NCBI GenBank assembly: GCA_001797675.1
Contig: MGQB01000013.1
Span: 1 to 64,000 of the forward strand
DNA from: Deltaproteobacteria bacterium RBG_13_43_22
GTDB lineage: Bacteria; Desulfobacterota; RBG-13-43-22
Length of the DNA stretch: 64,000 nucleotides
Direction: 5' to 3'
Shown here piece by piece: positions 1 through 64,000 of this stretch (its first letter is position 1; the number at the start of each line of letters is the position of its first letter). A program made the translations under genes and the position numbers. Below the pieces are notes generated by a model. It was not told where the DNA came from and did no database searches. It saw only the letters and a program-made list of their open reading frames with translations.

Positions 1-78
1 GTACAGAAGCCCGGAGCAATATGAAAAGCTCCTTAATGAAACTTAACCACGTGTCCACTTTTTCGGGGGAAGGTCAGT
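1..78 (+). mobile_element. Possible insertion-sequence right end with transposase C-terminal tail
   Basis: Positions 2-46 read in frame as YRSPEQYEKLLNET followed by a stop. This resembles the extreme C-terminus of IS3/IS481-type DDE transposases, which often end with a Y-x-SP-x-x-[YF]-E segment. It is followed within about 10 bases by a sequence (52-76) that looks like an IS terminal repeat. Only the last 14 codons lie in the window, so the assignment rests on a short motif. It could be the end of an unrelated gene. Confidence 0.35.
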
Positions 79-325
79 TTAAACTCTTCTGTTTTATCTG
101 AAATGGAATTTTGAAGACTTCAGGAAGAAGTTAATATACCTTTTGCTCTTAGATCGGATCAAGTTCTATCAACGGCCGATAAAGCATAGGTTTCCCCTTG
201 TCCCTTTCATCTTGTCCCATAGACATTTTATCAACCGGGACAGGCTTCCTATATTGATTTACCGGTAATACCGATTTAGGAATAAGCAGGCATTAAGGAA
301 ATCATCCCGACCTGAGATCAAAACC

Positions 326-1240
326 TCATAAATGGGCGTCGAACCAGGCCAGTAAATCCCTGTGCACCTCATCACGATTGGTTTCATTGAGGATCTCGTG
401 ACGCGCCCCCGGGTACAACTTGGCCGTAAGATCCTTAATGCCCAACGTCTTGTAGCGATCGATCAGCAACTTTACATTAGCGGCGTTGTCTCCCGCCGCC
501 GGATCATCGTCACCGGAAATGATAAAAACCGGCAGATCTTTGGGAATGCGGGCTTCGTTTTCCGGCTTCCAGCCTTCCCGTATTCCCTTGAGTAAGTCCA
601 ATGAAAATCCAAAGGAAAATTGAAAGCCGCACCAGGGATCATCCACGTATTTCCGGACTTCGTCTTCGTCCCGGCTGAGCCATTCAAAGCCGGTCCGGCC
701 CGGTTCGAAGCGTTTATTGGCCTCCCTGAACATGGCTTTTGAGATCCCCTCTCGGGGCAGCTTCTCTAACGACGATATATTCTTTTCCAAATCCAGGCGT
801 GCCCCTGATGAGCCGCACAGCACAACCCCTTTGAGTCCGCTTCCCCATTGCTGGATGTAATGCTGGGAAAGCAAAGCGCCCATGCTGTGGCCGAACAAAA
901 AGACGGATAGTCCCGGGTTTTCCTCCTTAATGATGTCGGTCAGTTGTTTGGCGTCTTTAACGATCCCGTTCCAACCATCGATTCCGGCAAAGCCGGCCTT
1001 ATCCATGGTGCCGGCCGTTTTCCAATGAGCGCGGTGGTCATTGGCATAGACAATGTACCCGGCGCCGTTGAGGAACCTTCCCACGCGTTCATACCGCAGG
1101 CTGTGTTCGGCTGCCCCATGGGCGATCTGGACCACGGCTTTGTGCTTTGACTCTTTCGGCGGCACCCATCGGCGCACAAAGATCCGGAATCCGTCCGGAT
1201 CGGTAAAAGTAAAAGTAGTATCCTCTATCGCTTTGGACAT
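326..1240 (-). CDS. Alpha/beta hydrolase, monoacylglycerol-lipase-like (serine aminopeptidase S33 family)
   Basis: A 304-residue cytosolic hydrolase that probably cleaves an acyl ester or lipid. An HGAAEHS oxyanion-type segment lies near residue 41, the nucleophile elbow GHSMG has Ser119, a candidate acid lies in ISGDDDP (Asp244-246), and the catalytic His is in ARHEIL (His281). The triad is therefore complete, and order and length match the lysophospholipase/monoglyceride-lipase group. A strong AAAGGAGG ribosome site sits before the ATG. It is the last gene of a three-gene minus-strand set behind two MaoC-like proteins, which suggests work on acyl or acyl-CoA compounds. The substrate cannot be read from the sequence. 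Confidence 0.85.
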   Translation of the reverse strand: MSKAIEDTTFTFTDPDGFRIFVRRWVPPKESKHKAVVQIAHGAAEHSLRYERVGRFLNGAGYIVYANDHRAHWKTAGTMDKAGFAGIDGWNGIVKDAKQLTDIIKEENPGLSVFLFGHSMGALLSQHYIQQWGSGLKGVVLCGSSGARLDLEKNISSLEKLPREGISKAMFREANKRFEPGRTGFEWLSRDEDEVRKYVDDPWCGFQFSFGFSLDLLKGIREGWKPENEARIPKDLPVFIISGDDDPAAGDNAANVKLLIDRYKTLGIKDLTAKLYPGARHEILNETNRDEVHRDLLAWFDAHL

Positions 1241-1284
1241 GGATAAACCTCCTTTGATGAATGGGGAAGTGATTGGATTTAATA

Positions 1285-1674
1285 TTATCGGAGGCAGCTC
1301 GCCTCACCGACCATGATCTTAACGCCGTCCTGGTTTTCCATCCAAAGGTCCAGCGTGATCCGGTTACCTCCCTCTTGGGGATCAATCGATTTTATCTTCC
1401 CATGGGTGGTTATCTGATCGCCGTTTACAGCCCCTCCCCCGATAAAAGAGATATTGATTTTTCCTGAGTGCAGCCATTTTTCTTCAAAGGTGTTGTAAAG
1501 CATCTCCAGCATATAACTGAGCAGAGTAGAACCCGGAACCAGCGCCCCCTGCATGCCTTGTTTTTGGGCGTATTCATCGGTGTGAATGGGATTGCGTGCG
1601 TCCTGTTCGATCGGCGAAAAGGCGGTCTTGGATAAACCGGGAATCTCTTGTCCGATTTCTATGTTTATAGCCAT
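1285..1674 (-). CDS. MaoC-like hot-dog dehydratase
   Basis: A 129-residue single hot-dog protein. The hydratase-2 signature is clear around residues 25-48: an A-x-NPIH-x-D motif followed by a glycine-rich turn (GALVPG). This is the Asp/His pair used by R-specific enoyl-CoA hydratases, with Asn replacing the usual Asp just before PIH. An AAGGAGG site precedes the ATG. It lies 11 bp downstream of a second hot-dog-like protein in the same direction. MaoC proteins often work as two-chain complexes in which only one chain is catalytic, and this one carries the catalytic motif. The expected role is hydration or dehydration of an enoyl-CoA. The actual substrate is unknown. Confidence 0.8.
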   Translation of the reverse strand: MAINIEIGQEIPGLSKTAFSPIEQDARNPIHTDEYAQKQGMQGALVPGSTLLSYMLEMLYNTFEEKWLHSGKINISFIGGGAVNGDQITTHGKIKSIDPQEGGNRITLDLWMENQDGVKIMVGEASCLR

Positions 1675-1685
1675 GACTTTCCTCC

Positions 1686-2090
1686 TTATTCCACGTTAAT
1701 GCCGGTCTCCCGGCTTCTCATCAATACCTCGCCGTTTTCATCCAGGGCCTCAAACTCAGCGACTTTGTAGAACCGTCCCCGCTTGACAAACTTATCAACT
1801 ATCTTCCCCCGAATTCTGAGCTTGGTACCCATTTTAAAGGGTTTTAGAAATTCATGTTCGCTTTTGGCCCAGATGGCCGATTTCAAATTGGTAAATTTGG
1901 CGAATTGCATCCTGGGGTGGAGCCCGATAGAGGTCCCCGGCGGGGCACAATGCAGTTTGTCGATAACCTCCCTGGCCTTCCATTGCATCCGATCCGCATA
2001 GGTGTTAATCGTTTCCTCATCCAGGATCATTTCCCATTCTCCCAGATCAAATCCAATGGGGATTGCCTCAAAATCCGATTCCAAACTCAT
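1686..2090 (-). CDS. MaoC_N-like hot-dog protein, probable partner of the adjacent MaoC protein
   Basis: A 134-residue protein resembling the FAS1-type dehydratase/MaoC N-terminal hot-dog family (segments such as LHPRMQFAKF and KFVKRGRFYKVAEFEA). It lacks an obvious D-x-x-x-x-H catalytic motif, as expected for the non-catalytic chain of a two-subunit hydratase. A longer reading from a TTG at 2108 is possible, but a GGAGG at about 2101-2105 lies just upstream of the ATG at 2090, so the ATG is chosen. It is the first gene of the minus-strand trio, 11 bp before the MaoC gene. Hydratase partnership is inferred from adjacency and family. Confidence 0.7.
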   Translation of the reverse strand: MSLESDFEAIPIGFDLGEWEMILDEETINTYADRMQWKAREVIDKLHCAPPGTSIGLHPRMQFAKFTNLKSAIWAKSEHEFLKPFKMGTKLRIRGKIVDKFVKRGRFYKVAEFEALDENGEVLMRSRETGINVE

Positions 2091-2366
2091 GATAAAGTTA
2101 CCTCCCAATCAATAAACAAATAAGATTTAATGTCTCAAAGGTTTAACTTCCCTGCCTTTTACTTGAATCCTTTAGTTAATTTTTATATTAACACGAACTT
2201 CGTTTTTACTCCTTATTATCATAAAATACGAAAACCTGTAAGTATTTAATTGTCGATTATTATGTAGTTTTTATCTTTTTCCATATATGATGATATGTTA
2301 TAATATAAGCCAAAAAATTGGAAAAAACGAACTTCGTATATTAATTGTTCCGGCGCGCTGTGCACG
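2091..2366. other. AT-rich intergenic segment before the first attC-like site
   Basis: No convincing reading frame. The segment is strongly AT-rich, in contrast to both flanks. It carries two copies of an 11-base word, ACGAACTTCGT, near 2194 and 2328. It presumably holds the promoter of the leftward MaoC operon. A perfect 10-bp inverted repeat (TGTTCCGGCG / CGCCGGAACA) at about 2347-2374 marks the entry into the attC-like site. Confidence 0.4.
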
Positions 2367-2455
2367 CCGGAACAAATCGTTCGAGCGCATTCGTCCTCGG
2401 ACTTGGCGAGCAAGCTCGCCAGCCCGATTACGAACCGCTCAACTCGCCGTTATCT
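2367..2455 (+). other. attC-like integron recombination site
   Basis: A folded site with integron attC layout. A left core ending in GGAAC (about 2369-2373) is opposed by a right core GTTATCT (2449-2455). The arms TTCGAGCG and CGCTCAA pair with one unpaired C, further pairing follows through CATTCGT/ACGAACC, and the tip is closed by a perfect GGCGAGC/GCTCGCC hairpin. Unpaired single bases in an otherwise matched stem are the hallmark of attC sites. The right core departs from GTTRRRY in two positions, as some long attC sites do. Confidence 0.6.
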
Positions 2456-2479
2456 AAAGATGGGAGCCAAAACGCGTAT

Positions 2480-3271
2480 ATGACAAGGAGATTATTGGGG
2501 CACTACACAAATCTATATGGCTTGGAAGGTGTCCTCCAAAAGAGAGAGCTGAGATTCGGTCTGTTTAGCCGTACCAATGACCCGTTCGAGAACGCAGACC
2601 CAGAATTTGAAATACGTATTTCTGACGATGTCACCGGCGACAGCAGTATCTTCTTCGATGATGGCGTGCTAAGGAAGCCCTTCAGGTTGTTGTGTTTCAG
2701 TCTATCAGATACAATTGACTTTTTCTACAAAAGACCCAGAATGTGGGCGCAATACGCCGATGATCACCGCGGATGCTGCCTCATCCTCAACAAGGTCAAG
2801 TTTGACCTCGCCTTTGACGCACTGCCCGTATATCAATCAAAAAAGTGCCGTTCTATTGTCCACTACGATCTCCAAGAGAAGGAAGATGAAGTGTCCTCCG
2901 CTTGCCGCGACCTCACAGCTTTGGTAAAGGCGGACGAGAAGGTTGACCCCCAAAAGGTTACTGATTTAATGTACGAAAAGAGGAAATTATTTTTGTACAC
3001 AAAGATGCGCGATTGGAAGGAAGAGAAAGAATACCGCTACTGTATTTATACTCGTGCGCAAGACGATATCTTCATTGACATATCTGACTCGCTACACGAA
3101 ATAATCCTCGGTTATAAGGTAAGCGGGCTTTATCAAAGGATGCTCTTCGCATGGGGAAAAGAAAAAGGAATTCCAGTAAGTTTTATCTACTGGGAAAACG
3201 GCTTTCCCGTTAAGATCACTCTAAACGATACTTCTTTCGAGGCATTGGACAGCGTTGGCATCTTTAAGTAG
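2480..3271 (+). CDS. DUF2971 family protein (cassette gene)
   Basis: A 263-residue protein of the DUF2971 type. It shows an N-terminal LGHYTNLYGLEGVL segment, an NDPFE motif at residues 33-37, a CFS segment, and a MWAQYADDHRGCCL block, all typical of that family. The biochemical function of DUF2971 is not established, but members are frequent in accessory DNA. The frame is open back to 2345, but that stretch is the palindromic attC-like site, so the ATG at 2480 is preferred. It is the only gene between two attC-like sites, the expected structure of a promoterless integron cassette. Its base composition differs from the MaoC genes upstream. Confidence 0.7.
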   Translation: MTRRLLGHYTNLYGLEGVLQKRELRFGLFSRTNDPFENADPEFEIRISDDVTGDSSIFFDDGVLRKPFRLLCFSLSDTIDFFYKRPRMWAQYADDHRGCCLILNKVKFDLAFDALPVYQSKKCRSIVHYDLQEKEDEVSSACRDLTALVKADEKVDPQKVTDLMYEKRKLFLYTKMRDWKEEKEYRYCIYTRAQDDIFIDISDSLHEIILGYKVSGLYQRMLFAWGKEKGIPVSFIYWENGFPVKITLNDTSFEALDSVGIFK

Positions 3272-3312
3272 ACAAAGAGGAAGGTTGGAGTTGCGATATC
3301 TTATCATAAACC

Positions 3313-3367
3313 AGATAACATGTTAATCCAACCGATCGCTACGCTCCAGCTGATTTTTGTGTTAGGC
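3313..3367 (+). other. attC-like site at the 3' end of the DUF2971 cassette
   Basis: The right core GTTAGGC (3361-3367) fits the integron consensus GTTRRRY exactly. The left side carries a TAACA core (3316-3320) and an arm TTAATCCA that pairs partly with TGATTTT on the right, leaving one C unpaired. The stem is weaker than those at 18698 and 20344. Its position, directly between two short plus-strand genes, supports the call. Confidence 0.55.
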
Positions 3368-3401
3368 GACAAAGCATAAACCCCTTTGAAGGAGAAGTGG
3401 A

Positions 3402-3731
3402 ATGCCTTACAACGAAGAACTCGATGCCAGGGCCTTTTCCATCGTCTCAAAGTGGGCGAACATTTCGAGGAAGAAGATGTTCGGGGGCGTATGTTACCTC
3501 ATGAACGGGAATATGCTTGGGGGAGTCTATAAGGACTATCTGATCGTTCGTCTCGGTGAAATTCGGCAGGAAAAAGCGCTTAAAGAGCCTTTCATAAGAC
3601 CTTTCGATATAACAGGAAAACCAATGAAGGGCTGGGTCATGGTTGAGTCAAAAGGCTGTGAAGACAAGCAACTGCGGAAATGGCTTGAAGATGCCCGAGT
3701 CTTCGTGGCCACTTTACCTGAAAAGAAGTGA
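3402..3731 (+). CDS. TfoX N-terminal domain protein
   Basis: A 109-residue protein matching the TfoX N-terminal domain: an early KKMFGGVCYLMNGNMLGGV segment with an MFGG motif, followed by LIVRLG and a conserved KPMKGWVMV stretch. The C-terminal TfoX domain is absent, so this is the small stand-alone form and not the competence regulator itself. A good GGAG site (AAGGAGAAG) sits upstream. It follows an attC-like right core by 35 bp, so it may be the second cassette. No clear attC follows it, so it could equally be a resident gene at the array edge. Confidence 0.75.
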   Translation: MPYNEELDARAFSIVSKWANISRKKMFGGVCYLMNGNMLGGVYKDYLIVRLGEIRQEKALKEPFIRPFDITGKPMKGWVMVESKGCEDKQLRKWLEDARVFVATLPEKK

Positions 3732-3800
3732 GTAGGAAACCGTCCCTATTTTTCTAAGGGTTAAATCGTTAGGAAAAAAGAAATACCAAGGAGACCTATT

Positions 3801-4982
3801 ATGGATTTTTCTATCAGCAGGGAAACCGAAGAGCTCCGTGAAGAGATCCGCCAGTTCATCAAGGATTATCCCCCCGACGAATTCCCCGTGCAGGCGGCCG
3901 ACGATTTCTGGGGCAACGGCGGATACTCCTATGAATATACCAGAAAGATGGGAGAGGCCGGATGGCTGAGTCTAACCTGGCCAGAAGAGTGGGGGGGACG
4001 GGGAAGAACCATCCTGGACAAAATGGTGGTAGCGGAAGAACTGGCCTACTGCCGGGCCCCCCACTCCTTTAATCTTATGCTGGACGGGATGTCCAACCAT
4101 ATCATAACCCATGGGAATGATTATTTGAGAAAAGAGATTTTGCCTAAAATCGCCAAGGGGAGCATTGTTTTTTGGCTGGCTCTCAGCGAACCCAACGCCG
4201 GTTCCGATCTTTTAGCCCTTCAAACCAAGGCGGAAGACAGAGGCGATGTTTTTGTCGTCAACGGTCAAAAAATATGGAGCGCCAGAGCCCACATGGCGGA
4301 TTATGGTTACCTGATAACCAGAACCGATCCGAATGTCCCGCGACACAAAGGGCTGAGCATGTTTATCGTCGATCGGAAGCTTCCCGGGATTACCATTGAA
4401 CCGATCATCAACCTGGTCGGGGAAAATTATCATAATCATGTTTATTTTGACAATGTCGAAATCCCCAAGGAATTTTTACTGGGTAAAAAAAATGAAGGAT
4501 TTTATCAAATGCTCAAAGGATTGGAGATGGATCGATTCTGGGCAAGATATCAGAAACCCGCCATCTGCAAACGGGTTTTGGATGACTTGATCGATTATTG
4601 TAAAAACAATTCCAGAAACGGCAAACCCCTTTATCAGAACTCGGTAATCAGGCAAAAGCTGGCCCAAACCGCCACTGAGATCGAGACCTGCCGGCTGGTG
4701 TTTTACCGTATGGCCTGGATGCTGGACCAGAAAGTTCCCATCCGGCATGAAACGGCGATGGGAAAAACCTTTGCCGATGAGATGGGCCAGCGGTTAATGG
4801 ATTTGGCCATGGAAATACTCGGACTCGACTGCCAGCTTGAAGAGGGTTCGAAATCAGCGCCTTTCAAAGGGCTCTTCGAAAGATGGTATCTTATTAGCCG
4901 GGGACATACCATAGCCGGCGGAACAGTCGAAGTCATGAAAGATACAATCGCCAGAATGGGTTTGGGCCTTTCAAAAAAATAA
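3801..4982 (+). CDS. Acyl-CoA dehydrogenase, FadE-like (393 aa)
   Basis: A flavin-dependent dehydrogenase introducing a double bond into an acyl-CoA. It has the three-part acyl-CoA dehydrogenase fold: helical N-terminus, a central beta domain with ALSEPNAGSDL (about residues 127-137), and a C-terminal helical domain ending in HTIAGGTVEVMKD. The usual catalytic Glu in the Y-E-G-T type loop is not obvious here. AAGGAG precedes the ATG by a normal distance. A second acyl-CoA dehydrogenase follows after 35 bp, and such adjacent unlike pairs often form mixed tetramers. The chain length and structure of the substrate cannot be told. Confidence 0.85.
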   Translation: MDFSISRETEELREEIRQFIKDYPPDEFPVQAADDFWGNGGYSYEYTRKMGEAGWLSLTWPEEWGGRGRTILDKMVVAEELAYCRAPHSFNLMLDGMSNHIITHGNDYLRKEILPKIAKGSIVFWLALSEPNAGSDLLALQTKAEDRGDVFVVNGQKIWSARAHMADYGYLITRTDPNVPRHKGLSMFIVDRKLPGITIEPIINLVGENYHNHVYFDNVEIPKEFLLGKKNEGFYQMLKGLEMDRFWARYQKPAICKRVLDDLIDYCKNNSRNGKPLYQNSVIRQKLAQTATEIETCRLVFYRMAWMLDQKVPIRHETAMGKTFADEMGQRLMDLAMEILGLDCQLEEGSKSAPFKGLFERWYLISRGHTIAGGTVEVMKDTIARMGLGLSKK

Positions 4983-5017
4983 GTAGCAGAGGAAAGCCGT
5001 TAAAAGGAGAAACCATC

Positions 5018-6133
5018 ATGGACTTTAGACTTTCTGAAGAACAGCAGCTTTTCAAAGAATCGGTTTATAATTTTCTTTCCAAGCATTACCAGACCGATAT
5101 GCTTCGAAAAATGCTAAAAGGAGAAATGGAATTTCCATCCGAGCTATGGAAAAAAATATCGGAGCTGGGATGGCTGGGCGTGGCGATTCCGGAGAATTAT
5201 GGCGGAAGCGGGATGGGATTTCAAGAGCTGGTCATCCTTTTTGAGGAAATGGGAAGTGCCTGCCTGGTCAGTCCCATTCTTTCGACGGTTCTTTCCTCTC
5301 TGCTCATTCTGGATGCCGGAAACAAGAAGCAAAAAGACGAATTTTTACCTAAGTTAGTCGCGGGAGAACTCCGCTTTGCCCTGGCCCTGCATGAACCGGG
5401 TTTTTATTACCAGGAAGGCGGTATTCAGGTTACAGCATCCAAGGTCCAAGACGACTATGTCCTTAACGGCATAAAGGCCCCGGTTCCGGACGGAGGAATG
5501 GCGGATTATTTTATCTGCCTGGCCAAAACAAGCGATAAAGACACAACGCTTTTTATTGTAAAAGCCGATACGCCCGGGGTCACCTTGTCCCCACTAAAGA
5601 CTATTGCAGGCGACAGTCAAGTCGAGATTCGCTTTAATCAGGTGGCGGTTTCCGCAAAAAATATTTTAGGAGAGTCGAACCGGGGCTGGGCGTTTGTCGA
5701 GAAAATAATTTCAAAAGCAGCGCTTTTAAAAAGCGCCGAAATGTTGGGCGGATCACGAAAAACCCTTGCTATGTGTGTGGAGTACATGAAAGTGCGGGAA
5801 CAGTTCGGGCAGGCCTTGGGAAATTTCCAGGCGGTCCAGCACAAATGTGCGGAAATGCTCACCTATGTCGATCTTTCCAGGGATATTGTTTACAAGCCGG
5901 CCTGGATGATCGATCGGGGGATGGCCTGCGACATCGATATCGCCATGGCCAAGGCCTGGACCAGCGACGCCTACCGAAAAGTGGTCCAAACTTCTTTTCA
6001 GTTATTCGGGGCTATGGCTTTTTGCCAAGAACATGATATGCACTTGTACTTACGCCATGCCAAAGCCAGCGAGGTGAATTTTGGGGATTCCACCTTTCAG
6101 CGCGACTTAATCGCTGACCATCTGTTTGCCTGA
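5018..6133 (+). CDS. Acyl-CoA dehydrogenase, second subunit-like (371 aa)
   Basis: A smaller and more divergent acyl-CoA dehydrogenase. The N-terminal helical domain and the C-terminal domain (VREQFGQALGNFQAVQHKCA, then an LRHAKASE...FGDS tail) are recognisable, but the central flavin-binding motifs are degenerate (ALHEPGFYYQ in place of ALSEPxAGSD). This pattern is typical of the second chain of heteromeric acyl-CoA dehydrogenases, such as those used in steroid side-chain breakdown. An AAAAGGAG site precedes the ATG. It is probably co-transcribed with the dehydrogenase at 3801. A 179-bp inverted-repeat element begins four bases after its stop. Confidence 0.8.
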   Translation: MDFRLSEEQQLFKESVYNFLSKHYQTDMLRKMLKGEMEFPSELWKKISELGWLGVAIPENYGGSGMGFQELVILFEEMGSACLVSPILSTVLSSLLILDAGNKKQKDEFLPKLVAGELRFALALHEPGFYYQEGGIQVTASKVQDDYVLNGIKAPVPDGGMADYFICLAKTSDKDTTLFIVKADTPGVTLSPLKTIAGDSQVEIRFNQVAVSAKNILGESNRGWAFVEKIISKAALLKSAEMLGGSRKTLAMCVEYMKVREQFGQALGNFQAVQHKCAEMLTYVDLSRDIVYKPAWMIDRGMACDIDIAMAKAWTSDAYRKVVQTSFQLFGAMAFCQEHDMHLYLRHAKASEVNFGDSTFQRDLIADHLFA

Positions 6134-6137
6134 CTAT

Positions 6138-6316
6138 CAGGTTGCTGAAAAAGGCCCATCTACTGCGTTGCCCTCATCCCTCGTCATTGCAGCGTACTTC
6201 AATGTACGCCTCATTCCTCGGAATTTCTTCGCGTAAAGGACAACGCTCAGTCCCACCCTTTAGGGGCGGGTTCCCGGTTTCGGGCGCCTTGTGTCTGAAC
6301 CTTTTTGAGCAACCTG
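6138..6316. repeat. MITE-like inverted-repeat element, about 179 bp
   Basis: The ends are near-perfect inverted copies: CAGGTTGCTGAAAAAGG at the left and CCTTTTTGAGCAACCTG at the right. The interior holds no credible gene, although an 80-codon frame runs through it. The element follows the stop of the acyl-CoA dehydrogenase by four bases. The structure is that of a non-autonomous transposable repeat. Confidence 0.6.
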
Positions 6317-6458
6317 TAACCAAAGAGTTTTTCCTCATCCTATTATTGTTAAGCCTAGCATCATTTTGCGCAAGCTTTAACTAATTTATATAAATTGAGC
6401 TATTGAAAGTCGCAAAAGAAGAGGCATAGGGTTTCTGGATTCCAGAAAAAAATACTCC

Positions 6459-7223
6459 TTATATCATGGTAATTCCACCGCTGACACTCAGCGTTTGCCC
6501 CGTCATATAGCTGGACTCCTCTGAGGCCAAAAATATTACCGCGGCAGCTATCTCTTCCGGCCGGGCCCTTCTCCTCATGGGAATAAGCCTATCCATTCTC
6601 TCGGTATGTTCCGGGTCCTGTTCTGTTTTCGCCAGTGTGGCCGGGGTAACCGTAGGCCCGGGGCAAACGCAGTTCACCCGGATACCATAACGGACCAGCT
6701 CTCGAGCCAATGACTTGGTTAAGGCGATAACGCCCCCTTTGCAGGCCGAGTAAACAACGCCGTTGCCGTTACCGGTGCGGGCAGCATCGGAGCCGATATT
6801 GACAATATTGCCTGATCCTTTAGCCATCATGCCTTTCAGCGCAACCTGGATCACCCGAAGCGGGCCCACCAGATCGGTGGCTATCATTTTTTCCCAGATT
6901 TCCTCATCCATGTCGATAAAAGGGCCGTAAATGATCAGGCCGGCGTTATTGACTAAAATATCTATTTGGCCGAAGGTTTCCTCGACAGACTTGACCATGT
7001 CCTCGACTTCGTTTCTCCTGGTAACGTCTGCCTGGAAATAGCGACCATCACCGCCGGCCTTCCTTAGGCGATCGATGACCTGATTTCCTTCATCCGATAA
7101 AATATCACAAACGGCAACCTTACATTCCTCCTGAGAGAAACGCAGGGCAATGGCCTCACCGATTCCTCTGGCGCCTCCCGTTACCAGGGCCACTTTTCCT
7201 TTCAATCCGGTTTTTCCCATCAT
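6459..7223 (-). CDS. SDR family NAD(P)-dependent oxidoreductase
   Basis: A classical 254-residue short-chain dehydrogenase. It has the TGGARGIG cofactor loop (residues 15-22), NNAG at 92-95, and catalytic Ser145, Tyr158 and Lys162 (YSACK). The C-terminus ends with the usual SSYMTGQTLSVSGG block. Asp40 after the second strand suggests a preference for NAD over NADP, as known for the family. GGAGG precedes the start. It is the last gene of a minus-strand group behind a VOC protein and a crotonase. A hydroxyacyl-CoA or alcohol dehydrogenase role is inferred from these neighbours. Confidence 0.88.
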   Translation of the reverse strand: MMGKTGLKGKVALVTGGARGIGEAIALRFSQEECKVAVCDILSDEGNQVIDRLRKAGGDGRYFQADVTRRNEVEDMVKSVEETFGQIDILVNNAGLIIYGPFIDMDEEIWEKMIATDLVGPLRVIQVALKGMMAKGSGNIVNIGSDAARTGNGNGVVYSACKGGVIALTKSLARELVRYGIRVNCVCPGPTVTPATLAKTEQDPEHTERMDRLIPMRRRARPEEIAAAVIFLASEESSYMTGQTLSVSGGITMI

Positions 7224-7245
7224 GCCTCATCCTCCTTCCAGGGGT

Positions 7246-7674
7246 TCATTTCCGCCCGAAGCGGCTGGCTATAATTGCCCCGTGCTCAAGTTCATATTCA
7301 CAAAGCTCGAGCATTACCCCAAAGGTATCCTTGGGATGGAATTGAGCCTCTTTTATCTTGCCGGATTCTATGCGCCGCACAAGCCTGACCCCGAGTGATT
7401 CCAGGTGGGCGATGGCCTCCTCAATGTCAGGAACCTTGAGGGAGATAGCGGCCAGGCCCTCCCCCCTTCGCTCGATGGTCTTGCTAACCGCACTGTCCTT
7501 GGAGGCGCCTTCGATAATTTCCAGTCCGATGGGGTCCATTGTGGTCCTGGCATCGAGATTTTTGGGATTATGGGGTTCGGTGAATTTTGTGCCCAGAGCC
7601 TCCTCGAAAAACTTTATGGCTTTGTCCAGATTTTTTACAAAGATATGAATGTGATCGATCTTTTCCACTTTCAT
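7246..7674 (-). CDS. VOC (glyoxalase/methylmalonyl-CoA epimerase-like) protein
   Basis: A 142-residue protein with paired beta-alpha-beta-beta-beta modules of the vicinal-oxygen-chelate fold: KIDHIHIFVKNLDKAIKFF at the start, EGLAAISLKV in the middle and FGVMLELCEYE near the end. Candidate metal ligands are His8 and the late Glu; the middle metal His of true epimerases (GLHHIA) is replaced here by Ala. That change argues against calling it a standard methylmalonyl-CoA epimerase. It sits 22 bp upstream of the SDR gene on the same strand. Confidence 0.75.
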   Translation of the reverse strand: MKVEKIDHIHIFVKNLDKAIKFFEEALGTKFTEPHNPKNLDARTTMDPIGLEIIEGASKDSAVSKTIERRGEGLAAISLKVPDIEEAIAHLESLGVRLVRRIESGKIKEAQFHPKDTFGVMLELCEYELEHGAIIASRFGRK

Positions 7675-7750
7675 TTTTTTCCTCCTAAAAACTTTGTCTT
7701 AGCAAAAAGGGACGGTTTAATTATTAACGATCTTCTAATAATAAGGTTGT

Positions 7751-7984
7751 TAGGGGGCAGGGTGGTCTTCTTTTCAGGGATTGTCTACAAGGTTACCCTC
7801 TGCCATTATTCCGGCCCAAAGGCAAAAAATTTTGAAGCCCTGGAAAAACCCTGGCACCCATTTCGGGCTTTTGTATCGGCCTAATTCTGAACAAGGTTCA
7901 TTATCGGTTTAGGGGAAAAGCTTGGGAGAAATTAGGTGGCAATCCTTAAAAGAAGACCACAAAAGAAGACCACCCTACCCCTCG
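7751..7984. repeat. MITE-like element, family 2, copy 1
   Basis: A 234-bp intergenic element. Its ends are inverted copies of AGGGTGGTCTTCTTTT (about 7759-7774 and 7961-7976), and an inner motif of the form GGG-[AT]-TTGTC-[CT]-A followed by a GGTTACC-like word is shared with the elements at 38232 and 41682. No protein is encoded. It fills most of the 430-bp gap between the crotonase and VOC genes. Confidence 0.6.
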
Positions 7985-8108
7985 TATTTCGAGTCGTTCC
8001 ATTCTATTCAATGTCAATTCAATTATGAGACCGTTAACAACAAGGAGGCTGAAAATAAAAGCCCATTTTTTAGTTTTTTCCAATACGTTTTTGTGGTGGG
8101 GACCACCA

Positions 8109-8915
8109 TTAGAATCCTTTAAATTGAGGTTTTCTTTTCTCCACCCAGGCGCGGGTCGCTTCTTTATGATCGGCCGTATTAAAAGTGAGCATTTCCAGAC
8201 CGAGAGATGCATCAAGAATCAAATTAACCTGGTGACTCAGCCATTTGTTGACAGCCACTTTTGTATAGCGAATGGCCCAGGTGGGCCCGTCGGCTAAGGC
8301 CTGGGCCAGCTCACGGGCCTTGGGAAGGACCTCGTCCGGCGGGACAGCATGGTTGACCAGGCCCATGCGCTCCGCCTCAACCGCATTGATCAGTTTCCCA
8401 GTCATCAGAAACTCCTTGGCCCGGGAAACCCCAATCAGCGCCGGCCAGATAATCGCCCCTCCATCCCCGGCAACAATGCCGACTTTTACGTGGGGGTCTC
8501 CGAAACGGGCTTTTTCCGCGGCGATGACCACATCACAGAAGAGGGCGATGGTGGCCCCAAGCCCCACGGCATCCCCGTTGATGGCCCCAATGATCGGCTG
8601 CTCGACCATCAACATGTTTTGAATCAACCGACGGGCGTTGGCCACGGTCATCAGTGAATAGCGCCTGGCTTCGTCCGGATTGCCTCTGGAGTCCATACCT
8701 TTCACATCCCCACCGGCGCTAAAGGCCTTTCCCGCACCGGTAAGAATAATGGCATTAATATCCTCATCCCGGGCCACATCCGGCCAGATATTCTCGATCT
8801 CCCGGTGCAACTGAGGGTGTATGGCGTTTAGGGAGTCCGGACGGTTTAAGGTTAACGTGGCCAGAGGGCCCTCCTTTTCAACCTTAATGAATTCGTAGCG
8901 GCTGTAATCGGTCAT
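8109..8915 (-). CDS. Crotonase-superfamily (enoyl-CoA hydratase/isomerase-like) protein
   Basis: A 268-residue crotonase-fold protein. It shows LTLNRPDSLNAI near the start, the first oxyanion loop FSAGGDVKG (65-73), and the second oxyanion loop NGDAVGLGATIAL (113-125). Both glutamates used by enoyl-CoA hydratase are missing: the G-x-E-L position of the second loop is Thr122, and the usual PE pair is Pro141-His142 (GDPHVKVG). It may therefore be an isomerase, a thioester hydrolase or another crotonase variant. It begins the minus-strand group that ends with the SDR, although a 430-bp gap holding a repeat separates it from the next gene. Confidence 0.82.
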   Translation of the reverse strand: MTDYSRYEFIKVEKEGPLATLTLNRPDSLNAIHPQLHREIENIWPDVARDEDINAIILTGAGKAFSAGGDVKGMDSRGNPDEARRYSLMTVANARRLIQNMLMVEQPIIGAINGDAVGLGATIALFCDVVIAAEKARFGDPHVKVGIVAGDGGAIIWPALIGVSRAKEFLMTGKLINAVEAERMGLVNHAVPPDEVLPKARELAQALADGPTWAIRYTKVAVNKWLSHQVNLILDASLGLEMLTFNTADHKEATRAWVEKRKPQFKGF

Positions 8916-9175
8916 GATTTTGGTTCCTTTCTTTTAAGTTATGGTTTTATCAAAGACATCCTCAAATCCATTTTATTATATCTGACAGATAAAAAAAATG
9001 TTGTCAAGGTAACATCCTATCCTTCTATTTTTCTGACTTTACATTATCAAGAATCAGCGTTAAATTAAAATATTAATATCCGGCTACGAGCACTTTTTTG
9101 TGGCTATGTTTTCTTGTGAATGAACCTTGGAGAAAAGATCTGGCCGACCTGAGGCCTAAGGGGTAAAAAAAGACC

Positions 9176-9946
9176 ATGAACCTATTGGAAAGATTTGGAA
9201 TTAAAAACCGTGTGGCCATCGTCACCGGAGGCGGCCGGGGAATCGGCAAGGGAATTGCCTCGATTTTCGCCGAAGCCGGGGCCAAGGTCCTCATTTCGGA
9301 TAAGATGGCTGAGACGGTTCAGGCAACTGCTCAAGAGCTTTGTGATCAGGGCGGAAATGTTCTGGCGACCGTTACCGATGTCCGGGACTCGGGACAGGTA
9401 GCCGAGATGGTGAAAACGGCCATAGAGGCTTTCGGCCGGATCGATGTTCTGGTGAACAATGCCGCCGGGAACTTCAAGACCTCCTTTCTGGATCTCAGTG
9501 AAAATGGTTGGGACGCGGTGGTGCGGGCTACCTTGAAAAGCGTTTTCCTGTGCAGTAGCGCCGCAGCCAAAATAATGGTCGGTCAAAAGTCAGGAAATAT
9601 CATAAATGTTTCTTCCATGGATGCCTTCCGCGGGTCTATAAGCACTGCGGCCTATGGGGCTTCGAAGGCAGGGGTGGTCAGCCTGACCAAGACGCTGGCC
9701 TTGGAGTTGGCCCCATACCACATAAGGGTAAATGGCATAGCTCCCGGTCACATCGACACCCCCGGGACCTCACAATGGAGACTGCCCGAGGTTGTGGAGC
9801 AACTCAGAGGCAGCATCCCGCTCGGGAGATTGGGCCAACCCGAAGACATAGCCACGGTCGCTCTTTTTCTGGCCTCAGACGCTTCAAGCTATATGACCGG
9901 GGAGACCATCTTGGTGGATGGCGGCGTTTTATTGTCGCGACCGTAA
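9176..9946 (+). CDS. SDR family oxidoreductase
   Basis: A 256-residue classical short-chain dehydrogenase. Landmarks are TGGGRGIGKG (17-26), NNAAG (95-99), Ser146-Ser147, and the active-site Tyr160 and Lys164 (YGASK), with an SSYMTGETILVDGG C-terminal block. Asp42 at the end of the second strand suggests NAD. It begins a plus-strand run of SDR, SDR and ACD-alpha genes, and faces the crotonase gene across a 260-bp divergent region that probably holds both promoters. A role in oxidising a hydroxyacyl-CoA or alcohol intermediate is an inference. Confidence 0.85.
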   Translation: MNLLERFGIKNRVAIVTGGGRGIGKGIASIFAEAGAKVLISDKMAETVQATAQELCDQGGNVLATVTDVRDSGQVAEMVKTAIEAFGRIDVLVNNAAGNFKTSFLDLSENGWDAVVRATLKSVFLCSSAAAKIMVGQKSGNIINVSSMDAFRGSISTAAYGASKAGVVSLTKTLALELAPYHIRVNGIAPGHIDTPGTSQWRLPEVVEQLRGSIPLGRLGQPEDIATVALFLASDASSYMTGETILVDGGVLLSRP

Positions 9947-10087
9947 ATACGTCCCAAATAATTTGGATATGGGAAATGGAGACCGTTCTATTTATAGTCT
10001 CATTTTTCATTAATTAGAACCATAAAAGCCTTATCTTTTTTATCCGCTGGGTTAGCCTGTCGATTCCGATAATCCTGGGAGGATATG

Positions 10088-10852
10088 ATGAAACTGAAAG
10101 GGAAAGTGGCCATCATTACCGGTGGTGGTCGTGGCATTGGCCGGGCGATCGCTCTGGCCTATGCGGAGGAGGGAGCCCGTCTCATGGTGACTGCCGCGCG
10201 GGAATGGAATGAGATTCAAGAGGTGGCCTCCCTAACCGGCGGGACAGCCATACAGGCCGATGTCACAAAAATAGAGGATGTGGATAACGTGGTCCAGACC
10301 ACCTTGTCTGCCTACGGGAGGATTGATATTCTGGTCAATAATGCGGCCAGGGGAATGAAGTACGTCAGTGAAGATTTTATAACCACCCCCTCACTTTTTT
10401 GGAAAATCGATCCCGAGGTTTGGCGGATGATTATCGACACGAATATCAATGGCGTTTTTCTGATGACCCGTGCAGTGGTTCCATTTATGTTACAGCAACA
10501 ATACGGTCGTATTATCAATATTTCAGTGCATGAACGAACCATGCGACGGAAAGGCTTCAGTCCCTATGGTCCTTCCAAGGCGGCCTTGGAGTCTATGAGC
10601 ACCATATGGTCTAAAGAATTGGAAGGAACCGGGGTTACTTTAAATATGCTCCTTCCCGGCGGTGCTACCCATACGGGGATGGTACCGTCAACCATTCCAA
10701 AGGAACAGCTGGCGGGGCTTTTAAAACCGGAGGTGATGGCCCCGGCTGCGGTTTATCTGGCCTCTGACGAAGCGGCACCGGTTAACGGTAAAAGGATTGT
10801 GGCCGTTGAATGGAATGAAGAACATAAGGATGGGAAAGGGAATCTTACATGA
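10088..10852 (+). CDS. SDR family oxidoreductase
   Basis: A short-chain dehydrogenase of about 254 residues with TGGGRGIGRA near the start, NNAARG after the fourth strand, and a YGPSKAA catalytic segment. It differs from the other two SDRs by an insertion after NNA and by lacking the usual C-terminal SYMTG block (it has AAPVNGKRI). Two in-frame ATGs lie at 10085 and 10088. GGGAGG at 10077-10082 is better spaced for the second, so that one is used. The stop overlaps the start of the following ACD-alpha gene by four bases (ATGA), which implies translational coupling. Confidence 0.83.
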   Translation: MKLKGKVAIITGGGRGIGRAIALAYAEEGARLMVTAAREWNEIQEVASLTGGTAIQADVTKIEDVDNVVQTTLSAYGRIDILVNNAARGMKYVSEDFITTPSLFWKIDPEVWRMIIDTNINGVFLMTRAVVPFMLQQQYGRIINISVHERTMRRKGFSPYGPSKAALESMSTIWSKELEGTGVTLNMLLPGGATHTGMVPSTIPKEQLAGLLKPEVMAPAAVYLASDEAAPVNGKRIVAVEWNEEHKDGKGNLT

Positions 10853-12267
10853 AGGTGGATTTCGATAAATTGCATAAGGCCTTCAATCCACAGGTGGTGG
10901 CCGTGGTTGGGGACAGCAAAGGCAATAACTTCAACTGGTTGAATGGTCAAAAGTCATTTAAGGGAAAGCTTTACTCCGTCCATACCAATCCTAAATCCAT
11001 TGAGGATATCCAGGCCCTGGGTATTGAAAATTTTCCCAGTCTTGCCGATATTCCCGAACCGGTAGACCTGGCCATCGTCGCTGTACCCAGAGATGCCACC
11101 CCGTCCGTTCTGGATGACTGCATCCGCAAGGACGTGGCTGCGGCCCATTTTTTCAGCGCCGGGTTTTCCGAAACCAACACCGAAGAAGGAATAACACTGG
11201 AACGACGGCTGGTGAAAAAAGCGGAAAAGGCCGGGTTTCATCTCATCGGTCCCAATTGCATGGGGCTTTTCAATCCCTTGGTCGGGATAAAACAGAGCGA
11301 GGAACAATACACCGGTGTTTCCGGTCCCCTGGGCTTTATTTCCCAGAGCGGCAGCATCGCCATTGGCTTCAGCCTGGATGCCCATATTCAAGGTCTGGAC
11401 ATCAATAAATCGGTCAGCTTCGGCAATGGGGTAGTGGTGGATTCTCCTGACTTCCTGGAGTATTTCGGCCAAGACCCGGAAATCAAGGCCATCGGCATGT
11501 ATCTGGAGGGAGTGAAGAACGGACGGCGTTTTCTTTCCGTATTGAGGGAGGTGGCCGCTCGAAAACCGGTGGCCATCTGGAAAGGAGGACGCACCGAGGA
11601 AGGGGGGCGGGCAACGGCCTCTCATACCGGGTCCCTGGCCGCCTCCAAGATCGTCTGGGATGCGGCAGTCAATCAATGTGGAGCCATACAGGTGACCAGC
11701 CTGGAGGAACTGATCGATACCCTGAAGGTTTTTCTCTTTCTTCCCCCCATTCAAGGAAACAGGGTGGCCATTGCCGGAGGGCCGGGAGGTCACTCCGTGA
11801 CCGCCACCGACATTTTTGCCGAATGCGGATTGAATGTGCCCCAGTTGACCGAAGAATCCTACGCCGAACTGGAAACCTTCTTCGGACCGGTGGGAGGTAG
11901 TTACCGCAATCCCATCGATTCCGCCGGGCCGGTTCGCCGGGACATGAAACGGGTAATGGTCATCGTGGCCCAGGATGTCCATATCGATAATCTGGTTTAT
12001 TTCGTTTCCACTAAACCGGGCTGGCATTTTACCCCGGATCAACTTAAAGGGGCTATGGACCTATTGGATAACGTCAAAAAGAAAAGCTCCAAACCCTTGA
12101 TGGTTGTTTCCATGCTCTATAATCCCGATGCCGAAAAGGAAATAAAAGATATTATGTTAAACTTGCAGGGCATGGGCATCCCGGTTTTTCTTTCCTTCGA
12201 GCGGTGCGCCCTGGCCTTGAGAAATGCCCTTCAATACTACAATAACCTCCGCCGCCGAACCGGATAA
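10849..12267 (+). CDS. ADP-forming acyl-CoA synthetase alpha-chain-like protein
   Basis: A 472-residue protein with an N-terminal CoA-binding Rossmann domain (VVAVVGDSKGNN, then YSVHTNPKS, LIGPNCMGLFNP) and two succinyl-CoA-ligase-like domains (GPLGFISQSGSIA, ASHTGSLA). The His in ATASHTG is His259, the residue phosphorylated in acetyl-CoA synthetase (ADP-forming) and succinyl-CoA ligase alpha chains. There is no ATP-grasp domain, so it would need a beta chain from elsewhere. It is coupled to the preceding SDR by a four-base overlap. The known reaction of the family is acyl-CoA + ADP + phosphate giving acid + CoA + ATP. Confidence 0.8.
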   Translation: MKVDFDKLHKAFNPQVVAVVGDSKGNNFNWLNGQKSFKGKLYSVHTNPKSIEDIQALGIENFPSLADIPEPVDLAIVAVPRDATPSVLDDCIRKDVAAAHFFSAGFSETNTEEGITLERRLVKKAEKAGFHLIGPNCMGLFNPLVGIKQSEEQYTGVSGPLGFISQSGSIAIGFSLDAHIQGLDINKSVSFGNGVVVDSPDFLEYFGQDPEIKAIGMYLEGVKNGRRFLSVLREVAARKPVAIWKGGRTEEGGRATASHTGSLAASKIVWDAAVNQCGAIQVTSLEELIDTLKVFLFLPPIQGNRVAIAGGPGGHSVTATDIFAECGLNVPQLTEESYAELETFFGPVGGSYRNPIDSAGPVRRDMKRVMVIVAQDVHIDNLVYFVSTKPGWHFTPDQLKGAMDLLDNVKKKSSKPLMVVSMLYNPDAEKEIKDIMLNLQGMGIPVFLSFERCALALRNALQYYNNLRRRTG

Positions 12268-12286
12268 TTTTTAGAGGAGTCTTGTG

Positions 12287-13180
12287 ATGACAGCGGACGA
12301 AGCCTTCTACTACTCCGGCCACAGCAACGAATCCGATCCCGGAGACCTGCGCCGGTTTCTCGATCCCTTGCCGAAAGATCCGGAGGGGATTCTGGAGGCT
12401 GTCGGCGGGCTGGTCCTGCACAAGGCCTTTGTCGAACCGGCCGGTATCGTTTGCCCTTCTGACAGCGCCGATGACGCCGAAAGCAGGCTTTTGCCTGAGA
12501 TGTTAAGGCGTATCCTGGCGCGCGACCCGGGATCACTGGACAAGACGCGCTCCCCGGAGAAGCGGCTCATCGGCGTTTGCCGTCATTACGCACTCCTGGC
12601 CTGCAGCGTGTTCCGACACCATGGGCTACCCGCACGCTTGCGCGTAGGCTTTGCCGATTACTTCGAACCAGGCTTCTGGGACGACCACTGGGTCACCGAG
12701 TATTGGGACGGGGATTATTGGCGGCTGATGGATCCCGAGTTGACTCCGAGCGTGCGCAACCATTTCGGCGTTGCCTTTGATCCTTGCGATGTACCCCGTG
12801 ATCGGTTCGTTACCGCCGGGTCAGCCTGGCTTGGGCTACGATCCGGACGTATCGATCCGGCCAAGTGCGGGGTGTCAACCCTGGGCATCACCGGCGACTG
12901 GTTCGTGGCCGCCAGCGTGGTTCGCGATCTGGCTGCCCTAAACAAACGCGAGATGCTGCCGTGGGACTACTGGGGGATCGTTCGAAACATGGGGCCTGGC
13001 GTCATGGTAACGGAAGAGGCCGCCGCTCGCCTTGATTCCCTCGCCAGAGTGATTGCGGAGCCGGATCCCGACTGGAAGACGCTGCGGGAAACCTATGACC
13101 GCGAGGAAGCCTTCAAAATTCCGGCAGTCGTCCTGAGCTTCCCGAAAGGTGTCCCCATTGAAGTCGAGGTTGACGGTTAG
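12287..13180 (+). CDS. Transglutaminase-like cysteine-protease-fold protein
   Basis: A protein of about 297 residues with the transglutaminase-core triad in order: Cys98 in IGVCRHYALL, His134 in WDDHWVTEYW, and Asp149 in WRLMDPEL. Such domains act as cysteine proteases or amide-bond enzymes. There is no signal peptide, so a cytoplasmic role is likely. A GTG three bases earlier (12284) is possible, but the AGAGGAG at 12273-12279 is better spaced for the ATG at 12287. It lies 19 bp after the ACD-alpha gene and may share its transcript. Its last codons recur in degraded form at 14979. Confidence 0.72.
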   Translation: MTADEAFYYSGHSNESDPGDLRRFLDPLPKDPEGILEAVGGLVLHKAFVEPAGIVCPSDSADDAESRLLPEMLRRILARDPGSLDKTRSPEKRLIGVCRHYALLACSVFRHHGLPARLRVGFADYFEPGFWDDHWVTEYWDGDYWRLMDPELTPSVRNHFGVAFDPCDVPRDRFVTAGSAWLGLRSGRIDPAKCGVSTLGITGDWFVAASVVRDLAALNKREMLPWDYWGIVRNMGPGVMVTEEAAARLDSLARVIAEPDPDWKTLRETYDREEAFKIPAVVLSFPKGVPIEVEVDG

Positions 13181-13203
13181 GCCCTGTCAATCAGGCAGGT
13201 CAA
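13157..13203 (+). repeat. 47-bp direct repeat, copy 1 (3' end of the transglutaminase gene)
   Basis: This stretch covers the last codons and stop of the transglutaminase-like gene and 23 bases beyond. By eye, 40 of 47 bases match 14979-15025. The perfect core is GGTTAGGCCCTGTCAAT. Confidence 0.55.
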
Positions 13204-13249
13204 GAGGATGGGCCATGTTATAAAGATTTTCCTGAAAAAGTGAAAAAAG

Positions 13250-13383
13250 GGAGTCAATTCTTTCAAATTGACAATTTCTTTTTTGTCTTTACCTCGACAG
13301 GCACTGAGATAAACTGTTCCTCGATATAATATTAGGGAAGGATTTGAAATAGAGACTTAGGTCAATATGAAAGAATTGACTCC
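13250..13383. repeat. 134-bp palindromic element overlapping the HD-GYP start codon
   Basis: The arms at 13250-13272 and 13361-13383 are inverted copies of 23 bases with one mismatch (core GGAGTCAATTCTTTCA). The right arm contains the ATG and first five codons of the HD-GYP gene. This looks like the solo palindromes left by REP-associated transposases, but a hairpin controlling translation is an alternative. Confidence 0.5.
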
Positions 13384-14938
13384 TCTTGCTCCGATGCGAC
13401 CCCCAAGACAAACCCATCCTGTCTGGACATTGGAACCCGACCAGGGAGTGCGGCCGGGAAAGGCCCAATTTCTCCTGATTCTCCTCTGGACCAGCATCGC
13501 CATGCTGGTAGGGGAATTGGGTACTTTTTCCATCCCTCTGGTTGAACAAGCGAGTCTTTTCTGGCCGGCCATGGTCTTTCAAGCCGTAGGAGGATTATGG
13601 TTTGGAGGGATTGGAATTCTCTCGGCAATGATCTTTCCCCTCGTCTCCAATGCCCTGGGCGGGTTTTCCTGGGTCCAGAATATAGCCTGGATATCGGGCA
13701 ACTTCATCCAGGGAGGATTGTTACGCTTCTATTTCCAATATAAAGGCTGGGACCCCTCTCTTCCTACTCGGAAGGAGATCTGGGGCTTTATTTGGGTCGG
13801 GGCCGTCCTTTCCAATGTCCTCGGTGTTTTGGTTACCATGACCCTGCTGGGCCTCACCCCCTACGGCCTGCCCTGGTCTAGAAGCCTGACCTACTGCGCC
13901 ACTTCCATTATCGGCAATGGTCTGCCCTGTATCCTGCTGGGGATTCCCATATTGAAAAATTTTTCACCCTTGCTCGGCACTTCTTCGTTCTTTTTCCCGC
14001 GATTATGGCTGGTAAAAAGGATCCCTGATCCGACGCCCCTGTCCTTCAGGGACTTTCCCATGGTCCTGAAACTAATGATCGGGTTTTTTGCCGGGGGCTT
14101 CTTCCCCATGGCTATCCTGGCTGCGTTTTCCGTATCAGAAAATGAACGTCAGTATAATGTGTTTCTTATCCTGGGTTTATTTTTATGCATCATTCTTTCA
14201 GGCGCCCTTGCCAAACATATAAATACCCCGCTTAATCGTATTAAAGAACGTCTTCGTCAGATCGGCGAAGGGGATTTTAAAAAAGATTTTAAGATTGAAA
14301 GCCGGGACGAACTGGGCAAAATCGGCGATGGCATTCAAGAGATGGCCTTGAATTTGGCCAGACTTTACGACGAACAGGAAGAGCTTTTCTTGGGGACCAT
14401 CCTTTCCCTGGCCGAGGCCATTGATGCCCGGGATCCTTATACACGAGGCCATTCCGATCATGTCAGTCAGTATGCTCTGAAAACAGCCCAAACCATGGGC
14501 CTTTCCGAAAAAGAGAGCAAGGGGATTTATTACGCGGCCATCCTCCATGATATCGGAAAAATAGGAATACGGGAGGATGTTTTAAATTATGACGGCTCTC
14601 TGGATCAAGAGAAATATGCCCATATGAAGACCCACCCTGAGATCGGTGCTCGCATCTTGGGAGTCGTGAAAGGGTTCGAACAAATCCGCCTGATGGTTCG
14701 GGCCCATCACGAGCATTATGACGGCACCGGATACCCTGACGGCCTTAAAGGTCAGGAGATCCCTTTGGGGGCCAGGATTATCGCTGTCGCTGATGTCTAC
14801 GATGCCTTAACTACCGATCGTCCTTACCGGGCTGCCTGGAATAAGGAAAAGGCCTTGCAAGTCATCCAGGAAAAGGCCGGTTCCCAATTTGATCCCCAGG
14901 TGGTATCGGTTTTCGTTTCAGTCCTGATGGACGCTTAA
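13367..14938 (+). CDS. Membrane-bound HD-GYP domain protein, predicted c-di-GMP phosphodiesterase
   Basis: A 523-residue inner-membrane protein. The N-terminal ~290 residues carry about eight hydrophobic helices resembling a MASE1-type sensor, followed by a HAMP-like linker (HINTPLNRIKERLRQIGEGD). The HD-GYP domain follows: HD pair His394-Asp395 in ILHDIGKIGI, then HHEHYDGTGYPDG (447-459), which contains the diagnostic GYP. HD-GYP domains hydrolyse c-di-GMP, and the ligands look intact. The first ATG lies inside an inverted-repeat arm, so the native start may be a later codon such as Met10. The last 48 codons are duplicated at 21612. Confidence 0.88.
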   Translation: MKELTPLAPMRPPRQTHPVWTLEPDQGVRPGKAQFLLILLWTSIAMLVGELGTFSIPLVEQASLFWPAMVFQAVGGLWFGGIGILSAMIFPLVSNALGGFSWVQNIAWISGNFIQGGLLRFYFQYKGWDPSLPTRKEIWGFIWVGAVLSNVLGVLVTMTLLGLTPYGLPWSRSLTYCATSIIGNGLPCILLGIPILKNFSPLLGTSSFFFPRLWLVKRIPDPTPLSFRDFPMVLKLMIGFFAGGFFPMAILAAFSVSENERQYNVFLILGLFLCIILSGALAKHINTPLNRIKERLRQIGEGDFKKDFKIESRDELGKIGDGIQEMALNLARLYDEQEELFLGTILSLAEAIDARDPYTRGHSDHVSQYALKTAQTMGLSEKESKGIYYAAILHDIGKIGIREDVLNYDGSLDQEKYAHMKTHPEIGARILGVVKGFEQIRLMVRAHHEHYDGTGYPDGLKGQEIPLGARIIAVADVYDALTTDRPYRAAWNKEKALQVIQEKAGSQFDPQVVSVFVSVLMDA

Positions 14939-14954
14939 AAACCCTTAAAGGGCT
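14799..14954 (+). repeat. 156-bp direct repeat, left copy (3' end of the HD-GYP gene)
   Basis: The last 140 bases of the HD-GYP coding region plus 16 bases beyond the stop recur at 21612-21767, with two substitutions seen by eye. The two copies bracket the accessory island. Confidence 0.9.
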
Positions 14955-14978
14955 CTGGGTAGATTCTACCATGACCCG

Positions 14979-15025
14979 ATTGAAGTGGCGGTCGGCGGTT
15001 AGGCCCTGTCAATAAGTCGGGTCAA
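14979..15025 (+). repeat. 47-bp direct repeat, copy 2 (transglutaminase 3'-end relic)
   Basis: A diverged copy of 13157-13203. It still reads E-V-A-V-G-G-stop where the parent gene reads E-V-E-V-D-G-stop, so it appears to be a fragment of a related gene end. It sits just inside the left boundary of the island. Confidence 0.5.
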
Positions 15026-15037
15026 ATATAAATAAAA

Positions 15038-15268
15038 ATGATTATCCCCTACGAAAAACTAAGCCGGGAAGCCTTGGACGGGCTTATTGAGGAATTTGTA
15101 ACCCGAGAGGGCACTGATTCCGGCTATACCAAGAAATCGCTTGAAGAAAACATCGAGATGGTAAAGAGGCAATTAGAAAAAGGAGATGCTTTTATTGTTT
15201 ATGATGAGGCCACCCAGACCGCAAACATCGTCTCAAAAAACCATCTCCTACGGGGACAGTCCACTTAA
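15038..15268 (+). CDS. yheU: YheU family protein (UPF0270)
   Basis: A 76-residue cytosolic protein matching YheU/UPF0270 nearly throughout: MIIPYEKLSREALDGLIEEF, VTREGTDSGY, VKRQLEKGDAFIVYDE and TANIV. The function of the family is unknown. Most known members are in gammaproteobacteria, so its presence here fits acquisition with the island. The final seven residues (LLRGQST) are not family-like. They are encoded by a GGGGACAGTCCACTTAATT word that resembles a REP-type repeat arm, so the native C-terminus may have been replaced. No ribosome site is obvious. Confidence 0.85.
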   Translation: MIIPYEKLSREALDGLIEEFVTREGTDSGYTKKSLEENIEMVKRQLEKGDAFIVYDEATQTANIVSKNHLLRGQST

Positions 15269-15657
15269 TTGAAGATGATAGGGGAATGACCCCGATATTC
15301 CCAAAATATTTCTTTGCAAATTAGCCAGTTATATTCTATAATTCCTTTCAGTCTTTTTCTTTCAAATCCCTTGAGATCTTATGGAGATTCATGGCCCAGA
15401 TCCAGATCTCAAAAGATCCATCCAATAAAACACCCGCTTCCGGTAAGATTCAGTTGGTACCCCAGGTTATGACCCTCAGATGGAAACAGGATCAGGGTGT
15501 GTTTAACTTGAACAGAAAACCTCCTAAGCATAGAAATCAGGTGTTGAACAACTGAATTAAAATAATAATATTAAATAAATATGGTGGATTTATTTATATT
15601 TAAAATGATCAATATTAATAATTCTTGGTAATTGAAAAGAAACTATTCAATTTATTG
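15269..15657. other. Intergenic segment at the head of the cassette array
   Basis: About 390 bases with no recognised gene; a 54-codon frame at 15391-15555 matches nothing I know. The last 110 bases are extremely AT-rich and self-complementary (AAATAAATA / TTTATTTAT around 15571-15600). The segment ends at TTATTGTTGGCGCC, where GTTGGCG resembles an attC/attI right core. It could be a decayed attI or attC site and may carry the promoter for the array. Confidence 0.35.
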
Positions 15658-15827
15658 TTGGCGCCGCCCTTGAGGGCGTCGCCAATGCGGTGTTGCCCCT
15701 ATCGGTGCCATGTCCCGGTTGTCGCCGCCAAGGCAGCGCCAACCAGGCCATTGGACACCGATGTCACTCGCTTGCATGGGCCTTCGGCCCCGCAAGCTTC
15801 GTGCCACGGGTCAACGCCGCATTCGGC
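15658..15827 (+). repeat. ~170-bp structured repeat, copy 1 (5' leader of cassette 1)
   Basis: Closely similar along its length to 18763-18929. It contains nested inverted repeats: the imperfect pair TTGGCGCCGCCCTTG...CAAGGCAGCGCCAA, an outer GCCAATGCGG / CCGCATTCGGC pair, and a GCTTGC...GCAAGC hairpin with a GGGCC-TTC-GGCCC tip. It starts exactly after a GTTGG core-like word and ends 14 bases before the start codon of the next gene. Confidence 0.75.
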
Positions 15828-15841
15828 AAGAGGAGATCGCC

Positions 15842-16348
15842 ATGACATTCACGATAACAGACTATTGCGACGTGCAGGCTCGAGCTGAGGATCTCAACCT
15901 GAACAGGCCAGAGGGCCTTGCTTTGCTCCCACGCAACTTCGACACAGCAGCAATGCGTGACGAACTACTCCATGAGAGTGCAGTACAGACGGTACGCCTT
16001 CTGTTTCGGGAGAACGAGATCCCAGAAAGAAGGGTCGAACCCGAGGGCTGCAAGATCCCATGCATACAGGAGAACGAGTTCGCTCTCATACTGCCAACCC
16101 TGTTTGTGGGTTCACTCTTGTTGAGTCAGAATCCCCACCTTCTTTCGCTTGCTCTGAACGTGATTGCGAACTACGCCACAGACTTCTTCAAGGGCCTTCC
16201 GGGGCGTAACAAGGTGGTTCTGGACGTTGTCGTCGAGGACAAAAACAAGAAACTCTCAAAGAAGATTCACTACGACGGCGGAATTGATGGGCTCAAGGAG
16301 ATCACCGAGATCGCCGGAAAGGTGTTTACCGATGAAACATCCCATTGA
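15842..16348 (+). CDS. Hypothetical cassette protein A with a hydrophobic segment
   Basis: A 168-residue protein not matched to a named family. A strong hydrophobic stretch (about residues 80-112, FALILPTLFVGSLLLSQNP and onward) could insert in a membrane. A charged C-terminal part follows, with VVLDVVVEDKNKKLSKKI and YDGGIDGLKEI. The frame is open further upstream through the structured repeat, but AAGAGGAG just before the ATG at 15842 fixes the start there. It overlaps the next gene by 17 bases, so the two are translated together and probably act together. It is the first gene after the array boundary. Confidence 0.6.
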   Translation: MTFTITDYCDVQARAEDLNLNRPEGLALLPRNFDTAAMRDELLHESAVQTVRLLFRENEIPERRVEPEGCKIPCIQENEFALILPTLFVGSLLLSQNPHLLSLALNVIANYATDFFKGLPGRNKVVLDVVVEDKNKKLSKKIHYDGGIDGLKEITEIAGKVFTDETSH

Positions 16349-17057
16349 GTCATTCCGAGACCACTTCAAAGATGTGGTTGAGGAGGTGCAGCGATTCGCT
16401 GTCTTCGTCCGGGCAAAGGAGTTTCAGGAGCAGAGCATCGTCAAACTCGAAGAACTCTTGGCGGAATGTTCACAGGCTAAGGACAAGGCTATCGCCGAAC
16501 AGTCGGAGGATACGGCGAACGCATACCTGGCCTTCGAATTCATGGCAAAGGCCTTGGTGGAGGAATTCCGATTCTACCTGGCGCTCAAGGCGGATGCTCC
16601 CGATTCGGCGTGGGACCACCTTGTGAATGCCGAATCCTCGTCTGCCGCAGCAATGAAATCGCATGCTGTGGCTTCTCATCTCGATGGGTACATTCAACGG
16701 CTTCATGCTCTTGAGCGGCTCTTGTTCCCTCAACCCGTCTTCTTCAGCTCTGGATTCATCGTGAGGGAATCGGAGTGCAGCATCTGCGGCGTAGAGTACG
16801 GGGAATGTACTCACGTCAAAGGAAGACCCTACATGGGCAAGCTCTGCGCACGGATTGTGAAGAAGGCAGAGCTCCAAGAAGTCTCCGTGGTCTCCGACCC
16901 CGCAGACAAGCATTGTCGCGCCCTGCACTACACTGACAATGGAATAACGAGAAACGTGTTCACCCAACGTGCAGTCCCAGACGAAGATGCCGAACAATCG
17001 CCTCCAGCATACCCCGAAGGGCGCGCGGACGCACCCTCCGGGTCTGCTGAGGCGTGA
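16332..17057 (+). CDS. Hypothetical cassette protein B with a Cys/His zinc-type motif
   Basis: A 241-residue protein. The first ~130 residues are helical and charged. The second part carries SECSICGVEYGECTHVKGR with Cys149, Cys152, Cys159, His161 and Cys172, then KAELQEVSVVSDPAD (178-192). This Cys/His block followed by an EVS-[LV]-V-x-x-PA segment resembles part of HK97-type prohead proteases and related proteins, but no catalytic His/Ser pair is evident. The longer frame from 16164 is rejected because AAAGGTG precedes the ATG at 16332, which also gives a 17-base coupling overlap with protein A. The 3' end of the gene lies within the attC site. Confidence 0.6.
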   Translation: MKHPIESFRDHFKDVVEEVQRFAVFVRAKEFQEQSIVKLEELLAECSQAKDKAIAEQSEDTANAYLAFEFMAKALVEEFRFYLALKADAPDSAWDHLVNAESSSAAAMKSHAVASHLDGYIQRLHALERLLFPQPVFFSSGFIVRESECSICGVEYGECTHVKGRPYMGKLCARIVKKAELQEVSVVSDPADKHCRALHYTDNGITRNVFTQRAVPDEDAEQSPPAYPEGRADAPSGSAEA

Positions 17058-17066
17058 CGTTATAGC
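16990..17066 (+). other. attC integron recombination site (end of cassette 1)
   Basis: A left core of CGAAC plus AAT spacer is followed by the arm CGCCTCCAGCA. The right arm TGCTGAGGCG is its complement except for one unpaired C. The pairing continues inwards through CCC/GGG, and the right core is GTTATAG (17059-17065). The layout R''-L''-loop-L'-R' with one extrahelical base is that of an attC site. It overlaps the last codons of protein B. Confidence 0.75.
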
Positions 17067-17068
17067 AA

Positions 17069-17878
17069 ATGAAATTTACTGACATAGAGCAAGAAGTCAT
17101 TTTCCTCAAAGCGTCCAGTGAAATGATTGACTCAATAGTCAATTACGACATGCTTACTCTCAGCGGGGGAGAGGGAGGGGGTGAGGCTCGATGTAAGAGC
17201 ACCATACACCAAAGGCTCTTTAACATTTTTCTCGTTGACTTCCTGTCGAAGTCATCAGCCGAGATCGCTGGGGAGAGCAAATCTTACCTTGACGCGTTGT
17301 TAGATATTTGTAAAAGACCCATTTTCGATCAAGATCATTCTGTGCTGAAGCTGAAGGAGGCGACTCTTAGTTTTAGAAAATGGTTGGAAACCGAGGTCGA
17401 GGTTGAGATATGGCTGCCTGCAATCAGTCTTCAAACAAAGCTAATAATCCGAAGACGTGAGTTCATCAAAGTCTGTGGAAACATCGCCAAACACAATTTC
17501 TCCCGACTCAGTAGAATTATCAATGAGTTGAGGGGCATCGTTTCAAGAAACGGAATAACCATTGCCGATGAAGACGCGTTGCTTATACTTGACGATGTCT
17601 ATGAACGATTTCACACTGATATCCTGAACTGCCATGTCAGTTATGTGTTGGAACAATTAAACGATGTTCGCTGGGGTATTCATGAGTATCTTGAGCCAGA
17701 GTTTAGACGCTCAATCGTTCTTGAAAATGGTGATCCACCGAAGTACCACTACACCTTTCCTGATGGTATAAACACACATTTCGCGAGAAATTGCTACTGG
17801 GAGCTTATGAACGACGTTAGACGGCGACCATATGTCCAGAGATTCAAGACGTATGATATATTAAAAAAGGTATATTAA
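17069..17878 (+). CDS. Hypothetical cassette protein, 269 aa
   Basis: No named family recognised. The protein is predicted soluble and mostly helical. A basic segment, RRREFIKVCGNIAKHNFSRL (about residues 128-147), contains an R-x(n)-H arrangement of the kind seen in HEPN-type domains, but this is too weak for an assignment. The C-terminal half has aromatic-rich segments (YVLEQLNDVRWGIHEYLEPEF). The start codon lies three bases after the attC right core and has no clear ribosome site, so translation may begin at a later Met or by read-through. It is the sole gene of the second cassette. Confidence 0.55.
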   Translation: MKFTDIEQEVIFLKASSEMIDSIVNYDMLTLSGGEGGGEARCKSTIHQRLFNIFLVDFLSKSSAEIAGESKSYLDALLDICKRPIFDQDHSVLKLKEATLSFRKWLETEVEVEIWLPAISLQTKLIIRRREFIKVCGNIAKHNFSRLSRIINELRGIVSRNGITIADEDALLILDDVYERFHTDILNCHVSYVLEQLNDVRWGIHEYLEPEFRRSIVLENGDPPKYHYTFPDGINTHFARNCYWELMNDVRRRPYVQRFKTYDILKKVY

Positions 17879-17884
17879 GCATGA

Positions 17885-17948
17885 ATCAGGGGTTGCTCAA
17901 TCAGCGGAAAAGAGCGCCTGCCTCTGGCTGATTCCTGTGTTGGACGGA
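17885..17948 (+). other. Degenerate attC-like site (end of cassette 2)
   Basis: The right core GTTGGAC (17940-17946) fits GTTRRRY. Inner arms AATCAGC and GCTGATT pair, followed by AGAG/CTCT around a short loop. The left core (expected R-Y-Y-Y-A-A-C) is not recognisable, so the site is either decayed or misread. Confidence 0.4.
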
Positions 17949-17957
17949 GTCTGAATT

Positions 17958-18689
17958 ATGATGGATAATGAATCTACCAAGATAATACTATGCGCGCGCT
18001 GCCAACAGCGCCTTCGCGTCCCCGTCAGGATTGGAAAGATAAGGGTTAAGTGCCCCAACCCTGAATGTAGATTGCAGTGGGAAATGGATACGGGTGAACG
18101 ACCGTACGAGCCCGTTCGATTGCCGTACCAAGTGGTTGATATCCAACAGGGGACTGCGGCCTGGCATGCATGGCGAGACCAAGGCCTTGGCGCTTCGGAT
18201 GCTCCCACCATAATGGGCGAGAACCCATGGAAAAGTCGTGGGAAACTCCTGGATGAGAAGCTGCGAAGGGTCAGAGTTCGAGCCAGTGAAGCTATGGCTC
18301 GCGGAACTGCTTTGGAACCTGAAGCGCGAAAGCAATACGAGCGGAAGACCGGGATTTCCGTTCGTCCATTATGCCTCCAAAGCACAAAGTTTTATTGGCT
18401 ACTGGCGAGCGTTGATGGGCTCTCCGATGATGGTAATTCCGTAGTCGAAATTAAATGCGGAAATATGGTTTACAGACATGCGGCATCGACCGGACAGGTC
18501 CCCAAATACTACTTTGGGCAACTTCAGCACATCCTGGCGGTAACGGATCTGGCCGAGCTTGATTTTTGGTGTTATCTGCCGGGCCGGCCCGATGTTCACC
18601 TTCGAGTTGAGAGAGACGAACACTACATCGAAAGGCTCTTGCAGATTGAGCAGAGGTTCTGGGAAGAGCTTCGGAAGCTCAGAGAGTAA
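17958..18689 (+). CDS. YqaJ-type (lambda-exonuclease-like) nuclease with an N-terminal zinc ribbon
   Basis: A 243-residue protein. Residues 10-41 form a putative zinc ribbon (Cys12, Cys15, Cys32, Cys37). A YqaJ/PD-(D/E)XK nuclease core follows: QQGTAAWHAWRDQGLGASDA (63-82), a LEPEARKQYE segment with Glu120, Asp153 in LLASVDGL, Glu164-x-Lys166 in VVEIKCG, and QLQ at 188-190. The active-site residues are complete. Phage YqaJ and lambda Exo proteins digest double-stranded DNA for single-strand-annealing recombination, usually with a partner annealase, which is absent here. The zinc-ribbon fusion is unusual. GGAG lies upstream of the ATG. This is the third cassette. Confidence 0.8.
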   Translation: MMDNESTKIILCARCQQRLRVPVRIGKIRVKCPNPECRLQWEMDTGERPYEPVRLPYQVVDIQQGTAAWHAWRDQGLGASDAPTIMGENPWKSRGKLLDEKLRRVRVRASEAMARGTALEPEARKQYERKTGISVRPLCLQSTKFYWLLASVDGLSDDGNSVVEIKCGNMVYRHAASTGQVPKYYFGQLQHILAVTDLAELDFWCYLPGRPDVHLRVERDEHYIERLLQIEQRFWEELRKLRE

Positions 18690-18697
18690 AAATATTC

Positions 18698-18768
18698 GTC
18701 CAACAATGGGATGAACTCGGATTCTAAAATGCTATCGCATTTAAAACCGGTTATCTCAATCGTTGGTG
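18698..18768 (+). other. attC integron recombination site (end of cassette 3)
   Basis: One of the two best attC sites here. The left core GTCCAAC (18698-18704) fits R-Y-Y-Y-A-A-C exactly and is complementary to the right core region ATCGTTGG. The arms GGGATGAACTCGG and CCGGTTATCTC pair with two single unpaired bases (G and T), and the stem continues into CTAAAATGC/GCATTTAAAA around a four-base loop. The cut position G^TT is at 18762/18763, precisely where the second structured repeat begins. Confidence 0.85.
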
Positions 18769-18929
18769 CCGCCTGCGGCGTCGCCAATGCGGCGTTCCCC
18801 CTATCGGGTCCATGTCCCGGTCGGCGCCGCCGCAGGCGGCACCAACCAGGCCATTGGACCTCGATGTCACTTGCTTGCATGGCCTTCGGCCCCGCAAGCT
18901 ACGTGACACGGGTCAACGCCGCATTCGCC
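18763..18929 (+). repeat. ~170-bp structured repeat, copy 2 (5' leader of cassette 4)
   Basis: Similar to 15658-15827 over its whole length. A perfect 18-bp inverted repeat lies at 18763-18780 and 18828-18845, with further pairings: GCCAATGCGGCGTT with AACGCCGCATTCG, GTCAC with GTGAC, and GCTTGC with GCAAGC. It starts at the cassette cut site and ends 18 bases before the next start codon. Confidence 0.8.
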
Positions 18930-18947
18930 TAAAATGGAGGATAAGGT

Positions 18948-19301
18948 ATGGAGCCAGTATGGATTCCTCTTGTATCTGGATTGTTGGGTGCTCTTGTGGG
19001 GTCTGCTTCCTCATTAGCCGCTATATTTATGCAAACAAGAGCACAACAGAGGCGTGAACGACTCCGCTTGGTTATCGAAGCCGCCATGCAAGATCACCGG
19101 AGCGTTCTTGAACTTATGAAACTTCCAGGAGGGCCTACAAGCATTCAACCTCTCCCAAGTTATATCTACTATCACTTACGGTTCATGAACCTTATCGAAG
19201 AGAGTCATTTGAGTCCCGACTCTATGAAAGAATTGGACAAGGAGATGGCTGAAGTTTACCAGGTCTGCAAGGAACCAACGAGAAAGGATTCAAATTCCTA
19301 A
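18948..19301 (+). CDS. Small membrane-anchored cassette protein
   Basis: A 117-residue protein with one N-terminal transmembrane helix (about residues 5-27, WIPLVSGLLGALVGSASSL) and a short periplasmic start, followed by a basic Q-x-x-R-R-E-R-L junction and a helical cytoplasmic domain. This layout is common among hypothetical proteins in integron arrays. No enzyme motif is visible. GGAGG lies at a good distance before the ATG. It is the only gene of cassette 4, preceded by the second structured repeat. Confidence 0.65.
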   Translation: MEPVWIPLVSGLLGALVGSASSLAAIFMQTRAQQRRERLRLVIEAAMQDHRSVLELMKLPGGPTSIQPLPSYIYYHLRFMNLIEESHLSPDSMKELDKEMAEVYQVCKEPTRKDSNS

Positions 19302-19336
19302 GAATTAGAAGGAAAGAGTGCACAAATCTAAAAAAA

Positions 19337-19398
19337 TTGCCAACGGCAGAACTTCAGCCGATTTTATACGCGCTGTAGGGTTCTGTGCCATTCGTCCA
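19337..19398 (+). other. Degenerate attC-like site (end of cassette 4)
   Basis: The left core TGCCAAC is near consensus. The arms GGCAGAACTTCAGC and GCTGTAGGGTTCTGTGCC pair with small bulges. The right core (CCATTCG where CCGTTGG is expected) is altered, so the site may be inactive. Confidence 0.45.
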
Positions 19399-19421
19399 AA
19401 TAGATAGTCAAGGCCGAGATA

Positions 19422-20300
19422 ATGATGCTGAAACGTTCTATGTACTTTTTAAGTTCCCTTTTTCTCGCTAGTTGCCTTTTTGTCGTTTCAATCCCAGCGC
19501 TTGCTGATATGCGTAATGTCCCGCTAGCCGAGGTCCTTTTGCAGGCCAAGAAAGGCAATCCAGAAGCGCAGGACGAGCTGGGATTTCGGTACTCCATTGG
19601 CCTTGATGTCGATCAGGACTATGTTCAGGCTGCAAAGTGGTACCTATCTGCAGCTGAGCAAGGACATGCCAAAGCACAAAACGAGATAGCAGGTTTCTAT
19701 GACAAAGGCATTGGTGTTCCCAGGGATCAACGGAGAGCAGTTTACTGGTACGAAAAGGCGGCCACTCAAGGCTATCCTCCGGCCCAGTATAATTTGTCCT
19801 TAAAGTTGATCTTGGGGGAAGGGGTGAAAAGGGATGCGATTCGATCTACATCGTGGCTTAGGAGCGCCGCCGAAAGCGGAAAGGCACCGCAGGCCGAATG
19901 CAACTTGGGCGTAAGGTACCTAAACGGTGTAGGGCTGAAGAAGGACCTCCGGGAAGCGACCAGGTGGTTTCGTAAGTCAGCGGATCATGGTTACCCTTTA
20001 GCTATGTTCAACATGGCCAGTAGCTACGTGCGTGGGGATGGCGTAAATAGAGATTTGGTTCAGGCGTATAAATGGCTCTATCTATCCACAGGCGCAGGAG
20101 CAAAACAGAAATTGGTATTCGAAAGAGCCAAGACAGAAGCAAGGATGGGCCACTCTGAAACCACTTTATGGCTTTATCCTTTGGAGGGGGCTCAGCTGCG
20201 TAAAGCCCAGAAGGGATTAGAAATTCTGCGGGAATCTATGACAGAAAGTCAAGTGTCTGAAGCCATTAAGCAAGCAGATAATTGGAGTCCAAAAGAATAG
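19422..20300 (+). CDS. Exported Sel1-repeat (TPR-like) protein
   Basis: A 292-residue protein. It begins with a signal peptide (about residues 1-29; basic MMLKRS, hydrophobic core, cleavage near ALA-D). Four to five Sel1-like repeats follow between residues 35 and 225, each with the A-x-x-x-L-G-x-x-Y pattern and the W-[YFL]-x-x-[AS]-A-x-x-G turn (AAKWYLSAAEQGHAKAQ, AVYWYEKAATQGYPPAQ, ATRWFRKSADHGYPLA). Sel1 repeats mediate protein-protein contacts, so this is a periplasmic or secreted adaptor and not an enzyme. The C-terminal 60 residues lie outside the repeats. It is the only gene of cassette 5. Confidence 0.85.
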   Translation: MMLKRSMYFLSSLFLASCLFVVSIPALADMRNVPLAEVLLQAKKGNPEAQDELGFRYSIGLDVDQDYVQAAKWYLSAAEQGHAKAQNEIAGFYDKGIGVPRDQRRAVYWYEKAATQGYPPAQYNLSLKLILGEGVKRDAIRSTSWLRSAAESGKAPQAECNLGVRYLNGVGLKKDLREATRWFRKSADHGYPLAMFNMASSYVRGDGVNRDLVQAYKWLYLSTGAGAKQKLVFERAKTEARMGHSETTLWLYPLEGAQLRKAQKGLEILRESMTESQVSEAIKQADNWSPKE

Positions 20301-20343
20301 TGACACATTGACGGGTGACGAAACTGCTCATTGTACAGAGAGG

Positions 20344-20403
20344 GGCGAACAAGGCTAATGCAGCCGACGCAAAAAGCCGCGCGGCTGATTAGCAGCGTTG
20401 GGC
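20344..20403 (+). other. attC integron recombination site (end of cassette 5)
   Basis: A compact classical attC of about 60 bp. The left core is GGCGAAC and the right core GTTGGGC (20397-20403) fits GTTRRRY exactly. The arms GCTAATGCAGCCG and CGGCTGATTAGC are complementary except for one unpaired G. The loop is A-rich. Length, cores and the extrahelical base all agree with integron cassettes. Confidence 0.88.
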
Positions 20404-20422
20404 AGGGAGATATTAAACACCA

Positions 20423-21223
20423 ATGATTAGAAAATCATTACATCGCGTACGAGAAGCAACATTTTGTATTGAGCTTCCAAATAAAGCAGCGCATGACATG
20501 CCAATGCCAACGGGGACAGGCTTTTTCATTTCACCTGATGGATGGTTTGTTACTGCTGCGCATGTTACGTCAGAAAATGGCAATTCTGATGGTCCACAAA
20601 GGAGTGATATAGATAAAGCATGGCTAATGAAAGAACATACTGCCGGTATAATAGGAGCAATGTGTCAGTTTCCTGAGCTACTGTATGTGCTCCCACGATA
20701 TGATATTTCTTTATTGAAGGTAGATTTTCCAAAAAATTCAAATAAAGAATGGTTAAAGGGTAAAACTGAGTTTCCTTTTATACCTGTTTCTAAAAGACCA
20801 TTGGAAATGGGAGAACCTGTTTATTCTTTCGGCTATCCTCTTTCCACAGGGATAGCTAAAAAAAATGGTTCTGCTGTTATTGGAACCACACAACTAAGCC
20901 CACGACTCACATCTGCCATTGTTTCCTCGGACTTAGAAAAAACCAATATTATAATGACCAGTGGTGATACAAAGCATTATGTTTTAGATAAAGCGCTTAA
21001 TTATGGGAACAGCGGCGGTCCAATTGTTGCCGTTGAAACTGGATACGTACATGCATTGTGTTCACGATTTCAGCCTGTATTTGTGCCCCAAATGCATATG
21101 GCAAATGAAAAAGGAGAGTACCCGGTAGTGATGATTCCAAGCCTCTATGGCGTTGTATCAAGTTTGGAAAATCAGGAAATACTGAATCTGTTCGAAAAGC
21201 TTGGGATACCCATATCGGATTGA
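20423..21223 (+). CDS. Trypsin-like serine protease (S1 fold), cassette gene
   Basis: A 266-residue protein with a full trypsin-type triad: His47 in VTAAHVTS, Asp94 in RYDISLLKV and Ser197 in YGNSGGP. It lacks a signal peptide and a PDZ domain, unlike the HtrA/DegP enzymes, so a cytoplasmic role is likely. Stand-alone trypsin-like domains of this kind occur in several defence and signalling modules, but no partner is visible. The gene is clearly richer in A and T than the cassettes at 15842-18689, as expected for cassettes of different origin. It begins 20 bp after an attC right core and is cassette 6. Confidence 0.85.
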   Translation: MIRKSLHRVREATFCIELPNKAAHDMPMPTGTGFFISPDGWFVTAAHVTSENGNSDGPQRSDIDKAWLMKEHTAGIIGAMCQFPELLYVLPRYDISLLKVDFPKNSNKEWLKGKTEFPFIPVSKRPLEMGEPVYSFGYPLSTGIAKKNGSAVIGTTQLSPRLTSAIVSSDLEKTNIIMTSGDTKHYVLDKALNYGNSGGPIVAVETGYVHALCSRFQPVFVPQMHMANEKGEYPVVMIPSLYGVVSSLENQEILNLFEKLGIPISD

Positions 21224-21278
21224 ATACAGGCTAGTGGAGTACTCTTGAAATATTGAAAACCAATGCTTCTTAAATGAA

Positions 21279-21316
21279 GCCCAACCCGTCGCTCAAGCCG
21301 ATCGCGGCCCGCTGGG
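21279..21316 (+). other. Truncated attC (left half only)
   Basis: GCCCAAC at 21279-21285 is a perfect left core, followed by a CTCAAGCCGATCGCGGC arm and loop typical of attC. The matching right arm and GTTRRRY core are absent. The sequence instead enters the inverted-repeat element beginning at 21325. The site seems to have been cut by that element or by a deletion. Confidence 0.55.
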
Positions 21317-21324
21317 GAGGAATA

Positions 21325-21603
21325 GGGGACGTCCTTAAATAAGTAAATAACTTGACAGGCCAATTGCGGATAGACCGGGAGGGCCTTTTTTCAAGGAGTC
21401 GGATAAAGGCCAGGGCGGATGGCAGAGGATTATGCTGCTACTGGGCGGCACGAGAGTTGGGCTATCCTTTGACAGAACTTGCCCGGCGATTGAACATAAC
21501 AACTCTCGTAGTGGTATATGCTGTGAGAAGAGGCGAAAGTATCGCTAAAGAGTCTGATTATAGCCTATTAGATTGAGTTATTTACTTATTTAAGGACGTC
21601 CCT
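21325..21603 (+). mobile_element. REP-type transposase remnant flanked by 27-bp inverted repeats
   Basis: Perfect 27-bp inverted repeats lie at 21326-21352 and 21576-21602 (outer word GGGACGTCC). The interval is almost exactly a 74-codon frame without ATG, whose C-terminal part (CYWAARELGYPLTELARRLN, then YAVRRGESIAKESDY) resembles the DnaA-like helix-turn-helix tail found on some REP-associated Y1 transposases. The catalytic HUH/Tyr domain is missing, so this is an inactive relic. Confidence 0.55.
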
Positions 21604-21611
21604 AATTATTC

Positions 21612-21767
21612 ACGATGCCTTAACTACCGATCGTCCTTACCGGGCTGCCTGGAATAAGGAAAAGGCCTTGCAAGTCATCCAGGAAAAGGCCGGTTCCCAA
21701 TTTGATCCCCGGGTGGTATCGGTTTTCGTTTCAGTCCTGATGGCCGCTTAAAAACCCTTAAAGGGCT
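21612..21767 (+). pseudogene. Duplicated 3' fragment of the HD-GYP gene
   Basis: A direct copy of 14799-14954. It reads DALTTDRPYRAAWNKEKAL onwards to VSVLMAA-stop in the same frame as the intact gene, with Q-to-R and D-to-A changes seen near the end. No start or upstream domains are present. It marks the right edge of the accessory island. Confidence 0.9.
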
Positions 21768-21810
21768 GTGTGATAGGGGTAGGGGTCTCTCCAGACCGTT
21801 TCGATTAACT

Positions 21811-22278
21811 TCAGCCAATATGGTCCTTGTATTCATCCATCACTTCAATCAAAACCCCATGGGCATATTGGGGAGTTATCCATACCCACCGTGTATCGGG
21901 GCTATTTACATCATAATTGAATTGATCCCCTTGCAACGTTACCTCTTTTTCCTTCAGTTGACGAAAAGTATCCTCCAGATGAGTGGAAGCGAAGGCAATA
22001 TGATGTAATCCTTCTCCATATTTTTCCAGACGATTGTAGATAGGTGATCCGGGTTCCAGAGGCTGAAGGAGTTGAATATCACAACCATCATTGAGAGCAC
22101 GGAAAAATGTGGTCAGGTAGCGGTCTTTTCCTGCGAAACGTTCCTCTTTGACGATTGGTTGATTTAATAACGAGGGGGAAACCACTCCAAGAATACGGGA
22201 GTAATGTTCGATGGCCCGATCAATGTCTCTAACCAATATACAAATATGGGCCAGCCTTTGCTTGACCTGATTCTCCAT
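21811..22278 (-). CDS. VOC family protein, methylmalonyl-CoA-epimerase-like
   Basis: A 155-residue VOC protein. It has RLAHICILVRDIDRAIEHYS at the start (His11 as first metal ligand), DIQLLQPLEPGSP in the middle, EGLHHIAF (second His), and GVLIEVMDE at the end (metal Glu). These four metal positions and the GLHHIAF motif are those of methylmalonyl-CoA epimerase and close relatives, though the substrate may differ. A good GGAGG precedes the start. It lies about 300 bp downstream of the acyl-CoA ligase on the same strand. Confidence 0.8.
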   Translation of the reverse strand: MENQVKQRLAHICILVRDIDRAIEHYSRILGVVSPSLLNQPIVKEERFAGKDRYLTTFFRALNDGCDIQLLQPLEPGSPIYNRLEKYGEGLHHIAFASTHLEDTFRQLKEKEVTLQGDQFNYDVNSPDTRWVWITPQYAHGVLIEVMDEYKDHIG

Positions 22279-22576
22279 AACAGTCCTCCTTTTCAGGTGA
22301 GCCCCGGTCAGGGCTGTACCTCTTTGGTTGAAGAGTCCTTCATCAAACTCCGAGCTGATGGGTCAAGTCTGCTCTTGACTCTCAGTTTTTTTCAACAAGG
22401 GCCAAGAACAAAACCCTCACCGTTAACCAGTTATGCATACAAGGCAACGTTCAAGACCCCCAATCCCGTTCAGCCTATCCTCCAATAATGAGATACTCAA
22501 TTTTCTTTGAATTCGGCAATTATAAGTACTCTTTTCCAGGTTATTAAGATCACTAGAAAAATAAGGATGTCCCGCT

Positions 22577-24148
22577 TTATCGCAGGTCCTTGCGCAGGAC
22601 CGATTTAAGGATTTTCCCGGTGCCTCCCCTGGGAAACTCGCTGATCAGGCGAACTTCCCTTGGCGCCTTGAAATGGGCGAGGTGCTTTCTGGAGAACTCA
22701 ATCACCTCCTCGGGGGAGATATTGGATCCCTGTTTGGGCACCACGAAGGCCAGGGGGATTTCCCCCCACATTTCGTCCGGTTTGGAGATAACCGCACACT
22801 CGAGAATATCCGGGTGGGAATAGAGCACCGCTTCCACTTCGAGGGATGAGATATTTTCCCCCCCGCTGATAATAATGTCTTTTTGCCGGTCCTTCACATA
22901 AAGAGACCCGTCCGGTCCCATGGCGCACAGATCTCCCGTATGGTACCAACCGTCCTTCAGGGCCTCGGCCGTTTCCTTGGGGCTCTGGTAATACCCTTTC
23001 ATGACCATGTCGCCGCGTACCAGGAGTTCCCCTACCGATTCTCCGTCCCAGGGGAGGTCGTTTCCTTTGGGGTCCACGATCCGGTACTCCACCCCCACCA
23101 TAGGAAACCCCCAGGTTCGCTTGGCGCGAAAGGTACGGGTCGCCTGGTCCAGATGCGGACTCAGTTCGGGCCAGGCGATCAAGGGGGAGGTTTCGGTCAT
23201 GCCGAAGGCCGTGGAGGTAAGGGCCCCGAAGGCCTCCTCAACCCGATCAATCATGCCGGTAGGAGGCGGCGCGCCGCCTATAAGGATCCTTCTCACGCTG
23301 GAGAGGTCGTATTTCTTGAGATCATGCAATCCCAGAATGGCGTTGACCATGGTGGGGATGATGTAGAACCGCGTCACCCTCTCCCGCTGGATGATTTTCA
23401 AGGTTTCGGAAGGGTTGAATTTCTGGAGCATGACATGAGTCCCGCCCATGGCCGTCAGGTAATGGGGCGTGCCCCACCCGTTGACATGGAATAGCGGGAT
23501 CAGATGAACCTGGATGTCGGTCTCGTCCATAGGGGACGAGGCCAGGAGCGCCAGGGCATGCAGGTAGAGGTTGCGGTGCGTCAGCATGACGCCCTTGGGC
23601 CGGCCCGTGGTTCCGCTGGTATAGAAGATCTCCGCCGTGTCGTCCTCTTCAAACGGGTAGGCTTCGATAGGGTAAGGCGGATCGGGGGAAGACCCTTCCA
23701 GCAGCTCGTCGTAGGTGCCGTTGATCCAGTCGGGATTGTCACCGCCCTCACCCAGGAGAATGAACTTCTCCACGGAGGGGATATGCCCCCTTATCGATTC
23801 GATCTGGGGAATGAAGTCCCTGTCCAGGAACAGGATTTTAGGCTCGGATTCGTTGATGATATAGTCATAGTCGTCGGCGACCAGCCGGATATTGAGCGGT
23901 AAGAGGATGGCGCCGATCTGCGGGATGCCGTAAAAGGCTTCCAGGAGCCTGTGACAGTTGTATCCAAGGTACGAAATTCGGTCCCCCTTTTGTATGCCGA
24001 GACTCAGCAGACCGTTGGAAAGCCGATAGACCCGTTCCCCGTATGCGCCATAGGTAAAACGACGGTCTCCGCAAACAACGCCGGGTTTTCCCTTGTGGAT
24101 TTTCAGAGTTCTTTCCAGGAATCGAATCGGGGTGAGTGGGATGTTCAT
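22577..24148 (-). CDS. AMP-dependent acyl-CoA synthetase (fatty-acid/aryl acid--CoA ligase)
   Basis: A 523-residue class-I adenylate-forming ligase that activates a carboxylic acid to its CoA thioester with ATP. Motifs in order are the P-loop IFYTSGTTGRPKGVMLTH, GMTETSPL, the WYHTGD core, the hinge KDRQKDIIISGGENIS and the C-terminal lysine in GGTGKILK. The organisation and length match medium- or long-chain acyl-CoA ligases. A TTG at 24163 extends the frame, but TGGAGG at its own position is the ribosome site for the ATG at 24148, which is chosen. Substrate unknown; the neighbouring VOC and ACD-alpha proteins suggest catabolism. Confidence 0.9.
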   Translation of the reverse strand: MNIPLTPIRFLERTLKIHKGKPGVVCGDRRFTYGAYGERVYRLSNGLLSLGIQKGDRISYLGYNCHRLLEAFYGIPQIGAILLPLNIRLVADDYDYIINESEPKILFLDRDFIPQIESIRGHIPSVEKFILLGEGGDNPDWINGTYDELLEGSSPDPPYPIEAYPFEEDDTAEIFYTSGTTGRPKGVMLTHRNLYLHALALLASSPMDETDIQVHLIPLFHVNGWGTPHYLTAMGGTHVMLQKFNPSETLKIIQRERVTRFYIIPTMVNAILGLHDLKKYDLSSVRRILIGGAPPPTGMIDRVEEAFGALTSTAFGMTETSPLIAWPELSPHLDQATRTFRAKRTWGFPMVGVEYRIVDPKGNDLPWDGESVGELLVRGDMVMKGYYQSPKETAEALKDGWYHTGDLCAMGPDGSLYVKDRQKDIIISGGENISSLEVEAVLYSHPDILECAVISKPDEMWGEIPLAFVVPKQGSNISPEEVIEFSRKHLAHFKAPREVRLISEFPRGGTGKILKSVLRKDLR

Positions 24149-24458
24149 TTCATTTTCCTCCAATACTCAAACCCTGCCGTCTCTGCGGGTTCAGCGAGAG
24201 CAATGAGGTTCATCAATAAAAAAGTTAATTGGCCGGTCAAAAATGACGACTGTTTGAATGGGTGGCTCTTTTGAGATATGGATTCGAGCCATGAATCTCC
24301 TCAAGATCTAAAGGAAGAATGTTGTAAGATTAAGGTTACTTGGAACTAATTAACATAACTATATAATTTGTCAAGAAAGTTATTAGGCAGAGGCTGTTTT
24401 GGCACGGATGTCGCGGTTAAGCTTGATCAGCCACGGACCCATACGGAAGCACACGGAC

Positions 24459-24492
24459 TTTTTTGCCGGACCAGAAGAGTTCCGGCAAAAAA
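24459..24492. terminator. Bidirectional stem-loop terminator candidate
   Basis: A perfect 12-bp stem, TTTTTTGCCGGA / TCCGGCAAAAAA, with a 10-base loop. The T-run is on the right side for both strands. No gene ends immediately beside it, so its use is uncertain. Confidence 0.5.
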
Positions 24493-24560
24493 CTGCCGTC
24501 GCTGTCGCGAAGCATTAATTTTAATTGGGCTCAGGCAATTGTAATAAAGTATTGTCGATT

Positions 24561-24790
24561 TTTAATTGAAGCTCCCTGCACCAAATGCGCGGGAATAGCT
24601 CCCGCAACGGAGTGCAGGGAATCTTCCATGCAAGGAAAATGTTTATATCCGGTCGGCGTTCGCCGACCCTTAAGTCAGGCCGTTGGTCTGACCGGGTAGT
24701 TCGCTCGCAGATCCCGCTTAAGACGGGACATAGGCCCACGCAGCAAACTGCGGGGAATGCGCTCCCTATTCATGTTCGACAGTTCGTGAA
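24561..24790 (-). repeat. Dispersed intergenic repeat, family 3, copy 1 (reverse orientation)
   Basis: Read on the minus strand, it shares blocks with 31970-32103 and 61900-62046: GAGCGCATTCCCCG, GCGAGCGAACT, a TTTCCTTGC-[AC]-TGGA block, and the closing GTGCAGGGAGCTTCAATTA. It occupies a ~970-bp intergenic region (24149-25134) in which I see no gene. Confidence 0.55.
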
Positions 24791-24935
24791 GAAAGGACAT
24801 AACCTGTTTTCCAAAGTCGGAAAGGAATGGCTGGATAATCGGTTAGAAATCTTGGGGATGAATCTAAAGAAAAATTACTTTATTTTTACCTACCCCCAGT
24901 TCCACACTGCGCGGGAATCTTGTTTCAGCCTTCAC

Positions 24936-24988
24936 CTCGAAGTTGCATAAAAAAAATATATATCGATCATTTTTTTACAACTTCGAGA
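24936..24988. repeat. Palindrome sharing an 18-bp word with the end of the next gene
   Basis: CTCGAAGTTG-CA-TAAAAAAA on the left is inverted as TTTTTTTACAACTTCGAG on the right. The 18 bases CCTCGAAGTTGCATAAAA at 24936-24953 recur at 26532-26549, over the last codons of the ACD-alpha gene. It may function as a terminator or be a leftover gene end. Confidence 0.45.
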
Positions 24989-25134
24989 GCCATTTTCTTT
25001 GACTCCCTAATCCTTTTTCATTATACTCAGTCCCGGACTAAATTTCACGTCACGCGGCCATGCCGAAAGGCGGTCCTCCTATAATAACCGGTCAATCTAA
25101 CCCATCGCCAGACGATCTTAGGGAGTGACGAAAC

Positions 25135-26547
25135 ATGGAAGGCATCACCGATCATTCTCTCCACAAGTTCTTCTATCCCGAAAGCGTTGCCCTGATAGGT
25201 GCCTCATCCAACCCAATAAGGCCGAGCTACAATCTCGTCGGCAATCAGGTCAAGCTCGGTTACCAGGGCAGGATGTACCCGGTACACCCAACGGAAAAGG
25301 AGATCCTCGGGGTGAAGGCTTACCCCAATGTCACGAGCATTGAGGAGATCGTCGACCTCGCCGTGATCGCCGTTGGTCATGCTCAGACCCCCAAGATCCT
25401 TCGGGAATGCATCGAGAAGGGCATCAGGAGGGTGGTTCTTGTCGCCGGCGGTTTCTCCGAGATCGGAGAAGAGGGAAGAAAAATACAGCAGCAGATGCTC
25501 GAACTTGTCAGGAAGAGCGGGATTCGGGCTATCGGCCCCAACGCCCTCAGCCCCATCAATCCCCGTCACAACTTCGCCATCAGCTTCCACCCCATCGAAC
25601 GGCTCAAGACGGGCGGTCTCTCCCTGATCTTCCAGTCCGGTCTTTACGAACCGCGCCTCCGCTGGATGTTCTCGGCCTTCAACCTTCATCTGAATAAGCT
25701 CATCGACCTCGGCAACAAGATGGATCTGAACGAGGTGGATGCCCTGTCCTACCTCGTCTTTGACCCCACGACCCGCGTCATCGGTCTCCACATGGAGAGC
25801 CTGGAAGGGGATGGTCGCAAATTCCTGGAACTCATCCATCAAGCCTCTGCCCTGGGGAAGCGCGTCATAGTCCTCAAATCGGGCCGAACAGAGGAAGGGG
25901 CGAAGGCCGCTGCTTCCCATACCGGCGTGATGGTGAAGGGCAACGATAGGGTCTTCGACAGACTGCTGAAGCAATGCGGGGCTATCCGGGCTTATAGCGT
26001 CGAGGAGTTCTTTGATCTGGTAAGGGCCCTGGAGCGCTTCGGTCCTCTAACCCTCAAGGGGGACCGCATCACTGTGGCCGCCCTCCCGGGAGGGGAGGCC
26101 GTAATCATGACGGACCTCGTTCAACAGGAGGGCCTGAAGATGGCCAAGGCAAACGAAAGGACTTCAAAAAAACTGAAATCAATCTTTCCCCCCTGGGAGA
26201 TATCGGCCAACCCCTTCGACCTCGGCGTTGCCCTGCAGTTTAACGACTCGCTCCGGGTTTACGAGACCCTGATTGCGGCGATGAGCGAGGACGAGAACGT
26301 AGATGCCCTTCACCTCCAGATTCCCGAACAAATCCTGCTTTTGCCCAAGGAACTTTTCAAGCTGTTCCACCGTGCTCCTGCCCTGGGCAAGCCCCTGGCG
26401 CTATGGGTGGCCGGCATAGAGTCGGGAACCCATGAAACCCTTCAATGGTTGGAGGATCAGGGGATCCCCGTCTTCCCCACGCCGGAGAAGGCAATCCGAG
26501 CGCTTTCCGCCCTCCATCAACTGAGTGTTTCCCTCGAAGTTGCATAA
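25135..26547 (+). CDS. ADP-forming acyl-CoA synthetase alpha-chain-like protein
   Basis: A 470-residue protein with the same order as the protein at 10849: a CoA-binding Rossmann domain (VALIGASSNPIRP, YPVHPTEKE, AIGPNALSPINP), a first ligase domain (LSLIFQSGLYEPRL) and a second with AASHTGVMV. The active His is His262. It is more divergent than the other two copies: the usual SQSG is FQSG and the usual GPNC-x-G is GPNALS. No ATP-grasp domain is present. A VOC protein follows on the same strand. Confidence 0.78.
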   Translation: MEGITDHSLHKFFYPESVALIGASSNPIRPSYNLVGNQVKLGYQGRMYPVHPTEKEILGVKAYPNVTSIEEIVDLAVIAVGHAQTPKILRECIEKGIRRVVLVAGGFSEIGEEGRKIQQQMLELVRKSGIRAIGPNALSPINPRHNFAISFHPIERLKTGGLSLIFQSGLYEPRLRWMFSAFNLHLNKLIDLGNKMDLNEVDALSYLVFDPTTRVIGLHMESLEGDGRKFLELIHQASALGKRVIVLKSGRTEEGAKAAASHTGVMVKGNDRVFDRLLKQCGAIRAYSVEEFFDLVRALERFGPLTLKGDRITVAALPGGEAVIMTDLVQQEGLKMAKANERTSKKLKSIFPPWEISANPFDLGVALQFNDSLRVYETLIAAMSEDENVDALHLQIPEQILLLPKELFKLFHRAPALGKPLALWVAGIESGTHETLQWLEDQGIPVFPTPEKAIRALSALHQLSVSLEVA

Positions 26548-26616
26548 AATTGATCAATTTATTTTCTCTTTTATGCTACAGTACTATCCATCCTAATCTG
26601 AAAGGAATAAAACAAG

Positions 26617-27009
26617 ATGATGAAACCGGCAAAAAATTCTCTGGATATCGGCCTGATCTCCAGCGACATCAAGGCAAGCCTCAATTTTTATCAGAACCTG
26701 TTGGGGTTGGAGTTTGTGGGAACGATGCCCTTATGGTTTGGGACTATGCATAGGCTCCGTTTCGGCGAAAGCGACTTCAAACTGATCGAACCAAAGGAAG
26801 TGCCGCCCGGCGGCGCCATCGGCTTGGAAAAGCAATTAGGATTTCGATATGTCACCTTCGTAATAGAGAATCTTTCTCAGCTTTGCAATGATCTGAAAAA
26901 AAACGGCATAGAATTTACGGTCGCTGAAAGAGAGATCAGACCCGGCGTTCGCATTGCCATGGTCAAAGACCCGGATGGAAATATTGTGGAATTCGTGGAA
27001 CGAAAATAG
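26617..27009 (+). CDS. VOC family (glyoxalase-like) protein
   Basis: A 130-residue VOC protein with an initial DIGLISSDIKASLNFYQNLL segment, a mid-protein FRYVTFVIEN strand and a final MVKDPDGNIVEFVE block in which Glu is the typical metal ligand. The first usual His is replaced (DIGLIS), and the Asp-Pro-Asp-Gly-Asn motif is like glyoxalase/bleomycin-resistance proteins more than epimerases. It lies 69 bp after the ACD-alpha gene and probably shares its transcript. Confidence 0.75.
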   Translation: MMKPAKNSLDIGLISSDIKASLNFYQNLLGLEFVGTMPLWFGTMHRLRFGESDFKLIEPKEVPPGGAIGLEKQLGFRYVTFVIENLSQLCNDLKKNGIEFTVAEREIRPGVRIAMVKDPDGNIVEFVERK

Positions 27010-27042
27010 ATGCCCGGATGTTACATAATTTTAATTGTATAA

Positions 27043-27062
27043 TTGGGGACAACCGTCCCCAA
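27043..27062. terminator. Short palindrome between converging genes
   Basis: TTGGGGAC-AACC-GTCCCCAA forms a perfect 8-bp stem between two convergent genes (26617 plus, 27082 minus). There is no T-run, so it may be a solo repeat and not an intrinsic terminator. Confidence 0.35.
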
Positions 27063-27081
27063 TACGTCCTCAATAATCCAT

Positions 27082-27300
27082 TTAAGAACCGAGAAGATCT
27101 TTCGAAATAGACTTGGCTTCTTCCAGCTTGGTTTCTTCCACCATAACCGTTCCCCACCCCTTTTGGGTCACAAAGAGTCCGTCATAGGCGGTATCTTTAT
27201 ATTCCCTGACCAGGAAGGGAATCTCGGCCTTACCCAGGGCGTCGGTCAGAAGATCGGCCTGAAATTGATTGTCCAGGGTGATCAATTTTTTCCAGTTCAT
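27082..27300 (-). CDS. DUF2007-like small protein
   Basis: A 72-residue protein resembling the DUF2007 family (putative signal-transducing, P-II-like ferredoxin fold). Features are an early F-Q-A-D-L-L-T-D-A-L segment, IPFLVREY in the middle, and a W-G-x-V-M-V-E-E strand followed by L-E-E-A. Its role is unknown. It stands alone between two plus-strand genes. Confidence 0.6.
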   Translation of the reverse strand: MNWKKLITLDNQFQADLLTDALGKAEIPFLVREYKDTAYDGLFVTQKGWGTVMVEETKLEEAKSISKDLLGS

Positions 27301-27445
27301 TGGGCCTCTCTGGTTAAGTTACCTGTTTTTCCCCTTGACTCATAATTCTTCCCCATTTTATACTTCCTTCATCAAAAAAGAAATACTTATCAATCAACAG
27401 CTAAAAGGCCAGCGGATTAGCCGGAGTTTGGAAAGGAGCTTATAA

Positions 27446-28900
27446 ATGCCTTGGGACGCGGAACTGGAAAGGGCTTTTCATCCAAAAACAATAGCGATTG
27501 TCGGCGTATCGTCCGAGGCCAAACGAGGGGCACCCTGGGCCCCGGGCGGTCCGGCCTTTATCACCAGTCACGAGCAGCTCGGCTTTAAAGGGCGGATATA
27601 CCCGGTCAATCCCAAGGCCTCAGAAGTATTGGGTTACAAAACATATCCGACGATATCGGCCATTCCTGAGCCTGTTGATCTGGTGATTGTGTCTGTGCCG
27701 GCCCAGGCACTGCCCGATGTTCTTGAAGATTGCATCAAAGCCGGCGCCAAGAACATTCATGCCTTTACGGCAGGTTTTGAGGAGACCGGTGAAAAAGAAG
27801 GGGTTGAGTTGGGCCGGAAGGTCCGGGAGATTGCTCAACGCGGTCAACTGCGGCTCATCGGGCCCAATTGCATGGGTTTATATGTGCCGTCGGCAGGGAT
27901 CGGAACCTTTGACCAATTGCCCAGAAAGAGCGGCTCCGTGTGTTTTCTATCCCAGAGCGGCGGGCATTGTAACTGGTATGCCCACTATGGGCCGAACTAC
28001 GGCGTTAACTTCAGTAAGGTCATCAGCTTTGGTAATGCCTATGTATTGGACAGCACCGATTTCCTGGAGTATCTGGCCACGGATCCGGAGACAAAAATTA
28101 TCTGTATGTATCTGGAAGGGATTAAGGACGGAGGAAAGCTGTGGAGCCAGGTGAGGGAAATCAACCGGAACAAACCGGTTATTATTTGGAAGGCGGGACT
28201 TACGGATCATGGCTCAAGGGCCGTCGCATCCCACACGGCTTCATTGGCCGGTCAGGAGGCCATCTGGCGCGGGTTCTTCGCTCAAACCGGGGCGGTCCCG
28301 GTCTTCTCTTTGGAAGAGATGGCCGAAATGGCCATGTCTTTTCTCTATATGAAGCCGCCAAAGGGCAAGAGGGTTGCGGTGATGGGACTTGGGGGCGGTA
28401 CGAGTGTGGCGGCAGCCGATACATGCAGTCGAGAAGGGCTGGATGTACCACCCCTGAGTCAGGGTACACAGAATGAGCTGAAGAAATTCATTTCCTTGGC
28501 CGGGGCAAGCATCCGAAATCCTTTGGACACCGGCCTGGTTTTTCGCAATGTGGCCAACCTGGCACGGGAAATGGAGTCGGTGGCCGCCGATCCGATGATC
28601 GATATGCTCATTGTCATGCCGCACCTGGATATGGCCCGACATGTCGGCTTGGAGCAGGTGGACAAAATGGTTGAGTATTTGTGTGATTTCGCCAAAAACA
28701 ACCCTGCCGGCAAACCCATCGCCTTTGTATTCCATTCCTTTGCCAATGACCCCTGGGAGAGCGAACTGCGCAGCAAACTCAGAGTGGAGCTTCCCAACAA
28801 GGGGATTCCCGTTTATGGGACACTCACCGGTGCCGCCCGGGCCCTATACAGACTGGCCGGGTATTACCGATTCCAGAATGCACCGGCTATGGAAGGATAA
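27446..28900 (+). CDS. ADP-forming acyl-CoA synthetase alpha-chain-like protein
   Basis: The third alpha-type protein in the window, 484 residues. It has a CoA-binding domain (IAIVGVSSEAKRG, IYPVNPKAS, RLIGPNCMGLYVP), a first ligase domain (VCFLSQSGGHCNWYA) and a second with AVASHTASLAG, where His263 would carry the phosphate. The Gly after HT is replaced by Ala. It is closest in organisation to the protein at 10849. GGAG precedes the ATG. The ThDP enzyme gene converges on it from the right with a 56-bp gap. Confidence 0.8.
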   Translation: MPWDAELERAFHPKTIAIVGVSSEAKRGAPWAPGGPAFITSHEQLGFKGRIYPVNPKASEVLGYKTYPTISAIPEPVDLVIVSVPAQALPDVLEDCIKAGAKNIHAFTAGFEETGEKEGVELGRKVREIAQRGQLRLIGPNCMGLYVPSAGIGTFDQLPRKSGSVCFLSQSGGHCNWYAHYGPNYGVNFSKVISFGNAYVLDSTDFLEYLATDPETKIICMYLEGIKDGGKLWSQVREINRNKPVIIWKAGLTDHGSRAVASHTASLAGQEAIWRGFFAQTGAVPVFSLEEMAEMAMSFLYMKPPKGKRVAVMGLGGGTSVAAADTCSREGLDVPPLSQGTQNELKKFISLAGASIRNPLDTGLVFRNVANLAREMESVAADPMIDMLIVMPHLDMARHVGLEQVDKMVEYLCDFAKNNPAGKPIAFVFHSFANDPWESELRSKLRVELPNKGIPVYGTLTGAARALYRLAGYYRFQNAPAMEG

Positions 28901-28956
28901 CCTAATCCATACCAAACATTTTTGAATTTTGGATGTCAGGGAAAATTTTTTTCCTC

Positions 28957-30630
28957 TTAGAATCGGCCGGGTTGGATGTCGACGTCCACCAGTGCGGGTT
29001 TCCCAAGGTGCAGGGCCTTCTGAAGGACCGGTTTCAGGTCGTCCGGATCCTCCACCTTGAATCCCCGGATACCGAAGCCCCGGGCCACGGCCGCACAATC
29101 CAGCGGATGGTCCAAGAAGTCCATACCGGGATAAGTGCTTTTCCGCTCGCTCAGGCCTTGTGAGGGAAGGTAGTAACTGTTCATATAATATTTCAAGATA
29201 CGGTAGCTGCGGTTATTGCAAACGACATAGGTGACCGGCAGGTTATAATTCGCTGCCGTCCAGAGACCCTGGATGCTGTACATGGCCGAGCCGTCTCCGA
29301 TAACGGCCACCACCGGGCGGTCCGGTCTGGCCAGCTTTATCCCCAGGGCTCCGCCGATCCCCCAACCCAGGGCACCGCCCCTTATACTGAAGTAACTTCC
29401 CGGCTCGGAAAAATCCATGGCCCGGAAAAGAGGGCCGGTTGAAGTGATGGCCTCACTGGCAATGATGGCCTCCTTGGGCAGGACCTCTTTCATCTCTAAA
29501 AATAAGCGGCGGGGGTCCATAGGCCTTTGATCCCAGTTCTGCCGGACTTTCTCTACATAGCTCGCCTGTGTTTTAGACCTTAAGGCCCCCATTTTTGCGG
29601 CCCTTCTCTTGGCTGCCTCCAACCCGGCTTCTTTCATAAATTGTCGTAAAGACCTTTCCAGGACCTGGAGCCCGATCCAGATATCACCCCAGACCCCGAC
29701 TTTGACTGGTATGTTCTTTTCTATTTCCCAGGCACTCACATCCAGATGGACAATCCGTTCTTTTCCCGTAAAAACCAGCGGGCTATAAACGAACTGTTGA
29801 AACAAGGGACAACCGACAGCCAGAATGGCGTCGTATTTTCCCAAGAGGGTTTGGGCCCTGGAGGAGTCCGGATCGAACATGCCGCCGAACTGGGAATGAC
29901 CCATTGGAAAATTGACTTCAGAAAAGCTTAGGGCCATAACCGCGGCACCCAGGGTTTCGGCCACCTGTACGGCTTCGGCTACGGCGCCGGCCTGGGCCAG
30001 ACGGTCTCCGACGAGCATCAGAGGGTTCTTTGATCCGGCCAGTAATTCCGCGGCCTTCTCCACGGCTTCCGGATCGGGATGAAGCCGTGAATAGACCGGT
30101 GATGGGGGAGTCAGATCCAGATCGTCTGTCTCATCCAGGACATTCATGGGAAGCGATAGAAAAACCGGACCGGTGGGTGGTGTGGCGGCGGTTCGAAAGG
30201 CCCGTTTCAAGGTCAGGGGCACATCCCGCCCGTGCCGGACTTCGGCACTCCACTTGGTATATTGTCGGCAGAGGGTCACCATATCGCTCCAGAGAATCGG
30301 TTCGTTCAGTTGCATCCGGGTATCGGATTGCCCGGCCGTCACCACCATGGGGGTCCCTCCCCTGAAAGCATCATAGAGCATGGAAAGCCCATTGGCTATG
30401 CCTGCGGTAACATGAAGGTTTACAAAACTGGGTTTTCCTGTGGCCCGGGCATATCCATCGGCCATGGCCATGGCCGTGGTTTCCTGCAAGGCCAGGATAT
30501 ATTTCAATTGGGGGTAGTCCTGGATTCCATCCATAAAGGGAAGCTCCGTGGTACCGGGGTTTCCAAAGATATAGGGGACACCCTGGGCCATTAGCATATC
30601 TAATAGGCCATAACGACTTGTCTTTCTCAT
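28957..30630 (-). CDS. ThDP-dependent decarboxylase, benzoylformate-decarboxylase-like
   Basis: A 557-residue enzyme of the pyruvate-oxidase/benzoylformate-decarboxylase family. The N-terminal ThDP domain has FGNPGTTELPF and the conserved Glu in LALQETTAMAMADGYA. The central domain has GPVFLSLP, and the C-terminal ThDP domain carries the cofactor motif beginning IGDGSAMYSIQGLW and ending in VVCNN. The GNPGTTELPF start is typical of benzoylformate decarboxylase, which turns benzoylformate into benzaldehyde and CO2; related enzymes use other 2-oxo acids. Catalytic histidines equivalent to those of the Pseudomonas enzyme could not be confirmed. GGAGG precedes the ATG. It is a single gene. Confidence 0.85.
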   Translation of the reverse strand: MRKTSRYGLLDMLMAQGVPYIFGNPGTTELPFMDGIQDYPQLKYILALQETTAMAMADGYARATGKPSFVNLHVTAGIANGLSMLYDAFRGGTPMVVTAGQSDTRMQLNEPILWSDMVTLCRQYTKWSAEVRHGRDVPLTLKRAFRTAATPPTGPVFLSLPMNVLDETDDLDLTPPSPVYSRLHPDPEAVEKAAELLAGSKNPLMLVGDRLAQAGAVAEAVQVAETLGAAVMALSFSEVNFPMGHSQFGGMFDPDSSRAQTLLGKYDAILAVGCPLFQQFVYSPLVFTGKERIVHLDVSAWEIEKNIPVKVGVWGDIWIGLQVLERSLRQFMKEAGLEAAKRRAAKMGALRSKTQASYVEKVRQNWDQRPMDPRRLFLEMKEVLPKEAIIASEAITSTGPLFRAMDFSEPGSYFSIRGGALGWGIGGALGIKLARPDRPVVAVIGDGSAMYSIQGLWTAANYNLPVTYVVCNNRSYRILKYYMNSYYLPSQGLSERKSTYPGMDFLDHPLDCAAVARGFGIRGFKVEDPDDLKPVLQKALHLGKPALVDVDIQPGRF

Positions 30631-31284
30631 TAGTCCTCCGTTTTCTTTTTTCGTTCACTATACAAAACCTGGGAGGACAAGTCCACCCCGCCACTCTCCC
30701 GGTCCCCTGCAATTTTTAAAACCTGGCCGGTTGAAAGACCGGTTTGCCCGGCAGCGGTGGGGGCCTTTTGGAGTCGGCCTGCCTTAAAAGGACGGTTCAA
30801 AATTCATCCGGGAAAAGATGGCTCAAAGGTTTTGGGTTGGCAACCATGAAAAACCCCACTCATTACCGATCTCGAAAATGGGACTATAAGAAACAGTTAC
30901 AGCAAAAGAAAGGGGGGGCAAGTGCTCCTCGCCAATCGAGCGGCTTTTTTACAAAGTGCAAAAAGGAACTTTACTCTCTGGAGGAGCATGGCCTTCTTAA
31001 GTTCCCCTAACGGAAGGTTCCTTTTTGAAAAAACAGCCTATTTTAAAACGCTTAAGGGAATACAAGGCACAACCCTGGCTTGGTACAGACCTTGCAAATT
31101 ATTAAATTAGTGTCCATCCGGAAATTTAAGATTTCCAGATGGAGCCCTCAGCATTCAGCGATCAGCAGTTAGCCAAGCTATGGTTGTTAAAGGTCTTTGC
31201 TGACACCCGAAAGCTGATGGCTGAGCCCACTCGGCCGAAAGTATCTTTTCCGGATGAGGACCCAATAAATGGAGATTTAATTTT
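30631..31284. other. Intergenic region upstream of rex
   Basis: About 650 bases without a recognised gene. An 11-bp inverted repeat, CAAAAAGGAAC / GTTCCTTTTTG, lies at 30959-30969 and 31017-31027. Imperfect AGCTGATGGCTGAG / CAGCATTCAGCGATCAGC words occur around 31147-31226. The promoter of rex and of the leftward ThDP enzyme gene should lie here. I see no operator I can name. Confidence 0.35.
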
Positions 31285-31962
31285 ATGGAAGCCATTAAAA
31301 ATACCGACAAGGGAAGATCAAAGACAGAAAAGATATCCGATTCTACCATCCAGCGTATTTCCATTTATTATAGGACGTTAAATAGATTGGAAAAACAAGC
31401 CGTCAAACGTACCACCTCGATGAGCTTGGCCGACATCGAAGGTATTTCCCCGGTTATGGTGAGAAAGGATTTGTCTTTTTTTGGTACCTTCGGTTGCCGG
31501 GGCGTAGGTTATGATGTTCAATCTTTAAAAAGGGAACTGGCCAAAATACTGGGGTTCAGCCGGAAGTGGGGTCTGGTAATCATAGGAGGAGGCCAATTCG
31601 GCAATGTGCTGATCAATTCTCAGACTCTGAAAGATAATAATTTTACGATAAGAAAGATTTTTGATAAAGAACCTGACCTGATAAAAGACATCGATGACCA
31701 GACTGTGGTTTATCCTCTCGATCAACTTGAAGAGAAAATCAACCCTGAAGAAGATCACATTGCCATTATAGCCCTGCCGCCGCCGGAAGTTCAGTCGGTC
31801 ATCGACCGTCTGGGGAAAATCGGCATGAAAGCAGTACTCTATATGGCCTCGAGGTCAATCAAGGCCCCGCAAAATATGGTGGTCATGAATCAGGATATAT
31901 CCATAAAATTAGGGATGATGACCTATAAGGTTTTGGAAAAAGAAAATAATCGAACGGCTTGA
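31285..31962 (+). CDS. rex: Redox-sensing transcriptional repressor Rex
   Basis: A 225-residue Rex-family repressor. The N-terminal winged helix (about 18-88) holds ISDSTIQRISIYYRTLNRL and the signature VRKDLSFFGTFGCRGVGYDV (59-78). A Rossmann domain for NADH follows, with IIGGGQFGN (99-107), and the C-terminal domain-swap helix is present. Rex senses the NADH/NAD+ ratio and lifts repression of fermentative and respiratory genes when NADH is high. An earlier Met is not excluded, but the ATG at 31285 gives the family's usual N-terminus with about 15 extra residues. It is followed by a repeat and a terminator, so it is likely monocistronic. Confidence 0.93.
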   Translation: MEAIKNTDKGRSKTEKISDSTIQRISIYYRTLNRLEKQAVKRTTSMSLADIEGISPVMVRKDLSFFGTFGCRGVGYDVQSLKRELAKILGFSRKWGLVIIGGGQFGNVLINSQTLKDNNFTIRKIFDKEPDLIKDIDDQTVVYPLDQLEEKINPEEDHIAIIALPPPEVQSVIDRLGKIGMKAVLYMASRSIKAPQNMVVMNQDISIKLGMMTYKVLEKENNRTA

Positions 31963-31969
31963 ACCGGAA

Positions 31970-32103
31970 CATGCCTGGCGAGCGCATTCCCCGTCCCGCT
32001 TTCAGCGGGACTGCGGGAGTTAGCGAGCGAACTGCCCCAATAAACACCTTCCCTGCCTGGAATCCCGCCCTGCGGGACTGCACCGTGCAGGGAGCTTCAA
32101 TTA
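31970..32103 (+). repeat. Dispersed intergenic repeat, family 3, copy 2
   Basis: It starts just after the rex stop and contains GAGCGCATTCCCCG, a GTCCCGCTTTCAGCGGGAC hairpin, GCGAGCGAACT and the closing GTGCAGGGAGCTTCAATTA. The same blocks are found at 24561-24790 (reverse) and in part at 61900-62046. Confidence 0.6.
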
Positions 32104-32228
32104 CCTAACCGAAAAAGATTCTTGACGGAAACGTCCGTTGGGATTATCACTATCTCTTTGTGTGGGGAATCTTTTCCCTGAAAATAAAAAACCCGCTTAA
32201 AGGGGACTCCGACTATTCCGATAATTGC

Positions 32229-32276
32229 CCCCCTTCCCTCCCTCCCACCGGTGAGGGGAGGGAAGGGGGATTTTTT
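32229..32276 (+). terminator. Strong Rho-independent terminator
   Basis: A 15-bp stem, CCCCCTTCCCTCCCT / GGGGAGGGAAGGGGG, with one terminal G-T pair, an 11-base loop, and an A then six T residues directly after it. It would end plus-strand transcription from rex about 270 bases downstream of its stop, and sits 44 bases before the O-antigen ligase gene. Confidence 0.8.
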
Positions 32277-32319
32277 CATATTTTGTGTTCCCCGACCCAT
32301 GCCGGTCTGAGGCTTTAAT

Positions 32320-33591
32320 ATGAATTTTTCCGTTCAAAAAAAATCCCCCTTAATTTCGAACCAGTTTCCTGAACGGTTTCTTCCTGTTGCTCAAGGAGGC
32401 TTAAGGATCTCCTTGCTTCTTTTTCTTTTTTCCATCCCTCTGTCCTTTATTACTTCTATTCGAGAAATAACCCTGGGTTCGGCTGTTTTTTTCTGGGTTA
32501 TGATCATGGTGTTGAACAAGCGGGCCCTATTTCAAAGAACCCCCCTGGACTGGCCTCTTTTGGCCTGGGTGGGGGTGGCCTTTTTATCTTTGGTCTGGGC
32601 GGTTAACCCAAGGTATAGTTTCAATGAAATTACAGGGGAGATTCTTAAAGGACTGGTTGTTTATTATCTGGTCTATTTCAATTTAAATCAGGAAGATCAT
32701 TTTAAGCAAGTCTATCTGACATTGATTTTTGGAAATATCCTGATGGTTTCTTTTGATCTCCTGGATTTTTATGCTCAAGGGGGCAGTCTGTATGCGTTTA
32801 CCATTAGGGCCCGTTCTCTGCACTCCGGATACGGCTCTTTTGGAACGTATTTAATTACCATGTTCCCTTTTCTTTTGATCGGGAGTTTTTCACCCCTTTT
32901 GAAAAAATTTCGCTGGGTCCTCTGGGGTCTAATCCTTTTGAATCTGTTTTGCATTTATATTACCTTCGGGCGGGCCATGTGGCTGGCGGTAGCCATAGAA
33001 GTGGCTGTATTGGGATTTGTTTTCAAATGGAAACGGATTGTCCTGGTCCTGGCCCTTGGTTTGTTGGTCTTTTTCTTGTTTGTTCCCAGAACGGTTTGGT
33101 TCCATGGAGAGAGACTTCCGTCAACAGAAGGGGCTGTCTCGCAACCGATGGGAGGAACCGGGGGCGATCTGGTTGATGTCTGGAAATTGAGCTTTACCTT
33201 CCTCCAGGAAAAACCCTTTCAGGGCATTGGTTTTGGGAGGTACAGCTTTTCAGAGGCTTTTCCCGACTTTCGTGCCCGGCATCAACCTTTACTCTGGCAC
33301 GCTCACAACACTTTTTTAAATGTTTTCCTTCAAACCGGTCTGCAGGGATTGTTGATATTTCTCTGGCTGGTGATTCGTATTCTTTATGTTCTATACCAAA
33401 GATCCAAGGAAGGGATTTCATCCTGGCCGGGAATGACGGCCCTGGCAACGGGAATCATGGTGATCGGCTTTTTTAGCCGAAACTTGTTTGACGATTTTTA
33501 TGTGGATGACAACGCCTTATTGTTTTGGTTTTTAGTGGGGACCGCCTTAAGCGGAACTGCCAGAAAAAAACAGGAACCCAATACCCTTTAA
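32320..33591 (+). CDS. O-antigen ligase (WaaL/Wzy-C family) membrane protein
   Basis: A 423-residue integral membrane protein with about ten to twelve hydrophobic helices. The Wzy_C/O-antigen-ligase domain shows ITFGRAMWLAVAIEVAVLG, a large periplasmic loop (about 255-330), and a conserved H-A-H-N-T-F-L-N-V-F-L-Q-T-G motif near residue 326. These arginines and histidines are typical of ligases that join O-antigen to lipid A-core. It faces the leftward glycosyltransferase cluster with convergent ends. A Wzy polymerase cannot be excluded, but the core-glycosyltransferase neighbours favour the ligase. Confidence 0.82.
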   Translation: MNFSVQKKSPLISNQFPERFLPVAQGGLRISLLLFLFSIPLSFITSIREITLGSAVFFWVMIMVLNKRALFQRTPLDWPLLAWVGVAFLSLVWAVNPRYSFNEITGEILKGLVVYYLVYFNLNQEDHFKQVYLTLIFGNILMVSFDLLDFYAQGGSLYAFTIRARSLHSGYGSFGTYLITMFPFLLIGSFSPLLKKFRWVLWGLILLNLFCIYITFGRAMWLAVAIEVAVLGFVFKWKRIVLVLALGLLVFFLFVPRTVWFHGERLPSTEGAVSQPMGGTGGDLVDVWKLSFTFLQEKPFQGIGFGRYSFSEAFPDFRARHQPLLWHAHNTFLNVFLQTGLQGLLIFLWLVIRILYVLYQRSKEGISSWPGMTALATGIMVIGFFSRNLFDDFYVDDNALLFWFLVGTALSGTARKKQEPNTL

Positions 33592-33660
33592 TCTGAGGAT
33601 TTATCTCTAACATTCCACGTAAGGGTAATAGAGGGTCATGTTTTTGCAGTGGTCCACCCA
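33591..33660 (+). repeat. Possible end fragment of family-2 repeat plus flank
   Basis: The 24 bases at 33591-33614 differ at one position from 38199-38222, which directly precede the family-2 element at 38232. The next 45 bases here also resemble the left end of that element (AATAGAGGGTCATG...TGGTCCA). This looks like a decayed or solo copy. Confidence 0.4.
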
Positions 33661-33683
33661 TAAGCCAATAGAAAATAAAAACT

Positions 33684-34859
33684 TTATATCCTATTTTGCG
33701 TTTTAGCCTCATTCTGACTTCTGACTCCTGGATTCTGGATTCTAATATTTTTTTTACTCCTTTCCAATTGAAGTTCTAAAGCGGCTAGTACGTCTTCTAC
33801 AGAGATATTATCACAAGCATTTCCTTTTCCAAGCACCAGATGCCCTTCTCCCCAGGGGGCCCATTCCAAGAGGTCGGCCTTCCCGAACAGGGCCACCATC
33901 GGGGTTCCCAAAGCCGCACCGATATGCATGGGACCGCCATCAACGGTCACTAAGAGGTCCAGAGCCCGGGCATAGGCTGCAAATTTTTTAAGATCCGAAG
34001 ATAAAAAATGCGGTTGAGGGAAGTTGAGGGCCTGCAATATCCGTTGAGCGGTTTCGGTTTGATCCGGGCCGTAACTGAAAACGACGTCAAAGTCTCCTCT
34101 GTTTTTTAGGGTCCTTAAAAGATCGGCATAACGGTCGTCGGCCCAGGTTTTTCCTACCTCCGGGCGGCTGGTCAGGTGGATTCCAATAAGGGGGTGTTTT
34201 TCTTGAAGTCCTTTTTCTTCAAGAAAGTGGGAAACGTGATCTTCGGCTTCAGAGGTCAAAGGAAAAAATAATCGGGCCGGCCCTTTTTTCACGTCCAAAG
34301 GTTCTAAAAAATCCAGGGTCCGTTCTATTTCATGCTTTGGGTGATCGGGGACGGGAATAAAATGGGTATAGAAAAAGGCGAACTTCTTCTCTTTGGGTCC
34401 CGGGATTCGACCGATACGCCACTTGGCCCGGGAATAAAAGGCCATCCAGGCCTGTGAAACCGTAAAGACCAGTCGGACCCCCAGAACCAGATCGAATTGT
34501 TCCCGGCGTATCTCCTGCAGCACCTGATATTGCTTCCACCAGGCCACCCAGACACTTTGATACCGGCCATGTTTTGATTTGTCATAGACATATACGTGGT
34601 CCAGATCGGGATTCCCCTGGACCACATCCTCGGTCAAACGGCACACCAGAATCGACAGAAAGGCTTTGGGGAAAGCCTTTCTCAGATTTTCAATAAACGG
34701 GGTGGTACAGACCACGTCCCCGATATTATCATTGCGGATAATCAGGATTTTATTGATCCGGCCTGGATCAATGGGCATAATGATTTCTTTCCATTGATGA
34801 AGAAACAGGAGGGTGTACACCTTTCGCAAAAATCGATGCAGGAGGTCATTCATTTTCAT
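33684..34859 (-). CDS. Glycosyltransferase family 9 (heptosyltransferase-like)
   Basis: A GT9 protein of about 391 residues. It has the ADP-heptose:LPS heptosyltransferase layout: KILIIRNDNIGDVVCTTPF near the start, IGIHLTSRPE at the middle hinge, and LVTVDGGPMHIGAALGTPMV (the D-x-G-P-x-H motif) near the C-terminus. The frame is open to 34895, but the ATG at 34859 is preferred because it overlaps the stop of the upstream gene closely. The tail after LERSKKNIRI is unusual and is coded by a dispersed simple repeat (CAGAATCCAGGAGTC type), so the original stop may lie earlier. Last gene of a five-gene LPS core set. Confidence 0.8.
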   Translation of the reverse strand: MKMNDLLHRFLRKVYTLLFLHQWKEIIMPIDPGRINKILIIRNDNIGDVVCTTPFIENLRKAFPKAFLSILVCRLTEDVVQGNPDLDHVYVYDKSKHGRYQSVWVAWWKQYQVLQEIRREQFDLVLGVRLVFTVSQAWMAFYSRAKWRIGRIPGPKEKKFAFFYTHFIPVPDHPKHEIERTLDFLEPLDVKKGPARLFFPLTSEAEDHVSHFLEEKGLQEKHPLIGIHLTSRPEVGKTWADDRYADLLRTLKNRGDFDVVFSYGPDQTETAQRILQALNFPQPHFLSSDLKKFAAYARALDLLVTVDGGPMHIGAALGTPMVALFGKADLLEWAPWGEGHLVLGKGNACDNISVEDVLAALELQLERSKKNIRIQNPGVRSQNEAKTQNRI

Positions 34860-35979
34860 AAAGCTGTTTTTCACAGGCCGATAGTACCGTATCAACGGGT
34901 AACCTTGTGAGACAATGGGGATCAGGGCATTTCTTCAGAAGACAGGGCTCACAGTCCGGTTTTTGATAAAAAACCCAATGCCGTTCTAAATCCTGCAGAG
35001 GCCCGAACAGGTCCGGACTGGTTGGCCCAAAAAAGGAAACGGTTTTAGTCCCCAGGGCAATGGCGATATGCAGCGGTCCGGTATCATTGGTCACCAGGAG
35101 ACCCAACTCTTTGATCAGGGCCGTTATCATTCCAATGGAAAGTTTCCCGGCCAGATTAAACACCCTCGGGCTATCCATCCCTTTAAAAATACGGTTGCAG
35201 AGCTGTTTTTCTTTTCGGTTACCCAGGATCAGGATGGTCAGCCTGGGATCCTTTTTGAGAAGTTTTCGGCCTAAATCAATAAAACGGCTCTCCGGCCAAC
35301 ATTTATAGGCGTAAGACGCACCTGGTTGAAAAGCGACTTTTGGGGAATCCGCCGGCAGCCCTATCGCCCGGTAAAATTTATTAAGCTCATCGAAATTGAA
35401 CGCCTTTGGAGAAAGGATCATTCGGCGGTCATCGACGGGACATCCGGCCAGTTGGGCTGTTTTCAATCTCCCGATGATGGCATGTTCTGAAAAGTAATCT
35501 TCTTCCCCTTGGGGATTGGATAATAAAAAGGCAAATTTTCCGGTAGAGGGGCGTCTGAGAATCACCGGGGCCCCTGACAAATAGGCCATGGGAACAGCCT
35601 GGGGATCATTTCCGTGAAAAATAAAGACCAGATCAAACTTTTCCTTACGAAAAGCCTTGATGGTTGAGAGAAATTTTTTATATCGGCGATTGTAAGTCCC
35701 CTCATAGGCGATCACTTGGTCCAGGTGGGGATGTCCGTTAAAAAGGTCGATATATTTTTTATGAAAATGGCCGGTAATTTTTGCCTGAGGGAAGGTCCGG
35801 CGGACGGCATGGATGGCCGGGGTGGACAGCACCGTATCACCAAGGCCGGTTGTGGAGACCACCAGAATCGAGAAGACCTTTTGAGGGTCCACCGCCTTAA
35901 ACGACCGGTCCCTTTGGTCCTTTTGATGTAAGGCGTGCATATACCGAAGAAGAACCCAATCAGTCAGATGAAAGGACAC
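34846..35979 (-). CDS. Glycosyltransferase family 9 (heptosyltransferase-like)
   Basis: A 377-residue GT9 enzyme. The nucleotide-sugar N-domain begins with SILVVSTTGLGDTVLSTPAI, VAFQPGASYAYKCWPESRF marks the hinge, and LLVTNDTGPLHIAIALGTKT is the ADP-heptose-binding block. A cysteine-rich C-terminal segment (CEPCLLKKCPDPHC) is typical of the WaaF-like group. A 35-residue N-terminal extension precedes the first strand. The start overlaps the preceding gene by 20 bases, indicating one operon. It likely adds a heptose to the LPS inner core. Confidence 0.85.
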   Translation of the reverse strand: MSFHLTDWVLLRYMHALHQKDQRDRSFKAVDPQKVFSILVVSTTGLGDTVLSTPAIHAVRRTFPQAKITGHFHKKYIDLFNGHPHLDQVIAYEGTYNRRYKKFLSTIKAFRKEKFDLVFIFHGNDPQAVPMAYLSGAPVILRRPSTGKFAFLLSNPQGEEDYFSEHAIIGRLKTAQLAGCPVDDRRMILSPKAFNFDELNKFYRAIGLPADSPKVAFQPGASYAYKCWPESRFIDLGRKLLKKDPRLTILILGNRKEKQLCNRIFKGMDSPRVFNLAGKLSIGMITALIKELGLLVTNDTGPLHIAIALGTKTVSFFGPTSPDLFGPLQDLERHWVFYQKPDCEPCLLKKCPDPHCLTRLPVDTVLSACEKQLYENE

Positions 35980-37105
35980 GGTTCCCGCCTTTTTTCCCCT
36001 GAAGGACCTCTTGATACAACCGGGTCAGGTTTTGAATGTGTTTTTCCCAGGAAAACCCGGGTAATATCATCTCGTCGGTCTTTCGGACCTCTTCCTCATC
36101 CATTTCTAAGGCTAGGGCAACCGCTTCTGCCAGCGCCTTGGTATCAGCAGGATCGTCGACCACCACACCGTTCTTCCCCGGGACAATCACTTCCGACGCC
36201 CCGGCCGCTTTACTGGTAACAACCGGCAGGCCATAGGCCATGGCCTCCAGGCAGACATTCCCAAAAGGTTCATAAATGCTGGGCAATACCAGGACATCGG
36301 CAGCCCGGTAATAGGGGGCGGGCTCTTTTACCGGACCGATCAGGGTGATCAGATCGGTTACCTTTTCCTTTTCAGCCAACCCCCTTATCCTTTTTTGATT
36401 ATCGCCTCCGACAATGATCAATCGGACCGGCCTTATTTTTTGGAGATACGGAAGGGCTCCGATGAGATAAAAAAGACCTTTCCTGAAATATCCGGACCCC
36501 ACAAAAAGGATGGTTTTTTCTGTTTTATTTCTCCGGTCCTTTGGTTCCCTCAAAGGGGCGGGGCTTATCAATTCCAGGCCGTTATAAATCACCCGTATCC
36601 TGTCCTTTGCCTGGGGATAATGGGTCATGATCTCTTCCCGGCCTCGGTTGGAAATAGCCATGAAATATTTGGTCGGGCTCTTTTCAAAAAGCCTTTTCTC
36701 CAGGACCAGGGTCATCCAATGAAATGGATTGATCCTCAGTCCCAGGCGGTTTATCAATGGCTCATACCGTCTGCGCTGGAAAAGCCATTGCCGATGACAG
36801 CCGTCATCGCCATGGTACAAATCCTGGTGAAAGGTTTTTTCCGAACTTTGGATGATATCAAAGGACTCCTTGGATAAGGCCAGATTGATATTGCGGTAAA
36901 AGGACATCAGTTCAAGGAGCCCCTGTCCGCGTATCATCGGCACCGGATGAACGATTATAGACGGGGCATCTTTCTGAAGCGGCCAAAGGTGGCTGAAGAT
37001 ATGAACCTCATGACCGGCTTTGGCTAGATGATTGGAGAGGTCCTCCATATACCGCTCAGCCCCTCCATAGGGAGAGTATTTTTTTCGGACCAGGGCTATC
37101 TTCAA
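35960..37105 (-). CDS. Glycosyltransferase family 4 (WaaG-like)
   Basis: A 381-residue retaining glycosyltransferase with GT-B fold. MKIALVRKKYSPYGGAERYM is the acceptor-side start with the GGAE motif, ILFVGSGYFRKGLFYLIGAL opens the nucleotide-sugar domain, and VLPSIYEPFGNVCLEAMAYG holds the E-x(7)-E signature of GT4 enzymes. WaaG-type enzymes add the first hexose to the heptose core. The ATG overlaps the stop of the preceding gene by four bases. Confidence 0.85.
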   Translation of the reverse strand: MKIALVRKKYSPYGGAERYMEDLSNHLAKAGHEVHIFSHLWPLQKDAPSIIVHPVPMIRGQGLLELMSFYRNINLALSKESFDIIQSSEKTFHQDLYHGDDGCHRQWLFQRRRYEPLINRLGLRINPFHWMTLVLEKRLFEKSPTKYFMAISNRGREEIMTHYPQAKDRIRVIYNGLELISPAPLREPKDRRNKTEKTILFVGSGYFRKGLFYLIGALPYLQKIRPVRLIIVGGDNQKRIRGLAEKEKVTDLITLIGPVKEPAPYYRAADVLVLPSIYEPFGNVCLEAMAYGLPVVTSKAAGASEVIVPGKNGVVVDDPADTKALAEAVALALEMDEEEVRKTDEMILPGFSWEKHIQNLTRLYQEVLQGKKGGNRVLSSD

Positions 37106-38151
37106 ACCAGACCCCTTTCTTTGAAAAAACCCTCCAGCTTCGTAATGACCTCTTCGGGAGTGATTTCAACCAGACACCGGCTGATGCCGGTATCATCGCA
37201 TCCGGCCTTGCCGCAGGGGCGGCAGTCCCAGTTTTTTTTAATAACCAGGTGCCCTTCCCCCCAGGGCCCCCACATGTGCTCCCCAGAAGGACCGAAAAGG
37301 GCCACGGTGGGTATTTTTAAAGCTGCGGCGATGTGCATCGGGGCCGTGTCCACCCCGAAAAAGAAAATCGCTTTGGATATCAAGGCCCCCAGTTCTCTCA
37401 GGCTTAACTCTCCCCCAATATTGATCAAAGGTAAGGAAGATCGGGCCGTGATTTCATTCAGAAAGGCCTTCTCTGCCTCCACCGGGGCACAGGTTAAGAT
37501 CACCGACCATCCCCTGTCTTTAATCAAATATTCCGCTACTTCGGCATATCCTTGAGGGGTCCAGGATTTAAACATCCAGCGGGAGGTGGGGTGAATGACC
37601 ACATAAGGTTTTGGCAGCCTGGTGAAGGCCTTATGGAGGATCGTATTGACTTTCTCAACATCCTGTGACGTAAAACCGAACAAGACCTCTTTTTCGACCG
37701 GCTGTATTCCCAGGGGTAAAAGCAAATCCAGGTGATGCAGGACGGTATGCTTAAAATTACTTCGATCCGGGACCGGGTGGGTAAATAATTTTGCCCGCCA
37801 GGCCTGTTTTCGCCTAAGCGGGATATAACCGATCCTCATCTTGGCCCGGCTTAGCCAGGAGAGGAAGGCCCCCCGATCCGCCGCACCGGCATCGATAGAA
37901 AGATCGAATTGATGGTGTCTGAGCTTCCCAATTAAATGCCACTGGCTGATCATTTCCTCCTTTAACGTTTCTTTTCTTTCCAGGGCCAGCACCTCATCGA
38001 TCATAGGGGTTCCGGATACGGCTTCTTCCATCCCCTTATCCACCAGCATGGTTATGGAGCAGGAGGGATCGTAGGCCTTTAAGGAACCCACCAGAGGGGT
38101 GGTCAGTATGACATCACCCAGGTGTTTAAGATTGATCAGCAGGATCTTCAT
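37102..38151 (-). CDS. Lipopolysaccharide heptosyltransferase (GT9, WaaQ-like)
   Basis: A 349-residue GT9 enzyme. MKILLINLKHLGDVILTTPL opens the N-domain, VVIHPTSRWMFKSW is the hinge, and FFGVDTAPMHIAAALKIPTV contains D-T-A-P-M-H. The C-terminus has WDCRPCGKAGCDDTG and CLVEITPEEV, as in the putative heptosyltransferase III group. It is followed by the GT4 gene with a four-base overlap. Addition of a branch heptose is an inference from the family. Confidence 0.85.
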   Translation of the reverse strand: MKILLINLKHLGDVILTTPLVGSLKAYDPSCSITMLVDKGMEEAVSGTPMIDEVLALERKETLKEEMISQWHLIGKLRHHQFDLSIDAGAADRGAFLSWLSRAKMRIGYIPLRRKQAWRAKLFTHPVPDRSNFKHTVLHHLDLLLPLGIQPVEKEVLFGFTSQDVEKVNTILHKAFTRLPKPYVVIHPTSRWMFKSWTPQGYAEVAEYLIKDRGWSVILTCAPVEAEKAFLNEITARSSLPLINIGGELSLRELGALISKAIFFFGVDTAPMHIAAALKIPTVALFGPSGEHMWGPWGEGHLVIKKNWDCRPCGKAGCDDTGISRCLVEITPEEVITKLEGFFKERGLV

Positions 38152-38231
38152 AGCGGTTTTCTGTTGCCTGTAAACAATTTTAGATTTTTACAGCTTAGAT
38201 CTGAGAATTTATCTCTAACATTTTATACAAA

Positions 38232-38463
38232 GGTCATAGGGGATCTGGTTTTTTGGGGATTGTCCAAAGGGTAATTATGAGTTTCCAACCCGGCCAGTCC
38301 AGCAAAATTTGATTCGAGGCAGAGCATACACCCAAGCCTGTTTCGGGCAATGGTCCTGGCTGCCCCCAGGGGCCTGTCTCAGAATTAGGTTCAAACGATG
38401 GCCCGGCAAAGAAGCTTCTGGCGTGGGGGTGGACAACCCCAAAAAACCAGACCCCCTATGACC
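38232..38463. repeat. MITE-like element, family 2, copy 2
   Basis: A 232-bp element with long inverted ends: GGTCATAGGGGATCTGG at the left and CCAGACCCCCTATGACC at the right, each continuing into TTTTTTGGGG-[A]-TTGTCCA and its complement. The interior is non-coding. It separates the GT9 and GT2 genes. Confidence 0.75.
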
Positions 38464-38495
38464 ATCCCAATTTCAAATAGTTTTGGTTAGATTTT

Positions 38496-39248
38496 TTAAC
38501 ACCTTTGCTCCGTTTTAAATTTTTCTTTAAGTTTTGCATATTTGGAAAAAGTATAACAGGAGTAAAGGACGGCCAATACCAATCCGTTGGATTTATCCAA
38601 GAACCCCCCTTTAAGGACCCACATGCTAAAAAAGGTGTACCAGGACCTGAACAGGATCTCAGGCCAGGAAACCTTTTTCCCTTCCTGGAAGTACTGCCGG
38701 GCGGACAACTCGGAATAACGATCCATTCGTTTCAGATAATCGGAGATGGAAGCATAGGTGTAATGTTCCAGGGGGGATTTCAGGGTGCCGACTTTTCCCT
38801 CAACCACAACCTGTTCGTGGACCTCCCGCTGGGCAAAGGCCCCGGCCTCCTTCCGATAAAGACGAAGCAGATAATTGGGATACCAGCCCCCATGCCGAAT
38901 CCATTGGCCGCAGAAAAAATTTTTACGGGGAATTTTAAAACCCATATAGGGCGTTGTTTCTTGAAGGACCGACAGGATTTCTTCTTTCAGGGCCGGGGTG
39001 ACCCTTTCGTCGGCATCGATGTTTAAAATCCAGGGGCCATGGGCCTTTTCCTGGACCAGGTTTTTTTGCCCGGCAAAGCCTCTCCAGGGTTCCTGAAAAA
39101 CCTTGTCCGTAAACCCTTTGGCGATATCCAGGGTTGAATCCGTGCTGCCGCTGTCGAGCACGACAATCTCATCGGCAAAGGCTACGCTTTCCAGGCAGCC
39201 CCGCAGATTCTTTTCTTCATTTAGGGTGATAATGGTGACGGACAGCAT
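38496..39248 (-). CDS. Glycosyltransferase family 2, WaaE/KdtX-like
   Basis: A 250-residue GT2 enzyme. MLSVTIITLNEEKNLRGCL is the nucleotide-sugar strand, IVVLDSGSTDSTLD holds the first acidic residues, LNIDADERVTP is the D-x-D metal motif, and EVHEQVVVEG is characteristic of the WaaE-like subfamily, which modifies the LPS inner core with glucose. The frame extends to 39293, but the extra residues are unlike the family and the ATG at 39248 gives the canonical start. A hydrophobic C-terminal patch may attach it to the inner membrane. Confidence 0.83.
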   Translation of the reverse strand: MLSVTIITLNEEKNLRGCLESVAFADEIVVLDSGSTDSTLDIAKGFTDKVFQEPWRGFAGQKNLVQEKAHGPWILNIDADERVTPALKEEILSVLQETTPYMGFKIPRKNFFCGQWIRHGGWYPNYLLRLYRKEAGAFAQREVHEQVVVEGKVGTLKSPLEHYTYASISDYLKRMDRYSELSARQYFQEGKKVSWPEILFRSWYTFFSMWVLKGGFLDKSNGLVLAVLYSCYTFSKYAKLKEKFKTEQRC

Positions 39249-39435
39249 TATTGTTTTCTTTCTCTTAAAGATTGGGAATCGTATCAATCCCAAATTAAGT
39301 TGGCAATCATTTTTATCCTTAAATCAGCCCTCTTTTTACCCTTAGTTAAATCTTTTTTTGTTGAAAAGCAAGCTCTTAGAGCCTGCCGATTCTTTAAAAG
39401 CTTCCTGCTTTCCCCCTGAAACAGGGCAAGGGGCT

Positions 39436-40437
39436 CTAATCCGATCCTTTTCCTGAAGCCGGGCGCACTCCACCCTTCTCATAGACCGCCTTCAAACGTT
39501 CAATTCCCTCTTGAGAGATAGGCCCTTTGATCTGGGCGGCGATCGCCTCTTCAAGATGGTCCAGTTCGGCCAGACCGAAAATAACGCAGTAGAGCCTCTT
39601 TTGAGCCAGGGCGAAGCGTATGGCTGTTTGGGCCCTTGTCCCGAAATCGGTCCCGATTTTCTCAAAAACCGCCTTGGCTTTGGTCGTTTCACTTTCAACC
39701 GTGTCCCCCTGAGTGAGTGGTCTCTCGCGGCCTGTTCTGGCGTCGGTGGCAATGACACCTGCTGAAAAGACCCGTATCCCCATGGCGGCCACACCAAACT
39801 TCTCACAGCCATCAAGGATACCGGAAAAATCAAAGGCCCCCCAAACATGGGGCACCTGGAATCCCGCACTCGGATTGAGGAGATTATAATAGACCTGAGC
39901 GGAGGCAATTCTTCCACTCTCAATCACCTGGATTATGCTCGGCGTTTCACCCAGGGCCGTGATCCCGAAATATTGAATGAGCCCCTGATCCTGCAACCGT
40001 TCAAAACCGTCCAGGACGCCGTCTTTACGTAAGATATCGGAAGCGGCGATAATATACCCCTTGGTCACAGATCCAATCCGATTGTGCAATTGAAGCAGGG
40101 TGACGGAATTGCGTTTAAGGCGATCCAGACTGGCCGCCAGGCTCCGTTCAATCTGCCCGGGGATATCACCCAAGTCTCTGGTGTCTATGGTAACCTTGGT
40201 CGAGAGGTAGGGGTCATCGTCGATTTCCCTGAGCAGCCAACCCAGTGCTTCCTCAGACCGTCCCATTCCGTAGGAGGGGGCGGTATCGATCCAGTTGATT
40301 CCAGCCTCCAAGGCCCGCCGGACAGCCGCCCGCTTGGTTGCCTCATCCTGATTGATCAGGAGTCCCCCAACGGCGCCGCCGCCGAAAACCAGCTCTGAGA
40401 CTTTCAGGCCCGTTTGACCGAATTGACGATATTCCAT
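39436..40437 (-). CDS. Aldo/keto reductase
   Basis: A 333-residue NAD(P)H-dependent oxidoreductase. The catalytic tetrad is visible: Asp51 and Tyr56 in WIDTAPSYGMG, Lys81 in LSTKVTID and His118 in LLQLHNR. The C-terminal part contains the expected cofactor-binding region, although degenerate. It is the second gene of a pair with a 4Fe-4S protein, 26 bp downstream of it. Aldo/keto reductases next to ferredoxin-type proteins are common in anaerobic deltaproteobacteria. The substrate is unknown. Confidence 0.85.
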   Translation of the reverse strand: MEYRQFGQTGLKVSELVFGGGAVGGLLINQDEATKRAAVRRALEAGINWIDTAPSYGMGRSEEALGWLLREIDDDPYLSTKVTIDTRDLGDIPGQIERSLAASLDRLKRNSVTLLQLHNRIGSVTKGYIIAASDILRKDGVLDGFERLQDQGLIQYFGITALGETPSIIQVIESGRIASAQVYYNLLNPSAGFQVPHVWGAFDFSGILDGCEKFGVAAMGIRVFSAGVIATDARTGRERPLTQGDTVESETTKAKAVFEKIGTDFGTRAQTAIRFALAQKRLYCVIFGLAELDHLEEAIAAQIKGPISQEGIERLKAVYEKGGVRPASGKGSD

Positions 40438-40463
40438 GTTTTTATCCTTTACTTCCTCGGCTT

Positions 40464-41531
40464 TTAGGCCGCTTTCCCTCGCTTCCGGGCCATCATCGTC
40501 AGGGCATCCAGGGCTGTTTCCGGGGGTTCAATCCATTGGCCTTCGGGTTTGATTTCAAGGTGAAGGGCCCTGGCCGGGCATTTGGTCACACAAAGGCCAC
40601 AGCCGATACACCGATCCAGATTGATCTGGGCCAGACCTTCAGCCGACAAGAAAATTGCCCCCATTTGACAACGCTCCAGGCAGATTTCACAACCGGTGCA
40701 AAGCTCGGTATCCATGATGGCAAAATATTTGGAAGCCACCGCTTCCGCCGGACGGGGCTGCTCGTTCAGTGCGCGAAGTATGGCGCAACAATCGCCGCAG
40801 CAACAGCACAATCCCCCGGGATTCCGGGAGTTGGTCGGTTGAATCACCAACCCGGCCTCTTCGGCCGCATCGAGTACCTTCAGGGCCTCCTCAACCGTTA
40901 TCCGAAGTCCCAAGCCTTGATCAATATAATGCTGTGCCGATGCCCCAAACGATAAACAAACCTCTACCGGCTTGCCGCACCCCTGGTCAATGAGTCCTTG
41001 CTGAACCCGGCAGATACATTTGGCCAGGGATATGATTTTCTTGTTTTGAATAATCCGCCTGGAATCCTCGTAAGTGGCAATAGGATGAGACACTTCCAGT
41101 GAGCGGTGGATGGGTATGGCGCGCATAAGGGGGTCAACCGCAGCAATACTTTTTAAAAAGGCTTCTTTAAAATACTGTTCGCACAGTCCGGCCAATTCCC
41201 TGTCCATCCGGTTAAGTTGAAACTCATAGAGCCCCAATACAAAAGGAACCGCCCCATATTTGACGGTGTCGTCCTTGTGCCAGGAAAAAACATTTCCCTT
41301 TTCCTTCATCCGCTGCAGCAAAGGAGCCGCCACATCCGGTTGGATTCCTAAGCGCCGGGCTATTTTTTCCGGTGTTTCAAGTTGTAAGCTCAAACCGAGG
41401 AACATTTCCGCTTCCTCTTCGGTGAAAATCCTTTCAAGAATCTTGAACTCCACCCCCGATTCGGTAAGCGGAAAACCGCATGAATACTGGTCCAGTTTTT
41501 CACGTAACTTTTGATAAATCTCGCCGGCCAT
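40464..41531 (-). CDS. 4Fe-4S ferredoxin-domain protein with helical N-terminus
   Basis: A protein of about 355 residues. The N-terminal part has a winged-helix-like segment (PEKIARRLGIQPDVAAPLLQ). A cysteine-rich stretch (CICRVQQGLIDQGC, then GGLCCCCGDCCAILRA) could hold an extra metal site. The C-terminus contains two classical 4Fe-4S motifs, CTGCEICLERC and CIGCGLCVTKCP. The start is placed at the ATG at 41531 because TGGAGGATG sits just upstream; a start four codons earlier is possible. It is co-directional with the aldo/keto reductase and may deliver electrons to it or to another enzyme. Confidence 0.78.
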   Translation of the reverse strand: MAGEIYQKLREKLDQYSCGFPLTESGVEFKILERIFTEEEAEMFLGLSLQLETPEKIARRLGIQPDVAAPLLQRMKEKGNVFSWHKDDTVKYGAVPFVLGLYEFQLNRMDRELAGLCEQYFKEAFLKSIAAVDPLMRAIPIHRSLEVSHPIATYEDSRRIIQNKKIISLAKCICRVQQGLIDQGCGKPVEVCLSFGASAQHYIDQGLGLRITVEEALKVLDAAEEAGLVIQPTNSRNPGGLCCCCGDCCAILRALNEQPRPAEAVASKYFAIMDTELCTGCEICLERCQMGAIFLSAEGLAQINLDRCIGCGLCVTKCPARALHLEIKPEGQWIEPPETALDALTMMARKRGKAA

Positions 41532-41681
41532 GACATCCTCCATTAAATTTCTCTGTCCTCTTGTCTTTATATTTTGAGAATATCCCGTGTCCCTACTAAA
41601 GTCAACGGGTTCGATATCTTGCCCCCCTCCCGTTTGTCCCCACTTTTTCTAATAACACCTTTTTCAAGCCCGTTTCAAGCC

Positions 41682-41900
41682 CGGGAGCAAGGGGACTTTT
41701 TTTCAGGGTTGCCAACCCAGATACTCCGGACATCCTTTTTTGGGGCAAACGATGAAACATTTTTTAAAAGCAGGCCGATAAAAAAAATTCCCAAAAGGAA
41801 TGGGTGAGTATCTATCCCCCGATCAACATAATAATCAGGGCCGGTATGGAGGCAGCGGGTTACCTTTTGGACAACCCTGAAAAAAAGTCCTCTTGCTCCG
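41682..41900. repeat. MITE-like element, family 2, copy 3 (reverse orientation)
   Basis: A 219-bp element with ends GGAGCAAGGGGACTTTTTTTC and its near-complement. The conserved word GGTTACCTTTTGGACAACCC near the right end is the reverse of the inner motif of copies 1 and 2. It occupies the gap between the ferredoxin and tmk genes, in which I see no gene. Confidence 0.7.
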
Positions 41901-42032
41901 AAGAAAACAGTTGAGGCAACTTAATGGGTTAAAAATGAAGGAGGGCAGATTGTTTTTCTCCTTGACCCCCTATTGGGCTTGCCTTATACTCTCTCCATTC
42001 TAAAGGAAATTCTTTATATGAAAAGGATTCCA

Positions 42033-42102
42033 GGGTTCAAGTGAAAGGCTAAAAAATCACGATGCGTTGCGTGGCCCACTTGAAACCTTGACCCCTCGAC
42101 CT
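42033..42102 (+). repeat. Intergenic simple repeat upstream of tmk
   Basis: It shares GGGTTCAAGTGAAAGG and CTTGACCCCTCGA, in the same order, with 58898-58990 upstream of glnE. Both copies end within about 20 bases of a start codon. Confidence 0.55.
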
Positions 42103-42120
42103 CTTGCACTCTATTTTTTT

Positions 42121-42744
42121 ATGTTTATTACTTTCGAAGGCATAGAAGGCTCCGGCAAAACCACTCAGATCAAGCGGCTGCATAAGGTCCTCAAGGACAG
42201 AAAAATCCCTTGTCTGGTTACTCGGGAACCGGGGGCGACTAATATCGGCCTGCAGATTCGGGCTATTTTACTTAATCAGAAAAATAAAAAAATGGATCCC
42301 CTGGCCGAGCTGTTCCTTTATCTGGCCGACCGCTGTCAGCATATGAACGAAAAAATCCAACCGGCCTTGTCCAAAGGGCAATGGGTTATTTCGGATCGTT
42401 TCTGGGATGCCACCGTTGTCTATCAAGGCATGGCCAGGGGCTTACAGGTGAAACTTCTGAATCAATTGCGTCCCCGGATTCTGGATTCCACATGGCCGGA
42501 CAAAACCTTTTTGCTGGACCTGCCTGTCAACATCGGTTTGGCCCGGGCCTGGGAACGAATTAACCATTCCGAAGAATCCCAAAAGGAATCTCGTTTTGAA
42601 AAAGAGACCAAGGCTTTTCATGAAAAAATCCGCCGTGGTTATCTAACTCTGGCCCGCAAGGAACCGGAACGGATTACCGTAATCGATGCCTCTCTTCCGC
42701 CGGATAAAATCCATCGGCAGATAATTGAAGTTTTGTTTGATTAA
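42121..42744 (+). CDS. tmk: Thymidylate kinase
   Basis: A 207-residue dTMP kinase that makes dTDP for DNA synthesis. The P-loop is FEGIEGSGKTTQ near residues 5-16. TREPGATNIG is the DR[Y/H]-like substrate motif, SDRFWDATVVYQG contains the Asp-Arg pair, and RFEKE lies in the LID region. A frame opens 18 codons earlier (TTG at 42067), but those residues come from a dispersed repeat and the ATG at 42121 gives the family's normal start. No ribosome site is visible between the repeat and the ATG, so expression may have been altered by the repeat. Confidence 0.92.
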   Translation: MFITFEGIEGSGKTTQIKRLHKVLKDRKIPCLVTREPGATNIGLQIRAILLNQKNKKMDPLAELFLYLADRCQHMNEKIQPALSKGQWVISDRFWDATVVYQGMARGLQVKLLNQLRPRILDSTWPDKTFLLDLPVNIGLARAWERINHSEESQKESRFEKETKAFHEKIRRGYLTLARKEPERITVIDASLPPDKIHRQIIEVLFD

Positions 42745-42897
42745 TGGATTTCATCCTTTTCACCCCTACCGCCTCGGATTTCCGGCATCCTCGACTTTTG
42801 CAACATCGAGGTTTATAAAATCTTAAACCGGAGAACTGCCCATTGGGAATCCTGAAAAAAGAGACCTGAAACCAAAAGGGAGATTCAAAAAGCAACC

Positions 42898-44103
42898 ATG
42901 AAAGATATTAAAGCGAACAGAACAACAATAGGCAGTTTTTCCTCCGGACTGGTGCCTCTCTTTGTTTTGGCCCATTGCGCCCATCATATACTGACCGCCC
43001 TTCCCACTCCTTTTCTGCCGATGATTCGCGATGATTTTCATCTCAATTACACCCAGTCGGGGTTTTTGCTTTCGGCCTTCAGCATTTCCTACGGCCTAGG
43101 CCAGCTGCCGGCAGGATGGCTGGCCGACCGCATCGGGCAGGTTATCCTCATCACCATGGGCATCTGCGGCGTGGCTTTGGCCGGTCTTTTTGTCGGATTT
43201 TCACAAACCTACCTGATGACGGTCATCTTCCTGGTCCTCATGGGCCTCATGGGCGGCGGATATCACCCGGCAGCCCCGGCCCTGATATCCGGCTCGGTCA
43301 AACCGGAGCACCTGGGGCGATCCCTGGGATTTCACATTATCGGGGGCAGTTCCAGCTACTTTCTGGCCCCCCTGATCGGCGTGGCCATAGCCGCTGCCCT
43401 GGGCTGGCGGGGGGCCTTTATCGGATTGGCTCTTCCGACAGTCCTCTTTGGGATCATTTTTTATTTTTTGTTAAGCCGGCGAGTAGGGATGAAGGCGGAT
43501 AAGACGCCTGGAAGCGAAGTCCAAAACGACGTTATGGCCGTCCCCGGTCGATATCGGCAATTGGTGGTCATGATCATCCTAAGCACCTGCACGGCGGCAA
43601 CCATGATCTCCACCATATCCTTTATCCCTTTATTCCTGGTCGATCATTTCGGGATCAATGAAAAGACGGCGGCGGCCCTGTTATCCATCATCTATTCGGG
43701 TGGGCTCTGGGCAGCCCCCATCGGAGGGTATCTCTCGGATCGGCTCGGAAGAATACCGGTTTTACTGGTTGTCTGCTTCCTGGCCGGCCCGGTGATCTTC
43801 CTGATGAATCTGGTTCCCTACGGGATTGGGACCTGGGGCCTGCTCTTAGTTCTGGGCATATGCCTGGCAGTTCGTATGCCGGTTATGGAATCCTATCTCG
43901 TCAGCCATACCACGGCAAGAAACCGCTCCACCATCCTCGGCATCTACTACTTTTCGGCCATGGAGAGCGGGGGCGTACTCACCCCGGTCATGGGTTATCT
44001 TATCGACCGGTTCGGGTTTTATCCAAGTTTCAGCATAGCCGGGGCGGCCCTTCTCTTGGTGACCCTCATCTGTTCTTTCTGGCTATGGGAGGGACGAAAA
44101 TAG
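42898..44103 (+). CDS. MFS transporter
   Basis: A 401-residue major-facilitator protein with twelve predicted transmembrane helices. The motif-A loop between helices 2 and 3 (GWLADRIGQ) is present, and its repeat between helices 8 and 9 is GGYLSDRLGRIP. A two-residue HH in helix 1 (LAHCAHHILTALPTPF) and the pattern of helices resemble fosmidomycin-resistance-type and organic-acid/drug exporters. The direction and solute are unknown. It stands alone, with tmk 150 bp upstream. Confidence 0.85.
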   Translation: MKDIKANRTTIGSFSSGLVPLFVLAHCAHHILTALPTPFLPMIRDDFHLNYTQSGFLLSAFSISYGLGQLPAGWLADRIGQVILITMGICGVALAGLFVGFSQTYLMTVIFLVLMGLMGGGYHPAAPALISGSVKPEHLGRSLGFHIIGGSSSYFLAPLIGVAIAAALGWRGAFIGLALPTVLFGIIFYFLLSRRVGMKADKTPGSEVQNDVMAVPGRYRQLVVMIILSTCTAATMISTISFIPLFLVDHFGINEKTAAALLSIIYSGGLWAAPIGGYLSDRLGRIPVLLVVCFLAGPVIFLMNLVPYGIGTWGLLLVLGICLAVRMPVMESYLVSHTTARNRSTILGIYYFSAMESGGVLTPVMGYLIDRFGFYPSFSIAGAALLLVTLICSFWLWEGRK

Positions 44104-44175
44104 AAGGTAATTAGGATATCCCTTGAAAGAGACCCCGGAACCGCTTCAACAGTTACGGGAGGGAGGGGTTGTCCG

Positions 44176-45432
44176 TTAATCGATCGGCCGGGTTCCGATG
44201 ATATCTTTCTCTTCAAGCTGAGTTATTTCCTCTTTGGATAGGCCGAGGAGTTCACCCAGTATATATTGATTATGTTCACCGAGACATGGAGCGGGTTTTT
44301 TTGACGGCTCTGGGGTACCTGAAATTTTGATCGGCAAGCCGCAATATTTCCTGGAGCCGCATTCCGGGTGATTGATTTCCTGGAAGAAACCCCTTGCTCT
44401 TAACTGTTCATCGTTCAGGAGTTCGGCGGCATCCAGTACGGCCCCGGCAGGGACTCCGGCTTCCTGAAGGATATGCATAGCCTCATAGTGGGTATGGTGC
44501 CCGGTCCAGGCCCCGATTAATTCATCCAGTTCGTCCTGATTGTTACGCCGATTGATCGGATCGGAAAATCTTTCATCCTTCATCCAATCCGGTTGGCCCA
44601 GGACCCGGCATAAAGCCTGCCATTCCTCTTCAGTAGAAACCGCAATAGCCACCCATCGGTCTTCCCCTTTACATCGATAACAGCCATGGGGGGCAAAAAC
44701 AGGATGGCGGTTTCCCGTTCGAGCGGGTATTTTTCCATTTAAGGCATAACCCAATACGGCTTCCCCGATAAGACAAACTGCCGATTCGGCCTGCGAAAGA
44801 TCGATATGCTGGCCCTGCCCGGTTTGTTGTTTGTGAAAGAGGGCGGTTAAAATTGCGCCGGTGGCGTGCAGGGCGGCCGCCGGATCGGGATAGGCGTTGC
44901 CGGACATATGGGCACTCTCACCCGGATAACCCATCAGGGAAGCCAGACCCGAAAAAGGATCCAGGTTGGTGCCGTAGGAAACATAATCCCTGAAAGGACC
45001 GGTTAAACCGAAGCCCGGCATGGAACACAGGATGATGCCGGGATTGATTTCCTTTAATACGGGGTAATCCAGCCCGAAATTGGGCATGACCCGGGGGCTG
45101 AAATTTTCCAGAACCACATCGCTGATCCGGACCAGGCGCTTAAAGATGGCGATCCCTTCGGGAGTGTTCAACTCCAGGGTCATCCCCAGTTTATTACGAT
45201 TAAAATCATTATCCTGGGATCTTCGGTTCCAGGGTCTTTCACCGGGATCGTTCTCCGGAAAGATCCCCAATATTCGGGCGTCATCAGGAGGGATTTCAGC
45301 TCCCGAAACAGTTGACCGGCCGATGATATGAATGACTTCAGCCCCCAAATCGGCCAAAATTCTCCCGGCCAGCGGCCCGGACCAGACCCGCGTCAGATCC
45401 AGTATCCTGATTCCTGTCAATAAATAATTCAT
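44176..45432 (-). CDS. CaiB/BaiF family (class III) CoA-transferase
   Basis: A 418-residue family III CoA-transferase that moves CoA between acyl-CoA and a free acid. The N-terminal GIRILDLTRVWSGPLAGRIL segment, the FNRNKLGMTLELNTPEG block and the DVVLENFSPRVM motif are diagnostic. The active-site Asp is expected in the YPDPAAALHATGAIL segment. The C-terminal region has the usual AGVPAGAVLDAAELLND block. The start is the first ATG; no strong ribosome site is seen. Substrates cannot be told from sequence. Confidence 0.88.
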   Translation of the reverse strand: MNYLLTGIRILDLTRVWSGPLAGRILADLGAEVIHIIGRSTVSGAEIPPDDARILGIFPENDPGERPWNRRSQDNDFNRNKLGMTLELNTPEGIAIFKRLVRISDVVLENFSPRVMPNFGLDYPVLKEINPGIILCSMPGFGLTGPFRDYVSYGTNLDPFSGLASLMGYPGESAHMSGNAYPDPAAALHATGAILTALFHKQQTGQGQHIDLSQAESAVCLIGEAVLGYALNGKIPARTGNRHPVFAPHGCYRCKGEDRWVAIAVSTEEEWQALCRVLGQPDWMKDERFSDPINRRNNQDELDELIGAWTGHHTHYEAMHILQEAGVPAGAVLDAAELLNDEQLRARGFFQEINHPECGSRKYCGLPIKISGTPEPSKKPAPCLGEHNQYILGELLGLSKEEITQLEEKDIIGTRPID

Positions 45433-45495
45433 ATAGTCTCAACTTTGGGAATTAACGGTTTTCGATAAGCAATCTGCCTTCAGAGATCAAAGTGC

Positions 45496-45553
45496 TTGGG
45501 GTCAAACCTTGATTTGTGATTTTATTTAGTAACTAATCAAAGTTTGACACCAA
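45496..45553. repeat. REP-like palindrome
   Basis: TTGGGGTCAAACCTTGATT is inverted as AATCAAAGTTTGACACCAA (17 of 19 positions pair) around a 20-base loop. It resembles the solo palindromes associated with REP-type transposases. It lies between the CoA-transferase and the glycosidase gene end and may also act as a transcription stop. Confidence 0.5.
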
Positions 45554-45566
45554 TTTCTCCTCGCTC

Positions 45567-46757
45567 TTATTGTGGTGCGGTGATGTAACGCTGAAAGGCT
45601 TTCCCCGTTGATGAAGGCTTCTTCGCAACAATATTGCCTACGGCCGATAGGACGCCGTGTTGTTGCAGTTCGCCCGGCGCTGCTTTGGCCAGTGCCGGTG
45701 TGTAATCCACATAACCATAAAGGTATTGCACCCAAAAGAGCGACATATATTCAACAGGGTGGGCGCGGCTGTACTGGACAAGATCGCCGATGAACTTGGA
45801 GTCCAGCGGCGCCCAGAAAGAAAAGACATCGCGCGAATATAATTCCACGTAGCTCAACCCCTGCTTGCCGAGTTCGCCGTCGCGGCTCTTGTAGAGCCAG
45901 CCTTCGCCGATAACGAGCGACTTACCGTTTTTAGCCGCCAGGTCCGCAACTTCCAAAGGACGACGTGTGAAAAAATCGAAGTTTACCGGATAAATATGCA
46001 TATCCAGATAGTCCACATCCGTTTCCGTGGCCAGCCGGGTCCAATAGGTCAGCGGACTCCATGTCCCCGCACCCGCCCCGATCTTCGTCTTTCCGCGTGT
46101 CAGACCTTTGGTGAAGGCCTCCACGTATCGAATAAAATGATCCGGTGAGAAATCCAGAGAGGTGTTCATGGCCGAAGTGTCCGGCTCGTTGGCTACGGTG
46201 AGAAAATCCGGCTGCAATTCGCGGAGTGCGATTTCAATCATCTCCCGTTTTTGCCGCATGAAGCGCTCCGGGGTCAGATTCTTGTAAAACTCGCCGACCG
46301 GCAAATGGCCGTGCACGGGATCATGAAAGGCCTCACCAATTTTGAAAAGCACCTTAAGGTGACGCCGGCGCGCCTCGGACACGACGAATTTATAGAAAGC
46401 CAGATAATCCGCCGAGTTTGGGAAGTCCTTCAAGAACATTGGATAGCACGCTGCCACTGTGACGCCATTTACCCCCAGTGTCTGGAAAGCGTCAAGGTTC
46501 ACGCTAACCCCCTGGCGCACACGCGGCTCCAGCAATTGAAGCCCGCGATTGCCATTGGCCGCCGTCAATTCAACGCCAAAGGTCGGCTGATAGGCAGTAT
46601 CCGCCTTGCCGAAACTTTTTGCCGCCAGAGTGAGTTGCGCATCCAGGCTCTGATAAAGGTCCTGGTACAACTTCGGGACCGCCGTCTCCTGCCCCCTGCT
46701 CGGACTAACGCAGGCGAACAGCATCATCACGACAAATAGGTTTCTTCCGATTCTCAT
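45567..46757 (-). CDS. Exported glycoside hydrolase of the (beta/alpha)8 clan-A type
   Basis: A 396-residue protein with a signal peptide (about residues 1-22). A TIM-barrel glycosidase pattern follows: LTVANEPD gives the acid/base Glu191 at the end of a strand, and LVIGEGW gives the nucleophile Glu285, about 94 residues later, as in clan GH-A enzymes such as endo-galactanases (GH53-like). Segments VNGVTVAACYPMF and VDYLDMHIYPVNFD fit barrel strands. The exact family and substrate are uncertain. It is a single gene whose context gives no help. Confidence 0.72.
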   Translation of the reverse strand: MRIGRNLFVVMMLFACVSPSRGQETAVPKLYQDLYQSLDAQLTLAAKSFGKADTAYQPTFGVELTAANGNRGLQLLEPRVRQGVSVNLDAFQTLGVNGVTVAACYPMFLKDFPNSADYLAFYKFVVSEARRRHLKVLFKIGEAFHDPVHGHLPVGEFYKNLTPERFMRQKREMIEIALRELQPDFLTVANEPDTSAMNTSLDFSPDHFIRYVEAFTKGLTRGKTKIGAGAGTWSPLTYWTRLATETDVDYLDMHIYPVNFDFFTRRPLEVADLAAKNGKSLVIGEGWLYKSRDGELGKQGLSYVELYSRDVFSFWAPLDSKFIGDLVQYSRAHPVEYMSLFWVQYLYGYVDYTPALAKAAPGELQQHGVLSAVGNIVAKKPSSTGKAFQRYITAPQ

Positions 46758-46932
46758 TGCTTTTTCCCTTTCTGTCGAACGCTGCCCTTAAGCTACACAT
46801 TTTTATTTGTGTCGGTTCGATGGGTTTGCGTGTTGAAACTTTCTTTTATATTCTTTGATGATTTTAAAGTCAGATCTTTAAAATATTCTTTTTTTCCCCT
46901 CTGCCTTTGCTATTACTATAGTTTTTAAGTAT

Positions 46933-47391
46933 TTAAAAATATTTATCCATCAATTGGTTGACCCATTCGGGTACCATGGATACTTCTATTTTATCATACT
47001 GCGGGAAATAGGGCTTGATGTCTAAAACCGGGGTGCCGTTTATGGCGTCCAGTCCTTGAATCTTTAAAAAATCATCACCTACGCCGATGATTTTTACTGC
47101 GGTGACGCCGATAGGATTAGGTCGGTCTTTTGCCCTCTGGGAAAAAATACCCACCTTGGGCATGCTTTCCAAACCCCGGGGGTGCCGTTGGAGGTGTTTT
47201 TCTTTTTGATAATGCGCTTGATGAAGATAGGTGATAACGATGGCATGAGAGAAATCTTTGAGCCCAAGCAAAGCCCCGGCATATTCAGGTTTTAATAAGA
47301 TACGCGAAATGACTCCACCCCAATTTTCATCCACCTTTTCGGTTACCGGTGAAGCCACATATCCGATTGGTCTTAACTCAATTTTTTCCAT
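46933..47391 (-). CDS. trmO: tRNA (N6-threonylcarbamoyladenosine(37)-N6)-methyltransferase TrmO-like
   Basis: A 152-residue protein of the TrmO (TsaA/YaeB, UPF0066) family, which methylates t6A37 in tRNA using S-adenosylmethionine. Motifs are RPIGYVASPV at the start, LGLKDFSHAIVITYLHQAH, FSQRAKDRPNPIGVTAVKI and the closing LDAINGTPVLDIKPYFPQYD. Only the N-terminal catalytic barrel is present; the C-terminal domain of the E. coli protein is missing, as in many archaeal and deltaproteobacterial forms. It may therefore act on a different tRNA or substrate. Confidence 0.85.
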   Translation of the reverse strand: MEKIELRPIGYVASPVTEKVDENWGGVISRILLKPEYAGALLGLKDFSHAIVITYLHQAHYQKEKHLQRHPRGLESMPKVGIFSQRAKDRPNPIGVTAVKIIGVGDDFLKIQGLDAINGTPVLDIKPYFPQYDKIEVSMVPEWVNQLMDKYF

Positions 47392-47472
47392 ATTATTTTT
47401 GTTGTGAAGAACACAAAGTTCACCGGGAGCCCGCAGTTTGGGCGATCCGGTGCAACGACTGGCTGGCTGGAT

Positions 47473-47874
47473 TTATTCATCCAGTTTCTTTCGCAGGAGT
47501 GTCGCGTCAGGCTCCGACCACCCCAAGGCCCTATAGAATCTCACAGCATCCCTCCAGACATCGGACACAAGAACAGAACAGCCTCGGGCTCTGAGTTCCT
47601 GTTCGATTTTCTGCACGAGTTGTGTCCCAATCCCTCGGGTTCTAGCTTCCCTGGCAATAACAAGCTCGTTCAGATAGGCTCGGAAACCGAGGTCGTTGGC
47701 GCAGACAAATCCAACAATCTGACCGGCTTCATCCCACACAAAGGCGAGACCGTCTGCCGCAGCAAGCCCTCGTTCGAGAACATCGTTACGCCATGAATCA
47801 TCCCAGAAGCCAGGCTCGGATTTCATAAGCGCCTTGATCGCAGCGATGTCGTTCGAGGTTGCTTGTCTGATCAT
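47473..47874 (-). CDS. GNAT family N-acetyltransferase
   Basis: A protein of about 133 residues with the GNAT fold: MIRQATSNDIAAIKALM (first strand and helix), VGFVCAN, LNELVIAREARTRGIGTQLV (the acetyl-CoA P-loop R-x-x-G-I-G) and FYRALGW in motif B. The frame extends by five codons to a TTG, but the ATG at 47874 is the better start. A hairpin CACCGGATCGCCC / GGGCTCCCGGTG lies just after the stop, and its AT-rich upstream region resembles the entry to the cassettes elsewhere. It could be a solitary cassette, but no full attC was found. Confidence 0.82.
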   Translation of the reverse strand: MIRQATSNDIAAIKALMKSEPGFWDDSWRNDVLERGLAAADGLAFVWDEAGQIVGFVCANDLGFRAYLNELVIAREARTRGIGTQLVQKIEQELRARGCSVLVSDVWRDAVRFYRALGWSEPDATLLRKKLDE

Positions 47875-48308
47875 TCTCGCAGCCAACAATTAATATACGG
47901 AATTCTTTTTCTACAAATTATTGTCAAATATTTTAACACCCCATCATATTTATTAAAAGCTAAAAGTTACATTAAATTGAATAGGTATCCATCATGCGGT
48001 TTCGAATTTTATGTTAATATGGAGTAAAAACGAAATTTATATTATGTGGATAAGCTATCTAAAACTGCCAACATAAAAACTTTTTCGACAATCCCCTTCT
48101 CCCGCACCTGTTTTATTTCCCTTCTAATTCATCCCCTTTCAACTTTTATGTCCAATAGAGAGGGGACTCTCGCAATTCCAAATAAGATACATTATTGTTA
48201 TAAAAAAATAATAAATTACAATAATGTTATACTTGGGAATGGTTGGGCATTAACGCAAAGTTGAAGCAACTTATTGTAATTAATACAACATTAAAATTCA
48301 AACTCGAT
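47875..48308. other. AT-rich intergenic region upstream of the nitrogen cluster
   Basis: About 430 bases without a recognised gene, rich in A and T runs and short ATAAT-type repeats. It probably contains the upstream activator (NtrC-like) sites for the sigma-54 promoter at 48309, but no clear dyad could be named. Confidence 0.35.
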
Positions 48309-48324
48309 TGGCATGGTTCCTGCT
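48309..48324 (+). promoter_or_regulatory. Predicted sigma-54 (-24/-12) promoter
   Basis: TGGCATGGTTCCTGCT has GG and GC separated by exactly ten bases and matches the TGGCAC-N5-TTGCA consensus at most positions. It lies 105 bases upstream of the outer-membrane protein gene at 48430, as expected for a nitrogen-regulated operon. Confidence 0.7.
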
Positions 48325-48429
48325 CTTATTTTATAAAAACAGAACGATCACCGGATCCGGATCACCATTCAGGTTGAAATGGAGAAAATCGAAATCGAGA
48401 TCAGAAAAGGAATTAGAGAGGAAAGAGAG

Positions 48430-49230
48430 ATGAAGTTATCAAAAAAGATTTATGCACTGACGGCAGGATTACTGATAATTACCGGTTCATACGGGTTGGT
48501 TTGGGCTGAGGAGAAAAATGAAGATCCGAAGCCGTATGCTGCGGTCTCATCGGCGTTCTTAAGTCAGTATATCTTCCGGGGATATCAATTTAGCAAACAC
48601 AGTTTGGTGATTCAGCCGACCCTGACCGTGGGGTATATGGGATTTGAGGCAGTCCTTTGGGGAAACCTGGACACTAAAGATAATTATACCGGAACGGAAA
48701 AGATGAATTGGAATGAGACCGATCTGACCCTTTCTTATACGAAAGAGTTGGGTCCGACCAAGTTAACCGGAGGTTATATTTATTATTCCTTGGATAATGC
48801 CGAGGATTCCCAGGAACTGTTTCTGAAAATCGCCGGTAATGTTTTGCTGACCCCGACGTTAAGTGTTTATCGGGAGATCGCCAATTATCCGGGCTGGTAT
48901 TTTAATCTGGGGGTGTCCCATTCCCTGAACCTGACCAAGATCATCACCCTGGATATGGCGGCCTCGGTGGGTTATCAGATTTCGGATACCGATAAAATCG
49001 TCAGGTATGACAATCAACTTTTGACGACCACTGATAAATACCGGGCCTTGCACGACGGGCTGATCTCGGTGGGCTTAACCATTCCCTTGGGGAAATATTT
49101 TGCCCTCAAGCCCATGGTGGCCTATTCCCTGCCCTTGTCGGATGACGCAAAAAACCGGATCAAAGGGACCAGCATGAGCAATAAAGAGGATTTCTTTTTG
49201 GGCGGGATGAGCGTAACAGCAGTTTTTTAA
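48430..49230 (+). CDS. Conserved outer-membrane beta-barrel protein (TIGR02001/Gcw_chp-type)
   Basis: A 266-residue exported protein. The signal peptide covers about residues 1-27 (MKLSKKIYALTAGLLIITGS). The mature chain starts PYAAVSSAFLSQYIFRGYQF, the hallmark of the Gcw_chp family, and continues as alternating beta strands ending in an aromatic residue (TAVF), typical of an outer-membrane barrel. A frame opens earlier at 48379, but GGAAAGAGAG before the ATG at 48430 and the signal peptide fix the start. Family members are often found next to amtB and glnK, so a role in ammonium or amine passage is inferred. Confidence 0.8.
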   Translation: MKLSKKIYALTAGLLIITGSYGLVWAEEKNEDPKPYAAVSSAFLSQYIFRGYQFSKHSLVIQPTLTVGYMGFEAVLWGNLDTKDNYTGTEKMNWNETDLTLSYTKELGPTKLTGGYIYYSLDNAEDSQELFLKIAGNVLLTPTLSVYREIANYPGWYFNLGVSHSLNLTKIITLDMAASVGYQISDTDKIVRYDNQLLTTTDKYRALHDGLISVGLTIPLGKYFALKPMVAYSLPLSDDAKNRIKGTSMSNKEDFFLGGMSVTAVF

Positions 49231-49453
49231 TACGAGAATATATTTCCGATTTCGGATTTCGGAATTTAAAGGAAGCCTTTTATAATGTTGAATGGCGCCC
49301 CATAGGGCCTGAGAGTTTAGCTCTGTCATTGGACAAAGAAAATAGTAATAAAAAAATTGAAATAAATTTTCTCGGATATTCGGTTACAGGTTGGGGGGGT
49401 GATTTTTAATTCCGCAATCCGCAATCCGAAATTGAACAAGGAGGAAATCAATC

Positions 49454-51033
<1,580 letters not shown>

Positions 51034-51268
51034 AAAAATAGAATTCAGAATCCAGAATTCAGAAGTCAGGAGAAAGACTTTTCAACCCTATTGGGAATAT
51101 GACGGTTACGAGTTGCGGGTTACGGGCTCCCGCAATTCGGAGATGAATAATTACAAAAAAGTATTTAATATTTAATAAAAATAACATAAATGTAATTATT
51201 TGGAGGACCATTTTTGATTCCTGTTCGTTAACTGATAGATATTAAATGAAAATAACAACCGGCACCCC

Positions 51269-51284
51269 TGGTCGTTTTTTTGCA
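51269..51284 (+). promoter_or_regulatory. Predicted sigma-54 (-24/-12) promoter
   Basis: TGGTCGTTTTTTTGCA has GG and GC ten bases apart and a perfect TTGCA half. The -24 half is weaker. It lies 45 bases upstream of the second ammonium transporter gene, which supports the call. Confidence 0.55.
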
Positions 51285-51328
51285 AAGGCCTCCTGATAGT
51301 TCTAAAAAAAAATCAAAAGAGGGCTATC

Positions 51329-52654
51329 ATGAGTTTTAGAAAAGATCTTTCGGTTTCCTTTTTTCTGGTTTTTTCTTTAGTAGGACAAACAGTCTTGGCC
51401 GCTGAAACCCCGACCGTGGATACGGGCACCACAGCCTGGATGCTGATTTCCACCGGGTTGGTCTTGTTTATGATCCCCGGCCTGGCCATGTTTTACGGGG
51501 GGCTGGTTCGAACCAAGAATGTCCTGGGCACTATGATGCACAGTTTTATCGCCATGGCCGTAATTGGAGTGCTCTGGGCGGTATGCGGGTATTCGATGGC
51601 CTTTGGGAAAAATATTCTCGGGGGATGGATCGGCTGGAACGGAAATTATTTTTTTCTTAGTGGAATAGACGATACCATTCACAAGGCCGGGGTTCCGGAA
51701 TATGTGGTAGCCATGTTTCAGGGGAAATTTGCCATCATCACCCCGGCCCTCATTGCCGGGGCCTTTGCTGAACGGGTGCGCTTTTGGAGTTACACCCTTT
51801 TTATCACCTTTTGGTTTTTGTTGGTCTATTGTCCATTATGTCACTGGGTCTGGGCCGAAGATGGATTTCTTTTTCGGATAGGGGCGCGGGGATTGATCGA
51901 TCTGGCCGGAGGAACGGTTATCCATATCTCGGCCGGAGTCAGTGCCCTGGTGGCCGCTTTATATCTTGGTTCAAGACACGGTTATCCCAAAATACCCATA
52001 CAGCCCAACAACTTAGTCATGACTCTGACCGGTGCCGGGCTGTTATGGGTGGGGTGGTTCGGGTTTAATGCCGGGAGTACCGTTTCCAGCGGGCTGAACA
52101 CGGCCCGGGCCTTAACCATGACCCAGCTCTCAGCCGCTGCCGGATCTTTGACCTGGGTGTTGATCGAAGGGATCCATTTAAAAAAGACCACCTCGCTGGG
52201 GTTTGCCACCGGTATATTGGCCGGTCTGGTGGCCATTACCCCGGCGGCCGGAGTGGTTCAGCCGGCAGGAGCCCTGATTCTTGGGGCCTGTTCCGCTTTG
52301 GTTTGCTACGGGGCCATCCTCCTCAAGTACAAACTTGGCTATGACGATACGCTGGATGTCTTCGGGGTTCACGGGGTGGGCAGCGGCTTGGGCGTTCTTT
52401 TGCTCTCCTTTTTTATCCGGCCCAGTTGGATGGCCGAAGCAGCCCAAAAGGCCGGGGGGATTTGGACGGCCTGGAACCAGCTAAGCATTCAAGCCCTGGG
52501 GGTCGGGGTGACTGTGGTGTACGCCGGAGCGCTGACTTTTCTCCTGTTGTTCATTGTTAACAAAATAATAGGCTTTCGTTTGGATCAGGGAGACGAATTG
52601 GCCGGCATGGATGAAAGTCTGCATGGGGAAGAGGGATATGGTTTCTTAAGGTAG
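51329..52654 (+). CDS. Ammonium transporter (second, with N-terminal signal sequence)
   Basis: A 441-residue Amt protein. It starts with a cleavable signal peptide (about residues 1-24, ending LAAE), which E. coli-type AmtB proteins also have. The body shows FMIPGLAMFYGGLVRTKNVL, with Ile in place of the usual Thr of MTPGLA, and the pore histidines in GTVIHISAGVSALVAAL and FGVHGVGSGLGVLL. The second signature is VHGVGS in place of VHGVGG. It is preceded by its own sigma-54-like promoter and is followed by an unknown small gene and an amidotransferase. Confidence 0.93.
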   Translation: MSFRKDLSVSFFLVFSLVGQTVLAAETPTVDTGTTAWMLISTGLVLFMIPGLAMFYGGLVRTKNVLGTMMHSFIAMAVIGVLWAVCGYSMAFGKNILGGWIGWNGNYFFLSGIDDTIHKAGVPEYVVAMFQGKFAIITPALIAGAFAERVRFWSYTLFITFWFLLVYCPLCHWVWAEDGFLFRIGARGLIDLAGGTVIHISAGVSALVAALYLGSRHGYPKIPIQPNNLVMTLTGAGLLWVGWFGFNAGSTVSSGLNTARALTMTQLSAAAGSLTWVLIEGIHLKKTTSLGFATGILAGLVAITPAAGVVQPAGALILGACSALVCYGAILLKYKLGYDDTLDVFGVHGVGSGLGVLLLSFFIRPSWMAEAAQKAGGIWTAWNQLSIQALGVGVTVVYAGALTFLLLFIVNKIIGFRLDQGDELAGMDESLHGEEGYGFLR

Positions 52655-52695
52655 TCAGGACCGGCGATCTTACTTTGGGAAGGAGGTGATTAGAG

Positions 52696-53064
52696 ATGTC
52701 ATATAATTGGGGACCATATTTTATTGTACCTTCTGAAGTCCTGAAATCATATTCAGGCAAGGTGTTGTTGCGTGAACATTTTGACGAAGACCTGCTGGCC
52801 AAAGAATTGGAGGAACTGGGCTTGGCAGGATATTCCCGAGCCGCGGTCAATCCCTGGTATTACCGGCGAAAAAATTCCGAGACCTGGATCAAAATCGGGG
52901 AATCCTGGGATCAGAAAAATAATTTTTCCGTTCCCTGGGATACCGGCAACCTGGAAAATGGAGAGTTCGAGGTCCTCGGCCTGATGCACGTGGTCATTAA
53001 AAAAGAAGACCGGGAAGTTGTGATTGCCAGGCAAAATATCGTCACCATCACCGTTAAAAATTAA
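52696..53064 (+). CDS. Uncharacterised 122-aa protein in the nitrogen cluster
   Basis: No family recognised. The protein is soluble, has no cysteine, and has several tryptophans (Trp5, Trp54, Trp64, Trp70, Trp80). The sequence reads as a short N-terminal beta/alpha part (WGPYFIVPSEVL), a charged helix (EDLLAKELEELGLAGY) and a beta-rich C-terminal half (VLGLMHVVIKKEDREVVIA). A very strong AAGGAGGTGA ribosome site precedes the ATG. It sits 41 bp after the second Amt and six bases before the amidotransferase, so the three are likely one transcript. Confidence 0.75.
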   Translation: MSYNWGPYFIVPSEVLKSYSGKVLLREHFDEDLLAKELEELGLAGYSRAAVNPWYYRRKNSETWIKIGESWDQKNNFSVPWDTGNLENGEFEVLGLMHVVIKKEDREVVIARQNIVTITVKN

Positions 53065-53070
53065 AGACCC

Positions 53071-53793
53071 ATGGTAAAGAATTCGTTGATCATTAAACAT
53101 AACCCCTCGGAAGGGGGAGGTCTTTTCGAAAAGATCTTAAGGGAAAAAGGTTGGACCAAGGAAATCCTGCCGCTTTATACTGGAAAAGCATTGCCTGTTT
53201 CGGTGGAACCCTACGGTCTGATCTTGATCATGGGCGGTCCCATGAGCGCCAACGACGAGGATCGTTACCCCTTTCTTAAAAAAGAACTCCCCTTTATCCG
53301 ACAGGTTTTAAAACTGGGAAAGCCTGTATTGGGAATTTGCCTTGGAGCACAATTGATGGCCAAATCCTTAGGAGCCAGGGTCTATCCCGGTCCCCATAAG
53401 GAGATCGGCTGGTATTTCCTGAACCAGACCCCTTCAGCCAAATCAGATCCTCTGTTTTCGTTGTTAGATCCTTGTTTTTGGGTGTTTCAATGGCATGGAG
53501 AGACTTTCGATTTACCCAATGGCGGAATTTGCCTGGCCGGCAACGAGGCCTACCCTCAGCAGGCCTTCCGTTTCGGGGACTGGGCCTATGGGCTTCAGTT
53601 TCACTTTGAGGTCACTGAAACGATGATTAAAACCTGGCTTAGTCATTGGGCCGAAGAGATTAAAAAGGCCAGGCCCCAGCCTTTGACGGCTCCAGATATC
53701 CTTCGAGACAGTCGGATCTATTTAGAAAGGCTTCAGAAACAGGTTCAGCTTTTCTTTGGACGTTATCTGGAGTTACTTGAGCAGGGCTTTTAA
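53071..53793 (+). CDS. Class I glutamine amidotransferase-like protein
   Basis: A 240-residue protein with the GMP-synthase-type amidotransferase fold. The nucleophile is Cys90 in LGICLGAQLMA, followed by His178 and Glu180 in YGLQFHFEVTE, and the oxyanion region is LILIMGGPMSAND. The triad is therefore complete. The protein resembles stand-alone GATase1 proteins that hydrolyse glutamine or glutamyl compounds, such as gamma-glutamyl amides. Its place between an ammonium transporter and a P-II gene suggests a role in glutamine-linked nitrogen supply. Confidence 0.87.
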   Translation: MVKNSLIIKHNPSEGGGLFEKILREKGWTKEILPLYTGKALPVSVEPYGLILIMGGPMSANDEDRYPFLKKELPFIRQVLKLGKPVLGICLGAQLMAKSLGARVYPGPHKEIGWYFLNQTPSAKSDPLFSLLDPCFWVFQWHGETFDLPNGGICLAGNEAYPQQAFRFGDWAYGLQFHFEVTETMIKTWLSHWAEEIKKARPQPLTAPDILRDSRIYLERLQKQVQLFFGRYLELLEQGF

Positions 53794-54101
53794 GTTATCT
53801 ACAGGCTCGGAATAAAAATCAATTCGCCATAAAAAAAAATTTAAACAGGGCTGTTGGCTGGGTAAGTTCGGAACCATTCGTTCGGAGTCCGGGAAAAAAC
53901 CCCATTCGAAAAAACTCAGAACTTCAAACAATGAACCTGGTTTATCGTCACCTGGAACCCTGAAATCCAATTTTGAAATTAAATTCCATTTTTGTAAGTT
54001 ATTTAATTTTAAAAATAACATTTTTGAAATATGGACTTTATTGCCGATGGCCTCATTTTTATAACTGACTAATTCCATAGTAAAAATAGATGGCAGGCCA
54101 A

Positions 54102-54117
54102 TGGCATATCAATTGCA
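54102..54117 (+). promoter_or_regulatory. Predicted sigma-54 (-24/-12) promoter
   Basis: TGGCATATCAATTGCA matches TGGCAC-N5-TTGCA at all consensus positions but one, with the required ten-base GG to GC spacing. It lies 84 bases upstream of the second P-II gene, inside a 400-base intergenic region in which I see no gene. Confidence 0.8.
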
Positions 54118-54182
54118 CTGAAAAATCTTATCATTTGTATAAAAATATGGGAAAATAACCGGGCCTGTCTGGGCAAATATAA

Positions 54183-54542
<360 letters not shown>

Positions 54543-54564
54543 AGACCGATACCGGATACTCTCG

Positions 54565-54638
54565 ATACTGGATGCTGGATAAATACCAGCGTAATCCGTT
54601 TCCAGTCTCGTCTTTAGCTTTTATCCAGCATCCAGTAT
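54565..54638. repeat. 19-bp perfect inverted repeat between P-II and glnD
   Basis: ATACTGGATGCTGGATAAA at 54565-54583 is perfectly inverted at 54620-54638 with a 36-base loop. Related CTGGAT-type words occur in other intergenic regions here. It could attenuate read-through from the P-II gene into glnD. Confidence 0.6.
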
Positions 54639-54665
54639 CCGGCATCGAATAACCATTAAAGACCA

Positions 54666-57260
54666 ATGACCGAACCTCTTCACAAAAAATATCTTATCGA
54701 ACAGCGTCAGAAGCTGAAGCGACAGCATGACCAGGGGGAAACGGGTTTGACCATCGCCAACCGGCATGCGGCTTTCATCGATGTCTTTATTATTTCTGTT
54801 TTTAACAGCCCGGAAGTCAGGTCCCTTATCGGTTTGGAAGGAGAGGAACAATCCTGTGTGGTCATGGGGCTTGGAGGATACGGGCGAAAGGAACTGTCCC
54901 CTTTTTCGGATATCGATCTCCTTTTTCTTTATCCTGACAAGAACGACCCTCAGGTCGAAGAGGCCATCCGCAAGGTCCTCTACCCCCTATGGGATGTAGG
55001 GTATGATCTGGGGTATTCGGTACAATCCATAGGGGATTGCCTGGAATTGGCCCGATCGGAACCCCAGTTTTTAACCGCCCTGCTTGACGCCCGAAGAATA
55101 AACGGCAGCTCAGCCCTGGCCCATTTGCTTAAAACCCAAACCGGAAACCTTTTGAAAGACGGACAGGGGCTGCTTTGGCAGGATTATATCCTCAAGGAAA
55201 GAGAGAAACGCCATCTCCGTTACGGGGATTCGGCCTTTTTTCTGGAACCCCATTTAAAAGAGGGTCTGGGGGGGCTTCGGGATATCCACGTTCTCCTGTG
55301 GATCGGGAAGGCCCTTTATGAGGCCCCGGATTTATATTCCCTGGAAAAACTCGGTCTTCTCTCCTGGGGAGATCGGGACGGGTTAATTCATTCCCACCAG
55401 TTTTTGCTCCGGCTTCGCAATCAACTCCATTATCTGGCCGGGAGAAAGACCGATCAGCTCTCGTTCGAATTCCAGGAGGCCATGACCGAATGGGCCGGGA
55501 TCAAACAACAGGGGGATATCCTTCCGGTTGAGGTATTCATGCGGGAGGTCTATAAGCACCTTCAACAGGTGCAGACCATTCATCAAAACTTTTTTGAACG
55601 ATTGGCCGAACAAGGACAAAAAGGGGAAAAGCACCGGGAGATCCTTGAACCGGGGATTTTTCTTGAAGGAGGCCGGATTTATCTCGAATCAGCCAAATGG
55701 ATTCTGGATAATCCCCCTGTTCTGATGAAACTGTTCTGGTATGCCTTGAAGAAAGAGGCCCGGCTCAGCCAGGAAACCATCGGATTGATCAAGCAGTGTC
55801 TTAACCTGGTTGACAAGGACTTTCAACAATCCCGGATGGTCAGCGAACTTTTTCTGGACATCATCAAAGATCTGAAAACACCGCGGGCATTATTGGAAAC
55901 CATGCTTCAAACCGGATTGTTGACCAAATATATTCCGGAATTCGAGGCTACGGTCTGCCGAACCCAATTTGATACCTACCATGTTTATACCGTGGACATC
56001 CATCTGCTCCTGACCCTGGTGGAACTGAAAAAGATCGGCCAGGGATATTATATGAAAGAAGAACCCTTGTTGTTCGGCATTTGGGGAGAAGTTGAAGATT
56101 TTTCCATCCTTTACCTTTCCGCCTTATTTCATGACCTGGGTAAAGGCCAGGGGAAAAACCATGCCCACCAAGGCGCTCAGATGATACCTCAAATAGCCGA
56201 GAGACTTAAACTGCCGCTTCAGGCTTCGAAGGCGATTTCTTTTCTGGTAAAAAATCATCTCCTGCTGGTTGAGGCAGCCCTTCGCCGGGACCTGAACGAC
56301 GAAGAATTGATCATACGTCTGGCCCAATCGATCCAGGATTTCTCAACCCTGAAAATGCTTTATCTGTTAAGCTATGCCGATGCCCTGGCCACCAGTGCCC
56401 GGGCCTGGAACAGCTGGAAATCTCTGCTGCTCAAAGATCTGTTTTTTAAGATTCTTCACATCCTGGAAAAAGGCGAATGGGCCTCCGGATTGGCTCTGGA
56501 AACCATAGGGACCTCTCAAAGGCAGGTTATGGAACTGCTGGAAAAAGAGGTTTCCGAAAAAGAGGTCAAAGATCTTTTAGAAGGGATGCCTTCTTCCTAT
56601 CTCCTGTCCATACCCCCGGAGTCCATTGCCAAGCACCTGCGATTGTTACGGCAGATGGATGGAAAGCCTTTTCTCTGGACCGTGGAAAAAAAAGAGGAGT
56701 GGTATGAAATTTTTATCTGCTGCCATGATCGCCCGGGTTTGTTTTCCAGGCTCACCGGCGTATTGTCCTTAAATAACATCAATATCCTGGGGGCCCAGAT
56801 ATTCACCCGTCCGGACCGGATAGCCCTGGATATTTTTCAGGTCCACCCGCCTTTGGACCCGCTGTTTGCGGAAGAGACCTGGGAAAGGGTGTATGACCAG
56901 TTGTCCAAGGCCATTTCGGGTAAGCTGTCTTTGGATTATCGGCTGGCCCAGAAAAAGCCGGCATTGATTCTTTTCCCCGGTCCGAGAATCACAGCCGAAA
57001 GTCAAGTCCTTATTGAAAACCACGGCTCGGATTTTTGCTCTATCGTCGAGGTTTACACCCAAGATCGCCTGGGTCTGCTCTATACCATCACCAAAACCCT
57101 TTCGGAGATGGAACTGAATATCTCTTTTGCCAAGATTTCGACCAAAGTCGATCAGGTAGTGGATGTTTTTTATGTGACCGATTTGGACGGTCAGAAGATT
57201 TATGACGAAGAAAGACTGGAAGAAATCAAAAAAGCGATTCTGTTCGCTCTGACGGAATAA
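54666..57260 (+). CDS. glnD: [Protein-PII] uridylyltransferase/uridylyl-removing enzyme GlnD
   Basis: An 864-residue bifunctional sensor of glutamine. The nucleotidyltransferase domain has VVMGLGGYGRKELSPFSDID (residues 65-84, with the D-x-D pair). A GlnD-type helical linker follows, then an HD phosphodiesterase domain with LFHDLGKGQGKNHAHQ near 487-502. Two C-terminal ACT domains begin near residues 677 (CHDRPGLFSRLTGVL) and 790 (TQDRLGLLYTITKTL) and bind glutamine. All catalytic motifs are intact. It is preceded by a P-II gene, its substrate, and followed by glnA. The start ATG has no strong ribosome site. Confidence 0.95.
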   Translation: MTEPLHKKYLIEQRQKLKRQHDQGETGLTIANRHAAFIDVFIISVFNSPEVRSLIGLEGEEQSCVVMGLGGYGRKELSPFSDIDLLFLYPDKNDPQVEEAIRKVLYPLWDVGYDLGYSVQSIGDCLELARSEPQFLTALLDARRINGSSALAHLLKTQTGNLLKDGQGLLWQDYILKEREKRHLRYGDSAFFLEPHLKEGLGGLRDIHVLLWIGKALYEAPDLYSLEKLGLLSWGDRDGLIHSHQFLLRLRNQLHYLAGRKTDQLSFEFQEAMTEWAGIKQQGDILPVEVFMREVYKHLQQVQTIHQNFFERLAEQGQKGEKHREILEPGIFLEGGRIYLESAKWILDNPPVLMKLFWYALKKEARLSQETIGLIKQCLNLVDKDFQQSRMVSELFLDIIKDLKTPRALLETMLQTGLLTKYIPEFEATVCRTQFDTYHVYTVDIHLLLTLVELKKIGQGYYMKEEPLLFGIWGEVEDFSILYLSALFHDLGKGQGKNHAHQGAQMIPQIAERLKLPLQASKAISFLVKNHLLLVEAALRRDLNDEELIIRLAQSIQDFSTLKMLYLLSYADALATSARAWNSWKSLLLKDLFFKILHILEKGEWASGLALETIGTSQRQVMELLEKEVSEKEVKDLLEGMPSSYLLSIPPESIAKHLRLLRQMDGKPFLWTVEKKEEWYEIFICCHDRPGLFSRLTGVLSLNNINILGAQIFTRPDRIALDIFQVHPPLDPLFAEETWERVYDQLSKAISGKLSLDYRLAQKKPALILFPGPRITAESQVLIENHGSDFCSIVEVYTQDRLGLLYTITKTLSEMELNISFAKISTKVDQVVDVFYVTDLDGQKIYDEERLEEIKKAILFALTE

Positions 57261-57287
57261 AAATAACCAAAGATATTTGAAGTTTTT

Positions 57288-57356
57288 CTGTTGCGAGTTG
57301 CGCGTTACGAGTTGTTAGAGAAAAGGTTACACTTTTTAACCCGCAACCCGTAACAG
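57288..57356. repeat. Inverted-repeat words between glnD and glnA
   Basis: CTGTTGCGAGTTGC at 57288-57301 is inverted as GCAACCCGTAACAG at 57343-57356 (12 of 14 pairs). Similar GAGTTGCGGGTTACG words lie at about 51109-51123 after the first P-II gene. They look like members of a dispersed simple repeat family. Confidence 0.45.
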
Positions 57357-57433
57357 TGTTTATGTTAGGAATAAATCCTTAGATTATTTAGTCAATGAAT
57401 ATATTCAAAACAAAAACCAAGGAGGAGATTACA

Positions 57434-58846
57434 ATGACCCCAAAAGAAGTACTGGATTTTGCGAAGAAGAACAAAACCAAGATGGTGGATTTAAAATTTC
57501 TGGATTTTCCGGGAATCTGGCAGCATTTTTCCGTCCCGCTCCATGAATTCGATGAGGATTCCTTTGAAGGCGGGTTCGGCTTCGACGGATCGAGCCTCCG
57601 GGGCTGGCAGCCGATCCATGCCAGCGACATGCTGGTCATCCCCGATGCGGATACGGTCGTCATGGACCCTTTTATGGCCGTCCCGACCTTAAGCGTGATC
57701 TGCAATGTGGTGGATCCGATCACCAAAGAGGCCTACAGCCGGGATCCGCGAAATATCGCCCGGAAATGTGAAAACTATCTGAAATTCACCGGTCTGGCCG
57801 ATACGGCCTATTTCGGTCCCGAGGCGGAATTTTTTATATTTGACGACATCCGTTTTGACGGCGGGTCCAATTTCGCTTTTTATGAGATCGATTCCGTAGA
57901 GGGGATCTGGAACAGCGGCCGGGCCGAATCCCCCAACCTGGGCTATAAACCCAGACACAAGGAAGGGTATTTCCCGGTATCCCCCACCGACAGCCAGCAG
58001 GATTTGCGGACTGAGATGGTCCTGGTCATGGAACAGCTCGGCATGGAAATCGAGTGCCAGCATCATGAAGTGGCCACCGCCGGGCAGGCCGAGATCGACA
58101 TGAAATTTCAGCCCCTGGTCAAGATGGGCGATCAGCTTATGTGGTTTAAGTATATCATCAAGAATGTGGCCAAGCGGAACAACAAGACGGTCACCTTCAT
58201 GCCCAAGCCGTTATTTGCCGATAATGGTTCCGGCATGCATACCCACGTAAGCCTCTGGAAAGGCGGCGTACCACTTTTTGCCGGGGATAAGTATGCCGGG
58301 TTAAGTCGGGAGGCCCTTTATGCCGCCGGTGGTATCTTGAAGCATGCCCGGGCCCTGTGTGCTTTCACCAATCCGACCACCAATTCCTACAAGCGTCTGG
58401 TCCCCGGATTTGAGGCCCCGGTGAATCTGGCCTATTCTAGCCGGAATCGCAGCGCTGCCATTCGTATCCCTATGTATTCCGCCTCTCCCAAGGCCAAACG
58501 TTTGGAATTTCGGACCCCGGACCCTTCCTGTAACGGATATCTGGCTTTTTCCGCCATTCTAATGGCCGTCATCGACGGCATTGAAAACCGGATTGACCCG
58601 GGAGAACCGCTGGATAAGGATATCTACGGACTCAGCCCTGAAGAACTGGCCGATGTCCCATCGGCTCCGGGTTCTTTAGAAGAGTCCTTGAATGCCCTGA
58701 AAGAAGATCATGAGTTTCTGCTCCGGGGTGATGTTTTTACTTCCGATGTGATCGAAAAATGGATAGAATATAAAACCGAAGGGGAAGTCAATCCCGTGAG
58801 ATTGCGTCCCCATCCGCATGAATTTATGCTATACTTCGATATATAA
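57434..58846 (+). CDS. glnA: Glutamine synthetase type I
   Basis: A 470-residue dodecameric glutamine synthetase making glutamine from glutamate, ammonia and [14 protein letters not shown] lies near residue 47, EAEFFIFD near 130, the metal-ligand [13 protein letters not shown] near 210-222, the ATP/glutamate block [17 protein letters not shown] near 312-328, and [10 protein letters not shown] near 337. The adenylylation site is Tyr398 in [10 protein letters not shown], so it is the GSI-beta type controlled by GlnE, which is encoded next. The frame extends 13 codons upstream, but AAGGAGG before the ATG at 57434 fixes the start. No sigma-54 site was found directly upstream. Confidence 0.96.
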
Positions 58847-58897
58847 AAGAATTGTTCGTCTTTTAACGTTCGGCGAAAAACACTAAAAGTTAAAAAT

Positions 58898-58990
58898 AGG
58901 GTTCAAGGGGCTAAGGGGTCAAGGGTTCAAGTGAAAGGTGTGGAAGTTAGGACTCTTGACCCCTCGAACCCTTGACCCCTCGAACCCTTG
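58898..58990 (+). repeat. Intergenic simple repeat upstream of glnE
   Basis: It contains GGGTTCAAGTGAAAGG and two tandem copies of CTTGACCCCTCGAACC, ending six bases before the glnE ATG. The same words lie upstream of tmk at 42033-42102. The left and right parts are also partly inverted (GGGGTCAAGGGTTCAAG / CTTGAACCC-like), so a hairpin could form. Confidence 0.55.
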
Positions 58991-58996
58991 TTTATT

Positions 58997-61888
58997 ATGA
59001 CCGATGAAGCTCGCCGCCTCTTAAGAAGAATAGAAGGATTCTCCCCCTATCTCACCCATATCCTGAGTCAGCAGCCTTCCCTGGCCGATGAAATTTTCGG
59101 CCGGGAAGGCTATCGGTCTAAAAGAACCTTAGCCCAACTTTCACAACATTTAAAAGAGAAGCTGGCCGGCGAAAAGGATTTTCAAACTTTTTGCCTGATC
59201 CTGCGTCGTTTTAAACAGGAAGAAATCCTGCGTATCGCCGCAAGGGACCTGGGAAATTTAAACAGTCTCCCCCACACCGCCAAGAGTCTTTCCCGGTTGG
59301 CTCAGGTTTGTCTCGATTCTTCGGTCCGGTTTTGCCATAAGGAAAGGGCCGGTTTTTCCCAAACCGCTCTCTATGCCCAGTTGACCAAAGGAATGGTTAT
59401 CCTCGGAATGGGTAAGTTGGGCGGAGAAGAGTTGAACTTCAGCTCCGATATCGACCTGGTCTTTCTTTATCACCCTTCTGGAGACCTGCCGCTCTCTTCA
59501 CTCGAGCAAAGGCATTATTTTCAAACCATAGCCGGCCGGGTTATTCAGGCCATAGGGGCCCAGATCGCCGGGGATCATGTGTTTCGGGTTGATCTGGATC
59601 TCCGCCCGGGAGGGAAAGATTCCGATCTGGTGATCTCTTTCGATTCGGCAGTGGACTATTATCAAACCGAGGCCAGGACCTGGGAACGATTAGCCCTGCT
59701 CAAAGCCCGTTCCGTGGCCGGCAATATAACCCTGGGGAGAAACTTTATCAAGGAAGTGGAACCCACTATCTACAGAAAGTTCATTGATTATTCCGTCTTG
59801 TCCGAAATTCGCTCCTTGAAAGAAAAGATCATGGCCGAAACCCGTTCCCACCTGCTGAAGAGCGATAATATTAAACTCGGGCCTGGAGGCATCCGGGAGA
59901 TAGAATTTATCGTTCAGTCCCTGCAGGTGGTTTTTGGAGGCAAGGTCCCTTCCCTTCAGGAAAAAAACACCTTAAAAGCTTTAAGCAAACTCAAAGAGGC
60001 CCGAGTCCTTCCCGAAGAGGAATACGGCAATCTTAATCAGGCTTACCGGTTTTTAAGGGTTCTGGAACATCGGTTACAGATGGTGAATCAGCAAAAAACC
60101 CATTCCCTTCCCCGGGATCCTGAAGCCTTGGCGGGTATTGCCAGGCAAATGCCTGTTAAGCGGCAGGGGCATCCCTCCTCCTCCGAGGATTTAATGGGCG
60201 AATTGAAGCGGGTCAGGCAAAACGTACGGTCGGCTTTTGACAATCTTTTATTGGCCCAGGCCGGCGCATCCCAGGCAAAGATTCATCAGGTATTGGACCC
60301 TTCCTATCATCCGGAAGACGGATTGGCAGAATTAAAGGCCCTTGGATTTCTTCAACCCAACTTGATCCAGGAAATTATTTTTTCCTGGAGAAAACGGTTG
60401 ACCACAGCCCCTTCCCGGGAAAGGGGTTTTTGGGAAAAAACTTATCCCCTCCTTTTGGGATTTGCCCTGCAAACCGTCAACCCGGATCAAAGCCTTTCTT
60501 TGGCCGACCGGTTCTTGCGCAGTGTGGGCGGGCGGACCGGTATCCTGGCCATGCTTTGGGAAAAGGGTTCCCTGGCCCGGGAGATCATGGACCTCTTTGC
60601 CCAGAGCCGGATGCTGGGGCGTTTATTTATCCAGAATCCGGAGATGATGGATCATCTGGCTCTTCAAAAAACGATGGGTTTGCTTCCTTTAAACCATGAA
60701 GGGGTTTCTTCAAAAAAACGAAAAGGACCGGATCGGGACACGCAAGAAGGGCTTTCTATGCTGAGAAGGCAGAAAAGCGAACAATTTCTGGGCATCGCTA
60801 TGGAAGAATTGGCCGGAAGGATATCTTATGTCGGGACTTCGGAGCGGTTGTCTAATCTGGCCGATTTTATCCTGAAGGACACCCTTCATCTGGTTGAAGA
60901 AAGACTCCATCAGGAAGTGATCCATCCTATCTATCCCGAAATGCCGGCCAAATTTCCTCCATCTCCTTTCTGTATCCTCGGATTGGGAAAGCTCGGCGGT
61001 CAGGAACTGGGCTATCTTTCGGACCTCGATCTGATATTTATTTATTCCCTGAAAACCCCTTTTGCCTCCGAGGTAAAAGCATCCCCACGTTCCTCACAAC
61101 CCAAAGGGGACAAGAAACAAATTACCTATCATGAATACATGGTCCGGCTGGCTCAGCGCCTTATTTCCTATCTCTCCATCCCCTTACAAGAAGGGCCGGG
61201 CTATACCGTTGATACCCGCCTGCGTCCGTCCGGAAGTGTCGGACCCTTGATCGTTTCTCTGGATGCTTTTTATGATTATTACCGGTATCAGGCCCAAAAC
61301 TGGGAAAAACAGGCCATGCTGAAGGCCCGGATTATTGTCGGTCCCTCACCCTTGGCCGATCATGTCAGGGATTTTGTTGATACGGTCATTTATCAAACCC
61401 CCCCTTCGCCGGAGATCCGGGAGGAAATGATCCATCATCGAATCCGCATGGAAAAAGAACGGTCGGGGGAGGACCAGGACCGCATCAATCCGAAATTAGG
61501 GTATGGAGGAATGACCGACATTGAATTCATTACCCAGTATCTTCAATGGACTTACGGGTATACCTCCCCGGAATTGCGGCAGAACAACACCCTGAAGGCA
61601 TTAAAGGCCCTAAGGGATACGGGTTATTTGCCGGAGGAAACCTATCTCCTGCTCAAAGAGGCCTATCAATTCCTGGGTCTGTTGGATCATGGTCTGCAAT
61701 TATTGTATGATCGAAAAGAAGATCCCCGCACCTATGACCCGGACGAAATGAGGCGGATCGCTGAACTGAATGTATTGGATTTGGGCAGTGCTGATTTGCC
61801 TTCCTGGGATATAGTGACCCATTACCATAAAGTCAGACAAAATGTCCGTCTGATCTTTAACCGAATCCTTCAAAAAAATAAATCCTGA
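58997..61888 (+). CDS. glnE: Bifunctional glutamine synthetase adenylyltransferase/adenylyl-removing enzyme GlnE
   Basis: A 963-residue enzyme that adenylylates and deadenylylates glutamine synthetase at the Tyr found in the glnA product. Two nucleotidyltransferase domains carry the repeated signature: GMGKLGGEELNFSSDIDLVF near residue 136 (adenylyl-removing half) and GLGKLGGQELGYLSDLDLIF near 660 (adenylating half). Each is followed by a GlnD-type helical domain (GPGGIREIEF and GYGGMTDIEF). A frame opens three codons earlier at a TTG, but the ATG at 58997 is preferred. There is no ribosome site, since a dispersed repeat ends just upstream. Confidence 0.95.
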   Translation: MTDEARRLLRRIEGFSPYLTHILSQQPSLADEIFGREGYRSKRTLAQLSQHLKEKLAGEKDFQTFCLILRRFKQEEILRIAARDLGNLNSLPHTAKSLSRLAQVCLDSSVRFCHKERAGFSQTALYAQLTKGMVILGMGKLGGEELNFSSDIDLVFLYHPSGDLPLSSLEQRHYFQTIAGRVIQAIGAQIAGDHVFRVDLDLRPGGKDSDLVISFDSAVDYYQTEARTWERLALLKARSVAGNITLGRNFIKEVEPTIYRKFIDYSVLSEIRSLKEKIMAETRSHLLKSDNIKLGPGGIREIEFIVQSLQVVFGGKVPSLQEKNTLKALSKLKEARVLPEEEYGNLNQAYRFLRVLEHRLQMVNQQKTHSLPRDPEALAGIARQMPVKRQGHPSSSEDLMGELKRVRQNVRSAFDNLLLAQAGASQAKIHQVLDPSYHPEDGLAELKALGFLQPNLIQEIIFSWRKRLTTAPSRERGFWEKTYPLLLGFALQTVNPDQSLSLADRFLRSVGGRTGILAMLWEKGSLAREIMDLFAQSRMLGRLFIQNPEMMDHLALQKTMGLLPLNHEGVSSKKRKGPDRDTQEGLSMLRRQKSEQFLGIAMEELAGRISYVGTSERLSNLADFILKDTLHLVEERLHQEVIHPIYPEMPAKFPPSPFCILGLGKLGGQELGYLSDLDLIFIYSLKTPFASEVKASPRSSQPKGDKKQITYHEYMVRLAQRLISYLSIPLQEGPGYTVDTRLRPSGSVGPLIVSLDAFYDYYRYQAQNWEKQAMLKARIIVGPSPLADHVRDFVDTVIYQTPPSPEIREEMIHHRIRMEKERSGEDQDRINPKLGYGGMTDIEFITQYLQWTYGYTSPELRQNNTLKALKALRDTGYLPEETYLLLKEAYQFLGLLDHGLQLLYDRKEDPRTYDPDEMRRIAELNVLDLGSADLPSWDIVTHYHKVRQNVRLIFNRILQKNKS

Positions 61889-62443
61889 GCCGGAACAGCG
61901 AAGGTAATCCCCTTCACATCAAGGGCTAGTCTGCGTGGGCAACCGGTCCCATCTTAAGCGAAGTTAATGAGCGAACAACCTTAACAGACATTTTCCTTGC
62001 CTGGAATCCCGCCCTGCGGAACGGCACCTGGGTGCAGGGAGTTTTAATTGTTTTACCGGTCAAGGGAATAATGTTCTGTTTGCCCGCCTCCACCAGTTAC
62101 ACTTTCACCCGGTTGCCTCCTGCCAGGCGTTCTAACGGGCCGATAGAAATCTGCGGTTCGGGCCGATGTGTTATTCCGTTTATTCGGCCGTCTTTGCCCG
62201 GTTCATTCCATTCTGCATTGAAGAAGGAACCATGGATTTCCATGGTCCCTTACGAAGTACTCCTGCGGTAAGATAGGTTCGGAGGAACTTACCGGTCGTA
62301 CAAAGATAGAACGGGTAAATGGGTGCCGAAGAGGGTAAAGGTCCAAGGAAAAGATGCTTCATTGACAAGTTCCAGGGGAACCATTAAAATTGCCGGACAG
62401 GTTTGCTTATGGCCCTGAAACTTTGAAAAAGGAGAGAAAGCGA
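61889..62443. other. Intergenic region after glnE
   Basis: About 550 bases without a recognised gene. The first part (about 61900-62046) belongs to intergenic repeat family 3: it has GAGCGAAC, a TTTTCCTTGCCTGGAATCCCGCCC block and the closing GTGCAGGGAG. The rest has a small palindrome, GGAACCATGGATTTCCATGGTCCC, near 62228-62251, and no other structure I can name. Confidence 0.45.
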
Positions 62444-62557
62444 ATGAATCCAGCCCTGGAAGGAATTAAGGTTGTTGACTTATCACAGGGTGCGGCGGTT
62501 CCGATGGGTGCGCGGCATCCGGATGATTTTGGAAAGGATCAGGGGATAATCGGGTAA
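62444..62557 (+). pseudogene. N-terminal remnant of a CaiB/BaiF CoA-transferase
   Basis: A 37-codon frame reading MNPALEGIKVVDLSQGAAVP and continuing MGARHPDDFGKD before a stop. The first 25 residues match the N-terminus of family III CoA-transferases (usually followed by L-A-D-F-G-A-D-V-I-K-I-E). The remaining ~370 residues are missing. AAAGGAGAG precedes the ATG. The stop codon is directly next to the ATG of the MATE gene, so it now serves as an upstream coupled leader. Confidence 0.7.
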
Positions 62558-63940
62558 ATGGCAAGACAACCCGCTCCCAAGCAACACGCATTTCAACGGG
62601 ACTGGGTAAGGGGCAGTGTCACCGGCAACCTGTTGTCCCTATCCTGGCCCATCATGGTGCACTATGCGCTATTCATGGTCGGTCAAGCCGTGGACATGAT
62701 ATGGATAGGCAGACTGGGGTCGGCGGCCGTGGCCGGTGTGGGCACGGCGTTTATCATTCATATGCTGGTGGTGTCCGCCAAGATGGGTCTGGACGCCGGG
62801 GCCAGGGCTATGATCGCCCGGGCCATTGGGAGCGGCGATATCCAAAGAGCCAGTCATCTCGGCACGCAGGCTTTTGTAGTCAGCATGATCTATGGGATCT
62901 TCTTCAGTGCTCTCGGCCTGATCTTTGCCGATAAGATACTGGACCTGTTCAAGCTGCGACCCGAAGTAGCCGCACTGGGTACAGCCTATATGCGCATGCT
63001 GTTCAGCGGGTGGATTTTTTATTCTCTCTGGTTATTGGCTTTCAACATCATGCAGGCCTCTGGAGACACAACCACTCCTATGTTTATACACTTGTTTACC
63101 CGTTGTGTTCAACTGGTCTTAAGCCCCTTCATGGTTTTCGGCTGGTGGGTGTTCCCCAGGCTCGGGGTTCAAGGAGCGGCCCTGGCCATGATTATCGGAC
63201 AGGGACTGGGGATGGTTATTTCCCTGTGGATTCTTTTCCGGGGCGAAAAATCAAGACTCCGGCTTACCCTTAAAGGATTCCGGCTGGATGTCTTAAACAT
63301 CGGGCACATGGTCAAGATCGGCCTGCCGGCACTGGTGATGGGCGTCCAGGCTAATTTAGGTCAGACGGTATTGATGAAAATCATCGCCCCTTTTGGCACA
63401 CTCGCCATTGCCAGCCACACCCTCAACCAACAAGTGGAAATGTTTGTCTTCATGCCTGGGTTTGGTCTCGGGGCGGGTGCCGGGGTTTTGGTGGGACAGA
63501 ACCTAGGGGCACAGCAACCGAACCGCGCGGAACGCACCGGTTGGAACGCTACCGCTTTGATGGAAGGTTATATGGCTTTTTGCGCCATCGCTGTTTTCCT
63601 TGGGGCTCCGAACCTAATGCGCATTTTTACAACCGAAGCTGAACTGATACGATTGGGAGCAACCTTCCTGAGAATCGCCTCCATCGGTTACCTGATGACC
63701 GGATTTATTGCCAGCCTGCAGAATTCAATTTCCGGAAGCGGCGATACTGTGCCCCCGATGATGATCAGTATCCTTAGCACCTGGATTTTATTGCTTCCGG
63801 CTGCATTCCTTCTGCCGCACGTTACCGATCTCGGAGTCTATGGCATCCGTTGGGCGATGGTGCTCACTCAATTTTTCGGTGCGCTGGCCTATATCATCTA
63901 CTTCCGCCTTGGCCGATGGAAACGTAAGACCGTGGGATGA
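62558..63940 (+). CDS. MATE family efflux transporter
   Basis: A 460-residue membrane protein with twelve predicted helices in two MatE halves. The first half begins GNLLSLSWPIMVHYALFMVGQAVDMIWIGRLG, where the helix-1 Pro and helix-2 Asp are typical. The second begins VKIGLPALVMGVQANLGQTVL. MATE transporters exchange cationic drugs or organic acids for Na+ or H+. The start codon lies directly after the stop of a 37-codon CoA-transferase remnant that has the only good ribosome site, so translation probably depends on coupling to it. About 60 bases of non-coding sequence follow to the window end. Confidence 0.9.
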   Translation: MARQPAPKQHAFQRDWVRGSVTGNLLSLSWPIMVHYALFMVGQAVDMIWIGRLGSAAVAGVGTAFIIHMLVVSAKMGLDAGARAMIARAIGSGDIQRASHLGTQAFVVSMIYGIFFSALGLIFADKILDLFKLRPEVAALGTAYMRMLFSGWIFYSLWLLAFNIMQASGDTTTPMFIHLFTRCVQLVLSPFMVFGWWVFPRLGVQGAALAMIIGQGLGMVISLWILFRGEKSRLRLTLKGFRLDVLNIGHMVKIGLPALVMGVQANLGQTVLMKIIAPFGTLAIASHTLNQQVEMFVFMPGFGLGAGAGVLVGQNLGAQQPNRAERTGWNATALMEGYMAFCAIAVFLGAPNLMRIFTTEAELIRLGATFLRIASIGYLMTGFIASLQNSISGSGDTVPPMMISILSTWILLLPAAFLLPHVTDLGVYGIRWAMVLTQFFGALAYIIYFRLGRWKRKTVG

Positions 63941-64000
63941 TTTCTGTAATTTATATTACAGGACCCTTCAGGGAAAGAAGCCGGAAGATACCCGAAAAAA

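Follow-up and report, generated by a model that had tools for sequence, protein, structure and literature searches.

The segment 15308-21320 of the window, i.e., the whole 64,000-nucleotide stretch that we analyzed (positions 1-64000 of contig C13 in the source genome, G000), is probably an array of gene cassettes on a genuine attI platform; this genome has about twelve such platforms, and an integron integrase (IntI) likely acts on the array in trans. G000 comprises 3.23 Mb in 39 contigs and is 85% complete. We compared it primarily with G001 and G002, two genomes of the same genus, and G042, which belongs to another family of the phylum.

An earlier note on this DNA had recognized six short gene units on the plus strand between 15.8 and 21.3 kb and had described them as an array of six gene cassettes with attC sites. 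The array itself was borne out against shuffled controls, with attC sites at the positions given there, and six cassettes indeed carry genes; however, the total is eight, as two ORF-less repeats of ~160 bp had been overlooked (Table 1). The cargo is diverse: the two ORFs of cassette 2 have no family match in Pfam or NCBIfam, whereas the ORF of cassette 4 matches PF09588 (1.2e-27) and TIGR03033 (8e-38). A role of the cargo in defence was considered and dropped, PADLOC matching only the protease domain of cassette 8. The terminal site at 21279 had rightly been described as truncated: it retains the left arm alone and is cut by the inverted-repeat element that follows. A small ORF in that element shows weak similarity to the DnaA C-terminal domain (E 0.016).

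Table 1. Coordinates of the platform, cassettes and associated sites in the window
Feature	Position	Strand	Description
Family A platform	15308..15657	+	Dispersed repeat (~15308-15450) fused to attI module (~15500-15657)
intI ribosome-binding site relic	15510..15524	-	From aligned upstream flanks of the G042 and G002 family A sites
attI core GAAACTATTCAATTTATTG^TT	15639..15659	+	Pattern match with 1 mismatch; crossover 15657/15658
Cassette 1	15658..15821	+	Dispersed attC-like repeat lacking an ORF; A^TT at right end
Cassette 2	15822..17059	+	Two overlapping ORFs, function unknown (15842-16348 and 16332-17057)
attC of cassette 2	16989..17065	+	Generic score 56.6, trained score 51.7; best in the window
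Cassette 3	17060..17939	+	ORF 17069-17878, function unknown; degenerate attC ~17885-17946
Cassette 4	17940..18762	+	ORF 17958-18689, YqaJ/lambda-exonuclease family protein
attC of cassette 4	18698..18768	+	Trained score 45.1; second in the window
Cassette 5	18763..18923	+	ORF-less; further repeat copy with 87% identity to cassette 1
Cassette 6	18924..19390	+	ORF 18948-19301, function unknown; degenerate attC ~19333-19396; right end A^TT tentative
Cassette 7	19391..20397	+	ORF 19422-20300, Sel1-repeat protein (PF08238, 7.8e-45)
attC of cassette 7	20344..20403	+	Generic score 56.1
Cassette 8	20398..21320	+	ORF 20423-21223, trypsin-like protease (PF13365, 6.8e-14); attC left arm from 21279
Inverted-repeat element	21321..21607	.	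32-nt terminal repeats, 94% complementary; truncates the last attC

The attC sites were evaluated with two scorers. The generic one combines core motifs with arm pairing and yields 0.25 hits scoring at least 55 per 64-kb strand of shuffled sequence. The trained one consists of left and right profiles plus a stem score, an architecture adopted because a MAFFT alignment of mixed attC sites misaligned their variable center; for the window its training sites all came from other loci, and none of eight shuffled 64-kb runs produced a hit of 33 or more. The sites of cassettes 2 and 4 are its two top hits in the window. Thus, the three sites that had been called full attC (16990, 18698 and 20344) each rise above shuffles in at least one scorer, the first of them in both. 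The site at 20344 fails the trained left-arm profile owing to a one-base shift in its left arm. The attC at 18698 resembles one standing behind an attI in G042 (contig C21), i.e., in another family. The sites at 17885 and 19337, previously judged degenerate, do not stand out by score, and the left arm at 21279, although the third-best left-arm hit in the window (15.0), is supported by its position rather than its score, since shuffle maxima reach 17.4. Hence, support is weaker for three of the six attC sites noted earlier. An Rfam search of the window gave no match. Together, the locus shows what is expected of an integron cassette array, namely attC sites with paired arms and an R' core of the form GTTRRRY between genes. 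By our own scorers it also has two or more attC sites and lacks a neighboring intI, as in a CALIN; however, it is not a bare CALIN lacking attI, as an attI core stands at its head.

The array begins exactly at this conserved core. G000 contains twelve such cores, distributed over ten contigs and falling into three sequence families, which share 170-370 bp of conserved sequence before the crossover point. Family A comprises the window platform and those on C15 and C3, which are 85-87% identical over 280-370 bp; the attI part of the window platform is also found in G001 and G002. Of the eight family B members in G000, six display a promoter-like TTGTCA-N17-TATAAT located about 165 bp ahead of the junction. 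Families A and B end in related cores, GAAACTATTCAATATATTG^TT and AAAACTTTAGAATAACTTG^TT, and a third core family is represented on C22, with a similar sequence in G001 (C260). The combined core pattern finds matches in all three genomes of the genus and none in two genomes of a sister genus. Across the phylum, one or more cores occur in 50 of 395 sampled genomes; by our own count, the cores total about 105, compared with about 10 matches to the reversed pattern used as a control. Dispersed attI platforms are a recurrent pattern, seen within the genus and also in one other family at least. Among 84,980 named species genomes, a set that may not include G000, the exact B core is found only in the MAG JACQYK01 (Deltaproteobacteria bacterium NC_groundwater_1539) and one Verrucomicrobia MAG. 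Phages and plasmids were set aside as routes of spread: 2.9 million viral contigs contain no exact core, the unit cassette was not found in plasmids and the array head was not found in phages.

The first part of the window platform is of a different nature. Together with 24251-24378 on the minus strand, 15308-15450 belongs to a dispersed palindrome-like repeat with a promoter-like start and GATCTTGAGGAGATTCATGG; repeats of this type are scattered widely through G000, G001 and G002, in most cases with no attI. The idea that the whole upstream flank is an ordinary dispersed repeat held for the first ~145 bp only and excludes the attI part. One and the same fusion to this repeat is found in all three G000 modules of family A, so at least these were duplicated after the loss of intI.

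The cores were identified as attI because in G042 an intact 480-codon intI lies ~190 bp from a family B module, the module pointing away from the gene, which is the canonical intI-attI layout. Further, family A cores adjoin intI 5' ends in G001 (C137) and G042 (C64, C69 and C27), and family B cores adjoin intI 5' fragments in G001 (C121) and G002 (C34). In the window, the core has the head-of-array position and the G^TT of an attI, with intI itself gone: homology with the intact loci reaches no further than the start codon of intI. The window therefore holds no complete integron, in which intI would adjoin attI, and the earlier statement that it encodes no integron integrase stands. None of the twelve G000 cores has an adjacent intI; one (C20:37258) keeps only the first 20 intI codons beside its attI. 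A genome-wide search recovered one IntI, on contig C28 (2-718), which scores 295.6 bits against TIGR02249 (curated cut-off 265) and has the integron-specific insert; the contig end truncates its N-terminus. With the intact B-type IntI of G042 it shares 89% identity, and a search of the whole G000 genome with the full G042 protein found no other intI. The C28 enzyme is of the B type; a cognate enzyme for the family A attI, the type in the window, was not found in G000. Thus, the description of the locus as an integrase-less attC cluster holds locally, but the genome has an IntI and the array its own attI. The juxtaposition of such a cluster with acyl-CoA genes, formerly seen as its notable point, gives way to its being one of about twelve dispersed attI platforms in the genome. 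In G042 several intI fragments occur in one genome (C46, C62, C63, C78, C13 and C86), as might result from recurrent loss of intI or from contig ends that split the genes.

The ORF-less repeat of cassettes 1 and 5 is present at ten places in G000, in part as partial copies, and its arms pair with few unpaired bases in an attC-like manner. On C8 (L020:14709-14888), this repeat splits a TetR-type gene exactly at G^TT, and the orthologues of this gene in G001 and G004 are uninterrupted at the insertion point. From these junctions, the repeat apparently behaves as a gene cassette without an ORF, its oddity being a right end at A^TT rather than G^TT. We had also considered a structured RNA or a MITE, and dropped both in light of the TetR insertion at G^TT and the junctions. 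One ORF-less cassette type stands behind both family A and family B platforms. A second, unrelated ORF-less repeat cassette, likewise ending in GCCGCA^TT, often follows attI in G042, G120 and G020 (loci L175, L229, L230, L236 and L239).

Genome comparisons point to the use of these platforms. The attC-like sites number 50 in 272 kb downstream of cores versus 1 in 122 kb upstream (~22-fold, p 3e-7) with a scorer trained in part on sites of that kind; the untrained scorer, at scores of 53 or more, gives 26 downstream versus 0 upstream. The sequences following the cores mostly differ from each other, with a TT start in 50 of 52, and cassettes are shared among different platforms both within and between species. 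Four of the twelve G000 platforms (C12, C15:91952, C22 and C26) have no recognizable attC or repeat cassette behind them. At one orthologous locus, G000:C36 and G002:C29, the neighboring gene is 93.7% identical over 840 residues and the promoter-attI module 83% identical over 177 bp, with unalignable intergenic DNA preceding it; similarity ends at the core, beyond which the cassettes differ, the G000 side extending ~410 bp to the contig end. Such a pattern would be expected of a maintained platform with cassette turnover.

The surroundings of the window array display some further features. A 159-bp direct repeat (98%; 14799-14957 and 21612-21770), corresponding to the 3' end of an HD-GYP gene, flanks the platform and array. 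An inverted repeat with 23-nt arms lies at 13250-13383, its end sequence encoding MKELTP, the start of the HD-GYP ORF; the MKELTP start also precedes a truncated intI in G002 (C102). Synteny of the HD-GYP gene in G001 and G002 revealed no clear orthologue, so no empty site was found for the window array.

In the scenario that we favor, the window platform would have lost intI from the start codon onward, and an IntI encoded elsewhere, on C28, would probably serve the platforms in trans. This enzyme would recombine the attC of circular cassettes with attI at G^TT, i.e., at 15657/15658 in the window, and the promoter kept in the platform would read into the newest cassette. Recombination in trans is our inference from the sequences, as are continued activity of the platforms and expression of cassettes from their promoter. 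We likewise infer that the C28 IntI is complete and able to act on both main core families, the latter being suggested by the single ORF-less cassette type behind families A and B. In draft and metagenome-type assemblies such as these, intI could lie in gaps near some platforms, and this would count against action in trans. The more far-reaching version, a polycentric integron in which one trans-acting IntI serves about a dozen selected promoter-attI platforms lacking their own intI, with parallel capture and expression, we regard as an evenly balanced proposition.

The alternative that merits the most attention is a degraded, inert integron, in which intI was deleted, nothing acts in trans and a fossil array merely retains its attI. 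The degenerate state of several attC sites, the insertion that cuts the last one, the decay of intI into fragments in G042, G001 and G002 and the incompleteness of the C28 intI in the assembly all fit this picture. Yet the genome has an IntI, different platforms share cassettes, and the orthologous promoter-attI module is better conserved than its flanks while the cassettes behind it differ; we therefore hold inertness to be rather unlikely. Off-target insertion, with the cores being ordinary intergenic sequences (attG) met by IntI by chance, does occur in G000, as the ORF-less cassette at a non-att G^TT on C8 indicates. As an account of the platforms it is nevertheless very improbable, given the 170-370 bp of conserved sequence before the crossover point and the recurrence of the cores across species and families, including next to intI in G042.

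Two other readings deny the integron nature of the flank or of the array. If the flank were some scattered promoter or repeat element with no relation to integrons, and cassettes stood behind it by chance, one could point to its first ~145 bp, which are found at many places without attI; but at many loci the attI part ends precisely at the cassette junction, and it has attC-like sites after rather than before it and occupies the canonical position beside intI in several genomes, which makes this reading highly implausible. Even harder to credit is an ordinary operon in place of cassettes: the genes do lie on one strand with close spacing and several attC candidates are weak, but the trained attC scores are far beyond those of shuffles, the junctions fall at G^TT and the repeat cassette of the array is present at many loci. 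A cassette array on a genuine attI platform, probably served in trans, remains our preferred explanation.

An integron typically has one attI near its integrase, and attI sites outside class 1 are poorly described and usually undetected (PMC9024848). The system in G000 resembles a chromosomal integron in its G^TT attI core, promoter-like sequence, attC cassettes and TIGR02249 IntI in the genome, but differs in having about twelve attI platforms without a neighboring intI. Proposed origins of CALINs include off-target insertion, intI loss and rearrangement (PMC8618304), and their mobilization in trans is considered possible (PMC12444791, PMC9668308). The window array is CALIN-like in its attC sites and lack of a nearby intI, but it carries an attI module of its own, whereas the definition of a CALIN considers only attC. 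The ORF-less cassette at G^TT in the TetR-type gene, away from an integron, recalls attG insertion; however, attG sites share only a short consensus, unlike the long homologous sequences of the platforms. The Delta-attI-type cassettes of mobile integrons likewise have attI away from its usual single position, and such a displaced attI can recombine (PMC12901181), but those are attI fragments within resistance-integron cassettes, in contrast to the chromosomal intergenic promoter-attI modules seen here. Cassettes 1 and 5 are short and have no reading frame, as in ORF-less gene cassettes, but differ in being highly repeated in one genome, often in first position, and in their A^TT right end. We found no prior description of multiple, dispersed or second attI sites in the open-access papers searched; within that set, a dozen attI platforms in one genome has been undescribed so far.

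In the textbook integron, a single attI beside the integrase makes cassette order and expression one queue. If our reading is true, many Pc-attI platforms fed by one integrase would provide many first positions that are expressed simultaneously. It would also supply a concrete origin for some 'integrase-less' attC clusters, and, if the polycentric version holds, some arrays currently filed as CALINs would be functional platforms whose attI sites have gone undescribed. The attI core RAAACTWWWSAATAWHTTG^TT, with its low control rate in the 395-genome sample, offers a simple handle for locating such platforms. Thus, a single distant integrase may feed many gene-capture sites rather than one.
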